Shown: positions 1 to 64,000 of the stretch, one piece after another
Layout of the letters: the number at the start of each line of letters is the position of its first letter
Position numbering within the stretch: position 1 is the first letter of the stretch
Source of the DNA: Desulfovibrio sp.
GTDB lineage: Bacteria > Desulfobacterota > Desulfovibrionia > Desulfovibrionales > Desulfovibrionaceae
DNA length: 64,000 nt
Assembly (NCBI GenBank): GCA_016218665.1
Contig: JACRDI010000010.1
Span: 37,000 to 100,999, forward strand
Direction: 5' to 3'
Made by a program: the position numbers and the translations under genes
The notes under the pieces: generated by a model
Databases searched by the model: none
The model's input: only the letters and a program-made list of their open reading frames with translations
Told to the model about the DNA's origin: nothing

Positions 1-1
1 G

Positions 2-52
2 GCCCAGGGCAAAGGCGACCGCATGGACCTGGACATGGTCCTCTCCCGTTGA
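2..52 (+). CDS. C-terminal end of a truncated upstream CDS (…AQGKGDRMDLDMVLSR*), possibly a type II secretion protein by context
   Basis: Open frame from the window edge to TGA at 50-52, directly before the GspN-like gene. Confidence 0.3.
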   Translation, partial: AQGKGDRMDLDMVLSR

Positions 53-66
53 GAAGGGGCTGGCGC

Positions 67-846
67 ATGGCGGAAACAAACGGCGTGCAAGACCGGGAAC
101 TCAAGGCCGGCGCGGGCCCGCTCCTTGGCGGGGCGGGGTTCTTCGCCCTCCTCGTGGGCCTGGCGGCCGGGCTGGTGCTCTTCCTTCCCTGGGACACGGT
201 GTGGAACCACGTGCTCAAGCGCATGGCCGCGGGCCACGCCCCCATGCGCATCGCCTGGCAGGACCTGGACCGGGCCTCGCCGCTGGGCTTCCGCCTCAAC
301 GGCCTCACGGTGGAGGGTCCGGGCTGGCCGGTTTCGCTGCGGGTGCAGTGGCTGGACGTGCGCCTGGGCATGAGCCCCCTGCTGACCCTGAAGGCCGACA
401 CCGGCGGGCGCATGCTGCGCCTGGTCTTCCTCGACACCGGCGACTTCGACGGGAGCGGCTCGGCCAACCTGGCCTGCCTGGGCCGGCGCGACATCCTGGG
501 CAGCGTGGACCTGCGCGCCCAGGGGCGTTTTCTGCGCGGCAAGGACGAGCTGGAAAAGGGCTTCCTCGACCTGAGCGGCAAGGCCCTGCAACTGCCCGGC
601 GGCCTGTGGCTGGGCGATGCCGGGCTCTCGCTGGAATACCGCGAGGGCGGCTTGCGCATCCGCAACTTCTCCATCAAGGCCCCGGTGCAGGTGCGCTCCG
701 AGGGCACCGCCATAGTGCGGCCCGGCGCGCTGCTTTCCTCGCCCTACACGGTGTCGGGGGAGATTCTGCGCGGGCGCGAGAGCGTGTCCTTCACCTCCCA
801 GGGGGTGCTGGGCGATTTTCTGGGCGACACCGCCCTGCCGGAGTGA
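67..846 (+). CDS. type II secretion system protein GspN-like
   Basis: N-terminal TM then a β-rich LxV…GxLSLxY periplasmic domain typical of GspN; ATG at 67 preferred to the TTG at 49. Confidence 0.65.
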   Translation: MAETNGVQDRELKAGAGPLLGGAGFFALLVGLAAGLVLFLPWDTVWNHVLKRMAAGHAPMRIAWQDLDRASPLGFRLNGLTVEGPGWPVSLRVQWLDVRLGMSPLLTLKADTGGRMLRLVFLDTGDFDGSGSANLACLGRRDILGSVDLRAQGRFLRGKDELEKGFLDLSGKALQLPGGLWLGDAGLSLEYREGGLRIRNFSIKAPVQVRSEGTAIVRPGALLSSPYTVSGEILRGRESVSFTSQGVLGDFLGDTALPE

Positions 847-960
847 TTTGCCCTCCGGCCTGAAAACGGCTAGACCCCGTGCCTGGCGCGCGGGCGGCCC
901 CGCCGCCCCGGACGGGGAGAGCCCCGCCGGAGCCTTGCACGACGTCGGAGCAGCACGGGC

Positions 961-3300
961 ATGATGGCTTTTTTCAGCAGGATCAGGTCCAGGTACGCGG
1001 AGTTCGCCGGGCTCCTGGACGGCGAGCCGGGCCAGGAACCGGGTCTTTGGCCGAGCTTTCGGCCGAGCTTTCGGACCGACTGGCCGCAGCTGGCCCTGCT
1101 GGCCGTCCTGTCCTTCGCGGCCGCCGCGGCCCTGCGCCTGCTGGAGGCCCCGGCCTGGAACGCCCCGGCCCTCATGGCCGGCGGCGAGCGCATCATGGCC
1201 ACCCACGACTCCTACTGCTGGCTGGCGGGCGCACAGGGCGTCAACGAGTACGCCCGCTTCGGCATGTCCGGCCTGGCGCGGCTGCTTTCCTTCATCACCG
1301 GGGCGCCCCTGTGGGCCGTGGGCTTCTGGGCCCCGCCCTTCCTGGCGGGGCTCACGGGCGCGGCCTGCGCCCTGTGGGGCTGGCTGCTGGGCGGACGCAG
1401 GGCGGCCATCCTGCCGGGGCTCATCGGCGCGCTGGCCCCGGGCTTCTACTACCGTTCGCGCCTGGGCTACTTCGATTCCGACCCCTTCACCCTGGGCATG
1501 CCGCTGCTTCTGGGCCTTCTGCTGGCCGTGCTGCTTTCCCCCTGCTGCTCCCGCGCGTGGGTGCGCAGCCAGGCCGAGGAGGACGCCCCGCCCGCGCTTC
1601 CGGCCTGGATGCCCTGGCTGGCCCTGGGCTTCGGCCTTGTGGCCCGCGTGGCCCACTTCGCCCACGACGACATCCATCCCCTGGGCGTGGGCCTGTTCTG
1701 GCTGGCCCTGGGCCTGGGGCTCCTCACCGCCCTGCCGGGACGCCGGGCCAAGGCCCTGAGCCTGCTCTTCGTCTACGCCCTGGCGGCCTACGCCGGGCCC
1801 CGGCGCTTCGGGGTGGAGGTCTTCGAGCCCGGCGCGGCGGACCTGGCCGGCATGGCCCTGGCGGCGGGCGCGGCCTGGCTGTGCTGGAAGCGCCCGTCCG
1901 GTCCGTCCCCTTTGTTGGCATGGCTCGCGGCCCTCATGGATCGCCCCTGGCCCTGGCTTGCGGGCATCGGCCTGACGGCCGCGGCCTGCGGCCTGCTGCT
2001 GCCGCTGGGCGCGTTCTGGGCCAAGGCCCTCAGCTATTTCAAGCCCCTGGCCGACGCGGGCGCGCTGTCCGGCGGGGGCGGGCCCATCTACCCCGGCATC
2101 ACGCAGAGCATCCGCGAGGCCAAGAACGTGGCCGACCTGGGCCTGTTTCTGGAGGGCGTGTCCTTCTCCGTGGTGGGCGGCGCGGCCGGACTCGTCGGCA
2201 TCATCGCCCTGGCGCTGTTTCGCCCGGCCTTCGCGCTGCTGCTGCCCATCACCGCCCTGGCTTTCGCCAGCCTGAAGCTGGGCACGCGCTTCGTCATGTT
2301 CGGCGGGCCGGTGTTCGCCCTGGGCCTGGGGGTGGGGCTCTACTGGCTGTGCCGGTGGGCGGCGCGGCGCCTGGGCAGGGGCGGGCGCTGGCTGGCCTGG
2401 ATCCAGGCCGGCGTGGCGGTGCTCATCCTGGCCTTTTCCTACGCCCCGCGCTACGCCGCCACCCGGCCCACGCCGGTGCTCGGCCCCGGCCACGCCCAGG
2501 CCCTCATGGAGCTGAAGGCCAAGGCCCCGGCGGACGCCGTCGTGTGGACCTGGTGGGACTTCGGCTACGCCACGCAGTACTACGCCGGGCGGCCCACGCC
2601 CACCGACGGCGGCCGCCACGCCGGGCGCGACATCTACCCCACGGCCCTGGCCCTGACCACGGACAGCCCGGCCCAGGCGGCGCGGCTCATCGCGCTGGCC
2701 GCCGGCCAGGGGGGCGACCCGTCCAGGCGCTGGGACACCATGCCCGCCCTGGAGGTGAAGCGGGAGATCGAGGCCCTGCGCGAGGCTCCGCCCCCCATCA
2801 CCGGAAAGACCGCGGGCAGGACTGCCGGGCCGCAGCTCCTGGTGGTCTGCTGGGAGAACCTGCCGCTGCTCTACTGGATCAGCTTCTACGGCTCCTGGGA
2901 CGTGGCCGCGGGCATGGGCCGGCACTTCGGCGTCATGCAGGTCTCCGAGGTCATGGATCTGGACCGCGAGCGGGGCGAGCTTTCCCTGCGCGGCAGGAGC
3001 AAGCCCCTGCCCCTGGCCGGGGCGGAAGTGCTGGGCCCGGGCGGAACGCGGCGCATCCCCATGAAGGAGACCCCAGGCGCGCCGCACCTGGTGGTGAACG
3101 AGCTGGCCCGGCAGGCCCTGCTGCTGGACGACGCGGCCTACGCCAGCATGGCCGTGCAGCTTCTGGTGGGCGACCCGGCCCGGCCGGAGCTTGCGAAATA
3201 CTTCAAACTCATGCACGAGGGGTTTCCCCTGGTGCGCATCTATGAAGTCCTGCCCGGGCGCGAGACGCCCGCGAAGCAGGCGGAGGCAGCGAAACAATGA
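961..3300 (+). CDS. STT3/PglB-type oligosaccharyltransferase
   Basis: 779 aa polytopic protein with HDSYCWLAGAQ near the N-terminus and WWDFGYATQYYAGRPTPTDGG (variant of the STT3 WWDYG motif) before a soluble C-terminal domain. Confidence 0.75.
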   Translation: MMAFFSRIRSRYAEFAGLLDGEPGQEPGLWPSFRPSFRTDWPQLALLAVLSFAAAAALRLLEAPAWNAPALMAGGERIMATHDSYCWLAGAQGVNEYARFGMSGLARLLSFITGAPLWAVGFWAPPFLAGLTGAACALWGWLLGGRRAAILPGLIGALAPGFYYRSRLGYFDSDPFTLGMPLLLGLLLAVLLSPCCSRAWVRSQAEEDAPPALPAWMPWLALGFGLVARVAHFAHDDIHPLGVGLFWLALGLGLLTALPGRRAKALSLLFVYALAAYAGPRRFGVEVFEPGAADLAGMALAAGAAWLCWKRPSGPSPLLAWLAALMDRPWPWLAGIGLTAAACGLLLPLGAFWAKALSYFKPLADAGALSGGGGPIYPGITQSIREAKNVADLGLFLEGVSFSVVGGAAGLVGIIALALFRPAFALLLPITALAFASLKLGTRFVMFGGPVFALGLGVGLYWLCRWAARRLGRGGRWLAWIQAGVAVLILAFSYAPRYAATRPTPVLGPGHAQALMELKAKAPADAVVWTWWDFGYATQYYAGRPTPTDGGRHAGRDIYPTALALTTDSPAQAARLIALAAGQGGDPSRRWDTMPALEVKREIEALREAPPPITGKTAGRTAGPQLLVVCWENLPLLYWISFYGSWDVAAGMGRHFGVMQVSEVMDLDRERGELSLRGRSKPLPLAGAEVLGPGGTRRIPMKETPGAPHLVVNELARQALLLDDAAYASMAVQLLVGDPARPELAKYFKLMHEGFPLVRIYEVLPGRETPAKQAEAAKQ
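1051..1074 (+). repeat. in-frame 12-bp tandem duplication in the OST gene
   Basis: ccgagctttcgg x2, perfect. Confidence 0.95.
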
Positions 3301-4469
3301 GCATTCCCTTCATCGACCTGAAGACCCAGTACGCCCGCGTGGCCGGCCAAGTGGAGCAGGGCCTGCGCGCCGTGCTCGAATCCGGCGCGTTCATCAACGG
3401 GCCCGACGTGACCAGGCTGGAGAAGCGCCTGGCCGACTACTGCGGCACCCGGCACGCCGTGGGCTGCGCCTCCGGCACGGACGCCCTGATGATGGCCTTG
3501 ATGACCCTGGGCGTGGGCCGGGGCGACGCCGTGTTCTGCCCGCCCTTCACCTTCATGGCCACGGCCGAGGTGGTGGCGCTTCTGGGCGCGACCCCGGTGT
3601 TCGTGGACATCGACCCCGTGACCTACAACATCGACCCGGCCGCCCTTGAGAGGGCCATCCGCGCGGTGGAAGCGGGCGACCCCAAGCTGTACCCCCTGCC
3701 GAAGCACGAGGGCGCACTCACGCCCAAGGCCGTCATCCCGGTGGACCTCTTCGGCCTGTTGGCCGATTATGGGGCCATCCTCAAGATCGCGGCCGACCAC
3801 GGCCTGTACGTCATCGAGGATGCGGCCCAGGCCTTCGGCGCCACGGTGGAGACGGGCGGCGCGGCGCGCAAGGCCTGCTCCTTCGGGCAGATCGCCTGCA
3901 CGTCCTTCTTTCCGGCCAAGCCCCTGGGCTGCTATGGCGACGGCGGGGCCTGCTTCACCGACGACGACAGGCTGCTGGAGCTGCTGCACTCCGTGCGGGT
4001 GCACGGCCAGGGCGCGGACAAGTACCAGAACGTGCGCCTGGGCATCACCGGCCGGCTGGACACCATGCAGGCCGCCATCCTGCTGGCCAAGATGGACATC
4101 TTCGACGAGGAGCTGCGCCTGCGCCAGGAGGTGGCCGCGCGCTACAAGGTGCTGCTGGCCAGGGTGCCCGGCCTGACCCTGCCCGAAATTCCGGCGGGCA
4201 ACGTCTCGGTCTACGCCCAGTACAGCATCCAGGCCGAGAGCACGGCCCACCGCGCGGAGCTGCTCTCGCGCATGGGCAAGGCCGGGGTGCCCACCAGCAT
4301 CTACTACCCCGTGCCCCTGCACCTGCAGCCGGCCTACGCCAACCTGCAGTACGCCGCCGGGACCATGCCCGTGAGCGAGGCCGTGGCCGCGCGCATCTTC
4401 AGCATTCCCATGCACCCCTACCTGAAGGCCGAGGTGCAGGAAGAGATCGCCAAGGCCATGATGGAGTAA
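3297..4469 (+). CDS. DegT/DnrJ/EryC1/StrS family sugar aminotransferase
   Basis: IPFIDLKTQYARV…CASGTDALMMAL…DLFGLLADY…EDAAQAFGA…SFFPAKPLGCYGDGGA. Confidence 0.9.
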   Translation: MSIPFIDLKTQYARVAGQVEQGLRAVLESGAFINGPDVTRLEKRLADYCGTRHAVGCASGTDALMMALMTLGVGRGDAVFCPPFTFMATAEVVALLGATPVFVDIDPVTYNIDPAALERAIRAVEAGDPKLYPLPKHEGALTPKAVIPVDLFGLLADYGAILKIAADHGLYVIEDAAQAFGATVETGGAARKACSFGQIACTSFFPAKPLGCYGDGGACFTDDDRLLELLHSVRVHGQGADKYQNVRLGITGRLDTMQAAILLAKMDIFDEELRLRQEVAARYKVLLARVPGLTLPEIPAGNVSVYAQYSIQAESTAHRAELLSRMGKAGVPTSIYYPVPLHLQPAYANLQYAAGTMPVSEAVAARIFSIPMHPYLKAEVQEEIAKAMME

Positions 4470-4471
4470 CC

Positions 4472-4981
4472 ATGCGGAACTTCTGGCGCGCGCTGCCCCG
4501 GCTGGCCCTGCCTGCCGCCGTGGGCCTGGGGCTGGCCCACCTGGCCACGGGCTTTTTGCCCAAGCCGCAGCCGGCCCTGCGTCCGCCGGAGGAACTGCGC
4601 GCCATGGGCCAGGGCTTCGGGGAGGAATCCCCGCTGCGGGCCATTTTCGAGCGCAACGTGCTGAACCTGGAGAGCCCGGCCTTCGCCCCGCCGGGCGCGC
4701 CCCTGGCCCCGCCCTCCGTGCCCGACGCGGCGGCGGCCCTGCTGGCCCGGCCGGACCCGGACGCGGCAGCGGCGAACCAGAGCGAGACGGCCCCGCTGGA
4801 CCCCTCGCTCCTGCCCAAGCCCGTGGGGCGCAAGAGTCCCGGCGTGTTTTCCGGCGGGGCCAGCGTGCTGGGCATTGTGGGGCCCTCGGCCAACCCGGCG
4901 GCCAACCCGGCGGGTAACCCGGCGGGTAACGTCGCGGGCAAGCCCGCCGCGCCCAAGCCTGCGCCCGCCGCAAAGCCGTGA
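4472..4981 (+). CDS. hypothetical membrane-anchored protein with Pro/Ala-rich tail; weak GspC-like N-terminus
   Basis: One TM then IFERNVLNLE-like segment and a low-complexity C-terminus; starts 3 bp after the aminotransferase stop. Confidence 0.5.
   Translation: MRNFWRALPRLALPAAVGLGLAHLATGFLPKPQPALRPPEELRAMGQGFGEESPLRAIFERNVLNLESPAFAPPGAPLAPPSVPDAAAALLARPDPDAAAANQSETAPLDPSLLPKPVGRKSPGVFSGGASVLGIVGPSANPAANPAGNPAGNVAGKPAAPKPAPAAKP
4888..4935 (+). repeat. 12-bp tandem repeat, 4 units
   Basis: ggccaacccggc x2, gggtaacccggc, gggtaacgtcgc. Confidence 0.93.
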
Positions 4982-5084
4982 AGCCCTTGCCCTGAAGCAT
5001 CCGGGCCTAAACGGGTCGGGTCCGCCGGCCGATGAGGCCCCTGCGCCAGAAGAACGCCCAGCCCTCAAGCCAAGGAGCCTCCCC

Positions 5085-5879
5085 ATGCCGCGCGTCAGCA
5101 TCGTCATCCCCAACTTCAACCAGCACAAGTACCTGCCCGCCTGCGTGGACCACTGCTGGTTCCAGACCCACGCGGACCTGGAGCTCATCATCGTGGACGG
5201 CGGCAGCACCGACGGCACCAAGGACTACCTGCGCGGGCTGCCTGAGGAGCTGAACCTCACCGAGAGCAACCCCATCCTGCGCATGGGCGAGGACGGGAGC
5301 ATCGTCCACAAGCGCTGCCGGAGCTACCGCGAGGACACCCACGCCACGCACCCGGAGCGCATTTTGAAGATCATCGCCAGCGAGGAGGACCTGGGCCGCA
5401 CCGGCACCTACAACGCGGGCTTTTCCCAGGTGACGGGCGAGTACTGCACCTACATCGTGGGCGACGACCTGCCCCACCCGCACATGATCGAGGAGCTGGC
5501 CAGGGCCCTGGACGAGACCGGGGCGGACCTGGCCTACTCGGACTTCACCATCGTCACCGACGACGACCGCATCATGCGCCTGGTGCGCAAGCCGGACTAC
5601 GACTTCAAGGAATGCTTCGCCGAGTGGTTCCACATCGGCGTGTCCACCCTGCACCGGGCCAGCTGGCTGAAAAAGACCGGCCTGATGGACGAGAACTACC
5701 AGTTCGCCAACGACTACGCCCACTACCTGCGCATGGCCATGAACGGCGCGCGCTTCGTGCACGTGCCCAAGGTGCTCTATTCCGTGCGTTTCCACGGGGC
5801 CATGGCCCGGCACGAGGAGTCCCTCGCGCTGGCGCGCCTGGCGCGCGAGCACCTGGCCAAGACCGGCGGCAAGGCCTAG
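5085..5879 (+). CDS. family 2 glycosyltransferase
   Basis: MPRVSIVIPNFNQHKYLPACV…IIVDGGSTDGTKD…IASEEDLGRTGTYNAGFSQVTGEYCTYIVGDD; ATG at 5085 after AAGGAG. Confidence 0.9.
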   Translation: MPRVSIVIPNFNQHKYLPACVDHCWFQTHADLELIIVDGGSTDGTKDYLRGLPEELNLTESNPILRMGEDGSIVHKRCRSYREDTHATHPERILKIIASEEDLGRTGTYNAGFSQVTGEYCTYIVGDDLPHPHMIEELARALDETGADLAYSDFTIVTDDDRIMRLVRKPDYDFKECFAEWFHIGVSTLHRASWLKKTGLMDENYQFANDYAHYLRMAMNGARFVHVPKVLYSVRFHGAMARHEESLALARLAREHLAKTGGKA

Positions 5880-6233
5880 GCCCCAGGCCGAACCGTCGCC
5901 CTGGGCCTTCCGGCAGGCCCCCGGGCGGGGAGCGGGGCGGCCAGGACCGTTCGCCCGATGAGCAATCCTTCCCGGCCCGGATTCCCCCCGGGTCAAGCCA
6001 TGTTCCGCGCGCATTGACGCAATATCTAGACTTCTGCTAGAGATCTGCGGAAGCAGGAGCCGGAATCCTGGCGCTTTGCGGCATTTCCTGCTTCCGTTCC
6101 CCGAAAGCCATTGATTCCGTAGGGCTGGAACGGAACGTGCATCCATTTCGGCGCGACTCGGAATTATTTGCCCGCCGAATCATCGCCGGATTTCCCGGCC
6201 ACGGGCCCGGAACGGTCGCCAAAGAGGTGCCGC

Positions 6234-7508
6234 ATGGACCACTCCCCGTCCGCCCCGCTCGACAAGCCAGACCCGAAGGACGCCTTCGCCTGGCTCGCGC
6301 CGGACTTGCGCCGCCCGCTCCTTGAGCAGATGCTCGGCCCCATGCCCCGCGGCCGCGAGACCCTGGCCTACCGCACCCCGCCCCGGCACCTGCACGAGCG
6401 CGAGGTGGACGGCAAGCTGCACGTGGTGATGAACTCCTACTACCTGCAGCCCGCGGTGTGCAAAAAGGCCCTGGCCCTGCGCCAGACCGGCCGCTACCAC
6501 CTGACCTTCATCGGCTGCTGCATCCGCGAGGAGCAGCGGCCGGAGCTCTTCTTCGACGAATACTACGAGGTGCTGGACTACCAGGAGATGTACCGGCTCA
6601 TGGCCGACGCCCGCGTCCACGCCCTGAGCACCGTGATCCAGCCGCTGATGAACGGGGCCTGCGCCGTGGAGGCGAGGCTGCGCCACGGCACGCCCGTGGT
6701 CATCGACATCAACGACTCCCTGCACTTCATGCGCAAGGACCCCCACGCGCCCGACTGCGAGACCGAGCGCGAGATTTTGGAGCGGGCCACGAGCTTCGTG
6801 CACAAGATGCCCGCCTGGGCCGTGGAGGAGATGCGCGGGCATTGGAGCCTGACCCGGCCGGATTTCCTGGTGCACTCCCTGCCCGTGCGCGAGTACTTCA
6901 CCGAGTGCGCGGACCTGGAGCCCGGCGTGCCCGCCAGCCTGGTCTTCGCCGGGGGCATCGTGCCCTACCGCATCGCCGTCACCCAGGGGCACCAGAACCA
7001 CATCATGGACCCGCTCATCGACACCCTGTGCGGCGCGGGCCTGGGCCTGGGCTTCGTGGTGAACCAGAACGCGCGCAACATGTTCTGGGATGAGCACGCC
7101 CACTACATCGACTTCCAGAAGAAGTACCCGCGTTTCAGTTTCGAGCCGGGCGTGCCCTTCTTCGCGCTGCCGAAAAAGATCAGCCGGCACCACTTCGCCA
7201 TCTACTGGGAGAACGTGCGCGCCAGCACCTACAACGACAAGCACTTCGCCATCAACATGGCCACCAAGATCTTCAGCTACATGGAGGCCGGGCTGCCGGT
7301 CATCGTGCACACCGAGGCCCCGTACATCCGCCAGTTCACCGCGGATGGCGGCATGGGCCTGGTGTACGAACTGGACCGCATGGACCTGATCCCGGACCTG
7401 GTGGCCGCGTGCGACCACGAGGCCCTGCGCGCCTCCTTGCGGGCCTGGCGCGAGAAGAACGACAACTCCGGGGCCGTGGCCCCGCTGGAGGCCTCCTTCG
7501 CCGCATAG
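6234..7508 (+). CDS. putative glycosyltransferase
   Basis: 424 aa, C-terminal FAINMATKIFSYMEAGLPVIVHTEAPYIRQF resembles a GT-B donor-binding region; ATG at 6234. Confidence 0.55.
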   Translation: MDHSPSAPLDKPDPKDAFAWLAPDLRRPLLEQMLGPMPRGRETLAYRTPPRHLHEREVDGKLHVVMNSYYLQPAVCKKALALRQTGRYHLTFIGCCIREEQRPELFFDEYYEVLDYQEMYRLMADARVHALSTVIQPLMNGACAVEARLRHGTPVVIDINDSLHFMRKDPHAPDCETEREILERATSFVHKMPAWAVEEMRGHWSLTRPDFLVHSLPVREYFTECADLEPGVPASLVFAGGIVPYRIAVTQGHQNHIMDPLIDTLCGAGLGLGFVVNQNARNMFWDEHAHYIDFQKKYPRFSFEPGVPFFALPKKISRHHFAIYWENVRASTYNDKHFAINMATKIFSYMEAGLPVIVHTEAPYIRQFTADGGMGLVYELDRMDLIPDLVAACDHEALRASLRAWREKNDNSGAVAPLEASFAA

Positions 7509-7533
7509 GCGGGAGCGCCTGAAAGGAGAGCGC

Positions 7534-8301
7534 ATGTCGAGCGAGCACAAGCACTGCCACGCGGTTCTGCCCCCGGTGCGCCGCAAAAACGGCGAACCCT
7601 GGGTGGACCTGCCCGGAGGGGCGGAGCTGGCCGCCTGGTCCACGGACGACCAGGTGCGCTACAACCAGCAGAACAGGCAGGCCGCCAAGCACGCCTTCTA
7701 CGTCTCGGCCTTCGACTTCCTGCACGACAACGACATCCGGGGCGACTACCTGGAGTTCGGCTGCCACCGCGCGCGCACCTTCCGCATGGCCCTCACCGAG
7801 GCCCGGCGGCAGAACATGGACTTCATGCGCTTCTACGCCTTCGACTCCTTCGCCGGCCTGCCGGACTGCGACCCCGAGCGCGTGTGGACCAAGACCTGGA
7901 CCAAGGGCGCCCTCAAGACCGGCGAGGACGAGTTCAAGGCCATCATCGCCGGGCACGGCGTGTACGCGGACAAGGTGCGCACCGTGCCGGGCTTCTACGA
8001 CCAGAGCCTGACCCCGCAGCTTGCGGCGCGGCTCAAGGGCGAGGACTGCCGCGCCGCGCTCATCTGCGTGGACTGCGACCTGTACGAGAGCGCGGTGAGC
8101 GTGCTGGGCTTCCTGGAGCCGTTGCTGCAGCCGGGCGCCCTGGTCTACCTCGACGACATGTTCGCGGGCTACAAGGGCTCGCCCCTCAAGGGCGTGTACA
8201 AGGCCTTCCGCGAGTTCGCGGCCGCCTCCGCCTGGCACTTCGAGCCGCACATCCAGGTGGGCTGGGCCGGGCGGTCCTTCGTCACCTGCGAGAAGGCGTA
8301 G
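7534..8301 (+). CDS. TylF/MycF-type SAM-dependent O-methyltransferase
   Basis: GDYLEFGCHRARTFRMAL…YAFDSFAGLPD…VDCDLYESAVSVLGFLEPLLQPGALVYLDD. Confidence 0.75.
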   Translation: MSSEHKHCHAVLPPVRRKNGEPWVDLPGGAELAAWSTDDQVRYNQQNRQAAKHAFYVSAFDFLHDNDIRGDYLEFGCHRARTFRMALTEARRQNMDFMRFYAFDSFAGLPDCDPERVWTKTWTKGALKTGEDEFKAIIAGHGVYADKVRTVPGFYDQSLTPQLAARLKGEDCRAALICVDCDLYESAVSVLGFLEPLLQPGALVYLDDMFAGYKGSPLKGVYKAFREFAAASAWHFEPHIQVGWAGRSFVTCEKA

Positions 8302-8302
8302 C

Positions 8303-9502
8303 ATGATGAGCGGCGCGACCGGACAAAACGCGGGGCAATGCCCGCTGTGCGGCGCAGGGGCCGCCGTCGGGCTGCTGCTGCCCGGCGCGCGCCTGGCCGC
8401 GTCCGATGCGTCGCGCGACCTTGCCATCGCCGTGTGTCCGGCGTGCGGCTTCGTGTTTCAGGCCGGAGCGGATACGCCGGACTACGACGCATTCATCCGC
8501 CACGCCTACGAGGCCTGGGACGGCGCGACGCTCTTCGATTTTCCCCGCCGCAGCGAGGACAACGCCGCCGCTGCCGACATCATCGCCCGGCACTCCAGGG
8601 CGGACGCCCGCGTGCTGGAGATCGGCTCCAACCGGGGCGACATCCTGGCCCTGGTGAAGGAGCGCCTGCCCGGCGCGAGCATCCTGGGCGTGGACCCGGC
8701 CACGCACGGGAACCTGCCCGTGCCCACCCTGCGGGCGTTTTTTTCGCCTCAGCTCTTTTCCTCGCGCTTCGATACGGTGATCCTGAAGCAGGTGCTGGAG
8801 CACTTCGCCGATCCCCGCCCCATGCTCGCCGGAGCGCGGGAGGTGCTGGAGGACGGCGGCCTGCTGTACCTGGACGTGCCGAACCTGGAGCGCATCCTGG
8901 AGGGCCGCACCGACGCCTTCCTGCTGGAGCACGCGGCCTACTACAGCCTGGGCGTGCTGCGCGCGGCCCTGCCCGGCTTCGAGATCGTGGAGGCCCGTGA
9001 GGCGGGCAGTTTGCGCATCGCGGCGCGCAAGCTGCCCGGCGCGGCGGCGGCGGCTTTCGTTCCCCCGGCCGACGGCCCCCGGCTGGCCGAGGCGGCCCGC
9101 ACTGGCCTGGAGCGCCTGGCGCGCGCGAGGGAGGCGGGCAAGGCGGCCCTGGCCGCCCATGCGGCTTCCGGCGGGCGGGTGGTGTTCTTCGGGGCCTACA
9201 ACTGCTTCCGCGCCCTGTACCGGGAGTTCCTGCCGCTTCTGGGGGACTGCCCCCGCGCGGTGCTGGACGACGCCATGCGCGGCGAGCGCGAGCCCGTGTT
9301 CGGGCTGCCGCGCATTGAGACGCCAGGCCCCGGCGACCTGCTGCTGCTCTGCTCCAACAACGCCGAGGTGCTGGAGCGCATGTGGGCGCGAGCCACGGAA
9401 CTGGGAGGAGGCGCGGGCGGCGTGGCCGTGCTGCGGCCCTGGTCGAAATTTTTGCGAGCGGACGGCACAACGGACGGCACAACCTCCGACCTGGGAGCAT
9501 AG
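8303..9502 (+). CDS. class I SAM methyltransferase with N-terminal zinc ribbon and C-terminal Rossmann-like module (sugar C-methyltransferase-like)
   Basis: CPLCGAG…VCPACGFVFQ; ARVLEIGSNRGDIL; VLEHFADP; C-terminal RVVFFGAYNCFRALYREF. Confidence 0.7.
   Translation: MMSGATGQNAGQCPLCGAGAAVGLLLPGARLAASDASRDLAIAVCPACGFVFQAGADTPDYDAFIRHAYEAWDGATLFDFPRRSEDNAAAADIIARHSRADARVLEIGSNRGDILALVKERLPGASILGVDPATHGNLPVPTLRAFFSPQLFSSRFDTVILKQVLEHFADPRPMLAGAREVLEDGGLLYLDVPNLERILEGRTDAFLLEHAAYYSLGVLRAALPGFEIVEAREAGSLRIAARKLPGAAAAAFVPPADGPRLAEAARTGLERLARAREAGKAALAAHAASGGRVVFFGAYNCFRALYREFLPLLGDCPRAVLDDAMRGEREPVFGLPRIETPGPGDLLLLCSNNAEVLERMWARATELGGGAGGVAVLRPWSKFLRADGTTDGTTSDLGA
9460..9483 (+). repeat. 12-bp tandem duplication
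   Basis: ggacggcacaac x2, perfect. Confidence 0.95.
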
Positions 9503-9505
9503 GAT

Positions 9506-10414
9506 ATGAGCCAAGAGCACAGAGACGTGCTGGTCTTCGGCGCGGGCGGGTTCATCGGCTCCACCGCGGTGCGGCACCTGCGCGAGAACGGCTGGAACCC
9601 CGTGGCCTACACCCGCCAGGACTGCGACCTCACCGACGCCGACGCGGTGAAGCGGGTCTTCGCCCAGCGCACGGCCCCCTGCCGGGTGCTTTTGTGCGGC
9701 TGCGTCAGCCGGCACTTCGAGGACAGCTTCGCCACCCTGGTCAAGAACATCGCCATGGTGGAGAACTTCGTGCGCGCCGTGGCCCCCGGACAGGTGCTCT
9801 CCTGCGTGTACTTGAGCTCCACCGACATCTACGGCAACCGCCCGGCCCTGCCCATAACCGAGGACACCGCCGCCCTGCCGGAATTCTACTACGGCGCGTC
9901 CAAGCTGGCCAACGAGACCCTGCTGCTGCGCGCGGGCCTCGTGGACTTCCCGGTGGCCTGCCTGCGCCTGCCGGGCATCTACGGCCCCACGGACCAGGGC
10001 CACAGCATGCTGGGCATGTTCGCCCGGCGGGTGCTGCGCGGCCAGGAGCTGACCATCTTCGGCGACGGGAGCACCCTGCGCGACTTCGTGCTGGTGACGG
10101 ACCTCTGCCGCGTCATCGAGGCCCTGCTCGACCGGCCGCACCACGGGGTGCTCAACGTGGCCACGGGCAGCAGCATGACGCTGCTGGACATCATGCAGCT
10201 GTTGGCCAAAACCTCCGGCCGCGAACTGAACCTGCGCCATGCCCCCCCGGGGCCGCGCTCCCACGACCTCGTGTTCCACACCGGCGCGCTCGTGGCCGCC
10301 CTGGGCGGGCACTTTTCCATGACGCCCTTGGACGAGGGGGCGAAGATCCTCATCGCCTCCCTTCTGGCCGAGGCCGAAAAGAACGGAAACGGCGCGGCAA
10401 GCGCCCAAGCATAG
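9506..10414 (+). CDS. NAD-dependent epimerase/dehydratase (SDR)
   Basis: VLVFGAGGFIGSTAVRHL; YLSSTDIYG; YYGASKLANE. Confidence 0.9.
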   Translation: MSQEHRDVLVFGAGGFIGSTAVRHLRENGWNPVAYTRQDCDLTDADAVKRVFAQRTAPCRVLLCGCVSRHFEDSFATLVKNIAMVENFVRAVAPGQVLSCVYLSSTDIYGNRPALPITEDTAALPEFYYGASKLANETLLLRAGLVDFPVACLRLPGIYGPTDQGHSMLGMFARRVLRGQELTIFGDGSTLRDFVLVTDLCRVIEALLDRPHHGVLNVATGSSMTLLDIMQLLAKTSGRELNLRHAPPGPRSHDLVFHTGALVAALGGHFSMTPLDEGAKILIASLLAEAEKNGNGAASAQA

Positions 10415-10430
10415 GCTGCAAGGAGAACCC

Positions 10431-11543
10431 ATGAAGAAGACAGCGGTCATCGTCGGCGGCGGCTTTTCCGGCTGCGCCATCGCGGAAATGCTCAAGCGCA
10501 AGGGTTTCGCGCCCACCATCATCGAGGCCGGGCCGCACCTGGGCGGCGGCTGCCGCACCTTCTTCTACAACGGCCACCCCTACACCATCGGGCCCCGGCA
10601 CATATTGGTGAACACCAACGAGATGTACGTGTGGGACTACATGGCCCAGTTCCTGGATATGCGCGAGCTGAAGCACCACAGCCTGACCTACGTGCAGCAG
10701 GACCAGAACTTCTACACCTATCCCATCCACAAGGATGAGATCGCCGCCATGCCCGACCGGGACAAGATCAACGCCGAGCTGGCCAGCCGCGGCGACGTGG
10801 CGTCCTCCAGGAACTTCGAGGAATACTGGGTCAACTCCGTGGGGCAGACCCTGTACGACAAGTTCGTGAACACCTACTCGAAAAAGATGTGGGGCGTGAA
10901 GAACAACCAGGAGATCGACGACTTCGGCTTCTCGCCCAAGGGCGTGGCGCTCAAAGACGGCGACAAGGTGAGCTTCGAGGGCTCCAAGGTCATCGGCTAC
11001 CCCAACGAGCCCGACGCCTTCAACTCCTACTTCGACAAGGTCTGCGCCCAGGACTGCCGCGTCATCCGCAACACCCCGGTGACCCGCTTCGACCTGGACA
11101 ACAAGCGCGTCATGGCCGGGGACGAGTGGATACAGGGCGACATCGTCATCAACACCGCCTCGCTGGACCTCGTTTTCGACCACTGCTTCGGCGAGCTGCG
11201 CTACATCGGCCGCCACTTCCTGAAGCTCATCCTGCCCTGCGAGCGCGTGACGCCCGAGCCCTACTACTTCCTGTACTACGCGGGCGACGAGCCCTACACC
11301 CGCGTGGTGGAGTACAAGCTGCTGACCAATTACAAGTCGCCGCACACCCTGCTGGGCATCGAGATCCCGACCTTCGACAACAAGATGTACCCCTATCCGG
11401 TGAAGGCCGACATGGCCAAGGCCCAGCGCTACATGGATCTGTTCCCCAGGGACTGCTACACCATCGGCCGCATGGGCCGGTACCGCTACGACAACATGGC
11501 CGAGGTCATCAAGGACTGCTACGCCCTCATCGAGAAGCTGTAG
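10431..11543 (+). CDS. UDP-galactopyranose mutase-like FAD protein
   Basis: VIVGGGFSGCAIAEML…LGGGCRTFFYNGHPYTIGPRHI…LYDKFVNTYSKKMWGV. Confidence 0.75.
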   Translation: MKKTAVIVGGGFSGCAIAEMLKRKGFAPTIIEAGPHLGGGCRTFFYNGHPYTIGPRHILVNTNEMYVWDYMAQFLDMRELKHHSLTYVQQDQNFYTYPIHKDEIAAMPDRDKINAELASRGDVASSRNFEEYWVNSVGQTLYDKFVNTYSKKMWGVKNNQEIDDFGFSPKGVALKDGDKVSFEGSKVIGYPNEPDAFNSYFDKVCAQDCRVIRNTPVTRFDLDNKRVMAGDEWIQGDIVINTASLDLVFDHCFGELRYIGRHFLKLILPCERVTPEPYYFLYYAGDEPYTRVVEYKLLTNYKSPHTLLGIEIPTFDNKMYPYPVKADMAKAQRYMDLFPRDCYTIGRMGRYRYDNMAEVIKDCYALIEKL

Positions 11544-11562
11544 CAAACCCGGAGAGGACAAG

Positions 11563-13098
11563 GTGCGACGCCTGCCCGCCATAGCCCTGCTGCGCCCCGC
11601 CGCGCCGAGCGACCCCTCCCTTGCGCGTGGGGCCGACGGCCGCTTCCTGCTGCCCGCGCTCTTGGCCGGGCTCAAGGCCGCCGGGCTGTGCCCGGACGTG
11701 GCCGCCGCCCTGCCCGAAGACCTGTCGGGGGAGCTGGACACGGACGCCGCGCAGCAACTGAAGGCGGCGCTGCTCCAGGCCGGGGTGCCCGTGCTGCTGG
11801 GGCCGGAGGCCCCGCAGGCCCGCCTGGCCCACGCCCTGGAACGCCTGGGCTGGGACGGCGCCGTGGCGCTCACGTCCTATGCGGCGCTGCTCTCCGGGCC
11901 GGACCTGGCCCGCGCTTCCGAGGCCGTGGCCGCCGGCGAAGCGGATGCCGCCTGGAGCCACGACGTGGGGCCGGAGCGCTTCTTCTGCGCCCTGTCGCGC
12001 CGCGCGGCGGATGAATTGGCAGACGGGCTGGCGGGCCACGCGGGCGCGCCCCTGCCGCCCACGGCCTTCCCGGCCCTGCTGGCGCAGAGCGGCCTGCGGA
12101 CCCTGTGCCTGGAAGGCATCGGCACCCCGGCGGAGCGCTTCGTCATCGGCGCTCGCCTGGCCGGGGAGGGCAGGCCCCTTGATCCGGAGCTCACCGCCCA
12201 GGTGCTGGACCCGCGGTGTGCGCCGGAGGACTGGTTTTCGCCCCGCCGCCAGCGGGAGCTGCTGCGCCGCTTTGCCGGAGTGGCCCACTGGAGCGCCCTG
12301 GAACGGGCCCTGGCCCCGCTGCATCCGAACACCCTGGAACGCCTGGCCGGGCAGGTGCGCCTGTTCGACTCGCTTTTGCCGCACCTGGTGCCGTTGTCGG
12401 AAGGAAAGGGACGGCTCGGGCACTTCGTGGAGCTGGGCGCGGGCGCGCTGCCCCTGTGCGCGGCGCTGCTCTGTTCGCGCTTCACCGAGGGCTGCGCCCT
12501 GGAGCCCTTTGCCCACGACCCGGAGAGCCTGGCGCAGACGCTTCAGCTGGCCCGCACCCTGCGCGCCGCCTGGCCCGGCCTCGTGCCCTGGCCTGGCGAT
12601 GTGGAAGACGGGGCAGGCGGGGAAGGGGATTTGGGACGGCTGCGCGTGGAGGCCCGGCGGCTGGAAGAGCTGGCCCTGCCCGAGGGCGACGTGGACCTCA
12701 TCTATTCGCGCATGACCCTGGAGCACGTGGACGACCCCGAGGCGCTCTCGCGCGAGATGGCCCGCGTGCTGGCCCCTGGCGGGGTCATGCTGCACCGGGT
12801 GGACTTCCGCGACCACACGGGCCTGGCCGAGCAGGTGACCATCCACTTCGGCTTTCTGGCCCACAGCCCGCGGGAGTGGCGCGCCACGGGCGCGGACACC
12901 AACCTGCTGCGGGTGAACGACTTTCTGGACCTCTGGCAGGGGCTCGGCCTGGAGGCCGAGGCCCGCGAGCGCCTGGTGCGCAAGGTGCCGCCCGAGCGGC
13001 TGGACCCCTGGTGGGAAGGCTATGCCGACGAGAACCTGTACTGCTACAGCGCCCTGCTGCTGGCCCGCCAGGGCCGCGCGGCGGCGATGGGAGAGTGA
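11563..13098 (+). CDS. large protein with C-terminal SAM methyltransferase domain
   Basis: GTG start; LGHFVELGAGALPLCAALL…DLIYSRMTLEHVDDPEALSREMARVLAPGGVMLHRVDF. Confidence 0.65.
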   Translation: MRRLPAIALLRPAAPSDPSLARGADGRFLLPALLAGLKAAGLCPDVAAALPEDLSGELDTDAAQQLKAALLQAGVPVLLGPEAPQARLAHALERLGWDGAVALTSYAALLSGPDLARASEAVAAGEADAAWSHDVGPERFFCALSRRAADELADGLAGHAGAPLPPTAFPALLAQSGLRTLCLEGIGTPAERFVIGARLAGEGRPLDPELTAQVLDPRCAPEDWFSPRRQRELLRRFAGVAHWSALERALAPLHPNTLERLAGQVRLFDSLLPHLVPLSEGKGRLGHFVELGAGALPLCAALLCSRFTEGCALEPFAHDPESLAQTLQLARTLRAAWPGLVPWPGDVEDGAGGEGDLGRLRVEARRLEELALPEGDVDLIYSRMTLEHVDDPEALSREMARVLAPGGVMLHRVDFRDHTGLAEQVTIHFGFLAHSPREWRATGADTNLLRVNDFLDLWQGLGLEAEARERLVRKVPPERLDPWWEGYADENLYCYSALLLARQGRAAAMGE

Positions 13099-13101
13099 GC
13101 C

Positions 13102-14289
13102 ATGCTCATGAGCGACGAGGAATTCCTGCGTCTGTACAAGGACCAGTACGACACCGCCCTGGCCGAGGCCCGGCGCTACGTGGACGATCCCGGGAGCCTG
13201 CGCCGCGAGGTGGACGAGCACACGGCCAAGGCCGACCAGGGCCGCCTGGTGGTGCCCAAGCCCGATCAGTTCACCTACCGCATGATGAACTACCGGGGCT
13301 TCGTGCGCTTTCCGGAGCGGCTCAAGAACTACATCCTGGCCAAGAACGAGGCCCGGCGCGAGGAGTGCCTGTCCCTGCCGTTCATGATGGACATCGAGCC
13401 CGTGAGCCGGTGCAACTTCCGCTGCATCATGTGCGCAAACGTCAAGCGCGAGGGCAAGCCCAAGAGCGACCTCTCCCTGGCGGACTTCAAGACCTTCATG
13501 GACCAGAACCCGCAGTTCGTGGAGGTCAAGATCCAGGGCGTGGGCGAGCCGCTGCTCAACCGCGACCTCTTCGGCATGATCGAGCACGCCACCCTGCGCG
13601 ACACCTGGGTGCGCACCACGGTGAACGGCTCGCTCCTGCACGTGAACGACAACTACAAGCGCCTCATCGACTCCGGCATCGGCGAGGTGCAGACCTCCTT
13701 TGACGGGGCCACCAAGGACGTGTTCGAGCATATCCGCGCCGGGGCCGACTTCGACCAGATCGTGAAGAACCTGACGGCGCTGAACGCCTACGTGGCCACC
13801 AAGGACCGCGACTACACGCGCATGTGGGTGCTCCTGCAGTCGAACAACCGGCACCAGCTGCTGGATTTCATCCGCATGGCCGCGCGCATGGGCTTCCGCC
13901 GCATGACCTACTCCGTGGTGCTGACGGGCTGGGGCGAGGAGGACTGCTTCAGCGACCTCAAGGTGCGGCCCTTCAGCGACGAGGAGGAGGCGCGCATTTT
14001 GGAGCTGGCGCGCAAGGAAGGGGTGGAGGTCTCGGTGTGGAACTGCACCGACCGCTTCCGCATCGGCAGCCCGGAGACTTTGTGCCCCGTGCCCTTCGCC
14101 CGGGCCTTCATCGGCTCGGACCTGCGCATTTTGCCCTGCGGCACCATCGGGCACCTGGACAACATCGACTTCGGCGACGCCCTCAAGTTCCGCGAGAACT
14201 GGAACGCGCCCACGTACCGGTCCTTCCGCCGGGCGCACCTGGAGGGGCGCATCCCCTCCTTCTGCCGCGAGTGCTACAACCTGGACTAG
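13102..14289 (+). CDS. radical SAM/SPASM-type protein
   Basis: DIEPVSRCNFRCIMCANV; Cys-containing C-terminus LCPVPF…ILPCGTIGHL…SFCRECYNLD. Confidence 0.85.
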   Translation: MLMSDEEFLRLYKDQYDTALAEARRYVDDPGSLRREVDEHTAKADQGRLVVPKPDQFTYRMMNYRGFVRFPERLKNYILAKNEARREECLSLPFMMDIEPVSRCNFRCIMCANVKREGKPKSDLSLADFKTFMDQNPQFVEVKIQGVGEPLLNRDLFGMIEHATLRDTWVRTTVNGSLLHVNDNYKRLIDSGIGEVQTSFDGATKDVFEHIRAGADFDQIVKNLTALNAYVATKDRDYTRMWVLLQSNNRHQLLDFIRMAARMGFRRMTYSVVLTGWGEEDCFSDLKVRPFSDEEEARILELARKEGVEVSVWNCTDRFRIGSPETLCPVPFARAFIGSDLRILPCGTIGHLDNIDFGDALKFRENWNAPTYRSFRRAHLEGRIPSFCRECYNLD

Positions 14290-14305
14290 GCGAGGGAGGC
14301 CGACA

Positions 14306-15604
14306 ATGCGCCACATCACCAGCGTAGAGGATCTGCCCCGGGGCGCGGCCATCAGCATCTACGGGGCTGGCGGGGCCGGGCGCGAGCTGCTGCGCCAGGT
14401 GCGCGCCAGCGGCCGGGTGCGCGCCCTGCGCTTCCTGGACACCAGCGCCAGCGGCGAGGCCGACGGCCTGCCGGTGCAGCGCTTCGCGGATTTCATCGCC
14501 GCGCACCCCGGGGGCGACGGCCCCATCGTCATCGCCTCCACCCACGACGCGGAGATCGCCTGGACCCTGCGCGAGGCCGGTTTGTCGGACTTCTGCTCCT
14601 TCAAGGACAGCGGCCGCTACATCTTGTGCAACCTCATCTGCCGGCTGCTGCCCGAAGGAGACCGCTTCACCCTGCTGGACATCGGCGCGCGCGACGCGGA
14701 CACCGACCCGCGCTGGCTGGGCCTCCCGCCGGAGCGCATGCGCCTGTACGGCTTCGAGCTGGACGAGGAGGGCTGCGCGGCCATGACCCGGAGCATGAGC
14801 GCGGGCGGGCGCGAGGCGCGCTTCTTCCCCTACGGCCTGTGGGGCAGGGCGGAGCGCCGCGACTTTCACCACAGCCTGGGCCATCCGGGCAGCAGCTCGC
14901 TCTTCCCGTTCAACTTCGAGGTCTTCGACCGCTGGAAGATCTTCGACGGCAAGGGAGTGCGCCACGAGGGCCAGTTCATGCGCCCGGTGCGGCAGATTCC
15001 GGTGGAGCTTTCCACCCTGGACCGCTGGCGCGCCGAACAGGACGTGGCCTCCGTGGACTTCATGAAGCTCAACGTGCAGGGCGCGGAGCTGGAGATCTTG
15101 CGCGCGGGCGAAACCGTGCTGCCCGAGGTCATGGGCCTGCTTGCCGAGGTGGCCTTCGTGGAGAACTACGCCGGCCGCCCGCTCTTCGCCGACATTGACT
15201 CCTGGCTCCGGGCGCGTGGCTTCACCTTCTTCGAGTTCATCAGCCCGCTCACCGTTGGGCGCAACGCCTCGCCGGTGAGCACGCGGCTTTTGCCCGGCTT
15301 CCACCACTGGCACGGCCAGCGGGTGGAGTCGCACGCGCTGTACCTGCGCGACCCCGTGGCCCTCGCCTTGCAGGGGGCGGACATGGGCGCGTTCGGCTTC
15401 GGCAAGGCGCTGAAGCTGGCCGCCCTGGCAGAGCGCTACTTCCAGGTGGAGTTCGCCTTCGAGGTGCTGGCGTGGCTCGCGGGCTCCCTGCGTCAAAAAG
15501 GCGATGAACAGCGCGCCGCCGAGGTCGAGGGAGTCATCGAAGCCGCCGCGCGTGGCTATCAGGCCGCCTTCGGACACGAGACAACCGGACAGCGAGGAGC
15601 ATGA
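14306..15604 (+). CDS. FkbM family methyltransferase with N-terminal Rossmann-like IYGAGG module (paralog 1)
   Basis: AISIYGAGGAGRELLRQV; LLDIGARDADTDPRW; VDFMKLNVQGAELEILRAGETVLPEVMGLLAEVAF. Confidence 0.8.
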   Translation: MRHITSVEDLPRGAAISIYGAGGAGRELLRQVRASGRVRALRFLDTSASGEADGLPVQRFADFIAAHPGGDGPIVIASTHDAEIAWTLREAGLSDFCSFKDSGRYILCNLICRLLPEGDRFTLLDIGARDADTDPRWLGLPPERMRLYGFELDEEGCAAMTRSMSAGGREARFFPYGLWGRAERRDFHHSLGHPGSSSLFPFNFEVFDRWKIFDGKGVRHEGQFMRPVRQIPVELSTLDRWRAEQDVASVDFMKLNVQGAELEILRAGETVLPEVMGLLAEVAFVENYAGRPLFADIDSWLRARGFTFFEFISPLTVGRNASPVSTRLLPGFHHWHGQRVESHALYLRDPVALALQGADMGAFGFGKALKLAALAERYFQVEFAFEVLAWLAGSLRQKGDEQRAAEVEGVIEAAARGYQAAFGHETTGQRGA

Positions 15605-15605
15605 C

Positions 15606-16898
15606 ATGCAGATCATAACCGGGCCAGAACAGCTTCCGGCGGATATCGACGTCTGCATCTACGGCGCCGGCGGCGCCGGCGCGTATTTGTTGAGCAGGTT
15701 CGAGGCGCTGGGTCAGGGCGGCCGCGTGCGCCGCTTTGCCGACACCTACAAGTCCGGGCGGTTCCATGGCCTCCCCGTTGTCGCCCTGGACGAGCTCCTG
15801 CAGAGCTTCGATCCCGCCCGAGAAGCGCTGGTCATCGCCTCCACCTACGAGAACGACATCGCCCGGCTGCTGGAGCAGGGCGGCATCGACGCCTTTGTCA
15901 GCTACAAGAACGTCGACCGCTACATCCTCTGCCGCCTGGCCTGCGAGGCCCTGCCCGAGGGCGAGCGGCTCACGATTCTGGACGTGGGCGCGCGTTACGC
16001 CACCCGCGACCCCTTCTGGCTGCCCATTCCCCGCGGGCGTCTGCGCGTGTACGGGTTCGAGCCCGACGCCGAGGAGTGCGACCGCGTCAACGCGGAAGCC
16101 AAGGCCCTTGGGCTGGACTACACCTGCTTTCCCATCGCGCTCTGGAGCAGCGCCCAGACCCTGAACCTGAACATCTGCCCGGCCCTGCCCGGCAGCGCCT
16201 CGCTGTACCCCTTCGACTACGCGCTGCTGAACCGCTGGAAGGTGGCGCACAGCACCGATGAGTACGTCATGGGCCGGGAAATGGCCGAGGTCCGCTCCGT
16301 GCCCCTCAAGACCGAGACCCTGGACCACTGGCGCGAGGCGAACGCCGTGGCCCAGGTGGACTTCATCCGCATGAACATCGAGGGCGCGGAGCTGGAGGCC
16401 CTGCGCGGCGGGGAAGGCCTGCTGCCCCAGGTGCTGGGCCTGCTGGCCGAGGTCTCCACCGTGGACGACGGCCGGCCGCTCTTCGCCGATATGGACGTCT
16501 TCGCCCGGTCCAAGGGCTTCCACTTCTTCGACTTCTTCAACCTGAACCACGTGGGCAGGGGCCGCTCGCCCCTCACCGTGGCCAAAATGCCCAGGGTCTC
16601 GCACCGGGCGGGGCAGTGCACCCAGGCCTATCCCCTCTACCTGCGCGACCCCGTGGATGCGCAGGCGCGCGGGGGCGACGTGTCCGGCTGGGACAGGACG
16701 CGCATCCTCAAGCTGGCGGCCTTGGCGGAACTGCACTTCCAGGTGGAGTACGCCTTCGAGCTTTTGGCCTGGGGCGCGGACCTGCTGGAAGCGCGCGGCG
16801 GCGCGGCCGGCGCGGCCGACGCTGCGGGCCTGCGGGCCCTGGCGGACAAGGCCCTGGCCCTCTACCGCGACAAGTACGACGAGTTCTTCTGCCGCTAG
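15606..16898 (+). CDS. FkbM family methyltransferase with N-terminal IYGAGG module (paralog 2)
   Basis: VCIYGAGGAGAYLLSRF; ILDVGARYATRDPFWL; VDFIRMNIEGAELEALRGGEGLLPQVLGLLAEV; ATG at 15606. Confidence 0.8.
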   Translation: MQIITGPEQLPADIDVCIYGAGGAGAYLLSRFEALGQGGRVRRFADTYKSGRFHGLPVVALDELLQSFDPAREALVIASTYENDIARLLEQGGIDAFVSYKNVDRYILCRLACEALPEGERLTILDVGARYATRDPFWLPIPRGRLRVYGFEPDAEECDRVNAEAKALGLDYTCFPIALWSSAQTLNLNICPALPGSASLYPFDYALLNRWKVAHSTDEYVMGREMAEVRSVPLKTETLDHWREANAVAQVDFIRMNIEGAELEALRGGEGLLPQVLGLLAEVSTVDDGRPLFADMDVFARSKGFHFFDFFNLNHVGRGRSPLTVAKMPRVSHRAGQCTQAYPLYLRDPVDAQARGGDVSGWDRTRILKLAALAELHFQVEYAFELLAWGADLLEARGGAAGAADAAGLRALADKALALYRDKYDEFFCR

Positions 16899-16919
16899 AC
16901 GCGGCGCAAGGAGGCAGCA

Positions 16920-17036
16920 ATGACCAGCGCAATCATCGCCGTGGTGGCCGTGTTCGTCGTGGCCGTGGCGGGCTACGCCATAGTGCAGCGGCGCAGGCGC
17001 AAGGCCGACCCCAAAAACATATACCCCCTGTTCTAG
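16920..17036 (+). CDS. small single-TM protein (38 aa: MTSAIIAVVAVFVVAVAGYAIVQRRRRKADPKNIYPLF)
   Basis: Below the supplied ORF track cutoff; strong AAGGAGG 5-8 nt upstream; hydrophobic stretch followed by QRRRRK; colinear between two same-strand genes. Confidence 0.6.
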   Translation: MTSAIIAVVAVFVVAVAGYAIVQRRRRKADPKNIYPLF

Positions 17037-17054
17037 GAAGGAACGCGCGGCGCA

Positions 17055-18359
17055 ATGTCCGGCTGGTACCCCGAGGCCCTGGTCTTCCTGGGCAATCTTC
17101 TCCTGGCCTTCGCGGCCCTGAACCTCCTCGCCTGGGCGGTCATCCGCTGCATGCCCGGCTTCTTCGTCTCCCTGGAGAGCCGCATGCGCTACGACCCCGG
17201 CGTGTGGTACGCCGCGTACTTCCAGGACCAGCCTGTGCACGACTGGTATGGCCTGACCAGGGAGGAACTGCAGGAGTATCTGGCGGAGATAACCGCGCAC
17301 AACTACGAGTACGACTACGACCGTTTCAGCGAGTACCGCCACAAGGCGCACCAGGGCCGCTACCTGAACGTCTCGGAGCACGGCTTCCGCCTGGGCGCGG
17401 GGCAGGGCCCCTGGCCGCCGGACCCGGCCTGCCTGAACATCTTCTTCTTCGGCGGCTCCACGGCCTTCAACGTGGGCGCGGACTGGACGTCCATCTCCTC
17501 CCGCCTGCAGGAGCGCCTGGACGGCCAGTCCCCTGGCCGCCCCCTTGACCGCCCCCTCGATCGCCCCTTCGATCGTCCGGTGCGCTGCTACAACTTCGGC
17601 CGCTTCGCCTACTATTCCTCGCAGGAGCTGGCCCTGTTCCAGCGCCTGCTGGAGGAGGGGAGCGTGCCGCACCTGGCGGTGTTCTTCCACGGACTGAACG
17701 ACTGCGTGCGCGCCGAGGGCGAGACCGCCGTGGCGGGCATCTACCGCGAGGCACTGCGCGCCCACTACAGCATGCGGCGGGAGTTCGCCCAGAACCGCCT
17801 GCATGCGCGCATCAAGTGGGTGCGCCTGTGGCTGTTCTTCTCCTCCCTGCCGCTTCTGCGCCTGGCCGAGGACCTCGGCCGGCACCTGGCCGGAAGGGAC
17901 GACGCGCCCGACCTGGCGGAGCAGAAGCGCAAGGACGTGTTCAACAAGCCCCTTTCCGGGGCCGAGCGCGAGGGCGTGGCGGCCCGGCTGCTGCTGAACC
18001 ACCGCCGGGCCCTGGCCGCGGCGGAGCTTTCCGGATGCCGCTGCCTCTTCGTGCTGCAGCCCAACCCGGCCTATTTGTATGATCTTTCCTGCCACAAGGC
18101 CCACGTGGCGGAGCTGGGCCTGCGCGGCAACGAGCGCGCGGCCGACGCCTACCCCCTGCTGCGGAGCGAGCTGGCGCGCGCGGAATACGCGGCCGATTCC
18201 CTGCTGGACCTCTCGGACATGCAGGAGGGCCTGCGCGAGAACCTGTACCTGGACGAGGCCCACTACACGGCGGAGTTCTCCGGGCGCATCGCCCAGAAAA
18301 TAGCGGACCACATCCTCTCCCGCCCGGAACTGCTGCGGGGGGGAGCCCAGCGCGGCTGA
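17055..18359 (+). CDS. membrane-anchored SGNH/GDSL hydrolase-like protein
   Basis: N-terminal TM; LNIFFFGGSTAFN; CYNFGRFAYYSSQELALFQRLL; VFFHGLNDC; YLDEAHYTAEFSGRIAQKIA (D..H). Confidence 0.65.
   Translation: MSGWYPEALVFLGNLLLAFAALNLLAWAVIRCMPGFFVSLESRMRYDPGVWYAAYFQDQPVHDWYGLTREELQEYLAEITAHNYEYDYDRFSEYRHKAHQGRYLNVSEHGFRLGAGQGPWPPDPACLNIFFFGGSTAFNVGADWTSISSRLQERLDGQSPGRPLDRPLDRPFDRPVRCYNFGRFAYYSSQELALFQRLLEEGSVPHLAVFFHGLNDCVRAEGETAVAGIYREALRAHYSMRREFAQNRLHARIKWVRLWLFFSSLPLLRLAEDLGRHLAGRDDAPDLAEQKRKDVFNKPLSGAEREGVAARLLLNHRRALAAAELSGCRCLFVLQPNPAYLYDLSCHKAHVAELGLRGNERAADAYPLLRSELARAEYAADSLLDLSDMQEGLRENLYLDEAHYTAEFSGRIAQKIADHILSRPELLRGGAQRG
17538..17573 (+). repeat. 12-bp tandem repeat, 3 units
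   Basis: cgcccccttgac, cgccccctcgat, cgccccttcgat (RPLD repeats). Confidence 0.9.
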
Positions 18360-18376
18360 CCGCGGAGGAAACGAAC

Positions 18377-19996
18377 ATGGCGGACCTCATCCTGCTCGGC
18401 ATAACCGAACCCAAAAGCCCGGACGACAAGGTCTGGAAGATTCCCTACGCCCTGCCCATCATCGTGCGGCAGCTGCAGAAGACCAGCCACAGCTTCGAGG
18501 TGCTGGACACGCACCTGCACAAGCTCTCCTTCCCGGAGCTCATGGCCCGCGCGCTGGAGAAGAAGCGGCAGGTCTACGGCATCAGCGCCTGGTCGCACAA
18601 CTATCTGCAGGTGAAGGAGCTGGCCGCGCGCATCCGCGCCGCCCACCCGGAGGCCGTCATCATCGTGGGCGGCATCCTCTCCGGCAACGACGAGGCCGTG
18701 CTCAAGACCACCGAGGTGGACATCGTCTCCACCGGGGCCGAGGGCGAGCATATCCTGCCGGAGTTGCTGGACTGCGTGGACCGCGGCCTGCAAGGCCTGG
18801 AGGGCGTGGACGGCATCAGCTACCGTGGGCCGGACGGCGCCGTGCTGCGCACCAAGAAGCGCCGCCTCATGAGCCGCGAGGACTTCCAGAAGCAGGAGTT
18901 CCCGGCCTACGAGTACTTCGACGAGCAGATGCACGAGATTGCCGCCAACCTGAAGACCCGGCACGACGTGCCCATCCAGGCCTTCCCGCTTTTGACCATG
19001 CGCGGCTGCCCCTTCCGCTGCACCTTCTGCGGCCACATGTACGGCCACCGCATTCTGCGCAAGAACTGGGACCTGTTCTTCGACGAGGTGCTGTTCCTGG
19101 TGGAGCGCTACGGCTACACCGGCTTCTTCAGCAACGACACCAACATGTTCCTGAACGAGAAGGACGCCCACGACTACTGCGCCGAATACACGCGCAGGGG
19201 CGCCACCTTCCACATCGTGGCCGAGCTGCGCCTGACCTTCGGCGACGAGGCCCTGTTCCGCAAGCTCTCCGACCACGGCGTCAAGATCGTCAACTACGGG
19301 CTGGAGTCCGGCAGCCAGGACATCCTGAACCGCATGCAGAAGGGCACGGAGATGGACACCTGCCGCCGCATCATCAAGGAGACCCTGGACGCGGACGTGA
19401 TGATCCACGGCAACTTCATCTTCGGCATCCCCGGCGAGAACAAGCGGACCATCACGCAGACCCGCGACTTCATGTTCTGGCTTGAGCGCCTCTACGCCGG
19501 GCAGCGCAGGCGCTACAAGGCCCAGGGCCGCATGAACACCTCCGGCTACGGCTGGACCGTGCTGCTGCTCTCGCCTACCTCGGCCTTGTACCGCGAGGCC
19601 CTGGAGGAGGGGCTCATCACCGACGAGGCCGCCTACCTGGCCTCCCTGTGCGACGATCGCTTCATGCAGCTGGCCAAGGGCAGCACCTTCAAGATCTCCC
19701 TGGCGCAGGAGGCCGGCAACATCAACATGAGCGAGTTCTCCTCGCGCACGGCCCTGGCCAACTACGTCAAGTTCTCCATGCACTGGGTGGCGTTCCTGGC
19801 GCGCTTCCTCGAAACCGGCCGCTGGCTGGGCCAGCCCCTGGCCACCCTCAAGATCGGCTGGCTGGCGCTCAAGCACTACGGCCTGTACCTGCAGACCGCC
19901 CTTTCCGACGCCCTGGCGGGCCGCAAGGGCTACGTCCCGCGCGACAAGCGCCCCGGCGCCAAGACCCTCAAGGAGTTTTCGTGCTGCGCGAAATGA
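18377..19996 (+). CDS. B12-binding domain/radical SAM protein
   Basis: YGISAWSHNYLQVKELAARIRAAHPEAVIIVGGIL then LLTMRGCPFRCTFCGHMYGHRILR. Confidence 0.87.
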   Translation: MADLILLGITEPKSPDDKVWKIPYALPIIVRQLQKTSHSFEVLDTHLHKLSFPELMARALEKKRQVYGISAWSHNYLQVKELAARIRAAHPEAVIIVGGILSGNDEAVLKTTEVDIVSTGAEGEHILPELLDCVDRGLQGLEGVDGISYRGPDGAVLRTKKRRLMSREDFQKQEFPAYEYFDEQMHEIAANLKTRHDVPIQAFPLLTMRGCPFRCTFCGHMYGHRILRKNWDLFFDEVLFLVERYGYTGFFSNDTNMFLNEKDAHDYCAEYTRRGATFHIVAELRLTFGDEALFRKLSDHGVKIVNYGLESGSQDILNRMQKGTEMDTCRRIIKETLDADVMIHGNFIFGIPGENKRTITQTRDFMFWLERLYAGQRRRYKAQGRMNTSGYGWTVLLLSPTSALYREALEEGLITDEAAYLASLCDDRFMQLAKGSTFKISLAQEAGNINMSEFSSRTALANYVKFSMHWVAFLARFLETGRWLGQPLATLKIGWLALKHYGLYLQTALSDALAGRKGYVPRDKRPGAKTLKEFSCCAK

Positions 19997-21720
19997 TATC
20001 CGCGCCGGACGTGCGCGCGGACCTGGCCGCGGCCATGGCCCTGGACCCGGAGTTCGAGGACCTGCGCGCGCGCATGGTGGCCCGCTTTCTGGACGGCCTG
20101 CCCCAGGGCTCCAGGGTGCTCCTTTCGGGCTGCGGGGGCGTGGCCCGGCGGCTGGCGGAGGCGCATGCGGCGAGCCTGGCGCGGCACAACGCGGCCTTCA
20201 CCGACGGTTCGGTCCCTGATGGCGGGTCGGTTCCTGATGACTCCACGGCCGGAGCCCGCAGCGAATTTCACGGCTTTCCCCTGCTGCCCACGTCCGGGGC
20301 CCTGGCCTTCGACCCGGCCCACGCCCTGCTGCTGACCTGCACCTTCGAGCCGGCCATGCGGGCGCGTCTGGCCGGCCTGCCGGCGGAGCGCCTGTTCGGC
20401 TTGCTCGGCCTCGTGCGGGAACAGGCCGGCGACGCCGACCGGCTTGAGGCCCTGGCGCGGATGCAGGCCATGGCCGAGAGCCTGCTGTCCGGTCTGGCCA
20501 GCACCTTTGCGCCCGGCGACAAAACCGTGGCCATCGTCGAACCCGACCTTTGCGGCTCGAACCTCAGCCTGCTCAAGCACCTCCGCGCCCACGGCTGGAA
20601 GGTGGCGCTGTTCATCCGCCGCAACGCCCAGATCTCCCGCCCCGTGGACCGGCTCATCCCCGAGGGCTACGCCGACTGGCTCTTCGAGGCCCCGTCCTTC
20701 GACGGCCTGCGCCTGCTCATGCCCTTTCTGCTTGCGCGCCACGCGTTCAGCGTCACCTGGGTCACCGTGTTCGCCTATGCCTTGCCCTTCGTGGACAGGT
20801 GCATCAGCGCGTCGGCCGGGCCCGTGGTCATCCTCTACGATACGTTCCTGTCCCAGATAATGGAGGACAAGGCCTTTGCCGAGGGGATGCACCGGCGCGG
20901 CACCATTGGGGGAGACGAGGTGCATCGCCTGGAAGGGCGGGTGCTCCGCGGATCGGCCGGAATGTTCCACAGGCACCCGGACTTCCTGAACGAGCGCTAC
21001 GGGAGCCGGCACGGGTGCCGCATCAAGGCCCTGAAGCTGCTGCACCCCATGGATCCGCCGTCCGGACAGCCGCCGGCGCGGTTTTCCGCCGCCGATGGCC
21101 GCCTCCACGTGGTGAGCATCTTCTCCCTGCACAAGGATCCCATGGTCACGGTGCATACCGCGCACCCCATCTCCTGCATCTTCGAGCCCATCGAAGCCCT
21201 GACGGGCGCAGGCATACGGTTTACGGTCATCAACCCGCTCGATCCCGGCTGGGACCACGACTACGACATGTTGCGGACGCTGGCCGAGGAGAACCCGCTG
21301 TTCGAGTACCGCACCGCCATGCCCTTTGACCGGCTGCTGGAGCTCCTGCCGCGCTACGATTTCGGCTGGACCTGCCGCAGAATCCCCCGGGTCGAGATCG
21401 AGTATACCCGCACGCACCTGCCTTACATGCTGTTCGCCTTTCTGCATGCGCGGGTGCCTGTGCTGGTCTCCCCGGAGACGGAGTACCTGGCTGAACTGGT
21501 GCGCGGGCACGGAGCCGGGCTTGTGCTGCCGGCAGACGAGTGGGCGCGCGCCGGCGAGAAGCTGGCGGCCTTCGACCGCGCGGCCTATGACCTCGGCGTG
21601 GAGCGCTGGGCCGCCGAGCTGGACACTGGGCGGCAGGCCGCGCGCATCGCCGCCTTCCTGGGGGAAATCCTCGCCGGGGACCGCACCCGGCCCCTGGCAA
21701 GCCAAGGAGAGCGCCCGTGA
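19993..21720 (+). CDS. putative glycosyltransferase with N-terminal GCGG Rossmann-like module
   Basis: ATG at 19993 (GTG at 19981 also possible), overlaps previous stop (ATGA); VLLSGCGGVARRLAEAH; C-terminal YMLFAFLHARVPVLVSPETEYLAELV; paralog of 30580..32358. Confidence 0.55.
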   Translation: MISAPDVRADLAAAMALDPEFEDLRARMVARFLDGLPQGSRVLLSGCGGVARRLAEAHAASLARHNAAFTDGSVPDGGSVPDDSTAGARSEFHGFPLLPTSGALAFDPAHALLLTCTFEPAMRARLAGLPAERLFGLLGLVREQAGDADRLEALARMQAMAESLLSGLASTFAPGDKTVAIVEPDLCGSNLSLLKHLRAHGWKVALFIRRNAQISRPVDRLIPEGYADWLFEAPSFDGLRLLMPFLLARHAFSVTWVTVFAYALPFVDRCISASAGPVVILYDTFLSQIMEDKAFAEGMHRRGTIGGDEVHRLEGRVLRGSAGMFHRHPDFLNERYGSRHGCRIKALKLLHPMDPPSGQPPARFSAADGRLHVVSIFSLHKDPMVTVHTAHPISCIFEPIEALTGAGIRFTVINPLDPGWDHDYDMLRTLAEENPLFEYRTAMPFDRLLELLPRYDFGWTCRRIPRVEIEYTRTHLPYMLFAFLHARVPVLVSPETEYLAELVRGHGAGLVLPADEWARAGEKLAAFDRAAYDLGVERWAAELDTGRQAARIAAFLGEILAGDRTRPLASQGERP

Positions 21721-22892
21721 ACGTCCTGCTTTTGACCGGAGCGCCGCGCTCCAGCCGCATCAGGGATTTTCTCGCAGCCAGAACGGACCGGCTCCAGGAG
21801 TGCTCCCTGCCGCTGACCCTTGAGGCCGCGCGGGAGATGGCGCCAGACTTCATGGTCATCCACGGCTACGGCCCCATCATCAAGGCTCCGGTGGTGGATG
21901 CCTGGGCTGGCCGCATCATCAATCTGCACAACACCTTCCTGCCCTGGGGCCGCGGCCTCATGGGCAATGTGTGGAGCTACTTCGAGGACGTGCCCAAGGG
22001 GGTTTCCCTCCACAGCGTCGACGCCGGGGTCGACACCGGGGACGTCATCGCCCGCCGGCCCGTGTCCCTGGGCCTGGAGGAGACCCTCCAGTCGTCCTGG
22101 GAGGTCCTCATGGACGCGCTGGAGCGGATGTTCATGGAGCAGTGGGAGGGCATCGCCGCCCGGCGCGCGGCGCCCACCCCGCAGGCCATGCTGGACGCCC
22201 TGGGCACGCACCACGACCGCAAGGCCGGAGACTGGCTGCTCTCCCTGTGCCCGCAACGCTGGCAGACGCCCGTGGCCCATGTGGCCGCCCTCGGGCGCGA
22301 GTACCGCGAGGACCCGGCCGCCTTTGCGCAACGGTGCGGCGGAGAGAGGGCCCTGCCGCCCCTGCCGCCGCCCACCTCCATGCCCCAGGGCAAGGCGGGC
22401 GTGGAGGGCGAGGTCTCCGTGCGGCCCGCCACGGCGGAGGACAGCCTCATCAACTGGCTGTGGGTGAACGACCCCGTGACACGGGCCATGTTCAAGAAGA
22501 ACCACTACGTGGGCTGGTCGGAGCACGAGCAGTGGTACGGCGGGCTGCTGCGCCGCCAGGACATGTTCCTGTACATCGGGCTGGCCGGCGGGCGGCGCAT
22601 CGGCAACGTGCGCTTCGACCGGCGCGCGCCGGGAACCTACGAGATCAGCATCAACATGGACCCCAGGCACAGGGGCCAGGGCCTGGGCCACCGCATGCTC
22701 GCGGCAGCCATCGGGGCCTTCCGGGCCCGCGCCGAAGTGTCGATGTTCTTCGCCATGGCCAAGAAGAGCAATCCGCCCTCCATCAAGACCTTCGCCAGGC
22801 TGGGCATCCACGTCACGGCCGAGGCCAGCCCCCTGGCCGTGAGCCGCGGCTTTGACCCGGAGACCGAAGTGTACATGGAGCGGCGCCTGTGA
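21717..22892 (+). CDS. formyltransferase-like domain fused to GNAT acetyltransferase
   Basis: N-term VIHGYGPIIKAPVVDAWAGRIINLHNTFLPWGRGLMGNVWSYFEDVPKGVSLHSVDAGVDTGDVIARRPV; C-term GNAT VRFDRRAPGTYEISINMDPRHRGQGLGHRML. Confidence 0.75.
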   Translation: MNVLLLTGAPRSSRIRDFLAARTDRLQECSLPLTLEAAREMAPDFMVIHGYGPIIKAPVVDAWAGRIINLHNTFLPWGRGLMGNVWSYFEDVPKGVSLHSVDAGVDTGDVIARRPVSLGLEETLQSSWEVLMDALERMFMEQWEGIAARRAAPTPQAMLDALGTHHDRKAGDWLLSLCPQRWQTPVAHVAALGREYREDPAAFAQRCGGERALPPLPPPTSMPQGKAGVEGEVSVRPATAEDSLINWLWVNDPVTRAMFKKNHYVGWSEHEQWYGGLLRRQDMFLYIGLAGGRRIGNVRFDRRAPGTYEISINMDPRHRGQGLGHRMLAAAIGAFRARAEVSMFFAMAKKSNPPSIKTFARLGIHVTAEASPLAVSRGFDPETEVYMERRL

Positions 22893-22956
22893 ACGCACGC
22901 CCGCGGCAAGGACGGGACACGGCCCAGCGCGGGGCGCACGCGCCCAAGGAGACCGC

Positions 22957-24144
22957 ATGAACAGCACCAGCCAGCCCCTCTCCATCGAGGCCTATGACGC
23001 CGCCCAGCTTGAGGCCCAGGCGTCCTGCCGCTCCAACCACCTGCTGCAGGCGGCCATGCCGGTCACGTTCACCGGCGCCTCCTACCCCATTTGCGTGCGC
23101 CAGGAGCGCGAGCTGGTGCGCTTCCTCTGCGGCATGAACAACGGCCGGGCCCGGCTGTACTACGAGCAGGCCCTGGGCGGCTTCACCCGCGCGGAGTTCG
23201 ACGTCTTCCTCGACGCCGCCAAACGCTGCCTGGACATGGCGGAGCAGCGCTTCGGCTGCCGCCAGGCCTCGCTCGGCACCATCATCGGCGCGGTGTTCCA
23301 CCTGCGCTGCCTGCGGGCGCTGTTCCCCCAGGGCGGAGCCATCCTGGAGGCCGGGCCCGGCAGCGGGCTCACCTCGGCCCTTTTGGCCCGCGCCGGGTAC
23401 GGCGTGCTGGCCGTGGACATCACCCAGGGCTTCTACCTGGCCCAGAGCCGCCTGTTCCACGCCTTCGGCCTGGAGGTGGACGAACTGGCCGCGGACCAGC
23501 GCCCCCTGGCGGACATCGGCGCCATCGCGCCGGGCCGCGTCGTGCATGCGCCCTGGTGGAAGTACATGCTGCCCCAGCCGGACTTCGCCCCGGCCATCGA
23601 CGGCGTGGTGGCCAACGGGGTGCTGTGCGAGATGGCCCACGGGGCGCTGGTGTACAACCTGCAATTGTGGCGCAGGCTGTTCGACGCCGCCGGGCGGCCC
23701 TGCGCGCTCTTCGCCCACTGCCTGGGCGCGCCCGACAGCGTTGGCAGCGTCGGCAGCGTTGGCGGCGAGGGCGGCTACGCCCGCCTGGAGGCCACGCGCA
23801 AGCGCCTGTCCTTCGTCATCGCCCACGGCGACGCCAACATCATGGTGTACACCACGCGCAGGAACGCCGCGTGCGACGCCTACCGGCAGCGCATGGCCCA
23901 GCCCGGCAACACCGACACGCGCACCTTCGCCTCGGACAACCTGTTCCAGGCGCGGCTGGCGCAAGGCGCGGCGGCCCTGGCGGGGGAGCCCCGTGTGGGC
24001 TTCGAGGACGTTGTGCGCGCCTACACCGAGCTCTGCGGCGAGGCCGACAACGACGACGAGCGTTTCCTCGGCTTTCTGAACACCGGCATGCAGACCGCCT
24101 GGAGCCACCTGCTCTGGCGCGGCGAAGAGGGGGCCCAGGCCTAG
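22957..24144 (+). CDS. putative SAM-dependent methyltransferase
   Basis: ILEAGPGSGLTSALLARAGYGVLAVDITQGFYLAQSRLFHAFG; resembles 32348..33508. Confidence 0.6.
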   Translation: MNSTSQPLSIEAYDAAQLEAQASCRSNHLLQAAMPVTFTGASYPICVRQERELVRFLCGMNNGRARLYYEQALGGFTRAEFDVFLDAAKRCLDMAEQRFGCRQASLGTIIGAVFHLRCLRALFPQGGAILEAGPGSGLTSALLARAGYGVLAVDITQGFYLAQSRLFHAFGLEVDELAADQRPLADIGAIAPGRVVHAPWWKYMLPQPDFAPAIDGVVANGVLCEMAHGALVYNLQLWRRLFDAAGRPCALFAHCLGAPDSVGSVGSVGGEGGYARLEATRKRLSFVIAHGDANIMVYTTRRNAACDAYRQRMAQPGNTDTRTFASDNLFQARLAQGAAALAGEPRVGFEDVVRAYTELCGEADNDDERFLGFLNTGMQTAWSHLLWRGEEGAQA

Positions 24145-24175
24145 GCCCGGCGTTCCGACAAAAGGGAGAGAGCCC

Positions 24176-25474
24176 ATGCGTTTCATCAACACACCCGCCG
24201 AGATTCCAGCCGGCGACCTGTGCATCTACGGTGCCGGGGGCCGCGCGGCCGAGCTGCTGGCCGCCCTGGCCGCACAGGGCCGGGCCGGGCAGGTCAAATG
24301 CCTGGCCGACAGCTTCACGCCCGGCGAGTTCCGGGGCCTGCCCGTGCTCACGCCCGACATGCTGCTCGCCCGCATGGCCTCGCAGCCCCTGCGCGTGGTG
24401 GTGGCCAGCACCCACTACCGCGACATCGTGCCCGCCCTGGCCCGCGCAGGCGTGGCGGGCATCCTGGCGTACGACCCCGCCCCGGTGCGCTGCCTGTACC
24501 GGCGCATATTTCAAAGCCCGCTGTCGCCTGGGCGCATCACCGTGCTCGACATCGGCGCGCGGGAGGAGCATGCCGAGGCCCTGCCTCAGGAGTGGGAGCG
24601 CCTGGACCCGGAGGATCTCGCCATCCACGGCTTCGACCCCGACGCCGGAGAGTGCGCCCGCGTGGAGGAGAAGGCCCGGCTCATGGGGGCGGAGTGTTCC
24701 ATGACGCCCGTGGGCCTGTGGAGCGCGCCGGGGGAGATTCCGTTCTTCACCACCGATCCCATGCTCTCCTGCTCCTGCTACCCGTTCAACACGGCGTACA
24801 TCTCTCGCCTGCGTTACCAGCCCGATGAGAACGGGGAGGGCGGCACGGGGCTTCTGGACACCCTCTCCGGCTTCGCCGAGACGCGGGTGCGCGTGGACAA
24901 CCTGGACAACCTGGCGCCCGGCCTGGGCCTGGGCCCAGGCGGCCGTCCGGTGGACTTCGCCAAGCTCGACGTGCAGGGCGCGGAGCTGGAGATCCTGCGC
25001 GGCGCGCGGAACATTCTGCCGGACGTGCTGGCGGCCAAGGTGGAGGTGTGGTTCGCCCCCTACCACAAGGGCATTCCCCTGTTCGCCGAGGTGGACGCCT
25101 TCCTGCGCGGACAGGGGCTGTCGTTCTTCGGCCTCAGCGGCTTCGGCGCGCGCGGCGTGGGCCGCACGGTCAGCCCGGTGAACGTGGCCGCCATTCCCCG
25201 CTGCGCCGACCACATGGGCCAACTGGTGGCCTCCGACGCCTTCTATTTCCGCGATCCCCTGGCGGAGGGCGCGCCGCCCCTGCCCCTGCCCCGCCTGCTG
25301 CGGCTGGTGGTGCTGGCCGAGGCCGCGCACCAGCAGGAGTACGCCTTCGAACTGCTGCGCTGGGCCGCGGAGGGCCCGGCCTACCCGGAGCGCGCGGCCG
25401 AGCTGCGCCAGATCTTCAACGCCGCCGCCGCGGACTACGCGGCGCTTGCGCCCAGCAAGGAGAATCCGTCATGA
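24176..25474 (+). CDS. FkbM family methyltransferase with N-terminal IYGAGG module (paralog 3)
   Basis: DLCIYGAGGRAAELLAAL; VLDIGAREEHAEAL; VDFAKLDVQGAELEILRGARNILPDVLAAKVEVWF. Confidence 0.78.
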   Translation: MRFINTPAEIPAGDLCIYGAGGRAAELLAALAAQGRAGQVKCLADSFTPGEFRGLPVLTPDMLLARMASQPLRVVVASTHYRDIVPALARAGVAGILAYDPAPVRCLYRRIFQSPLSPGRITVLDIGAREEHAEALPQEWERLDPEDLAIHGFDPDAGECARVEEKARLMGAECSMTPVGLWSAPGEIPFFTTDPMLSCSCYPFNTAYISRLRYQPDENGEGGTGLLDTLSGFAETRVRVDNLDNLAPGLGLGPGGRPVDFAKLDVQGAELEILRGARNILPDVLAAKVEVWFAPYHKGIPLFAEVDAFLRGQGLSFFGLSGFGARGVGRTVSPVNVAAIPRCADHMGQLVASDAFYFRDPLAEGAPPLPLPRLLRLVVLAEAAHQQEYAFELLRWAAEGPAYPERAAELRQIFNAAAADYAALAPSKENPS

Positions 25475-26682
25475 GCAACGCTCCCGAAAAGCTCGCCATC
25501 CACGGCGGGGAAAAGCTCCGCAAGACCCCCATGCCGCCGCGCCTGGCCTTTGGCCCGGCCGAGCGCCAGGCCCTCATGGAGGCCGCGGAGTACTACGCCG
25601 GCCGCGACGAGGACCCCCCCTACCAGGGCCGCTACGAGGAGGAGTTCTGCCGCCGCTTCGCCGCGTATCAGGGTGGGGGCCATGCGGACGCCGTGTCCTC
25701 GGGCACGGCCTCGGTGTTCGTGGCCCTGGCGGCCCTTGATCTGCCCAAGGGCAGCGAGGTCGTCATCTCCCCCGTCACCGACTCCGGCCCGCTCAACTGC
25801 ATCATCATGCTGGGCCTCACGCCCGTGGTGGCCGACTCCGCCCCGGACGACTACAACATGGGCCTGGAGCAGCTGGCGAGCCGCTTCACCCCCCGCACCA
25901 GCGGCGTGCTGGCCGTGCACAGCGCGGGCCAGCCCCTGGCCATAGACGCCATGGTCGAGGCCGCCCACGCGCGCGGCATCAAGGTGCTGGAGGACTGCAG
26001 CCAGGCCCCCGGCGCGGACTGGAACGGCCGCAAGGTGGGCTCCTGGGGCGACATCGCCGCCTTTTCCACCATGTACCGCAAGACCCTCACCGCCGGTGCC
26101 AGCGGCGGGCTGGTCTACTCGCCCACGGAGGAGCTGTACCGCACGGCGCTGGCCCACGCCGACCGGGGCAAGCCCGCCTGGCGAAAGGATCTGGACCTGC
26201 GCGACCCCGGCCACGCGCTCTTTCCCGCGCTCAACTTCAACACCGACGAGCTCTCCTGCGCCATCGGCATCGCCTCGCTGGCGCGGCTGGACGAGTCCGT
26301 GGCCGCCCGGCGGGCCTTCCTGGCGCGCCTGTGCGAGGAACTGCCCAAGGCCAGCCGCGTGTGCCGTCCCTCGCACCTGGACCCCGGCTGCTCGCCCTTC
26401 TACTTCCCCGTCATGGTGGACGTGGACGCCATCAGCTGCACCAAGACCGAGTTCGCCCGCGCCGTGGCGGCCGAGGGCATCGGCCTGGGCGAGCACTACG
26501 GCTGCCTCGTCAGCTCCTGGAGCTTCGCCAAGGGCCATCTTTCGGACGGCTTCGACACCCCGAACGCCCTGTCCATGCGCGACCGCTCCTTCAACCTGTA
26601 CGTGAACGAGCGCTACGGCGAGCAGGAGGTCAGGGACGTGGTGGCGGCCATCGCCAAGGTGGAGGCCTGGTACAGGCGCTAG
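25471..26682 (+). CDS. DegT/DnrJ/EryC1/StrS family aminotransferase
   Basis: LAIHGGEKLRKTPMPP…DAVSSGTASVFVALAAL…VLEDCSQAPGADWNGRKVGSWGDIAAFSTMYRKTLTAGASGGLVY; ATG at 25471 overlaps previous stop. Confidence 0.88.
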   Translation: MSNAPEKLAIHGGEKLRKTPMPPRLAFGPAERQALMEAAEYYAGRDEDPPYQGRYEEEFCRRFAAYQGGGHADAVSSGTASVFVALAALDLPKGSEVVISPVTDSGPLNCIIMLGLTPVVADSAPDDYNMGLEQLASRFTPRTSGVLAVHSAGQPLAIDAMVEAAHARGIKVLEDCSQAPGADWNGRKVGSWGDIAAFSTMYRKTLTAGASGGLVYSPTEELYRTALAHADRGKPAWRKDLDLRDPGHALFPALNFNTDELSCAIGIASLARLDESVAARRAFLARLCEELPKASRVCRPSHLDPGCSPFYFPVMVDVDAISCTKTEFARAVAAEGIGLGEHYGCLVSSWSFAKGHLSDGFDTPNALSMRDRSFNLYVNERYGEQEVRDVVAAIAKVEAWYRR

Positions 26683-26707
26683 GCGGCGTCCTTCCAGGGA
26701 AACGAAA

Positions 26708-26731
26708 GGGGCCCGGCAAACGCCGGGCCCC
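26708..26731. terminator. bidirectional hairpin between convergent operons
   Basis: GGGGCCCGGC-AAAC-GCCGGGCCCC, perfect 10-bp stem between convergent CDS ends at 26682 and 26765. Confidence 0.75.
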
Positions 26732-26764
26732 TTGCATATTGCATCGCCGAAACCGGACCGGCCG

Positions 26765-27928
26765 TCAGTCCGCCATTTCCAGCCGCTCCACGGGGTCGGC
26801 CGCGTCCAGCAGGGTCTCGCGCGGGAGCTCGAACAGGGCGAAGTTCCCGGGGTTCTCCAGGGCCTCGATCCCCAGGCCAGCGGGCAGGCCCGCCAGGGCC
26901 GGCGCGAAACGCACCAGGCGCGGGTAGCGCTGGCGCGCGCCGCGTATCTCCTGGGGCACCTCGCACAGATAGTCCAGCCGGCCATCCTCGGCCTCGCGCA
27001 GCAGCCGGTAGGGGTGCACGTCCTCGTCCAGGCGGCAGCCGCTCACCAGGGGGCGGCTGGCCCCGGCCAGGGCCTTGGCGAAGGCCTCCACCTCGGCCGC
27101 GCCCACGCGGGGGTAGTCCGGGTGGCGCAGCAGCATGGGCCCGGCCCCGGCGGAGCCTTCAAAGCGTTTGCCGAACAGCCGCAGCCCGCCGCGGCCGCCC
27201 GGATCGTCCGTGGGCTCCGCCCCCGTGCGGCGGCCGCCCAGGGCCAGGCGCGCCAGGCGCAGATCCTGGGGCTCGTCCAGGTCCAGCCCCTCCAGGCGCG
27301 AGAGCACGTGCGGCAGGGGCCGCCGGTGCTGGGGCGAGTAGAACAGGTGGCGGCGGCACTCCAGCACGATGTTGAAGGCGAAAAGGTTCTGCAGCACGCC
27401 CCCGGCCAGGCCTTCCAGGCCGGGCAGAAAGCGCGAAAGCGCGCCGTCCTCGTCCCGCAGCCAGCAGTTGGCGGGGTCGAGCCCGGTGGGCACCACGCTG
27501 CGCACGTTCACCACCAGTTCGTCCGCCTGGGCGCGCTCCAGGGCCCTGGCGAGGCTGTCCGGCAGGCGGAAGGGGTGGGTGGGGCTCATGCCCACGTGCA
27601 CGTCCGGGACGAAGTTCTCGTGCTCCTTCAGCCAGGCCCACTGGAACTCCAGGGCGTCCTCCAGGCTGGAGCGGTCCTGGGCCAGGTGCGCCGGCCGCAG
27701 GAAGGGGGCCTCCGCGCCCAGGGAGATGGCCAGGTCGCGGATCTCGGGGTCGTCGGTGTTCACCAGCACGCGGTCCATGCCCGGCGTGTTCAGGGCGGCC
27801 TCGATGGTGTAGGCCAGCACGGGCCTGCCGCAGAGGTCCAGCAGGGCCTTGCGCGGCAGCCCCTTGGAGCCCCCGCGCGCGGGAATCCAGGCGAGGACGG
27901 TGCGGTCCTGTCCGTCGATGCGGATCAC
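26765..27928 (-). CDS. acylneuraminate (CMP-NeuAc synthetase-like) cytidylyltransferase with extra C-terminal domain
   Basis: VLAWIPARGGSKGLPRKALLDLCGRPVLAYTIEAAL…DDPEIRDLAISLGAEAPFLRPAHLAQDRSS; GTG start at 27928 overlaps upstream stop. Confidence 0.78.
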   Translation of the reverse strand: MIRIDGQDRTVLAWIPARGGSKGLPRKALLDLCGRPVLAYTIEAALNTPGMDRVLVNTDDPEIRDLAISLGAEAPFLRPAHLAQDRSSLEDALEFQWAWLKEHENFVPDVHVGMSPTHPFRLPDSLARALERAQADELVVNVRSVVPTGLDPANCWLRDEDGALSRFLPGLEGLAGGVLQNLFAFNIVLECRRHLFYSPQHRRPLPHVLSRLEGLDLDEPQDLRLARLALGGRRTGAEPTDDPGGRGGLRLFGKRFEGSAGAGPMLLRHPDYPRVGAAEVEAFAKALAGASRPLVSGCRLDEDVHPYRLLREAEDGRLDYLCEVPQEIRGARQRYPRLVRFAPALAGLPAGLGIEALENPGNFALFELPRETLLDAADPVERLEMAD

Positions 27929-29238
27929 AGGGTGTCCCCCTCCCGCCGCCAAAGGTCTGCGGCGATCCCTTCCGTCTTGAAGAAGTCCCGCCCGGTGGCC
28001 GCATTGTAGAAAGTGTACAGCCGGGGCGCGTGGCGGGCCATGGTGCTCTCCGCGCGCGCGCGCGCCACGGAGGCCCGGATGGCCTCCCAGTCGGCCCTGG
28101 CGGCGATTTCGCCGAAGCGGTCCCACTGGTCCCAGCAAAGCACGAGGCCGATGTTCTTGCTGCGCACCATGTGCGCCACGTAGGCCGATTCCTCGGCCAC
28201 CACGCAGGGCAGACCGGCCTCCAGGTAGTTGTACAGCTTGGAGCCCATGAGCGTGCGGAAGTAGTAGGGCTTCTCCGCGCCCTCGTTCAGGTTCTGGGCG
28301 TTCCAGCCCAGCTCGTGGCGGGCCAGCAGGGGCACCAGGCGGTCGTTGGGCACGGCGGGCAGGTAGGTGAACTCCGGCCGCGCGGCCGCCATGTCCAGGT
28401 AGTCCTCGAAGCCCTCGCCGCTGCCCTGGTCGCAGCCGTTGATGATGGTGAAGGCGAAGCCCTGGTCCATGACGCGGCCCACCCCGCCGTGGAAGCTGGA
28501 ATGGCAGGCGTGGCCGTGCTGGCTGGCCTTGTGCAGGCCGCCGGCGAACACGATGTCGCGCGGGAGGCGCTTCTGCTCCCCGGCGAGCGCCGCCGGGGTC
28601 GGGGCCAGCCATTCATCCAGAACGTACGACTGGAAGTGCAGGGCCTTGGGCCTGTGCCCGTGGGCGCGGGACAAATCCTCCACCACCTCGGGCGAATCCA
28701 GGTACATGATGCCCGCGGCCTCGGTGAACACGCGCCGCCACAGCTCCATCTCCAGGGGCATGTCGGTGATGCCGAAGTTCTTGCCGATGGCCGGGTCGCC
28801 GCCGTGCATGACCTCGCGGAAGTCGAAGTAGTCGATGATCACCGGGGCCTTGGAGCGGCGCACCAGCTCGGCGAAGACAAAGGGGCTGCCCGAGCCCACG
28901 GAGGCGTGCACGGCGTCGAAGGGGTAGTTCTCCGCCAGGAAGGGCAGCTCCAGCACATAGGGGTTGCTGACGAGCAGGGCGTCGAAGTAGCCCTGCCCGG
29001 CTAGGCTCTCCAGGGGCACGGTGCCGCACATGAAGCCGTCGGCCATGTGCAGGGCGATGAGGGCCCCGCCCGCGCGCAGCTGCTTCAGCAGCTTCAGGTA
29101 ATTGTGGCTGAAGCTGAAGGACGTGTACAGGATCAGCGGCCTGCCAGGATTGGCGGCGCGCAGGGCGTCCAGCCCGTCCATGAAGGCGCGCAGCCGGGGC
29201 TCGTTGATGGTCCTGCCTTTGAGGTTCGGAAGGGGCAT
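27925..29238 (-). CDS. putative glycosyltransferase
   Basis: ILYTSFSFSHNYLKLLKQL…SKLYNYLEAGLPCVVAEESAYVAHMVRSKNIGLVL; start MPLPNLKGR at 29238. Confidence 0.55.
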   Translation of the reverse strand: MPLPNLKGRTINEPRLRAFMDGLDALRAANPGRPLILYTSFSFSHNYLKLLKQLRAGGALIALHMADGFMCGTVPLESLAGQGYFDALLVSNPYVLELPFLAENYPFDAVHASVGSGSPFVFAELVRRSKAPVIIDYFDFREVMHGGDPAIGKNFGITDMPLEMELWRRVFTEAAGIMYLDSPEVVEDLSRAHGHRPKALHFQSYVLDEWLAPTPAALAGEQKRLPRDIVFAGGLHKASQHGHACHSSFHGGVGRVMDQGFAFTIINGCDQGSGEGFEDYLDMAAARPEFTYLPAVPNDRLVPLLARHELGWNAQNLNEGAEKPYYFRTLMGSKLYNYLEAGLPCVVAEESAYVAHMVRSKNIGLVLCWDQWDRFGEIAARADWEAIRASVARARAESTMARHAPRLYTFYNAATGRDFFKTEGIAADLWRREGDTL

Positions 29239-29248
29239 GGGGTCTCCG

Positions 29249-30583
29249 TTATTTTTCCGGGCCCAGCCAGCTCGGATCTGGCGGAGCGTACAGGGCGCAG
29301 GCGCGGCACACGGCAGGGATGTCCCCCGCGCACCAGCGCCGCACCAGTTCGAAATGCTTCGGGCCAAAGAGCAGGGCGTCCAGGGGCTCGTCCCCGAGGT
29401 TGCCCAGCACCAGCTCGTCGTGCGGGTCGTCCTGATAGCGGCAGGGGCACAGGCGCAAGCTGCCGTCGGGCAGCACCGTGGCCGCCGGGGCCAGCAGCAT
29501 GCAGCAGGGCGGGTCGCCCTTGGCCGCGCCGCCCCTGGCCACACGCATGGACTGGCTGAAGGCCCCCGTGTCCACGGCCCCGGCCCAGGTGTCGAACTCC
29601 ACGCTGCCGTCGGCGGGGTCGAAGAACAGCCCGCCCGCCTTGAACAGCGGGGTGAGCCGCAGGAAGCCCTCGTCCTGGAAGGTCTCCTCGAAGGGCCGGT
29701 AGGTGCGCAGGCAGATGTTCACCCTGCCCCTGGCGCCGGCCAGCTTGGCCCGGCCAAGGGCCTCCAGCCCGGCCAGCACCGCGCCGTACCGGCCGGAGCG
29801 GAAGACCTTGCGGTAGGCCTCGGGCGTCAGTCCCGGGCTGCTCACGGACACGCCGTCCGCCAGGTCCAGCAGCCTGCGGGCGGTCTCGTCGTCCTGCGGC
29901 AGCAGGGTGCCGTTGGTGGTCACGCGGATGTCGGCCATGCCGGCGTCGCGCGCGGCCTGAAGCAATTCCAGAAATTGCGGGTGCAGCATGCCCTCGCCCA
30001 TGATGGGCGAGAAGTCCGCCCCGTGGATGCCGAGCTCCGCCATCTGCGCCAGGACGCTTCGGCAGAGGTCCGCGTCCAGCAGCTGGTTGCCGCGCGGCCT
30101 GTGGCTGCACGGGCAGAAGATGCAGGCGCAGTTGCAGTCGCTGGAGAGGGTGAAGTGCAGCTTGTCCGGCAGGCGGCGCAGCCCTTCGCGGAACACTTCC
30201 GGGTTGGCGCAGCGGGTCAGTATTGTCTGGGTCAGGGCCGGGTCGGCCTTGGGGGCGGGGGGCTTGGGCGCGTTCACCACGTCCAGGTCCAGGAACACGA
30301 ACAGGGGCTTGCCGCCGCCGTGCTCGCGCAGCACGGGGATGATTTCGTCGTAGCAGTAGGCCGCGATGAGGACGAAGTCGTGCCCGGCCTCGGCCGCGCG
30401 CGTTCCGGGCAGCAGGGGCAGGCCCTGGTGCTCGGCCGCCTGGGGAGTGCCGGAAAGGTAGGCCACGGGCGTGATGTCCGGCCGGTGCCGGCGCAGCTGG
30501 GCCAGCAGCTTGGCCGCGCGGCCGCCGGTGCCGTAGATGGCCGCCTTGCCGCTCAAGGGTATCTGGCTGGCGTGGTGGATCAT
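29249..30583 (-). CDS. radical SAM/SPASM-type protein with N-terminal IYGTGG Rossmann-like module
   Basis: AAIYGTGGRAAKLLAQL; HFTLSSDCNCACIFCPCSHRPRG; C-terminal LRLCPCRYQDDP…DIPAVCRACALY. Confidence 0.82.
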   Translation of the reverse strand: MIHHASQIPLSGKAAIYGTGGRAAKLLAQLRRHRPDITPVAYLSGTPQAAEHQGLPLLPGTRAAEAGHDFVLIAAYCYDEIIPVLREHGGGKPLFVFLDLDVVNAPKPPAPKADPALTQTILTRCANPEVFREGLRRLPDKLHFTLSSDCNCACIFCPCSHRPRGNQLLDADLCRSVLAQMAELGIHGADFSPIMGEGMLHPQFLELLQAARDAGMADIRVTTNGTLLPQDDETARRLLDLADGVSVSSPGLTPEAYRKVFRSGRYGAVLAGLEALGRAKLAGARGRVNICLRTYRPFEETFQDEGFLRLTPLFKAGGLFFDPADGSVEFDTWAGAVDTGAFSQSMRVARGGAAKGDPPCCMLLAPAATVLPDGSLRLCPCRYQDDPHDELVLGNLGDEPLDALLFGPKHFELVRRWCAGDIPAVCRACALYAPPDPSWLGPEK

Positions 30584-32358
30584 GCCGCGTTCTCTCCCGT
30601 TTCAGCCGTTCCTGTTTTCACTGGTTCCGTTACATCCGGCAGGCCCGCGGCCCGGCGCAGGAACTCCGCCAGGGCGGCGGCGTGGGGGCCGATGCCGAGC
30701 CTTTCCCGCGCCGCGTCCATGGCGCGCAGGCAACGGGCCCGGTCGAAGCCCGCCAGCAGCTCCGGCAGGCGGTCGAAATCCCCGTGGCGGAAGCTGAGGC
30801 CAACGCCGAGGGTTTCGGTCAGCTCCGCGCACCAGGAGAGCTCCGCCGGGGCGAGGGTGGGCAGCCCGGCCTGGATGTGCGCGCAGAGCTTGGTCTGCAG
30901 GTTGGTGGCGTGGGTGAGGGGCAGCCGGGCCGAGAGGCGCGGGTGGTGCCACAGCAGGCCGAAGTGGAACCCGGACAGGGTCTGCGGCAGCTCCTCGAAG
31001 GGCACGCGCGGGCGGTACTCGAACAGGGGCTCCTCCTCCGCCAGGGCGCGCAGGCCGTCCCAGCCGCCCGAGTGCCCGTTGCCGGCTCCGGTCCCGCCAT
31101 CCAGGTTGTTGATGGCCGTGAGGGCGATGCCGCGCGCGGTGAACTGCCGCACGATGTCCACGAAGTCCGGGATGTTGAACAGGTCCTCGCGCCGGGCGCT
31201 GGTGTGCAGGCTGCCGATGAAGACCACGCGCACGGGCCCGTTCTTGGGCGACCCGGCCCGCTTTGCCGGGGCAGGGCCCACGGGCGGCAGCTGGTGCAGC
31301 ATGCGCCGGGGCCGCGCGTCCAGCTCGCGCTCGAAATAGGCGTCCAAGGCCGGAGAGTCCTTGCTCACGATGCCGGCGGACAGGGTGTAGAGGGCGCGCC
31401 AGTCCGCCAGCAGTTCCTCGCGGCTTGTGCCCAGCTCCGCGCAGAGGTTCGTGCCGAAGCTGCCGCCCTGGAAGAGCGGGGGCAGGGCGGCGTCGATGCC
31501 CGCCACCAGGGGAACGCCCGCCCGGGCCAGATCCGCCAGGAAGCCGTGGTTGGAAAAGCTCGTCCAGGCGTGCACCACGGCAAAGGGTCTGCCCTTGGCC
31601 AGCAGGCTGCCCAGCACCAGGCGCAGGGCCTCGGCCGAGGGTTCGGCGTGCAGGAGGTCCAGCTGGCCGCGCGCGCGCATGTCTTCCTCTGCGCCTGGGG
31701 CAAGGCCGGCGTGGGTGAGCACGGCCACGCGCCAGCCCGCACCCTGCACCCCGGCCAGCACCTGCGGCGCATGGGTGCCGAAGTTCGACAGCAGAAAGCA
31801 GGCCAGGGGTCGGTCCCTGGGCACCTCGGCGGCCATGCGCCGGGCCAGGGCGTCGGCGGCCTCGTCCATGGCCCGCTCCAGGGGCAGCAGGTCCTCGGCG
31901 CAGGCGCTCTCGCGCAGCACGCGGGCCAGGTCCAGGGCGTCGGCCGCGGCTTTCTCCGGCAGGGCGGCGCGCATCTCGCCCGCATAGGTGGCCGAGAGCA
32001 GCAGCGCCGGGCCGCAGTGTTCCGGCAGATTTTCCGGAGAATGGAGGGGGAAGCCCTCGAAGTTGTCCGCCTCGGGCCGTGTGGCCACGAACACGGCCCC
32101 GGCCCGGCGCAGCGCGTCCGCGTGCTCCCGCGCAAGCCTGCGGCCCAGGCCGCCGCAGCCGTACAGGGCCGGGCGGGAGCCTTGCGGCCGGTTGGCGGGC
32201 CGACTGGCGGGCCAGCTCGCGGGCCAACTGGCGGATAGACCGGCGATGAACCGCGCCACGCAGCGCGCCCTCTCCGCCTCGAAGCGCGGGTCCGCGGCCA
32301 GCAGGGCGGCCAGGTCGGCCCGCCGCGCCGGGGTGGACAAGAGCGCGCTACAGGGCAT
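30580..32358 (-). CDS. putative glycosyltransferase, paralog of 19993..21720
   Basis: RADLAALLAADPRFEAERARCVARFIAG…LYGCGGLGRRLAREHADAL; C-term NLQTKLCAHIQAGLPTLAPAELSWCAELTE; start MPCSALL at 32358. Confidence 0.55.
   Translation of the reverse strand: MPCSALLSTPARRADLAALLAADPRFEAERARCVARFIAGLSASWPASWPASRPANRPQGSRPALYGCGGLGRRLAREHADALRRAGAVFVATRPEADNFEGFPLHSPENLPEHCGPALLLSATYAGEMRAALPEKAAADALDLARVLRESACAEDLLPLERAMDEAADALARRMAAEVPRDRPLACFLLSNFGTHAPQVLAGVQGAGWRVAVLTHAGLAPGAEEDMRARGQLDLLHAEPSAEALRLVLGSLLAKGRPFAVVHAWTSFSNHGFLADLARAGVPLVAGIDAALPPLFQGGSFGTNLCAELGTSREELLADWRALYTLSAGIVSKDSPALDAYFERELDARPRRMLHQLPPVGPAPAKRAGSPKNGPVRVVFIGSLHTSARREDLFNIPDFVDIVRQFTARGIALTAINNLDGGTGAGNGHSGGWDGLRALAEEEPLFEYRPRVPFEELPQTLSGFHFGLLWHHPRLSARLPLTHATNLQTKLCAHIQAGLPTLAPAELSWCAELTETLGVGLSFRHGDFDRLPELLAGFDRARCLRAMDAARERLGIGPHAAALAEFLRRAAGLPDVTEPVKTGTAETGENAA
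32189..32236 (-). repeat. 12-bp tandem repeat, 4 units
   Basis: cggttggcgggc, cgactggcgggc, cagctcgcgggc, caactggcggat (SWPASWPASRPANRP). Confidence 0.9.
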
Positions 32359-33508
32359 CGGCCACCTTGCGCGCCAGTTCGCGCGCGTCGATGATGCGGC
32401 CGTCCTTGGGCCGGGCGAAGAAGTGCGCCAGGGGGGCGAAGCCGCTGACGGTGTGGATGCAGTAGTTCTCCGGTTTGCGGAGCTGCTCCCACAGGGGGTG
32501 CCCCTGGGCCACGAACACGCCCTGGGCCGTGGTGAAGCGCCGTTCGTCGCCCTCCGCCACGAAGTCCGGGCAGCCCAGGGGCGAGCGCTGCTGCCAGAAG
32601 CCGCGCGCCTTGGGGTGCCCGCCCCAGGCCAGGAAGGCCGGGGCCAGTCCGGCCTCGCGCAGGGCGGCCAGCAGATACTGGCGGTCGCGCTCCGGGGTCT
32701 CGAAGCCGAAGCACTGGGCGAAGACGAGGCCGCCCGGAGCCAGCACGCGGGTGAACAGGGCCAGGTAGTCGCGCAGGGCCGGGGCGTCGAACTCCAGCAT
32801 GGCCGCGTTGCAGGCGATGAGGTCGAAGCCCGTGCCGCCCAAGGCGGGGGATTCCGTGCGCGCCAGGTCGCCCAGGCGCCACCAGGGATGGTGCGTGGCG
32901 CGCACCGGGGGCAGGGAGGGCAGGGCGGCGGGTTCCGCCATGGCCTCGGCGCAGAAATGCGCGCTGGCGGAAGACGCGCAGAGTTCCTCGCGGAAGCCCG
33001 CGCCAAAGAGCTGCGCCAGCAGGTGGTGCTGCAGCAGGTAGAAGCTCTCCGTGGCCTCCACCGCGGCGTAGCGCTCAAGGGCCGCGTGCCGCGCCAGAAA
33101 GAGCGCCAGGTAGCCGCAGCCGGGTCCCACCTCCAGCACGCGGCGGAAATTCGGGGCCAGGGCCTGCATCTTGCGATACGCCGCCAGCATGGCGGTCACG
33201 GTGTCCAGCGGCAGCACCGGCGCGCGACCGCCGAAATGCGCCAGCTGGAAGCGCACGGCCTCGGCCAGGGCGGCGACGAGCAGCGTTTCCTCGTCCGGGG
33301 TCAGGCCGCCCAGTTCCTGCTGGATGGCCTCGAAACGGCCCTCCTGCATGGTGTCCAGCAGCATGCCCAGCTCGTCCAGGCTGTCCACGCGCACGGGGAA
33401 ACCCACGCGCTGAAACAGGGTGGCCCCGTGGCGCTGGGCCAGCCGCCAGTTGGGCAACTGCGCCTTGGCGCGGGATTCCTCGCGGCGGTACTGTGCGGGG
33501 TCGAGCAT
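32348..33508 (-). CDS. putative SAM-dependent methyltransferase
   Basis: RRVLEVGPGCGYLALFLARHAALERYAAVEATESFYLLQHHLLAQLFGAG; start MLDPAQYRREES at 33508. Confidence 0.6.
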   Translation of the reverse strand: MLDPAQYRREESRAKAQLPNWRLAQRHGATLFQRVGFPVRVDSLDELGMLLDTMQEGRFEAIQQELGGLTPDEETLLVAALAEAVRFQLAHFGGRAPVLPLDTVTAMLAAYRKMQALAPNFRRVLEVGPGCGYLALFLARHAALERYAAVEATESFYLLQHHLLAQLFGAGFREELCASSASAHFCAEAMAEPAALPSLPPVRATHHPWWRLGDLARTESPALGGTGFDLIACNAAMLEFDAPALRDYLALFTRVLAPGGLVFAQCFGFETPERDRQYLLAALREAGLAPAFLAWGGHPKARGFWQQRSPLGCPDFVAEGDERRFTTAQGVFVAQGHPLWEQLRKPENYCIHTVSGFAPLAHFFARPKDGRIIDARELARKVADAL

Positions 33509-33546
33509 GTGAGCCTCCTGTCTGGTTCCCCGGACTGGGCCTGGCC

Positions 33547-35370
33547 TCAGGCCGGGCTGGCCATGTCCAGCATGCGCCGCTCCTGCCGCTGCAGCAGCTC
33601 GATGAGCGCCTGCAGCATGCGGGCGGTGTGGGAAAAGTGGTAGCGCAGCCCCTGGGCGTACTGCTCCGGGTTCGCGCTGGTGATCAGGTCGTAGAACGTG
33701 GGCTGGCTGAAGTCCTCGAAGCGCTGCACGAGATAGGACACGTTGCCCTGGTCGAACATCTCCAGCACCTTGGCCCCGTGCACGGGGAACTCGTCCGGGG
33801 GCAGGCTCTCCACCCGCTCGATGAGGGCGAGGCAGGCCTGGTGGCGGAGGATCTCGCGCCGGGCGAAGGCCAGGGCCTGGTCCAGCAGTGGGGTGCGGCG
33901 GCGCATGGCGTGGGCCTGGCGCAGCAGCTGGTTCAGCCTGCCCGTGGGCTCGATGGCCGGGTGCTCGTCGAATTCCACGTGCGGGGTGTCGATGATGCTG
34001 TCCTTGGAGGTGTTGATGACCGGGATGCCGCTTAGGCGGATCTCCTCGCCCAGCCAGTGCTTCACGTCCAGAAAGTTCAGGCTGGTGTAGCGCTGCCGGC
34101 CGAAGCGGTTCTTCGCCGGGCAGAGCTGGGGCCAGCGGTGGGTCAGCTCCCTGGTCTCCGGGTTGATGCCCAGGCCGCTTGCTCCGCTGACGTAGCTCAG
34201 GGACCAGGGGTCGCTTGAGGACAGGAGCGCCCCGGCCAGCACCGCGCGCGCGCAGCCCAGGTGCCGCGCCAGGGCGAAGGCCGTGGTGATGACCGAGCCG
34301 TGCAGCCGCAGGCCGGGCCTGTGGCCGAAGATGTCCGGCCGCATGTCGCTGAACAGGAACTTCTGCGGGAACACCTCGCCCCCCAGGGCGGAGAGGCTGT
34401 GCCCCACCAGCATCACCGGGCGCAGGCGGGGCAGGCCCGCAAAGGTCTTGGCCACCTGGAGGGAATTGTCGTTGACGATGCAGAAGTGCGGCTTGATGCC
34501 CGCCTCCACCAGGGGGCGCAGGGCCGAGTTCACGGCGATGATGACGGCCTTGTCCTGGTTCTCGCGCAGGAGGTCGTACTGCTCGGCCAGGGCCGCGCCG
34601 GCTGCGGCCAGGATGGCCGTCTCGCCCTGGAACAGGCCCTCTATGGCGCCGATGTCCGGGCAGGTGGCGAAGGCCGGGAGGTTCTCGTAGGCGTGGTACA
34701 CTTGGTCGTAGAACAGCTCGCGGGAGATCTCGCGGAAGGGGATGCTGCGCGAGAGGGTCTGGCTGCCCAGGGGGTACACCCGTTCGCGGTAGAAGATGGT
34801 CTCCACGTATTCGATGACTTCCGTGGCGTAGGCCTCGTCGTCGTCGGACGCGGCCTCGGGCACGTAGAACACGGGAAAGCCCATGGCGAATTTCGTCTGC
34901 TCCAGCAGCACGGAAATGGGCGGGTAGAAGTCGTGCGGGCGCCCCAGGAACACGAAGCCCCTGTTGAGCAGTCGTGCGGGCGCTGTGGCGGCGAGGAACC
35001 GCGCGAGCCTGCGGGAGTCGTGGTCGAAGAGGACCAGCATGACGCCCGGCTCGGCCAGCAGGCGCTCCACCAGCGGCCCCGGCGCGGCCCCGACGAGGCA
35101 GATGAAGCGGGTCTTGGCCAGCACCTGGTCCAGGGACGACGCCGGGTCCAGGGTCTCGAACACCGCCGGGGCGCCGGGCATGGGGTGGGCGTAGAACTGC
35201 TGCTCGTACTGCCACAGGGGCGCATGTGCGGAAAAAACATGCCGCGCGGGCGCGGCGCCGCCCTCGGCGGGCGCAAGGCACGGGTCGTCCTCCGCGCTCA
35301 AGAGCACGCCCATGTCCTTGAGCACCTGGAAGTGGGCCCTGGCCCGCACCTCGCCCGCGTCTATGCTCAC
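33547..35370 (-). CDS. Maf-type motility-associated glycosyltransferase (DUF115/MptE-like)
   Basis: AVIIAVNSALRPLVEAGIKPHFCIVNDNS…MLVGHSLSALGG; VINTSKDSIIDTPHVEF; GTG start at 35370. Confidence 0.8.
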   Translation of the reverse strand: MSIDAGEVRARAHFQVLKDMGVLLSAEDDPCLAPAEGGAAPARHVFSAHAPLWQYEQQFYAHPMPGAPAVFETLDPASSLDQVLAKTRFICLVGAAPGPLVERLLAEPGVMLVLFDHDSRRLARFLAATAPARLLNRGFVFLGRPHDFYPPISVLLEQTKFAMGFPVFYVPEAASDDDEAYATEVIEYVETIFYRERVYPLGSQTLSRSIPFREISRELFYDQVYHAYENLPAFATCPDIGAIEGLFQGETAILAAAGAALAEQYDLLRENQDKAVIIAVNSALRPLVEAGIKPHFCIVNDNSLQVAKTFAGLPRLRPVMLVGHSLSALGGEVFPQKFLFSDMRPDIFGHRPGLRLHGSVITTAFALARHLGCARAVLAGALLSSSDPWSLSYVSGASGLGINPETRELTHRWPQLCPAKNRFGRQRYTSLNFLDVKHWLGEEIRLSGIPVINTSKDSIIDTPHVEFDEHPAIEPTGRLNQLLRQAHAMRRRTPLLDQALAFARREILRHQACLALIERVESLPPDEFPVHGAKVLEMFDQGNVSYLVQRFEDFSQPTFYDLITSANPEQYAQGLRYHFSHTARMLQALIELLQRQERRMLDMASPA

Positions 35371-35550
35371 CGTCCGCCGTCCTCCGCAAACATCCTGGGC
35401 ATTAGACCCCATCTCAAAAGCCCTGTCCACAGGCCGCTCGGCTATTGCCTGAAGCCGAACCTGCCGATAGGTTGCGTACCTGCCGCAGGGAGAGTCGCAT
35501 GCATGCCCGATGCCAGACTTGGCGGCAAAATCGTCTACAAGGAGCGCCCA

Positions 35551-36402
35551 ATGACCGAGAACCTGCAGGAGCGTCTGGCAAGCCTGGGGCCCTGGTACCA
35601 CAAGATTCGCCTGCCTGGCGGGCAGGTCACCCCGGGGCACGACTGGGAGCCCCTGTGGGAGAACATCCGCAAGGCCACGGCTCGGGCGGACTATTCCGGC
35701 CGGCGCGTGCTGGACATCGGCTCCATGGACGGCATGTGGGCCTTCGAGGCCGAGGAGCGCGGCGCGCGCGAGGTGTTCACCGTGGACATCAGCGGCGCCT
35801 GCGCCGACAGGCTGCTCTTCGCGCGGGAGCAGCGGCAGAGCCGGGTGCTGCCCTTCTTCAACGTGCGGGTGGAGCGGCTGACGGAGAACAAGGCCTCCCT
35901 CGGCGAGTTCGACATCATCCAGCACCTGGGCGTGCTCTACCACCTGCCCGATCCCTACGTCTCGCTCTCCCAGTGCCGGGCCCTGATGCGCCCCGGCGGC
36001 CTGCTGGCGCTGGAGACCGCCTGCGTGACCAACGTCCCCATGTCCTGCATGGTCTTCAACGGGGTCATGCCGTCCGACAGCGCCGAGGGGGACGGCAACT
36101 ACTGGTGGCGCGTGTACAAGGGCGCGCACCCGCAGTGGGCGCCGACCCTGTCCTGCCTCTTGGAAATGCTGCTCCTGGCGGGCTTCGTGCCCGACATGGC
36201 CAGTCTGTCGCTTCTGGACCAGCCGGCCACCGGCGGCGTCAACGCCGATGCGCCGGGCACGCGCTACCAGCGGGCCCGCGTGGCGCTGCTGGCCCGCGCG
36301 GCGGAGCGCGGCGAAATCACCGGGGAGGTCATCGGCAAGGTGCTGGCGGCCACGCCGGGGGCCATGACAGGGAGCGGGCCGGGAAGCGGGCCGAAGGCCT
36401 AG
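35551..36402 (+). CDS. class I SAM methyltransferase (CmoB/DUF1698-like)
   Basis: RRVLDIGSMDGMWAFEAEERGAREVFTVDIS…FDIIQHLGVLYHLPDPYVSLSQCRALMRPGGLLALETA; ATG 35551 after AAGGAG. Confidence 0.78.
   Translation: MTENLQERLASLGPWYHKIRLPGGQVTPGHDWEPLWENIRKATARADYSGRRVLDIGSMDGMWAFEAEERGAREVFTVDISGACADRLLFAREQRQSRVLPFFNVRVERLTENKASLGEFDIIQHLGVLYHLPDPYVSLSQCRALMRPGGLLALETACVTNVPMSCMVFNGVMPSDSAEGDGNYWWRVYKGAHPQWAPTLSCLLEMLLLAGFVPDMASLSLLDQPATGGVNADAPGTRYQRARVALLARAAERGEITGEVIGKVLAATPGAMTGSGPGSGPKA
36370..36393 (+). repeat. 12-bp tandem duplication at the 3' end of the methyltransferase gene
   Basis: gggagcgggccg, ggaagcgggccg (GSGPGSGP). Confidence 0.9.
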
Positions 36403-38582
36403 GCGAGCGGAAGCTCCACCACGAACACCGAGCCGCGTGGGCTGGCCGCCTCCACGCGCACCTGGCCCTTGTGGTCGGTGACGATGGAGCGCACGATGGT
36501 GAGCCCCAGGCCCGTGCCGCTCTTCTTGCGCGAGAAGTAGGGCTCGAACATGCGGGCGCGTTCCTCGGGCGCGAAGCCGGGGCCGTTGTCCTCCACGCTG
36601 ACGCGCGCCAGCCCCCTGGCCGGGTCGGCCCCGGCGCGCACGCGCACCGCGCCGTCCTCGCTGCCCTCCAGGGCCTCGGCCGCGTTGGTCAGCAGGTTGA
36701 TGAAGACCTTGCGCAGGCCCTCGGTGTCAAAAGGCAGACGGGGCAGGTCGTCCGCGGCGTCAAGGCTCCAGGAGATGCCGCGGTGGGCGGTGGCGAAGGT
36801 GCCCACCACCTCGGCGAGCAGCTCGCCCAGGTCGCCGGGCACGGGGTTCAGCTCCGGCAGCTTGGCGTAGCCGGAGAACTCGCCCACCATCTGCTGCAGG
36901 CGCTCCACCTCGCGCACGATGAGCTCTGCGCAGTCGTCGAAGCTCTGGTCCAGCTCCAGGCCGGAGAACTTGCGCTGGAGCCGCTGGGCCGAGAGCTTGA
37001 TGGGCGTGAGCGGGTTCTTGATCTCGTGCGCGATCCTTTGCGCCACCTCGCGCCAGGCGGCCATGCGCTGCATCTTCTCCAGCTCGGTGATGTCCTCGAA
37101 CACGGCCACCAGGCCCGTGCCTTCGCCCCCGTTGCCGTCGGCCCCGCCGGCCAGGCCCACCAGGTTCACCAAAAAGCGCGCGCTGCGTTCCTTCAGCTGC
37201 AATTCTATCTGCCGGGTCCAGCGGGCCTCGGGCACCTTGGCCAGCTGCTTCAGCGCGCCGGAGAGCAGCTCCGAAAACTCCCCGGTCACCAGATGCTGGG
37301 CCTTCAGGCCCACCAGTTGTTCGGCGTTGACGCCGAGCATGGCCTCCGCCGCCTTGTTCACGGTGCTGATGCGCCCGGTGGAGTCGGTGGAGATGACCCC
37401 GCTGGTGATGTTGTCCAGCACGGCCTCGATGTAGCGGCCGCGGCGCTCCAGCTCCTCGTACTGCTGGGCCATGCGCTCGTTGGCGCTCATCAGGCGCTTC
37501 TGGCCCGTGTCCAGGTCCTCGGCCATGTGGTTGAAGGAGCGCACCAGGGAGCCCAGCTCGTCGTCGGAGGTGTCGTCGAGCCGGACCGTCAGGTCGCCCT
37601 TGGCGATGCGCTCGGTGCCATCGGCCAGGGCCTGCACGGGCGCGCTTATCTCCTTGGCCAGGCGGAAGCCGAACCAGCTGGCGCCGAGCACGATCAAAAG
37701 GCTCATGACGCCCAGCGTCAGGTACAGGTTCATCTTCCACGGGTACTTGAGCTTGCGCAGCTTCTTGTACTCGTCCAGGCCGCGCACCACCTGGTCCAGC
37801 TTGTACATAAGCCCGCCGCCTATGCTCTCGCCCACCACGAGGAAGCCCGTCTTGCCCTCGTCCACGGGCACCAGGCCCACGATGAGGTCGTTGCCGGCGC
37901 TGGAGAGCATCACCGAGACGTAGCGCGGGTTCCTGCGCAGGTCTTCCATGTTGACCTTGCCGCGGGCCTCGCTCCACACGCGGTCGAACATCTGCGGCGG
38001 GTGCTTGTTCTGGTCGCGGCCATCGGGCGTGATGACGCCCACCACGGCCAGGCCATACTCGCGCAGGGACTCCTCCAGGTGGTTGTCCATGGCCTTGCCG
38101 CCCCAGGTGAAGTGGTTGTCCGCCACCTGGGTGATGATTTCACGGGCGCGCTGCTCCACGCGGGCCTGGGCCGACTGGTAGAAGGCCCGGCCGATCTCCA
38201 GGGACTGTTCCATGGAGTCTTCCACCTGGGTCTTGAACCAGTAGTCCACGCTGGTTTGCACGAACTTGGCCGAGACGTAGAACATGAGCGCCACCGGCAC
38301 CAGCGAGAGCAGGATGAAGGCCAGCACCAGGCGCGTGCGCAGGCGCGAGCCCAGCACGTTGCGGCGGCGCTCCAGCAGGAGCTTCACGCCGTTTCTGCCC
38401 ACCACGAACAGCACCACCAGGAGCAGGATGATGTTCAGGTTCACCAGGCCCAGGAACAGGTAGGAGTTCACTCCCAGGAGCTTCAGCTCCACCCAGGTGA
38501 GGATGACGATGGCCAGCACGCCGGCGATGGCGATGCCGATCTCCCGCTTGCGGCGCTGGCGCTCGCGGGCCTCGGTGGCCAT
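36399..38582 (-). CDS. NtrY-like sensor histidine kinase (TM, HAMP, PAS, HisKA, HATPase)
   Basis: RLVLAFILLSLVPVALMFYVSAKFV; HEIKNPLTPIKLSAQRLQRKF; DNGPGFAPEERARMFEPYFSRKKSGTGLGLTIV; start MATEARERQ at 38582. Confidence 0.88.
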   Translation of the reverse strand: MATEARERQRRKREIGIAIAGVLAIVILTWVELKLLGVNSYLFLGLVNLNIILLLVVLFVVGRNGVKLLLERRRNVLGSRLRTRLVLAFILLSLVPVALMFYVSAKFVQTSVDYWFKTQVEDSMEQSLEIGRAFYQSAQARVEQRAREIITQVADNHFTWGGKAMDNHLEESLREYGLAVVGVITPDGRDQNKHPPQMFDRVWSEARGKVNMEDLRRNPRYVSVMLSSAGNDLIVGLVPVDEGKTGFLVVGESIGGGLMYKLDQVVRGLDEYKKLRKLKYPWKMNLYLTLGVMSLLIVLGASWFGFRLAKEISAPVQALADGTERIAKGDLTVRLDDTSDDELGSLVRSFNHMAEDLDTGQKRLMSANERMAQQYEELERRGRYIEAVLDNITSGVISTDSTGRISTVNKAAEAMLGVNAEQLVGLKAQHLVTGEFSELLSGALKQLAKVPEARWTRQIELQLKERSARFLVNLVGLAGGADGNGGEGTGLVAVFEDITELEKMQRMAAWREVAQRIAHEIKNPLTPIKLSAQRLQRKFSGLELDQSFDDCAELIVREVERLQQMVGEFSGYAKLPELNPVPGDLGELLAEVVGTFATAHRGISWSLDAADDLPRLPFDTEGLRKVFINLLTNAAEALEGSEDGAVRVRAGADPARGLARVSVEDNGPGFAPEERARMFEPYFSRKKSGTGLGLTIVRSIVTDHKGQVRVEAASPRGSVFVVELPLA

Positions 38583-38607
38583 GTTCTGCTCGGTGCGGGT
38601 TTCCACG

Positions 38608-39177
38608 CTAGTACTTGAAGTGCAGCTGGTAGGAGGCCTGGGGGGCGACATCCCAGGCCCAGAAGAAGAGCGTGCGCCGGAACCAGTTGGGAATGTCCAC
38701 CTGGTGCAGGCGGATGTCCAGCGTCAGGGTGTACTGCTTGCCGCGCTCAAGGAGCTTCCACGCGCCCAGCTCCAGCGAGAGGGACTCCCAGCCCGCGCGC
38801 AGCAGCTCGTCCAGGCGGGCGTTCTTCAGCGGGGCCTCGCGCCCGGGCACGGTCAGGGTGTATTCCTTGGTCAGGGAGTCGTATTTCAGGCGGCTCACCA
38901 TGGTGGCCTCGGCCACCTGCGGGCTGGAGAAGAGGCCCCCCTGGCGCACCAGTTTGCCCTTGCAGGTCAGGGCCAGGGTTACGCCGCTCTGCAGGGCGTC
39001 GGTCACCTCGGCCAGGGAGTCCATGCCCACGCCGAAACGCGCCGCCAGCACGCCGGACTGGTTGTCGACCACCAGGTTGGAGAGCACCAGCGACTGCGCC
39101 TGGGCGGCCTGCCCCCAGAGGGTCAGGGCCAGGACGAGGGCCAGGGCTGCGGCCAGGGGCGGGCGGCGGTGCTGCAT
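38608..39177 (-). CDS. DUF4390-like exported protein
   Basis: Signal peptide (ALALVLALTLWGQAAQAQS) then a β-rich domain; directly upstream of the NtrY-like kinase. Confidence 0.65.
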   Translation of the reverse strand: MQHRRPPLAAALALVLALTLWGQAAQAQSLVLSNLVVDNQSGVLAARFGVGMDSLAEVTDALQSGVTLALTCKGKLVRQGGLFSSPQVAEATMVSRLKYDSLTKEYTLTVPGREAPLKNARLDELLRAGWESLSLELGAWKLLERGKQYTLTLDIRLHQVDIPNWFRRTLFFWAWDVAPQASYQLHFKY

Positions 39178-39340
39178 GGTCTTCCCACGTGGTCCTTCCA
39201 CGTCGGCCTTGCACGTCGGCTGTTTGCTGTGGCTGCGCCAGGCAAAGCTGTGCGCGGAGAGGCGCAGACCCCCCGCACAGCCGCAGAATAGCATTCGGCA
39301 CCTGGATTATCAAGAACCCGGCAGGCTGGAGCCCGGCCCC

Positions 39341-40072
39341 CTACGGCTTTTGCGGCCTGGGGCCGAAGATGGACGTGCCCACGCGCACGATGGTCGCGCC
39401 TTCTTCGATGGCGGTCTCGAAATCGCCCGTCATGCCCATGGAAAGTTCCGGCAGGGGGCGGGAAAGCGTGGCCGAAAGTTCGTCGCGCAGCTCGCGCAGG
39501 TATTCGAAGGCCGGGCCGGCCTCCTCGGGTGAATCGAACACCGGGGGCAGGCACATGAGGCCGCGCAGATCCAGCCCGCAGCCGCGCTCACCCAGCGATA
39601 CCACCAGCCTGGCCAGCTCCGGCAGGTCGGCCTCCTCCACGCCGGCCTTCTGCTCCTCGCCCATGTTCACCTCGATGAGCACGGGCTGGAGGACGCGGGC
39701 CTCGCTCGCCCGCTTGGCCAGCTCGCGCGCCAGCTTGGCGGAGTCCACGCTGTGGATGAGGGCGAAGCGGCCCGCCACCTGCCTGGCCTTCTTGGTCTGC
39801 AGGCCGCCGATGAAGTGCCAGAGGATGTCCTCGCCCACCAGTTCGTCCTGCTTGGCCAGGGCCTCCTGGGCGTAGGACTCGCCGAACTCCCGCTGGCCGC
39901 AGGCCAGAAGCGCCCGGATGTCGGACGCGGGATGGAACTTGCTGACCGCCACCAGGCGCACGCTCTCCGGCGCGCGGCCGCAGCGTTCGCAGGCCGCGGC
40001 CATGCGCCTGCGGACGGCTTCCAGGTTGCGGGCCAGCTCCTGCTGCCGCGCTGCTGTGCTTGAAGTGTTCAT
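39341..40072 (-). CDS. YggS/PLPBP family pyridoxal-phosphate-binding protein
   Basis: VRLVAVSKFHPASDIRALLACGQREFGESYAQEAL…WHFIGGLQTKKAR…LSMGMTGDFETAIEEGATIVRVGTSIFG. Confidence 0.92.
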   Translation of the reverse strand: MNTSSTAARQQELARNLEAVRRRMAAACERCGRAPESVRLVAVSKFHPASDIRALLACGQREFGESYAQEALAKQDELVGEDILWHFIGGLQTKKARQVAGRFALIHSVDSAKLARELAKRASEARVLQPVLIEVNMGEEQKAGVEEADLPELARLVVSLGERGCGLDLRGLMCLPPVFDSPEEAGPAFEYLRELRDELSATLSRPLPELSMGMTGDFETAIEEGATIVRVGTSIFGPRPQKP

Positions 40073-40235
40073 GGGGGCTGCATAGGCCAAAAGGCCCCCG
40101 CTGGGAAGAGCGTGGCCAAAACAGCCCTGGGAGGGACGGTTTCGCCCGGACCGCTCTGCGGGAAGAGCGCCGAGGGCAGGGCGGGGAAAGGAGAAACGCC
40201 CGGCCGGGCGCTCCCCCCTCCCGTCTTTGCCTTTT

Positions 40236-40826
40236 CTAGTGCTTGGCCCCGGCGTCGCCGGCGATGGCCTTGCCCATGCTGAAGCCCTTGCCCACGGCTT
40301 CGCCCACGCCGTAGTACATGCTGGCCCCCGGCGCGTAGAGCAGGGGCTTCAGTTTCAGCATGTCCACGTGCCCTTCGGCGTTCAGGATGGACTCTTCGGC
40401 CTTCACGTCCAGGATCTCGCCGACGAACTGGGTGTGCGCGCCCAGGTCGATGGCCTGCAGCAGCCGGCATTCCAGCACCAGCTGGCATTCCTGCACAAAG
40501 GGGGCGTCCACCAGCTCGCTCCTGATGGGGGTGAAGCCGGTGGCGGCGAACTTGTCGGCCTTTGCGCCGGAGACCATGCCCGCGTAGTCGGCCTCCTGGG
40601 CGTGCATCTGGGAGGGGACGTTCACGGTGAAGGCCTTGCGCAGCATGACGGCGTCGTAGGTGTGGCGCTCCTTGCGCACGGAAACGGTGACGCAGGGCGG
40701 CTTGGAGCAGCAGATGCCGCCCCAGGCGATGGTCATCATGTTGGCCTTGCCTTCGGCGTCGTAACTGCCAACGAGCCACACGGGCGTGGGCTGGGCCAGG
40801 GTGCCGGCCCCAAGAGACTTCTTCAT
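40236..40826 (-). CDS. flavin reductase-like FMN-binding protein (flavoredoxin-like)
   Basis: TPVWLVGSYDAEGKANMMTIAWGGICCSKPPCVTVSVRKERHTYDAVMLRKAFTVNVPS; start MKKSLGAGTL at 40826. Confidence 0.87.
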   Translation of the reverse strand: MKKSLGAGTLAQPTPVWLVGSYDAEGKANMMTIAWGGICCSKPPCVTVSVRKERHTYDAVMLRKAFTVNVPSQMHAQEADYAGMVSGAKADKFAATGFTPIRSELVDAPFVQECQLVLECRLLQAIDLGAHTQFVGEILDVKAEESILNAEGHVDMLKLKPLLYAPGASMYYGVGEAVGKGFSMGKAIAGDAGAKH

Positions 40827-40900
40827 CTTCGCGCTCCTTCGGATTGGGGGAGAGGGCAGACGTTCGCCTTCCCTGACGCTCACCCTACAAAAGTTTTTGA

Positions 40901-40931
40901 GGGGCGGGGAGGGGGCCGGGGAGGGGCGGGG
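40901..40931 (+). other. G-quadruplex-capable tract upstream of the flavoredoxin-like gene
   Basis: Six runs of at least four G with 1-2 nt spacers: ggggcggggagggggccggggaggggcgggg. Confidence 0.5.
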
Positions 40932-40964
40932 AACTTTTTCGGCCTTATGTAGGAAACTCAAAAC
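40916..40964 (+). repeat. left inverted-repeat arm flanking the DUF2778 cassette
   Basis: ccggggaggggcggggaactttttcggccttatgtaggaaactcaaaac matches the reverse complement of 42633..42691 apart from an ~11-nt insertion in the right arm. Confidence 0.85.
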
Positions 40965-41017
40965 GTATATAATCCCGCAAGTTCCGAGTGCGACTACGCC
41001 GTCATGACAAGAAGCGC

Positions 41018-41902
41018 CTACTCGCTTGTCTTGTTGCTCACACCCATGAGCTCCGGCGACGGACCTTCCTGGCTGAACTCCTCCACCTCAAAGCCGATGA
41101 CCGTATTCTTTTCGTACCAGACCACGATGGTTTGGAGGCGGGTACGGTGGGTAGCGCGCATCTCTTCCCAGCCCAGCTTGCGATTAAGCGCCGGGGTGAG
41201 CGGCTCCCGCTTCACGCTCGCAATGCCGTCGCGCCAGGAGTCCGCCGCCATTGGCCTGCCCAGGATGGACCGCACCTGTGTGCGGCTCATGCCCAGCCTG
41301 ATCCCGCTCAAGGTGGCCAGCCCGGCATGCACGCGCGGGGTACGGGCGCACAGGCTCGGCTGGCGGATGAAGGCCACGTCCGAGACCACGGCAATGGTGT
41401 TCACGAGTCCGTACACGCCATAGAGCAGAAGCACTGCGGTGCGGTCGCCAGGTGTGGCGGCGGTGTAGCACCAGCCCTCGACCCCATGCATGTCCTCCAG
41501 GCTAGGCTCCGACGCCGGAATTTTGCCGAAGAGGCCAGGAATGCGTTCTTCCCGCATGGTTTCCGGCTGGATGTAAAGCCCACCAGCGCCGCGTCCGTCC
41601 GTGGAGCCGAAAGGCCCCACCGTCAGATGCCGGGGAGCGATGTCCTGGGGCGGCGTGCCCTCCTTGCCCAAGGGCGGGACGTTGCGGTCCGGGGCCTGGA
41701 CCTTCAGGAAGGGTTCCGCAATGACGGCGATGCCCTTGTTCTCCGCGAGAGCCTCCCCGGCTATAAGGCCAAGGAGGAGGCTGGCGAAGAGAAGCGGCAG
41801 GACAAGCCTAGAGCGTGACGCGCAGGATTGAGCCCACGGGAATCTGCCTGCGCGTTGTTTCCTTCGTGAGGATGCAGCCTTGTGAGGCCTTTGGCGACTC
41901 TC
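41018..41902 (-). CDS. exported protein with BamE/SmpA-like C-terminal motif; candidate partner/immunity protein of the DUF2778 protein
   Basis: Basic n-region plus LVLPLLFASLLLGLIAGEALAEN export signal; ISG…GMSRTQVRSILGRP; reading frame overlaps the 3' end of 41808..42452. Confidence 0.5.
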   Translation of the reverse strand, partial: ESRQRPHKAASSRRKQRAGRFPWAQSCASRSRLVLPLLFASLLLGLIAGEALAENKGIAVIAEPFLKVQAPDRNVPPLGKEGTPPQDIAPRHLTVGPFGSTDGRGAGGLYIQPETMREERIPGLFGKIPASEPSLEDMHGVEGWCYTAATPGDRTAVLLLYGVYGLVNTIAVVSDVAFIRQPSLCARTPRVHAGLATLSGIRLGMSRTQVRSILGRPMAADSWRDGIASVKREPLTPALNRKLGWEEMRATHRTRLQTIVVWYEKNTVIGFEVEEFSQEGPSPELMGVSNKTSE

Positions 41903-42452
41903 CATTATGAATCCAGAATCCGTCACGGTTCATCTCCTTGAGACGCTGCCGGGTTTCCGCATCCGCAGGTTCCAGGCGAAGAATGTGCTGCCCCATACCC
42001 TTCCGGCGAGCATCCGCAGTGGTGTCCTCGACCACTTCTGTGACCTTGTAGTTCCCGCGCGGTATGACGCCTCGATTTTTCGCATCCTCAAATTCCGGCT
42101 TGTCTCGGTAGTCTTCATAGCCGGAATGTCCCTTGTCCATGAGGCGGCCACCGGCATCGCGCAGTTCCCCGGACTTCTGGCTGTACGTCAAGTGGGGTTG
42201 TCTGGGCGCTGGCGGCGGGGGCGGATACTTCGGCTTCTGCGGCGGCGTGAGCTTGCCGCGCACTTCGCTGCCGCCCGGGATGCCCCCCGGACCAGCGGCT
42301 CCGAGATACCGCCCATGCCCGTCGTAGGGCTGATCCTCGCCGCCCCCGCCGGGTTTCGTGCCCACAGGCCCCAGGCTCATCCCGGCTGCGGCGTGCTTGC
42401 CGTCCTCGCTCGCCCAGGTCCAGATCCGCTTGTCCGCGCTTCTCGTTTCCAT
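41808..42452 (-). CDS. DUF2778/Tlde1-like L,D-transpeptidase-fold protein (candidate peptidoglycan-targeting effector)
   Basis: GVIPRGNYKVTEVVED…LRLEPAD…DGFWIHNGESPKASQGCIL (H…SxGCI), no signal peptide, Gly/Pro-rich N-terminus; GGGAGG before ATG at 42452. Confidence 0.62.
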   Translation of the reverse strand: METRSADKRIWTWASEDGKHAAAGMSLGPVGTKPGGGGEDQPYDGHGRYLGAAGPGGIPGGSEVRGKLTPPQKPKYPPPPPAPRQPHLTYSQKSGELRDAGGRLMDKGHSGYEDYRDKPEFEDAKNRGVIPRGNYKVTEVVEDTTADARRKGMGQHILRLEPADAETRQRLKEMNRDGFWIHNGESPKASQGCILTKETTRRQIPVGSILRVTL

Positions 42453-42590
42453 ATATGACCTCCCAAGGTCTTTCAATGGAGTATAGCACGGCCTTTATGC
42501 GGCGGGCAAAAATCACCCGTTTTTGGCCGGCAAAAGGACAAAAATTCCCTATTGACAGGGTTCGGGGGCCAGCCCCGGCCGCACGAAATC

Positions 42591-42625
42591 AAACAGGTGG
42601 ATGCCCTGCTGGCAACCACCTGTTT
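42591..42625. repeat. inverted repeat (10-bp stem) upstream of the cassette
   Basis: AAACAGGTGG-N15-CCACCTGTTT. Confidence 0.6.
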
Positions 42626-42632
42626 CGATTCG

Positions 42633-42691
42633 GTTTTGAGTTTCCTACATAAGGGCGAACTTTTTCCAAAAAGTTCCCCGCCCCTCCCCGG
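42633..42691 (-). repeat. right inverted-repeat arm flanking the DUF2778 cassette
   Basis: gttttgagtttcctacataagggcgaactttttccaaaaagttccccgcccctccccgg; contains the palindrome GAACTTTTTCCAAAAAGTTC. Confidence 0.85.
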
Positions 42692-42703
42692 TGCTCTCGC
42701 CGG

Positions 42704-43393
<690 letters not shown>

Positions 43394-43405
43394 GGCTGCT
43401 GCCTC

Positions 43406-44698
43406 CTACAGGGTGACCAGGGCTTCGCTGGGTTCGATGCTGGCGGCCTTCCAGGCCGGGAACAGCGAGGCGAGGGAGGTGAGCAGGGCCAGAACCACGG
43501 CGGCGGCGGCCAGGTGCAGGGGCTCGAAGGCGATGGCCCCGGCGCCCTCCACCTCCAACACGGCCAGGATGCGGAAGCTGACGAGGTAGCCCGCCAGATA
43601 GCCGACGACGCCCGCCAGCAGGCCGATGGCCGCGGCCTCGGCGCAGAAGATGGAGAACACAGCCCGGCGCGGGAAGCCCAAGGAGCGCAGGATGCCTATC
43701 TCCTTCTTGCGTTCGTTGACGCTGGAGAGCATGGAGATGCCCACCATGGAGCAGCCCGTGAGCAGGATCACCAGGCTTACGGAGAGGATGAGCTTCTTGA
43801 CGAAGAGCACGCTGACCATGCGCTGCTCCACGATGCCGCGCAGGGTCTTGATTTCGACGCCGGGCAGCGTTGCGGAAATCTGGTTCACGATGTCGTCGAT
43901 GGGGCAGCCGGAGCACAGGGCGGCGACCTCCACGAAATTGACCTTGCCCGGATGGCCCGAGGCCTTCTGCAGGGCGTCCATGTCGGCCAGGAGCACGTTG
44001 TCGTCCTCGCTGCCGGTGGGGCCCAGCACGCCGGTGACCACGAACGTGTGGTGCCCCAGGGGCACCTTCGACCCCACCTTGAGGCCGAGTTTCTCCGCCG
44101 CGGCGCTGCCGGCCAACACGCCGCCAGCGCCGGCGGGAACATGGGCCACGGTCCTGGGCTTGTCGGCCTTGGGCTCTTCCGCGTGCATGCTTCCGCCCAT
44201 GCCAGTGGCCACGCCCCCGGTCTCCATCTGGCGCTTCGCCGCCTGTTCCGGCGTCTCGCCGGGGAAGGTGCCGTCCGCGAGATCCCAGAAGCCCTTGAGC
44301 TGCTTCTCCTGCTCGAAGCGCACGCCCACCAGGGCCACGGCCGTGCCCTGCACGTGGTCCATCACCACCAGCTTGGGCGCAATGACGCTGACGTTCTTGC
44401 GCAGTGCTATGCCCTCTATGCGCTTCACCGTGTCGGCCTCGTCCAGGTAGCTCACGTCGAAGAGCATGTCGCCCAGGGCGAAGCCGCCGTAGCTCACGGT
44501 GAGCTTCTCGCTCTTGGGCGAGACCAGGATGTTGGCGCCGAAGCTGACGAGCTTCTTCTCCAGCCCCTCGCCCACCACGCGGGACACGAAGCTCAGGGAC
44601 ACGATGGATACGACGCCCAGGCTGAACACCAGCAGCAGGAGCAGCGTGCGCACCCATTTCTTGCGGGCGTTGCGCAGGGCGATGGTCAGGATGTTCAT
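43406..44698 (-). CDS. FtsX/MacB-type ABC transporter permease
   Basis: NILTIALRNARKKWVRTLLLLLVFSLGVVSIVSLSFVSRVV…SMLSSVNERKKEIGILRSLGFPRRAVFSIF; start at 44698. Confidence 0.88.
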   Translation of the reverse strand: MNILTIALRNARKKWVRTLLLLLVFSLGVVSIVSLSFVSRVVGEGLEKKLVSFGANILVSPKSEKLTVSYGGFALGDMLFDVSYLDEADTVKRIEGIALRKNVSVIAPKLVVMDHVQGTAVALVGVRFEQEKQLKGFWDLADGTFPGETPEQAAKRQMETGGVATGMGGSMHAEEPKADKPRTVAHVPAGAGGVLAGSAAAEKLGLKVGSKVPLGHHTFVVTGVLGPTGSEDDNVLLADMDALQKASGHPGKVNFVEVAALCSGCPIDDIVNQISATLPGVEIKTLRGIVEQRMVSVLFVKKLILSVSLVILLTGCSMVGISMLSSVNERKKEIGILRSLGFPRRAVFSIFCAEAAAIGLLAGVVGYLAGYLVSFRILAVLEVEGAGAIAFEPLHLAAAAVVLALLTSLASLFPAWKAASIEPSEALVTL

Positions 44699-44789
44699 GC
44701 GGGCGGTCCTTTGGTTGCGTATGAGAAGAAGGGCAAGGGGCGCCGCCCCTTGGACCCGCCAGGGGGTATGCACCCCCTGGACCCGCGGG

Positions 44790-44843
44790 GCGAAGCAAAG
44801 GGCCTGGACCACGCTTCCACGTGGTCCAGGCCCTTTGCTTCGC
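44790..44843. repeat. perfect inverted repeat, 24-bp arms, 6-nt loop
   Basis: GCGAAGCAAAGGGCCTGGACCACG-cttcca-CGTGGTCCAGGCCCTTTGCTTCGC. Confidence 0.93.
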
Positions 44844-44904
44844 GGTGGGGCTGCGTGGAAGCGGCAACGCGCCTTGCAGGAAAAGTTTCCCGCCAGAATT
44901 TTTT

Positions 44905-44956
44905 GCGAGGGGTTTGCTGTTCCGGCGCGAAGACGCCGGAACAGCAAACCCCTCGC
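44905..44956. repeat. perfect inverted repeat, 23-bp arms, 6-nt loop
   Basis: GCGAGGGGTTTGCTGTTCCGGCG-cgaaga-CGCCGGAACAGCAAACCCCTCGC. Confidence 0.93.
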
Positions 44957-45049
44957 CACAGGGTGTCCAGAGGGCCTTGTGCCCTCTGGCGGGGGTCTGG
45001 GGGCAGCGCCCCCGGCGGAAGCCCACAGAGGCGGAGCCCCTGCGTCCAC

Positions 45050-45568
45050 CTAGAAGAATTTCGCTCCGGCGGCCAGATCGGATTCCTTGATGACCACGTT
45101 CTTGCCGTCCACGTTGCGCGGCAGGGGCGAGGGGTTGCAGCCTCCCTTCACCTCCATGACGCGCGCGGTGTTGAAGCGCATGCCGCAGTTGTTGCACACC
45201 ATCACGTCGCCATCCTGCTTGTAGCCCTTCTTGGCTTGGAAGCACACGTCGCAGGCGTCCAGCGCGGTGCGGATGACGCCGTCCCGGCTTTTGACCACAA
45301 AGAACTTCACGTCCTTGCCGCCGGCCTTGATGGTGTAGAAGTGGGCCTTGCCGTCGGAGACGTCGGCCACGGGGATGGTCACGGTGCCGGCCTTGGCCTT
45401 CACCTCAGCGGGGCCGCCGAAGAAGCCCGCGTGGGCCTTGGTGAGGGAGGAGAGCAGCAGCAGCGCGAGGACCGCCAGGGCGGCAAGGACGACAAGATGC
45501 CCGGGGCCGGCGTAGGGGGAGGGAGCGGCGACGGCGATGGCGCGGGGGCGGTTGCGGCGATGGGACAT
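45050..45568 (-). CDS. DUF2318-like membrane-anchored protein with two Cys pairs
   Basis: TM then AHFYTIKAGGKDVKFFVVKSRDGVIRTALDACDVCFQAKKGYKQDGDVMVCNNCGMRFN; start MSHRRN at 45568. Confidence 0.78.
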   Translation of the reverse strand: MSHRRNRPRAIAVAAPSPYAGPGHLVVLAALAVLALLLLSSLTKAHAGFFGGPAEVKAKAGTVTIPVADVSDGKAHFYTIKAGGKDVKFFVVKSRDGVIRTALDACDVCFQAKKGYKQDGDVMVCNNCGMRFNTARVMEVKGGCNPSPLPRNVDGKNVVIKESDLAAGAKFF

Positions 45569-46010
45569 TGGGGCGGTCTCCTGGCTTGCTGCGGGCTTGC
45601 GAGAGGGGGAGGAGCGGGGGGCGGAGGTGGAAGAGCGAAACCCCCGCCCCCCGGCTGTGCAAACCCTCTCTGCACACGGGGTAGTCTTACGCAATCTCCG
45701 TGCCATGGAAAAACATTTTTTATTTGAGCACCATGACCGCGGGCACAGGGCGCGGCGGCAGCATTTTGCGCATATTCATGCACAAATGTGCGAACGAAAT
45801 TGCACAAGTCAAGACGTGGATGCGCGTGTTCTAAGCATACGGAGGGCCCGGTTTTCTGGCCCAAACGGCTTGACGTTTCAGGGGGAGTCTGGAATAGACA
45901 GCGGAGGTATTGTTCCCTATTTCACAATGGTTTTGCAGGTATCGGGCCAGCTTTCCGGGGATGGGAAAGCGGGGCTGTCGTCTTGTGTCACGGGCTGTTC
46001 AGGGGGGCGC

Positions 46011-46538
46011 ATGCGGTTGATTGAGGGGATTGCGGCACGCTCGGAGGAGCTGGCCCAGAAGTGGGCCGACCTCATCCTGGGCACCTATCCGGCCGAGACC
46101 CAGGCGGTTTGGCGGAACAACCGCGACCAGTTCGCCAACCCCGTGGGCTACAACATCCGCAAGGCCACCGGCGAACTCATCCCCCTGCTCATAGAGTGGA
46201 CCGACGCCGAGGCCGTGGCCAAAAGCCTGGACCAGCTCGTCAAAATCCGCGCCGTGCAGGACTTTTCCCCCGGCCAGGCCCTTTCCTTCGTCTTTCTCTT
46301 CAAAAAGATTCTGCGCGAGGCGTTCGCCAAGGAGCTTGCCGCCCAGGGTGAGCTGGAGGAACTTTTGCGCTTCGAGACCAGGGTGGACAACCTGGCCACC
46401 ATGGCCTTTGACCTCTACGTGGCCGCGCGCGACCAGGTCGCCCGCATGCGCGTGGAGGAGGTCAAGCGCGCGCACGCCAACATCGTGCGGCGCGCCAACC
46501 TCATGAAATCGGACGTCGCGGCCCACAAGGCCGATTAG
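46011..46538 (+). CDS. RsbRD N-terminal domain-like protein preceding dsrM
   Basis: MRLIEGIAARSEELAQKWADLILGTYPAETQAVWRNNRDQFANPVGYNIR…; start 46011; colinear with dsrM. Confidence 0.65.
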   Translation: MRLIEGIAARSEELAQKWADLILGTYPAETQAVWRNNRDQFANPVGYNIRKATGELIPLLIEWTDAEAVAKSLDQLVKIRAVQDFSPGQALSFVFLFKKILREAFAKELAAQGELEELLRFETRVDNLATMAFDLYVAARDQVARMRVEEVKRAHANIVRRANLMKSDVAAHKAD

Positions 46539-46605
46539 TTTTTACGGCAGGACGCCTCCGGCGCATGCCCCGGAGTCGGCCAAACAACAAGCGAGGTGAC
46601 GGCAG

Positions 46606-47628
46606 ATGAAAGCGATCTTTTCACTCATTCTGGTCCTGGCCCTGGTGGTGATCGCCACGGTTGGGGCGGGCGCGGCAAAGATGCAAACCATCTTCGCGTA
46701 CTGCATCCCCGGGACGGCGTTCATCATCTTCCTGGTCGGGTTCGCGTGCAAGATCATCTCCTGGGCCAAACGGCCGGTGCCCTTCCGCATCCCCACCACG
46801 GGCGGCCAGCAGATGACCCTTGACTGGATCCCCCAGAACAAGTGGGACAACCCCACCACCGGCCCCCAGACCGTCATCCGCATGGTCCTTGAGGTGCTGA
46901 CCTTCCGCTCGCTGTTCCGCAACACCAAGGTGGTGCTGAAGCACGACGACGGCAAGAATCCCATCGTGGGCTATGTTTCCGCCAAGTGGCTGTGGCTCTT
47001 CGCCATCATGTTCCACTACGGCTTCCTGATCGTCATCATCCGCCACATGCGCCTGTTCATGCAGCCCGTGCCCGCGCCCATCGCCTTCCTGGACTGGAGC
47101 GACAGCATCCTGCAGATCCTGACCCCGAGCATCTACATCTCCGACCTGCTCATCCTGGGCGGCCTGACCATGCTGCTGGCCCGGCGCTTCGTGGACGCCA
47201 AGGTGCGCTTCATCTCGCTCATGAACGACTACTTCCCGCTGTTCCTCATTCTGGGCATCGCGCTCTCCGGCGTGTACATGCGCTACATCGCCAAGGTGGA
47301 CATCATGTCCATCAAGGACGTGGTCATGGGCCTGGTGACCTTCAACTTCAAGGTCCCCGCCGGCGTTGATCCGAGCTTCTTCGTCCATGTCTTCCTGGTG
47401 AGCACGCTGCTCGCCTACTTCCCCTTCTCGAAGCTGATGCACATGGGCGGCGTGTTCCTGTCCCCCACGCGCAACATGCCCAACGATACCCGCATCAACC
47501 ATTACGAGAACCCCTGGAACGACCCGAACGTGAAGCCGCACAGCTACGAGGCCTACGAGGACGACTTCCGCGAGCCCATGTTCGAGGCCGGCCTGCCCCT
47601 GGAGAAGAACCCGGAGGAGGCCGCGTAG
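46606..47628 (+). CDS. dsrM: DsrMKJOP complex subunit DsrM (heme b membrane protein)
   Basis: Polytopic membrane protein (…HYGFLIVIIRHMRLFMQPVPAPIAFLDW…) first in the dsrMKJOP order. Confidence 0.93.
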   Translation: MKAIFSLILVLALVVIATVGAGAAKMQTIFAYCIPGTAFIIFLVGFACKIISWAKRPVPFRIPTTGGQQMTLDWIPQNKWDNPTTGPQTVIRMVLEVLTFRSLFRNTKVVLKHDDGKNPIVGYVSAKWLWLFAIMFHYGFLIVIIRHMRLFMQPVPAPIAFLDWSDSILQILTPSIYISDLLILGGLTMLLARRFVDAKVRFISLMNDYFPLFLILGIALSGVYMRYIAKVDIMSIKDVVMGLVTFNFKVPAGVDPSFFVHVFLVSTLLAYFPFSKLMHMGGVFLSPTRNMPNDTRINHYENPWNDPNVKPHSYEAYEDDFREPMFEAGLPLEKNPEEAA

Positions 47629-47683
47629 CGGCTCACCAGCCCCCCGGACCGAGAGCAACAAACTTTTTCCGCGAGGAGAAGAC

Positions 47684-49318
47684 ATGGCGAAAATCATCAA
47701 ACCCGATGAGATGCTCAAGAGTATCAACTACACTCCGCCAGCCACCGACTGGATGGATATCCCCAACGACCTCTCCCCCGGACGCTGGGCCTACCCCGCC
47801 AAGCAGGAGAAGGTCGAGTACCTGATGCACGAGCTGCCGGGCGTGTTCGGCAATCCGCGCCAGTGGAGCCCGGAAGACGCCGACTGGAAGCTGCCTTCCA
47901 ACTGGAAGGAGATCGTGGTCAACGGCTTCCGCGAGCGGCTGGACAAGTACCGCTCCCTCAAGCTGTTCATGGACATCTGCGTGCGCTGCGGCGCCTGCGC
48001 CGACAAGTGCCACTACTTCATCGGGTCCGGCGACCCGAAGAACATGCCGGTGCTCCGCGCGGAGCTCATGCGCTCCATCTACCGCGGCGAGTTCACCCTG
48101 GCCGGCAAGATCCTGGGCAAGCTCACCGGCGCGCGGGTGTTGGAAGAGGACGTGCTGAAGGAGTGGTTCCTCTACTTCTACCAGTGCACCGAGTGCCGCC
48201 GCTGCTCGCTCTTCTGCCCCTACGGCATCGACACCGCCGAAGTGACCATGATGGCCCGCGAGCTGCTGCACCTGGTGGGCGTCAACATCAACTGGATCCT
48301 GGAGCCGGTTTCCAACTGCAACCGCACCGGCAACCACTTGGGCATCCAGCCGCACGCCTTCAAGGACATCGTCGAGTTCATGGTCGACGACATCGAGACC
48401 ATCACCGGCAAGCGCCTGAACGTTCCCCTGAACGAGAAGGGCCACGAGGTGCTGTTCATCACCCCCTCGGGCGACGTGTTCGCCGATCCGGGCATCTACA
48501 CCTTCATGGGCTACCTGATCCTCTTCGACGCCATCGGGCTGGACTACACCCTGTCCACCTACGCTTCCGAGGGCGGCAACTTCGGCCTGTTCACCAACGC
48601 CGACATGATGAAGATGATCAACGGCAAGATGTACTCCGAGGCCAACCGCCTGGGCGCCAAATGGATTCTTGGCGGCGAGTGCGGCCACATGTGGCGCGTG
48701 GTGAACCAGTACATGGACACCATGAACGGCAACCTGCAGGGCCCGCAGATGCGCACCCCGGTGAACCCCATCACCGGCACGGTGTTCCACAACGCCAAGC
48801 AGACCAAGATGGTGCACATCGCCGAGTTCACCGCCGACCTCATCAAGCACGGCAAGCTGAACCTCGACAAGAGCCGCAACTCCGACATCATCGCCACCTA
48901 CCACGACTCCTGCAACCCCGCCCGCGCCATGGGCATGTTCGAGGAGCCGCGCTACGTGCTGAAAAACGTCGTGGACCAGTTCTACGACATGCCGGAGAAC
49001 ACCATCCGCGAGCAGACCTTCTGCTGCGCCGGCGGCTCGGGCCTCAACACCGACGAGATCATGGAGATCCGCATGCGCGGCGGCCTGCCGCGCGGCAACG
49101 CCCTGCGCTACGTGCAGGAAAAGCACGGCGTGAACACCATGAGCTGCGTGTGCGCCATCGACCGCGCCACCCTGATTCCCCTGGCCGACTACTGGGCCCC
49201 GGGCGTCAAGATCACCGGCCTGCACGAGCTGGTGGGCAACGCGCTGATCCTGGACGGCGAGGAAGAGCGCACCATGAACCTTCGCCAGGAGCCCCTGCCC
49301 GGCATGGAGGAGGAATAA
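47684..49318 (+). CDS. dsrK: DsrMKJOP complex subunit DsrK (HdrD-like Fe-S protein)
   Basis: CVRCGACADKCHYFIGSGDPKNMP; CTECRRCSLFCPYGIDTAEVTMMARELLH; CCG-type QTFCCAGGSGLNTDEIME. Confidence 0.95.
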   Translation: MAKIIKPDEMLKSINYTPPATDWMDIPNDLSPGRWAYPAKQEKVEYLMHELPGVFGNPRQWSPEDADWKLPSNWKEIVVNGFRERLDKYRSLKLFMDICVRCGACADKCHYFIGSGDPKNMPVLRAELMRSIYRGEFTLAGKILGKLTGARVLEEDVLKEWFLYFYQCTECRRCSLFCPYGIDTAEVTMMARELLHLVGVNINWILEPVSNCNRTGNHLGIQPHAFKDIVEFMVDDIETITGKRLNVPLNEKGHEVLFITPSGDVFADPGIYTFMGYLILFDAIGLDYTLSTYASEGGNFGLFTNADMMKMINGKMYSEANRLGAKWILGGECGHMWRVVNQYMDTMNGNLQGPQMRTPVNPITGTVFHNAKQTKMVHIAEFTADLIKHGKLNLDKSRNSDIIATYHDSCNPARAMGMFEEPRYVLKNVVDQFYDMPENTIREQTFCCAGGSGLNTDEIMEIRMRGGLPRGNALRYVQEKHGVNTMSCVCAIDRATLIPLADYWAPGVKITGLHELVGNALILDGEEERTMNLRQEPLPGMEEE

Positions 49319-49319
49319 G

Positions 49320-49709
49320 ATGAAACTGTACAACGGCGGTAAAATCATCACCGGACTGGTGATCTTCCTGGGCGTGTTCCTCGCCCCCTTCGCCTACAAC
49401 GCGGGCAAGGCGGCGTATACCCAGCCCAAGCTCAAGATGCCCGAGAACGAGAAGGAATGCATCGAGAGCAAGGAGTTCATGCGCACCAAGCACATGCAGC
49501 TCCTGAACGACTGGCGCGACTGGGCCCTGCGCGACGGCAAGCGCGTGTACGTGAACAGCAAGGGCAAAGAGTTCGAGATGAGCCTGCAGAAGACCTGCAT
49601 GAAGTGCCATACCAACAAGGCGGAGTTCTGCGACAAGTGCCACAACGACGCAGCCGTTTCCCCCTACTGTTGGGATTGCCACATCCAGCCGGAGGGGTTG
49701 AAGAAATGA
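49320..49709 (+). CDS. dsrJ: DsrMKJOP complex subunit DsrJ (multiheme cytochrome c)
   Basis: Three CxxCH: CMKCHTNKAEFCDKCHNDAAVSPYCWDCH; between dsrK and dsrO. Confidence 0.95.
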   Translation: MKLYNGGKIITGLVIFLGVFLAPFAYNAGKAAYTQPKLKMPENEKECIESKEFMRTKHMQLLNDWRDWALRDGKRVYVNSKGKEFEMSLQKTCMKCHTNKAEFCDKCHNDAAVSPYCWDCHIQPEGLKK

Positions 49710-50479
49710 ACCACACCAGAAGAAACTTCCTGAAGTTCATGGGCGTGGCCGCCGCGGGGCTCTGCGCGGCCTCCGCCGGCAGCGCGCTCGCCGTCTCCGG
49801 CGCGGGCTCCAGCATCAAGGAACCGGCCAACGCCGCCAACGCCAAGCGCTGGGGCATGATCATCGACACCCAGAAGTGCGGCACCAAGGAGGCCATCGAG
49901 GCTCTGTCCAAGGCCTGCCACAGCGTGCACAACGTGCCCGACATTCCGGGCAACCAGAACGTGAAGTGGATCTGGGCCGCCAAGTTCTCGGAGGCCTTCG
50001 ACCAGCACAACAACTACATGGACGAGGCCCACGAGACGTGCCAGTACGTGCTGCTGTGCAACCACTGCACCAATCCGCCCTGCGTGCGCGTGTGCCCCAC
50101 CAAGGCCACCTACAAGCGTGCGGACGGCATCGTGGCCATGGACTACCACCGCTGCATCGGCTGCCGCTACTGCATGGCGGGCTGCCCCTACGGCGCGCGC
50201 AGCTTCAACTTCATGGATCCGCGCAAGTACCTGGATCCGTCCAAGTTGAACAAGGAGTTCCCCACCCGCATGCGCGGCGTGGTGGAGAAGTGCAACTTCT
50301 GCGTTGAGCGTTTGGCCCACGGCAAGCAGCCTGCCTGTGTCGAGGCTTCGAACGGGGGCTTGGTCTTCGGCGACCTCGGCGACGCCAACTCCGAGATCCG
50401 CAAGCTGCTGCGCGAGCACTACACCATCCGGCGCAAGCCTTCGCACGGCACCGAACCGGGCGTTTACTACATCATCTAG
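49706..50479 (+). CDS. dsrO: DsrMKJOP complex subunit DsrO (periplasmic ferredoxin, Tat signal)
   Basis: MNHTRRNFLKFMGVAAAG Tat signal; CNHCTNPPCVRVCPTKATYKRADGIVAMDYHRCIGCRYCMAGCPYGAR; ATG at 49706. Confidence 0.95.
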   Translation: MNHTRRNFLKFMGVAAAGLCAASAGSALAVSGAGSSIKEPANAANAKRWGMIIDTQKCGTKEAIEALSKACHSVHNVPDIPGNQNVKWIWAAKFSEAFDQHNNYMDEAHETCQYVLLCNHCTNPPCVRVCPTKATYKRADGIVAMDYHRCIGCRYCMAGCPYGARSFNFMDPRKYLDPSKLNKEFPTRMRGVVEKCNFCVERLAHGKQPACVEASNGGLVFGDLGDANSEIRKLLREHYTIRRKPSHGTEPGVYYII

Positions 50480-50488
50480 GGGGCGGAC

Positions 50489-51679
50489 ATGCTCGAGAAA
50501 GCACTGAAAGGTAGTCCCAAGTACTACATGTGGGTCGGGTACCTCCTCCTGCTCATCGGCGGAACCTCCGGCGCTTACGTCAACCAGCTCATGGAAGGCC
50601 TGACCATCACCGGCATGAGCCGCGACGTGTCCTGGGGCTTCTACATTGCCCAATTCACGTACCTGGTCGGTCTGGCCGCCTCCGGCGTCATGATCGTGCT
50701 GCCGTACTACTTCCACCACTACAAGAAATTCAAGGACCTCGTCATCTTCGGCGAGTTCATGGCCATCGCGGCCGTGGTCATGTGCCTGGGCTTCATCGTG
50801 GTCGACATCGGCCAGCCCCAGCGCATGCTGAACGTGCTCATCTTCTCCACGCCCAACTCCGTGCTCTTCTGGGACATGGTGGTCTTGAACGGCTACCTGA
50901 TCCTGAACGTGCTGGTGGGCTGGACCTGCCTTGAGTGCGACCGCCAGCGCCTGCCCCACCCCAAGTGGACCAAGGTGCTCGCGTACACCTCCATCGTCTG
51001 GGCCTTCTCCATCCACACCGTCACCGCGTTCCTGTACCAGGGCCTGCCCGGCCGCCACTACTGGCTCACCGCCATCCTGGCCGCCCGCTTCCTGGCCAGC
51101 GCGTTCTGCTCCGGCCCGGCCATCCTGCTCCTGGTCATCCTGCTGACGGAGAAAGTGACCACCTTCAAGGCCGGCGCCGAGGCCATCGCCACCCTGGCGA
51201 AGATCATCACCTACGCCATGTGCGTGAACGTGTTCTTCTTCGCGCTGGAAGTGTTCACGGCCTTCTACTCCAACCAGCCCGGCCACATGCACTCCATCGT
51301 GTACCTCTTCAAGGGCCTTGAGGGCCACAGCGAACTGGTGCCCTTCATGTGGACCGCCGCCTTCCTGGGCCTGGGCTCCCTGGCGCTGCTCATTCCGCCC
51401 AAGCTGCGCGACAACCTGAAGCTCCTGCCCTGGTCCCTGGCCATCCTGGTCATCGCCACCTGGATCGACAAGGGCTTGGGCCTCTTGATCGGCGGCTTCA
51501 ACCCGACCCCGTTCGAGACCATCACCCCCTACTGGCCCACCGGCAAGGAACTGCTGGTCTCCCTCATGATCTACGGCACCGGCGCCCTGGTGGTGACCAT
51601 CCTGTTCAAGGTGGCCACCGAGGTGAAGCAGGAGATCGGCGCGAGCCAGAAGCCCGCCGCCGAACTCGCCGCAGAGTAG
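50489..51679 (+). CDS. dsrP: DsrMKJOP complex subunit DsrP (NrfD-like membrane protein)
   Basis: NrfD family polytopic protein (YMWVGYLLLLIGGTSGAYVNQLMEGL…), last gene in the operon. Confidence 0.95.
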   Translation: MLEKALKGSPKYYMWVGYLLLLIGGTSGAYVNQLMEGLTITGMSRDVSWGFYIAQFTYLVGLAASGVMIVLPYYFHHYKKFKDLVIFGEFMAIAAVVMCLGFIVVDIGQPQRMLNVLIFSTPNSVLFWDMVVLNGYLILNVLVGWTCLECDRQRLPHPKWTKVLAYTSIVWAFSIHTVTAFLYQGLPGRHYWLTAILAARFLASAFCSGPAILLLVILLTEKVTTFKAGAEAIATLAKIITYAMCVNVFFFALEVFTAFYSNQPGHMHSIVYLFKGLEGHSELVPFMWTAAFLGLGSLALLIPPKLRDNLKLLPWSLAILVIATWIDKGLGLLIGGFNPTPFETITPYWPTGKELLVSLMIYGTGALVVTILFKVATEVKQEIGASQKPAAELAAE

Positions 51680-51704
51680 CGTCCAGCGTCCCACGCATCC
51701 GCCA

Positions 51705-51736
51705 AGGCGCCCCCGTTCGCGGGGGCGCCTTTTTTT
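51705..51736 (+). terminator. Rho-independent terminator of the dsr operon
   Basis: AGGCGCCCCCG-TTCG-CGGGGGCGCCT followed by a T tract, 26 bp after the dsrP stop. Confidence 0.95.
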
Positions 51737-51897
51737 GCGCCGCAGACGGCGGGAGTTGCTGCGTGCCTGGCGAAAAGTATCAATGTCTTTGATTTGTCAA
51801 ATAGGTTGCGTCACTTTTTAAAGAGGTGTAACGCTGTGCCACTTCGCGCTTTTCCTGCGCGTCAACCAGCATCATCCAAACCACAGGGGGTGGGGGA

Positions 51898-52980
51898 GTG
51901 GCTAACGTTTTCGCCGGGCGCTCCGGCATCATGGCGGCGGGGGGAGCCATCGGGCTTGCGGCGGCGCTGCTGCAGTTCGCCGGCAATCCGGCCAACATGG
52001 GCATCTGCGTGGCCTGCTTCGTGCGCGACATCGCGGGCAGCCTGGGCCTGCACCAGGCCGGGGTGGTGCAGTACCTGCGGCCGGAAATACCCGCCTTCGT
52101 GCTGGGCTCCTTCCTGGCCGCGCTCATGACGGGCGAGTTCCGCGCCCGCGCGGGCTCGGCCCCGGCCACGCGCTTCTTTCTGGGCATGTGCGCCATGGCC
52201 GGAGCCCTGGTGTTCCTGGGCTGCCCCTGGCGCGCGCTGCTGCGTTTGGCCGGCGGCGACGGCAACGCCATCCTGGGCATCCTGGGGCTGGCCACGGGCG
52301 TGTTCGCGGGCACGCGCTTCTTCAAGGCCGGGTTCTCCCTGGGCCGGTCCCAACCGCAGCCCTGGTCTGCGGGCGGCATGATCGCCCTGGCGGCCGTTGC
52401 GCTGCTCGCGGCGCGCATCTTCCTCCAGCCCGACCCCGAGGCCGGGTATCTCGGCTGGCTGTGGGCCTCGGCCAAGGGGCCGGGCGCGGCCAGGGCTCCG
52501 CTGCTGATCTCCCTGGCCGGCGGCCTGCTCATCGGCATACTGGCCCAGCGCAGCCGCTTCTGCACCATGGGCGCCCTGCGCGACCTGTTCCTGTTCCGCC
52601 AGATCCACCTGTTCTCCGGCGTGCTGGCCTTCGTGGCCGTGGCCTTCGTGGCCAACCTCGCGCTGGGGCAGTTCAAGCCCGGCTTCGAGGGCCAGCCCAT
52701 CGCCCACACCGGCGGGCTCTGGAACTTCCTGGGCATGGCCGTGGCCGGCCTGGCCTTCGCCCTGGCCGGGGGCTGCCCCGGCCGCCAGCTCATCCTGGCG
52801 GGCGAGGGCGACGGCGACTCGGCGATCTTCGTGCTGGGCATGCTGGTGGCCGCCGGCCTGGCCCACAACTTCGGCTGGGCCAGCTCCCCGGCGGGCCTGG
52901 GCCCCAACGGCATGGCCGCCACCTTCGCGGCCCTGGGCTTCTGCCTGCTGGTGGGCGTCATGAACCTCAAAAAGGCCTAG
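51898..52980 (+). CDS. YedE/YeeE-type (DUF395) transporter, possibly selenium/sulfur related
   Basis: NPANMGICVACFVRDIAGSLGLHQAG; AQRSRFCTMGALRDLFLFRQ; GGCPGRQLILAGEGDGDSA; GTG start chosen. Confidence 0.8.
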   Translation: MANVFAGRSGIMAAGGAIGLAAALLQFAGNPANMGICVACFVRDIAGSLGLHQAGVVQYLRPEIPAFVLGSFLAALMTGEFRARAGSAPATRFFLGMCAMAGALVFLGCPWRALLRLAGGDGNAILGILGLATGVFAGTRFFKAGFSLGRSQPQPWSAGGMIALAAVALLAARIFLQPDPEAGYLGWLWASAKGPGAARAPLLISLAGGLLIGILAQRSRFCTMGALRDLFLFRQIHLFSGVLAFVAVAFVANLALGQFKPGFEGQPIAHTGGLWNFLGMAVAGLAFALAGGCPGRQLILAGEGDGDSAIFVLGMLVAAGLAHNFGWASSPAGLGPNGMAATFAALGFCLLVGVMNLKKA

Positions 52981-52991
52981 GGGGAAACGCC

Positions 52992-53213
52992 ATGGCTGCT
53001 CCGAAAATCGTGGACGCGCGCGGGCTCTCCTGCCCGCAGCCCGTGCTCATCGCTTCCGACGAGATGGACGCCCTGGGCTCCGGGCGCATGGAGGTGCTCA
53101 CCGACTGCGGCGCAAGCCCGGAGAACATCGGCCGGGCCGCCAAGGCCAAGGGCTGGAAGCTGGTCTCCAGCGCCGAAGAAAACGGAACCGTGCGTCTGGT
53201 GCTGGAAAAGTAG
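52992..53213 (+). CDS. TusA/SirA-like sulfurtransferase-fold protein
   Basis: IVDARGLSCPQPVLIASDEMDALGSGRMEVLTDCGASPENIGRAAKAKGWK. Confidence 0.9.
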   Translation: MAAPKIVDARGLSCPQPVLIASDEMDALGSGRMEVLTDCGASPENIGRAAKAKGWKLVSSAEENGTVRLVLEK

Positions 53214-53794
53214 TGAAGCTTCCCTTCGGCCTCGGCGCAAAGAAGGCCGCCGCTGCGAAGCCCAAAGGCCATGACGCCTCCCACGCGCGGGGCGTCATGG
53301 CCTTCGCCCACACGGCGGAGGTCATCCGGGCCGAGGCGGCGCTCAAGGCCGCGGGCTTCCCGGTGCGGGTCATGGGCCCCCCGCCGGACATGCGCACCGG
53401 CTGCGACATGGTGGTGGAGTTCGAGCTCATGCGCGAGCCCTCCGCCCGCCGCGTGCTGGCGGAGGCCCGCCTTGCGCCCCTGGCCGTGGCCCCGGTGCGC
53501 GCGGGCATGCTGGAGCCGGTGTCGCTCTTTCAGAGCGTGGACTTCGGCCAGTGGCTCATGGTGCGCGCGGCCAACATGAAGGTCACGGTGGACAAGGAGA
53601 CCCGCGTCATCGTCAACGTGTCCGGGGGGGGCTGCCCGGACGTGCCCGCCCTGGCGGAGCTGATGGTGGGCCGCACCCTGGAGGACGCGCCCGCGCCCCT
53701 GGAGCGCGGCCAGACCCTGTGCTCCTACGCCCTGGAGCTGGCCTTTCGCGAGGCCCAGCGCCTGCTGCCGCTTGATGCGGGGAGCGCCTCATGA
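53213..53794 (+). CDS. DUF3343-containing protein with additional C-terminal domain
   Basis: GVMAFAHTAEVIRAEAALKAAGFPVRVMGPPPDMRTGCDMVVEFEL; C-term VIVNVSGGGCPDVPALAELMVGRTL; GTG start overlaps TusA stop. Confidence 0.65.
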   Translation: MKLPFGLGAKKAAAAKPKGHDASHARGVMAFAHTAEVIRAEAALKAAGFPVRVMGPPPDMRTGCDMVVEFELMREPSARRVLAEARLAPLAVAPVRAGMLEPVSLFQSVDFGQWLMVRAANMKVTVDKETRVIVNVSGGGCPDVPALAELMVGRTLEDAPAPLERGQTLCSYALELAFREAQRLLPLDAGSAS

Positions 53795-54678
53795 ACGAGC
53801 CCTGTCTCCCCCCTTGGCTCATCGTCGGCACCGTGCCGGACGACGGCTTCGGCCTGGTTCAGGGGGAGTGCCGGTGGGACGCCTTCGGCTTGGCCGTTGC
53901 CGGCGTCCACGTGCCCGTGCGGCGCGGCACCCCGGCCCTTGTCGCCGCGGCCTGCGCGGCCTGCGCTGCCCTGGGCATCCCCGCGCCCCAGGCCCTGCTT
54001 GCGGGCGACGCCGGGCGCGGCGCGGGCAGCGCCAGGGCCTACGCCTGGCTCAGGGAAAAGCTCGCCGAACTGCGCCCCGGCGGCCTGACCTTCCACTATC
54101 TTTTTCCGGACCTGGCCGGGCACGACATGGCGCTCTTCGCCGCGCAGGACCTGCCGAGGCGGCCCCTGCTCGTGGCGGACGCGGGCTTCATGTACGCGGC
54201 CAAGATGAGCGGCCAGGCCCGTGAGTACGACCTCTTCACCCCGGACGCGGGGGAGCTGGCCTTCCTGGCCGACGAGCTGGCCCCGCACCCCTTCTATACG
54301 CGGGGCTTTCTGCTGGGGCCGGAGGCGGACACGCGGGACCTCATCCGCCGCGCCTGGGAGGGCGGCGGCGCGGCCCGCCACATGCTGGTGAAGGGGAGCT
54401 GCGACTTCGTGGTGCGGGAAGGGGAGATCCTGGCCGAGATTCCCGGCCCGCAGACCCCGGCCATGGAGGCCATCGGCGGCACGGGCGACACGCTGACCGG
54501 CATGGTCACGGCGCTGCTGATGGCCGGGCGCGAAGTGCCCCAGGCCTGCCGCGTGGCGGCGCTGGCAAACCGTCTGCTGGGCATCCTTGCCGGGCCAACG
54601 CCTGCCAGCCCCGTGGCGGCACTCATTCCGCACATAGCCGAGGCCCTGCGGCTGGCCGAGCGCGCCGAGACGGCATAG
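53791..54678 (+). CDS. ribokinase/NnrD-like kinase-fold protein
   Basis: LVADAGFMYAAKMSGQAREYDLFTPDAGELAFLADE…EAIGGTGDTLTGMVTALLMAG; overlaps preceding CDS. Confidence 0.6.
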   Translation: MNEPCLPPWLIVGTVPDDGFGLVQGECRWDAFGLAVAGVHVPVRRGTPALVAAACAACAALGIPAPQALLAGDAGRGAGSARAYAWLREKLAELRPGGLTFHYLFPDLAGHDMALFAAQDLPRRPLLVADAGFMYAAKMSGQAREYDLFTPDAGELAFLADELAPHPFYTRGFLLGPEADTRDLIRRAWEGGGAARHMLVKGSCDFVVREGEILAEIPGPQTPAMEAIGGTGDTLTGMVTALLMAGREVPQACRVAALANRLLGILAGPTPASPVAALIPHIAEALRLAERAETA

Positions 54679-54880
54679 GAAGGCGGGAGCAGAGGGACGA
54701 CGGCGTTGCGGCAAAGGCGGGGCGTTGTGCCTGTTTTGTGCCCCGCAGGCCAGGAGGCTGCGCCCCCTGGACCCGCTGCGTGGGAGTGGAATCCCGGAGC
54801 CACCAGCCGTGGCCGGACGCCGGAGCTGCCTGTGGCCGCTTCGCCAGGGACGCACGCCGCGCCGCCGACGGCTGGGCCTG

Positions 54881-55084
54881 CTACTTTCCGGCCTTCCGGC
54901 GCACGGTGACGCTCTCGCCGCCGATGCCCCAGTTGTCCGTGTCCACCTCGTCGATGACCACCACCGTGGTGGCCGGGTTCTTGCCCAGGGTGTCGCGCAG
55001 CAACTCGGTCACGCCCTTGATGAGCGCGGCCTTCTGCTCCACGGTGGCCCCTTCGCGGGTGATCTTGATGTTCACGTAAGGCAT
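54881..55084 (-). CDS. 4-oxalocrotonate tautomerase family protein
   Basis: MPYVNIKITREGATVEQKAALIKGVTELLRDTLGKNPATTVVVIDEVDTDNWGIGG; Pro at position 2. Confidence 0.87.
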   Translation of the reverse strand: MPYVNIKITREGATVEQKAALIKGVTELLRDTLGKNPATTVVVIDEVDTDNWGIGGESVTVRRKAGK

Positions 55085-55194
55085 GGCGGACTCCTTGAAA
55101 TCGGCCGCGGTGCAGGCCTGTTGCGGTTTTGACAATGATGTTTGAGGAAGGTATATTCCCCGCCTTTCCGAACCTCAACAGCAAAACGGAACCA

Positions 55195-56424
55195 ATGAGC
55201 GCCATCCAGAAAATCAAGGGCTTCGCCGACCTGTTCCCCGAGGACGCGGCGAGCTTCACCCACATGGAAGCCCAGGCGCGCGCGATCTTCGGCCGCTTCG
55301 GCTTCGGCGAGCTGCGCACGCCCGTGCTTGAGCGCACCGAACTCTTTGCCAAGGGCATCGGCGAGGACACGGACGTTGTGGGCAAGGAGATGTACACCTT
55401 CACCGACCGCGGCGACCGCTCCCTGACTCTGCGGCCCGAGGCCACGGCCGGAGCGCTGCGCGCCGCCATCGAGGCCGGGGCCATCGAGCCCGGCCGCGCC
55501 ACCCGTCTGTACACCTTCGGCCCCATGTTCCGCTACGAGCGCCCGCAAAAGGGCCGCATGCGCCAGTTCCACCAGATCAACGCCGAGCTGCTGGGCAGCC
55601 CGGAGCCCCAGGCCGACGTGGAAGTGATCCTCATGCTGGAGGACTTCCTGTCGTCGCTCGGCATCGCGGAACTTTCCTTCGAGCTGAACTCCCTTGGCTG
55701 CCGCGAGTGCCGGCCGGTCTACCGCGCCGCCCTCACCGCCTATTTCGAGGCCCTGGATCACGAAAAGCTGTGCGAGGACTGCAAGCGCCGCATGCACACC
55801 AACCCCCTGCGCGTGCTGGACTGCAAGGTGCCCGCGTGCAAGGCCCTGGTGAAGGACGCCCCGGCCATCGGCGACCACCTCTGCGGCGGCTGCCGCGAGC
55901 ACTTCGACGCCGTGCTCTCCCTGGTGGACAGGGCGGGACTCAAATATACGCTGAATCCCCGGCTGGTGCGCGGGCTGGACTACTACCAGCGCACCACCTT
56001 CGAGGTCACCAGCGGAGCCATCGGCTCCCAGACGGCGGTGGCCGGCGGCGGCCGCTACGACGGGCTGGTGCAGCTCCTCGGCGGGCCGGACGCCCCCGGC
56101 GTGGGCTTCGCCTGCGGCATGGAGCGCCTGGCCATGCTGATGGAAAAGCCGGAGCTGCCCCGGCCGGACTTCTTCCTGGCCGTCACCGAGCCCCAGGCGG
56201 TGGACACGGCCATCCTGCTGGCGCACAAGCTGCGCAAGCGCGGCCTGGCGGGAGAGTGCGACTACGCAAGCGGCAGCATGAAGAGCCGCCTGCGCCACGC
56301 GGGCCGCATCCGGGCCAGGAAATGCTACATCATCGGGGCCGACGAGTTCGCAAACGGCCAGGTGACGGTGAAGGACATGGAAGACGGCGAGCAGATCAGG
56401 CTCGACATCGCCGTTTTCGACTAG
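55195..56424 (+). CDS. hisS: histidyl-tRNA synthetase
   Basis: IKGFADLFPEDA; PEATAGALRAAIEAG; MFRYERPQKGRMRQFHQINAELLG; LVRGLDYYQRTTFEV; ATG 55195. Confidence 0.96.
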   Translation: MSAIQKIKGFADLFPEDAASFTHMEAQARAIFGRFGFGELRTPVLERTELFAKGIGEDTDVVGKEMYTFTDRGDRSLTLRPEATAGALRAAIEAGAIEPGRATRLYTFGPMFRYERPQKGRMRQFHQINAELLGSPEPQADVEVILMLEDFLSSLGIAELSFELNSLGCRECRPVYRAALTAYFEALDHEKLCEDCKRRMHTNPLRVLDCKVPACKALVKDAPAIGDHLCGGCREHFDAVLSLVDRAGLKYTLNPRLVRGLDYYQRTTFEVTSGAIGSQTAVAGGGRYDGLVQLLGGPDAPGVGFACGMERLAMLMEKPELPRPDFFLAVTEPQAVDTAILLAHKLRKRGLAGECDYASGSMKSRLRHAGRIRARKCYIIGADEFANGQVTVKDMEDGEQIRLDIAVFD

Positions 56425-56508
56425 CCCCGGCGGCTGGCCCCCGGGCACGACCACGAAAGCACACCGCGCCGCCTGACCGGCGGCGACATTTTCGCACAAG
56501 GAAGCATC

Positions 56509-58380
56509 ATGACCGAACAGACGAACACCCAGGCTCAGGGCGAGGAACGCGACTACGACGAGTACCGGGTCATCGAGGACCTGGGCGGCTGGAAGCGCAC
56601 CCACAACTGCAACCAGCTCACCGCGGCCGACCTGGACAAGGAAGTCACCCTCATGGGCTGGGTGCAGTTTAGGCGCGACCACGGCGGCCTCATCTTCATC
56701 GACCTGCGCGACCGCGAGGGCCTGACCCAGACGGTGTTCAGCCCCGAGGAAGCCCCGGAGGCCCACGAGCGCGCCCACGCCATCCGCGTGGAGTACGTCG
56801 TGGCCCTGCGCGGCATCGTGCGCCGCCGGCCCGAGGGCATGGCCAACCCCGGCATGACCACCGGCGAGATCGAGGTGTACGTGCACGAGTGGAAGCTCCT
56901 GAACACCTCCGACACGCCGCCCTTCCCCATCGAGGACCGCGTGGACGCGGCGGAGATGCTGCGCCTCAAGTACCGCTACCTGGACCTGCGCCGCCCGCGC
57001 CTGGCCAAGAACTTCATCCTGCGCAACAAGGCCGCCCAGAGCGTGCGCCGCTACCTGGACGGCCTGGGCTTCCTGGAGATCGAGACGCCCGTGCTGACCA
57101 AGAGCACCCCCGAGGGCGCACGCGACTTCCTGGTGCCCAGCCGCCTGTCCCAGGGCATGTTCTACGCCCTGCCGCAGAGCCCGCAGATATTCAAGCAGCT
57201 CTTGATGGTGGCCGGGCTGGACCGCTACTTCCAGATCGTCAAGTGCTTCCGCGACGAGGACCTGCGCGCCGACCGCCAGCCCGAGTTCACCCAGATCGAC
57301 ATCGAGATGAGCTTCCCGGACGAGGAGCAGATCATGGGCATGGCCGAGGGCCTTGTGCGCACGCTCTTCAAGGAGACCATCGGCGCCGAGCTGCCCGCCG
57401 CCTTCCCGCGCATGACCTACAAGCAGGCCATGGACGACTACGGCTCCGACAAGCCCGATGTCCGCTTCGAGCTCAAGCTTGTGGACGTGAAGGACATCTT
57501 CGCGGGCGGCGGGTTCAAGGTCTTCGCGGCCGCGCCCTGCCTGAAGGCCCTGCGCGTGGCCGGCGGCCTGGAGCTCTCGCGCAAGGAGATCGACGACTAC
57601 ACCGAGTTCGTGAAGATCTACGGCGCACAGGGTCTGGCCTGGATCAAGGTGAAGGAGGACGGCGAGTGGCAGTCGCCCATCGTCAAGTTCTTCTCCGAGG
57701 ACGAGAAAAAGGCCCTTGCGACGCGCCTGGGCATGCAGAACGGCGACATCGTGTTCTTCCAGGCCGCGCCGGAAGACGTGGCCAACGCCGCCCTGGGCAA
57801 CCTGCGGCTCAAGCTGGGCGAGCGTTTCGGCCTCATCGACGAGAAGGCCTTCGCCCCCCTGTGGGTGACGGACTTCCCCCTGCTGGAATACGACCCCGAG
57901 GACAAGCGCTGGGTGGCCAAGCACCATCCCTTCACCTCGCCCCAGCCCGGCCAGATGGAAACCATCGCCACCGATCCGGGCGGAGCCCTGGCGAGAGCCT
58001 ACGACCTGGTGCTGAACGGCAGCGAGATCGGCGGAGGCTCCATCCGCATCCACACCCCGGCCGCGCAGAAGGCCATGTTCAGCGCGCTGGGCATCGCCGA
58101 CGAGGAGGCCGAGGAGAAGTTCGGCTTCCTCATCGAGGCGCTCAAGTACGGCGCGCCCCCGCACGGCGGCATTGCCTTTGGCCTGGACCGCATTATCATG
58201 ATCCTGACGGGGTCCAAAAGCATCCGCGACGTCATCGCCTTCCCCAAGACGCAGAAGGCCACCTGCCTGATGACCGAGGCCCCCAACGTCGTCGGCAAGC
58301 GCCAGCTGCGCGAGCTGGGCATCCAGCTGCGGGAGAAGGCCGCGGAAGCCCCCGCTGACACGAAAAAGAACGAGGCCTAA
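56509..58380 (+). CDS. aspS: aspartyl-tRNA synthetase
   Basis: VTLMGWVQFRRDHGGLIFIDLRDREGLTQTVF; PEGARDFLVPSRLSQGMFYALPQSPQIFKQLLMVAGLDRYFQIVKCFRDEDLRADRQPEFTQIDIEMSF. Confidence 0.97.
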   Translation: MTEQTNTQAQGEERDYDEYRVIEDLGGWKRTHNCNQLTAADLDKEVTLMGWVQFRRDHGGLIFIDLRDREGLTQTVFSPEEAPEAHERAHAIRVEYVVALRGIVRRRPEGMANPGMTTGEIEVYVHEWKLLNTSDTPPFPIEDRVDAAEMLRLKYRYLDLRRPRLAKNFILRNKAAQSVRRYLDGLGFLEIETPVLTKSTPEGARDFLVPSRLSQGMFYALPQSPQIFKQLLMVAGLDRYFQIVKCFRDEDLRADRQPEFTQIDIEMSFPDEEQIMGMAEGLVRTLFKETIGAELPAAFPRMTYKQAMDDYGSDKPDVRFELKLVDVKDIFAGGGFKVFAAAPCLKALRVAGGLELSRKEIDDYTEFVKIYGAQGLAWIKVKEDGEWQSPIVKFFSEDEKKALATRLGMQNGDIVFFQAAPEDVANAALGNLRLKLGERFGLIDEKAFAPLWVTDFPLLEYDPEDKRWVAKHHPFTSPQPGQMETIATDPGGALARAYDLVLNGSEIGGGSIRIHTPAAQKAMFSALGIADEEAEEKFGFLIEALKYGAPPHGGIAFGLDRIIMILTGSKSIRDVIAFPKTQKATCLMTEAPNVVGKRQLRELGIQLREKAAEAPADTKKNEA

Positions 58381-58884
58381 ATGGCGAAACTGCCCATCTT
58401 CACCTATCCGGCTCCCGTGCTGGCCCAGAAAGCGCAGCCCGTGGCCGAGATCACGCCCGAGATCGCCATGCTCATCGAAGACATGATCGAGACCATGTAC
58501 GAGAGCGACGGCGTGGGCCTGGCCGCGCCGCAGGTTGGCAAGAGCATCCGGCTCATCACCCTGGACGAGACCGGCCCCAAGGAGCGCAAGAGCCCCATGG
58601 TGCTGATCAACCCGGAGTACCTGGAACAGAGCGGCGTCAAGGAATCCGAGGAGTCCTGCCTGTCGCTGCCCACCTTCTCCTGCAAGGTCAAGCGCTTCGA
58701 GACCATCACCGTGAAGGGGCTGGACCAGAAGGGCGAGGTGATCGAGATCAAGGCCGAGGGCCTGCTGGCCATCATCCTCCAGCACGAGATCGACCACCTG
58801 GACGGCAAGACCCTGGTGGACCACGCCAGCCGGCTCAAGCGCACCATGTACGACAGCAAGGTCAAGAAGTGGAAAAAAGACTAG
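58381..58884 (+). CDS. def: peptide deformylase
   Basis: GVGLAAPQVG; EESCLSLP; ILQHEIDHLDGKTLVD. Confidence 0.97.
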   Translation: MAKLPIFTYPAPVLAQKAQPVAEITPEIAMLIEDMIETMYESDGVGLAAPQVGKSIRLITLDETGPKERKSPMVLINPEYLEQSGVKESEESCLSLPTFSCKVKRFETITVKGLDQKGEVIEIKAEGLLAIILQHEIDHLDGKTLVDHASRLKRTMYDSKVKKWKKD

Positions 58885-59921
58885 CGGTGGACGCCAGCGG
58901 CGAGGAAGTGGAGCTGAAAAACCCCACGCCGGAGCGGGACTACCCGGTTCCGCCCCTGCGCGTGGTGTTCATGGGCACCCCGGACTTCGCCGCCGCAAGC
59001 CTCAAGGCGCTCATCGCCTGGCCCGGGGCGGAGGTCCTCTGCGTGTACACCCAGCCCGACCGCCCCTGCGGCCGCGGGCAGGAGTGCGTGCCCTCGCCGG
59101 TGAAGCGCGCGGCCCTTGAGGCTGGCCCCGGCCATAAGATTGAAGTCCGCCAGCCGCTGAACTTCAAGGACCAGGCCGACGTGGACGCCCTGCGCGCCCT
59201 TTCCTTCGACGTACTCGTGGTGGCGGCCTACGGGCTCATCCTGCCGCAAAGCGTGCTCGACGCGCCGAGGCTCATGCCCGTGAACGTGCACGCGAGCCTC
59301 CTGCCGCGCTGGCGCGGGGCCGCGCCCATCCAGCGCGCCCTGGAGGCCGGGGATCTGGTCACCGGCATCACCATCATGAAGATGGAGCTGGGGCTTGATT
59401 CCGGGCCCATCCTGCTGCAGCGTGCCCTGCGCATCGCCGACGGAGACACCGCTGGCAGCCTGCACGACGAGCTGGCCGAAATGGGGGCCGAGGCCCTGCT
59501 GGACGCCCTCACCCGCCTGCCACAGGGCCGGCTCATGCAGCTGGCCCAGGACGAGGCGCGCGTCACCCACGCGCCCAAGCTTTCCAAAGAGGAAGGCCTC
59601 ATCGACTGGAACCGCGCGGCCGAGCCCCTGCACAACCACATCCGGGCCATGCACCCCTGGCCGGGCGCGTTCTTCGACTGGGAACAGGCACCGGGCAAGG
59701 TGCTGCGGCTCAACATCGAGCCCGGGACCATCGGCGCGGACAAGCCCTCCGGCATGGCCCCGGGCACGGTCATGGGCCTGGTGGACACCCCGGATGGCCA
59801 GCGGCTGGCCATCGCCACGGCGGACAAGCTCTACCTGGTGGCGCGCATCACCCCCCGGGGCAAGAAGCCCCAGGACGCCAAGGCCTTCGCCTGCGGCTAC
59901 CTCAAGGCCTGCCAGGGCTAG
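58869..59921 (+). CDS. fmt: methionyl-tRNA formyltransferase
   Basis: VVFMGTPDFAAASLKALI; MPVNVHASLLPRWRGAAPIQRALEAGDLVTGITIMKMELGLDSGPIL; overlaps def. Confidence 0.96.
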   Translation: MEKRLAVDASGEEVELKNPTPERDYPVPPLRVVFMGTPDFAAASLKALIAWPGAEVLCVYTQPDRPCGRGQECVPSPVKRAALEAGPGHKIEVRQPLNFKDQADVDALRALSFDVLVVAAYGLILPQSVLDAPRLMPVNVHASLLPRWRGAAPIQRALEAGDLVTGITIMKMELGLDSGPILLQRALRIADGDTAGSLHDELAEMGAEALLDALTRLPQGRLMQLAQDEARVTHAPKLSKEEGLIDWNRAAEPLHNHIRAMHPWPGAFFDWEQAPGKVLRLNIEPGTIGADKPSGMAPGTVMGLVDTPDGQRLAIATADKLYLVARITPRGKKPQDAKAFACGYLKACQG

Positions 59922-59940
59922 CGGCGCGCCGGAGAACAGC

Positions 59941-60705
59941 ATGGACGGCACGGGCGGCTCCTCGCGAAAGCGCCTGTTCATCGGGCTCATCGGGGGCACC
60001 TGCGCGCTGGTGTGCGCCTTCCTCGTGCTTTTGTGGGTGGTGCCCTACGTGGGCCTGCGCAACCTGCACCCGGCCGCGCCCTGGGTGCTGGGCGCCGTCA
60101 TCGGCGTGCTCCTGCTCCTGGTGCTCTGGGCCTCCCTGGGCCTGCTGCTGAGCATCGTGATGCCCCGTCCGCTGCCCCTGGCCGGGCGGGTGCGCGGGGT
60201 CACGGTGAAGCTGCTCCTGCCGCTCATGAGCCTGCTGGGCCGGGCGCTGGGCTTCTCCAAGGAGGACATCCACACCTCCTTCATCAAGGTGAACAACGAG
60301 CTGGTGCTGCGCGAGCTGGGGCGCTTCGCTCCGGACAAGATTCTGCTGCTCATGCCGCACTGCCTGCAGAACAGCCGCTGCGACATGCGGCTCACCTACG
60401 ACATCGACAACTGCAAGCGCTGCGGCCTGTGCCCCATCACCGGGCTGCTGGACCTGCGCGACCGCTACGGCGTGCACCTGGCCATCGCCACGGGCGGCAC
60501 CATCGCCCGGCGCATCGTGGTGCAGAAGCGCCCGGCCATCATCATCGCCGTGGCCTGCTACCGCGACCTTTCCTCGGGCATTCAGGACACCTATCCGCTG
60601 CCCGTGTTCGGCGTGCTGAACGAGCGCCCCAAGGGCCCCTGCCTGGACACCACGGTGCCGGTGGAGCGGCTGGAAGAGGCGCTGCAAAGGTTCCTGAAAA
60701 AGTAG
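59941..60705 (+). CDS. DUF116 membrane protein
   Basis: Two TM segments then LLLMPHCLQNSRCDMRLTYDIDNCKRCGLCPITGLLDL…VACYRDLSSGIQDTYPLPVFGVLNERPKGPCLDT. Confidence 0.85.
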   Translation: MDGTGGSSRKRLFIGLIGGTCALVCAFLVLLWVVPYVGLRNLHPAAPWVLGAVIGVLLLLVLWASLGLLLSIVMPRPLPLAGRVRGVTVKLLLPLMSLLGRALGFSKEDIHTSFIKVNNELVLRELGRFAPDKILLLMPHCLQNSRCDMRLTYDIDNCKRCGLCPITGLLDLRDRYGVHLAIATGGTIARRIVVQKRPAIIIAVACYRDLSSGIQDTYPLPVFGVLNERPKGPCLDTTVPVERLEEALQRFLKK

Positions 60706-60885
60706 GGCGGCCTTGCCTCCGCATATTCTCCCGCTTTTGCCTCCCCCCCGCTTGCGCCACCGGCAGCAGGCGCGGCCAAAAACAAGAAGGGTCATCTGAC
60801 ATTTTTCAGGACATGAATAATCTAGACTTAATCAAAGTGTTAGATAGATCATGGTGTTGAATGGGACAAAATTAGGGATAATAAT

Positions 60886-62043
60886 ATGGACAGAGCTGAG
60901 GACAAGCTGCTGGTTACCAGGGTCATGACCTTCAAGTCCGGAAAGGTCGCCTTCAGCCGAAACTACAGCCGCGAGGCCGTGGTGGAGGACATCGTGCGCT
61001 TTGAGGCGTTGTTCCACGCCCTGGCCGCGTTGCCGATCGTGCCGGGGCTGGCCGCCCAACTCGACACCGACCTCATTCGCCGGTCCATCTTCAGCACGGC
61101 CGCCATCGAAGGCAACCCGCTCAGCGAAGAGGAGGTCGGAGAGATCCTGGCCGAACCGGCGGGGAAAACCGTGCGCGCGCGCGCAGAGCAAGAGATCGTC
61201 AACCTGGGCAAGGCCTACAGACGGGTCGCGCCCCCTGTCCCGGGCGAGCCCCGTGTGCCCTTTGTCGTGACGGAACAGTTCATCCGGGAGCTCAACCAGA
61301 TCATCACCGCGGACATCAACCACAAGGACCACACGCCCGGACAATACCGCAACCACATGGTTGAAGTGGGCAACGCGGACCACGGCGGGAAGTATGTGCC
61401 GCCCAGGATCCTGGCCGACATTCAGCCGCTCATGGCCGCCTTCGTGGAGTGGATCAACTCCGAAGAGGTGATGGGCGAAGGTGCGTTGGTGCGGGCAGCC
61501 CTGGCCCACTACCACCTGGGGCTCATCCATCCCTTCGGCGATGGCAACGGCCGCACGGCGCGGCTTGTGGAGGCCATGATCCTGCAGCAGGCCGGCTACA
61601 GATACATCCCGGTCCTTATGTCGAATTTCTACTATAAGAGCATTGACGAATATTACGTCGCCTTCCAGGAGGCGGAAAAGGCGTCAGCGTCCGACATTAC
61701 TCCATTCATCAAATATTTCATGCGGGTGGTCCTGCTCTCCGCCAAGGACATCCAGGACAGAATCCACTGGGGCATCCGCATCATGGCGTTGCGCCATCTT
61801 TACGACGCCTACATGCAGGACAAGACCATCGGGCGGCGGCAGCACGACCTGCTGCAGGTCCTTTTGCTCCATCCCGGCAAGGCCATCTCCCTCAAGGATT
61901 TGCATCTCGACCCCCTGTGCGCGCCGCTGTACCGGAGCGTCAGCGAGAAGACCGCCCGCCGTGATCTGGCGCGGCTCCAGGAACTGCGGCTGCTGCTGGA
62001 GCGTGAACAGGGGCTTGTGCTCAATCCCTTCGTGATGGAGTAG
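60886..62043 (+). CDS. Fic/DOC family protein with N-terminal inhibitory-helix motif
   Basis: HPFGDGNGRTARL active site; FSTAAIEGNPLSEEEV fits (S/T)xxxE(G/N); C-terminal segment resembles a winged helix. Confidence 0.87.
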   Translation: MDRAEDKLLVTRVMTFKSGKVAFSRNYSREAVVEDIVRFEALFHALAALPIVPGLAAQLDTDLIRRSIFSTAAIEGNPLSEEEVGEILAEPAGKTVRARAEQEIVNLGKAYRRVAPPVPGEPRVPFVVTEQFIRELNQIITADINHKDHTPGQYRNHMVEVGNADHGGKYVPPRILADIQPLMAAFVEWINSEEVMGEGALVRAALAHYHLGLIHPFGDGNGRTARLVEAMILQQAGYRYIPVLMSNFYYKSIDEYYVAFQEAEKASASDITPFIKYFMRVVLLSAKDIQDRIHWGIRIMALRHLYDAYMQDKTIGRRQHDLLQVLLLHPGKAISLKDLHLDPLCAPLYRSVSEKTARRDLARLQELRLLLEREQGLVLNPFVME

Positions 62044-62097
62044 CGGCAGGGCGGGGGGAGGCCTTCGCGGAAGGATGGCACGCGCGTGGCGCCATGC

Positions 62098-62189
62098 CAC
62101 GAAAAAGGGCTGAGCCCTTTCGCGTTCAGCCCTTGGCAGTGCTGGCGGAGCGGATGAGACTTGAACTCGCGCCCTCCGACGTGACAGGC
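62098..62189. repeat. direct repeat copy 1: duplicated tRNA-Asp 3' half plus downstream hairpin
   Basis: About 96% identical by eye to 63855..63947 (three substitutions, one single-A indel), same orientation. Confidence 0.93.
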
Positions 62190-62531
62190 AACGCGGCCAA
62201 CCTGGCCAGGCCCGCTGCTGGCCGCTGACGCCAAGATGGCCTGGGCCAGCTATCGCCAGGCCTCGCGCAACGCGCCCGAGCCGGCGGCGTTCCCGCTGGC
62301 GGTGGGGTGGCCGGTGGCGCCGGGGGAGGATGCGCGGGCTATGCCAGACATCGTCATGACGACGCCCAGGCGCGTGAGGCCAGCATATCGACCAACGCCC
62401 CGGCCAGCCCGAAGCCACGGTCTGTTTGCTGGACCAGCTCGGCGAGCTGGTGGACGAAATGCCGGCGACGGCGAACAGCGTCAGCCTTGGTTCAAAGGGA
62501 CACCGGTGATGATGCACCCGCCGCCAAGACT

Positions 62532-63524
62532 TTAGCCAGATAACTTTTGCAAGTCGCCACGGGCGATTCCTACAATCGTCCGCACGAGCAATGCCGCAAT
62601 CACGGTGCTTGCCAGTGTGAGTAAGGCAATGGCGATGACATCCGCCCAAGTTGCCTGGACAAACGCGGCATAACGCAGACCCGCGCCTGCGGCGGCGGCC
62701 AGCGGAAAACTGACAGCCCACCATGACACTCGAAATGGACAGCAGTGCCAAAGGTGTCGAAGATGCGCCAGCAAAACAGCTAGGATAAAGAGTGTCAGGG
62801 CAAACAATCCTTCCGCGAACAGGTCCACCTGTCCCACTGTAATCACATAGGCGGAAAACCCCACCGCAAAAGGCGCCAGCAGAATCAGCAGCGATGGACT
62901 CATGGAAGAAGGCAACGGCTCTTCAAACATCAGCCGTGCGAAGATTATGGTAAACAATGGTATCGCAAAAAACAGCCCGACCGATAAGCCCAACATCATC
63001 AACGCATGGGGCGGCTCGGTAAAATTCAAGGCTGGCACCACCATGGGAATGTCCAGCATGCCCACCAACGGCACGATCCAGGCGGGTGCGGCGTGTATCC
63101 GCTGCTGACGGGTTCCAAGCCAGCGCCCAGCCATCAGCCACGCAAGAACCGCCATTCCTATGGCGCCAAAGATCCACAACCCGTGCGCCAACGCAGTGCT
63201 GACATCGGCCAGTGCGCCGGGCAACAGCAATGCGCTGATGAGCGGCGTTCCGAACAGGGCTCCGGCTATCGGGTGCGCAAACTCGGCCTTGACGTGCTCA
63301 AATCCTGTAGCCGCCTTGATTGCATACGCCACGACCAGCAGCACGAATACGGCCACCGCCACGTAACCGATGGCTTGTGCTATCCACACAGGGGTTCCCC
63401 AGTGCACGTACGCCAGTCGCCAAGCCAGGCCCAAGCCGGCCAGCCCCATGACTGAGCCAAACAAGGCCACGGGTAGCCAAGGCATCCGGGCCGTGTTGAC
63501 GGAGATCGCGGTGCTGTCAGTCAT
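62532..63524 (-). CDS. TDT/SLAC1-TehA family transporter
   Basis: About ten hydrophobic segments (MPWLPVALFGSVMGLAGLGLAWRLAY…); visibly lower GC than the rest of the window. Confidence 0.75.
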   Translation of the reverse strand: MTDSTAISVNTARMPWLPVALFGSVMGLAGLGLAWRLAYVHWGTPVWIAQAIGYVAVAVFVLLVVAYAIKAATGFEHVKAEFAHPIAGALFGTPLISALLLPGALADVSTALAHGLWIFGAIGMAVLAWLMAGRWLGTRQQRIHAAPAWIVPLVGMLDIPMVVPALNFTEPPHALMMLGLSVGLFFAIPLFTIIFARLMFEEPLPSSMSPSLLILLAPFAVGFSAYVITVGQVDLFAEGLFALTLFILAVLLAHLRHLWHCCPFRVSWWAVSFPLAAAAGAGLRYAAFVQATWADVIAIALLTLASTVIAALLVRTIVGIARGDLQKLSG

Positions 63525-63854
63525 GTTGAGCCTCCCCTACGGTTTTAGGTTCAGCCATTATGAAGAAGCCCCCAACCTTGGACCATTTGGCGTGAGAATT
63601 TTCTCAGGTTTGCCTCGGGCCAGACATGCTTGAGGCAAAATCAGCTCCGTCGGGGGCTGGTAGCCGAGGAGGCTTGCGGGCGGGCCTCGTGGTCGTCCCT
63701 CCGCCACGCCTCACATTTGCCTGTGCCCCAACCAGCGACAAAATCCAAGTCGTATTCAGGCGCTCGGTCCAACAAAAGGTGGCGATGGTTTAAGAGGGAT
63801 CCTTTTAGGCATCGCAGACAGGGACAGAAAACCATGCCGAAGTGGCTTTCATTG

Positions 63855-63947
63855 CACGAAAAAAGGGCTGAACCCTTTCGAGTTCAGCCCTTGGCAGTGC
63901 TGGCGGAGCGGACGAGACTTGAACTCGCGCCCTCCGACGTGACAGGC
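63855..63947. repeat. direct repeat copy 2, overlapping tRNA-Asp 3' half and its terminator
   Basis: Pairs with 62098..62189. Confidence 0.93.
63859..63892 (-). terminator. Rho-independent terminator downstream of tRNA-Asp
   Basis: Minus strand AAGGGCTGAAC-TCGAAAGG-GTTCAGCCCTT then a T run. Confidence 0.8.
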
Positions 63948-63977
63948 CGGCGTTATAACCAACTTAACTACCGCTCC
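63901..63977 (-). tRNA. tRNA-Asp (anticodon GTC), encoded CCA
   Basis: GGAGCGGTAGTTAAGTTGGTTATAACGCCGGCCTGTCACGTCGGAGGGCGCGAGTTCAAGTCTCGTCCGCTCCGCCA folds as a cloverleaf; loop CTGTCAC. Confidence 0.95.
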
Positions 63978-64000
63978 GCACTGTAATGATCGTGGTAGGC

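Follow-up and report, generated by a model that had tools for sequence, protein, structure and literature searches.

What placed a second copy of the 3′ half of a tRNA-Asp gene 1.76 kb from the intact gene, with a transporter gene in the gap between them? The window, by which we mean the whole 64-kb stretch of DNA that was analyzed, had been the subject of a sequence-only reading that took this arrangement for an element at tRNA-Asp, either decayed or a satellite. The features to which we refer in answering the question are as follows, with the evidence on which each is called.

60886-62043 (+): Fic-family gene (PF02661) of the left flank, outside the element; orthologues in the congeners G013, G008, and G004
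62098-62189 (-): distal att repeat, a displaced tRNA-Asp 3′ half with its terminator hairpin; repeat search
62190-~62325 (+): relic of a phage tail-fiber-assembly gene (PF16778); Pfam, PHROGs, and DNA alignment with four congener copies
62532-63524 (-): intact TDT/SLAC1-family transporter gene, 330 a.a; PF03595, foreign by GC3 and nearest relatives
63766-63793 (+): remnant of a tyrosine integrase gene, namely its final codons and stop (...VQQKVAMV*); collinearity with the 3′ terminus of an IMG/VR integrase gene
63794-63859 (no strand): integrase-side att arm, from the integrase stop to the tRNA terminator; alignment of 63766-63852 to L075:7802-7888
63860-63947 (-): proximal att repeat, the tRNA-Asp 3′ half with its terminator hairpin; repeat search, the boundary being the edge of the anticodon loop
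63901-63977 (-): intact tRNA-Asp(GTC); ARAGORN, the 3′ half being identical in the congener G001

Copies and boundary of the repeat

The sole tRNA called by ARAGORN in the window was the tRNA-Asp(gtc) gene at 63901-63977 (-), in agreement with the sequence-only reading, and the second copy of its 3′ half and hairpin noted there, in the same orientation at 62098-62189, was recovered by repeat search as a direct repeat of 88 nt (62102-62189 and 63860-63947; 97% identity, spacing of 1,758 bp). When a few extra preceding bases are counted, the stretch common to both copies reaches ~92 bp. Chance is not an issue for a repeat of this length, given that the runner-up direct repeat in the region spans just 18 nt at 83%, and the whole 2.85-Mb assembly holds just two copies. 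The copies differ by three substitutions and a one-base difference in a T run. In the distal copy, one substitution breaks a T-stem pair (as read from the sequence) and two more lie in the hairpin, which is the pattern expected of an unconstrained copy. The distal fragment by itself yielded no tRNA call; a tRNA-Asp was called once the 5′ half of the intact gene had been put in front of it.

Integration by integrases that target tRNA genes splits the gene; the 3′ half carried by the element restores the tRNA, and the half that was displaced comes to lie at the element's far end. The same scheme is stated for the islands of the Islander collection (PMC4383910), in which integrases of this sort are described as using three crossover subsites, the anticodon loop being the one that accounts for 2,083 of 3,919 islands. 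The window shows this tDNA island signature, namely an intact tRNA gene and a same-orientation 3′ fragment lying downstream, with identity between the copies starting at tRNA index 31, the edge of the anticodon loop and a known crossover subsite (class A in Islander). As the repeats enclose only the final codons of a tyrosine integrase gene in place of an intact one, we filed the locus as a relic of a tRNA-gene-integrated element, not an active one.

Phage relics and a transporter gene in the gap

When IMG/VR was scanned for the pattern of the tRNA-Asp 3′ half, one viral contig of 45.4 kb, IMGVR_UViG_3300004241_000005 (the IMG/VR phage below), proved to match it exactly at each end. Its ends have 53 bp in common, GTGCGGG...GTGACAGG (the tRNA-Asp 3′ half), and its PF00589 integrase gene stops ~100 bp short of one end repeat. 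Window positions 63766-63852 align gap-free to the 3′ end of this integrase gene and the adjoining arm (L075:7802-7888) with a score of 86, against a mean of 25.3 (SD 3.7, maximum 50) in 1,000 shuffles. The integrase C-termini (...VQQKVAMV* in the window, ...AQQKAVTA* in the phage) coincide in frame and stop position, indicating that an integrase is present in the window as its final ~10 codons, and the earlier statement that no integrase was to be seen is to be corrected accordingly. The corresponding alignment of the window with the arm of a tRNA-Asp element in the family genome G098 scored 49, and G010 likewise keeps a relic of the phage arm (0 of 300 shuffles reached its score); the resemblance of G002 and G003 to the arm is weak and was not relied on. 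A blastx comparison of the insert with full-length integrases found no more integrase sequence in it, scans of IMG/VR with the integrase protein and with the arm sequence each returned only the same contig, and named phage records held distant integrases only, none covering more than 47% of the query. The ~70 bp past the proximal terminator were at one point considered native DNA, G010 being similar there, a reading that was dropped as the IMG/VR contig shows them to be the integrase-side phage arm, in G010 too.

Beside the displaced fragment, positions 62190-~62325 match PF16778 in Pfam (E 6.9e-07) and the PHROGs category 'tail fiber assembly' (E 4e-05). Alignment with the copies in G005, G014, G012, and G002 places the start of the tail-gene homology directly at the tRNA fragment, with the 5′ part missing and an internal deletion in the remainder. 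This truncated gene is the one piece of phage structural sequence between the att sites, and neither a complete phage gene nor an intact integrase was found between the repeats. The relics of the tail gene and of the integrase lie on the same strand, matching the late genes and integrase of the IMG/VR phage. Among the tRNA-Asp prophages that were fetched, none yielded the tail-gene piece (best E 0.17). Since the relic starts at the fragment and the IMG/VR phage gave no hit to the PF16778 family, one has to suppose either a deletion reaching the att edge or the involvement of another phage; a deletion from the att edge into the tail gene would be the simplest reading.

The one clear gene that had been noted in the insert is borne out as a full-length TDT/SLAC1 transporter gene (PF03595, E 1.6e-37, 129.8 bits with the curated cut-off at 27.9, profile positions 3-331 of 331). 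The closest proteins recovered come from Serratia proteamaculans (80% amino-acid identity) and Rudaea (70%), in both cases over nearly the whole protein, and within the genus the gene was found here only, with none of the 14 congeners carrying it. DNA homology to Serratia ends at the ends of the gene, and the neighboring genes are not in common. The GC3 of the gene is 0.67 versus 0.84–0.96 in five neighboring genes. Judged by composition and nearest relatives, the gene is horizontally acquired and of gammaproteobacterial type, being either former phage cargo or a later insertion into the scar. The insert had also been described as lower in GC, which holds for the transporter gene (58.8%) and for 63525-63860 (56.0%) but not for 62190-62531 (70.2%). 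It is conceivable, given the identical crossover region of the two att sites, that the 1.76-kb unit has remained mobile as a minimal cassette, which a co-resident integrase of the tRNA-Asp clade could excise to move the transporter gene in trans, but we regard this as very doubtful.

The site in congeners and the integrases that use it

All 14 congeners have a single full tRNA-Asp gene followed by tRNA-Val at the locus, and in none of them was a second tRNA-Asp or a 3′ fragment found beside the gene. Where the contig allows it to be read, the gene order is aspS-def-fmt-DUF116-(variable)-tRNA-Asp. The comparison of relatives that had been suggested as a check uncovered empty sites in G002, G003, and G012, with ~190–250 bp from DUF116 to tRNA-Asp and no fragment. 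A Fic orthologue lies between DUF116 and tRNA-Asp in G013, G008, and G004, again without a tRNA fragment, which is why we place the Fic gene of the window outside the element. Both outer flanks belong to the genus of the window.

The interval between DUF116 and tRNA-Asp (60706-62097 in the window, and its counterparts in congeners) is a variable spot in the genus, occupied by Fic, an LPG-synthase/rhomboid-like protein, LysR with a C_GCAxxG_C_C protein, or what may be a TPR-like protein, or else almost empty. In G010, DUF116 and tRNA-Asp are found on separate contigs (G010:C6, L071, and G010:C3, L035, respectively, the latter with the arm relic at ~9780-9860), as though the site had served in a rearrangement.

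The family was also searched for integrases that target tRNA-Asp, as the sequence-only reading had advised. Using the IMG/VR integrase as the query against 247 family genomes, 110 genomes gave a match at E 1e-30. Among the 15 most similar integrases, 14 directly adjoin a tRNA-Asp gene, with tRNA-Val beside nearly all, and the 15th adjoins a tRNA-Asp 3′ half at a cut-off locus in which ARAGORN called no tRNA. The integrases ranked after these adjoin tRNA-Glu, two of them at loci without a tRNA. When 31 integrases were placed in a tree, those of tRNA-Asp sites, 16 in number (the 15 and that of the IMG/VR phage), formed one clade with a support of 0.994. The relic in the window, at ~10 codons too short for placement on the tree, appears to be linked to this clade through its DNA match to the IMG/VR phage and G098. 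The distance to the far-side fragment is ~42 kb for G098, ~10–11 kb for G205 and for G186, ~28 kb for G062, and ~60 kb for G117. Identity in the distal copy sets in at tRNA index 31–34 across the five elements examined (31 in the window), and in G205, G186, and G062 the distal repeat extends past the tRNA into the terminator region, as it does in the window.

The family integrases (L079-L108) thus sort by target, the tRNA-Asp clade versus others at tRNA-Glu (beside tRNA-Lys or tRNA-Gln), in line with what is established about the site preference of integrases. Integrase sequence predicts the tRNA used, providing a usable handle for attachment-site prediction in the family.

Two further observations concern these elements. 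On contig G186:C1, three tRNA-Asp 3′ halves occur ~11, 22, and 24 kb past the integrase (L122 9833-9928; L123 1146-1241 and 2681-2774) and resemble a tandem element array at one tRNA. A second viral contig, IMGVR_UViG_3300040971_000126 (L128; 13,830 bp), has tRNA-Asp repeats at its bounds and an integrase of the same group (45–48% identity), and may be a small element in its entirety or a phage satellite.

Origin of the locus and its likeness to known systems

Together, the repeat boundary, the phage relics at both edges, the viral contig, and an integrase clade confined to tRNA-Asp agree with the element first proposed from the sequence, and we consider it very probable that the locus is a scar left by a temperate phage which had integrated in tRNA-Asp and was mostly deleted, with the TDT gene now in the gap. 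We infer an integration event, an order of deletions, and an arrival of the TDT gene along the following lines. A crossover by a tyrosine integrase in the anticodon loop of tRNA-Asp would have integrated the phage, which would have given tRNA-Asp a new 3′ half and terminator and moved the host's own 3′ half to 62098-62189. The integrase gene would have ended beside the intact tRNA, as in relatives, with the displaced half facing the native neighbors. Large deletions would then have left the final integrase codons with the arm and the piece of the tail-fiber-assembly gene, and the gammaproteobacterial-type TDT gene would have come to occupy the gap, as cargo or afterwards.

A decayed prophage is more likely than a satellite. 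Integrases of the same clade do occur with short spacing, the distal repeats in G205 and G186 being ~10–11 kb off, and the 13.8-kb IMG/VR contig lies between tRNA-Asp repeats with an integrase of 45–48% identity, as a non-phage integrative island or phage satellite carrying the TDT gene as cargo would lead one to expect. The tail-gene piece would then have come separately, yet it abuts the displaced fragment on the strand expected from the late genes and integrase of the IMG/VR phage, and satellites seldom carry a tail-fiber-assembly gene, making such an origin unlikely.

Decay in place of the second copy of an old tandem tRNA-Asp duplication, the outcome that would have undone the proposal, was looked for in the 14 congeners and seen in none. 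Full-length tandem tRNA-Asp genes are present in other genera of the family, ~120–300 bp apart (e.g., G031, G020, G025, and G016); however, the single tRNA-Asp gene of all 14 congeners, with no second fragment, disfavors such decay, and the spacing of 1.76 kb, the truncation at the crossover boundary of five other elements, and the phage relics at both edges speak against it as well, so that we hold it to be the most improbable of the readings. We likewise place little weight on a chimeric assembly, in which the TDT gene or the repeat region derives from another organism or strain. The source assembly is in 45 contigs and 84% complete, the contig stops at window base 64000, 23 bp past tRNA-Asp, and the TDT gene is foreign in composition, all of which would suit a chimera, but both outer flanks are of this genus, the phage parts expected at the site flank the TDT gene on both sides, and the two repeat copies differ at several positions and are thus not a collapsed repeat.

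Prophages in tRNA genes are common, and the tRNA-bounded prophage scar seen here is of an ordinary, known kind. In Desulfovibrio piger, 13 of 18 prophages lie in or adjoin tRNAs (PMC12724379). The locus serves as a well-resolved example of the scar that a prophage leaves between tRNA bounds; it would not pass the filters for size and integrase that published searches for tDNA islands apply, so that scars of this sort are undercounted.

The tDNA-signature islands and prophages of Islander (PMC4383910) resemble the window in their intact tDNA, downstream same-orientation 3′ fragment, and class A subsite. Unlike them, the window element is below the 2-kb limit and lacks an intact integrase, for which reasons the Islander search would reject it. 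The transporter has its counterparts in the TDT/SLAC1 proteins (PF03595) of Serratia and Rudaea (80% and 70% identity to the window protein, respectively), with the gene itself in common and its neighbors not. The tRNA-Asp integrase of G098, 73% identical to the IMG/VR enzyme, abuts the tRNA 3′ end with a collinear arm and a repeat starting in the anticodon loop, as in the window, whereas its element has an open integrase frame, ~42 kb to the distal fragment, and a ~50-bp repeat without the terminator. The IMG/VR phage differs from the window in its intact terminase, portal, replication, and integrase genes, its other terminator, and its lack of a PF16778 match, but has the integrase 3′ end, att arm, and tRNA-Asp 3′ half ordered and oriented as they are in the window.
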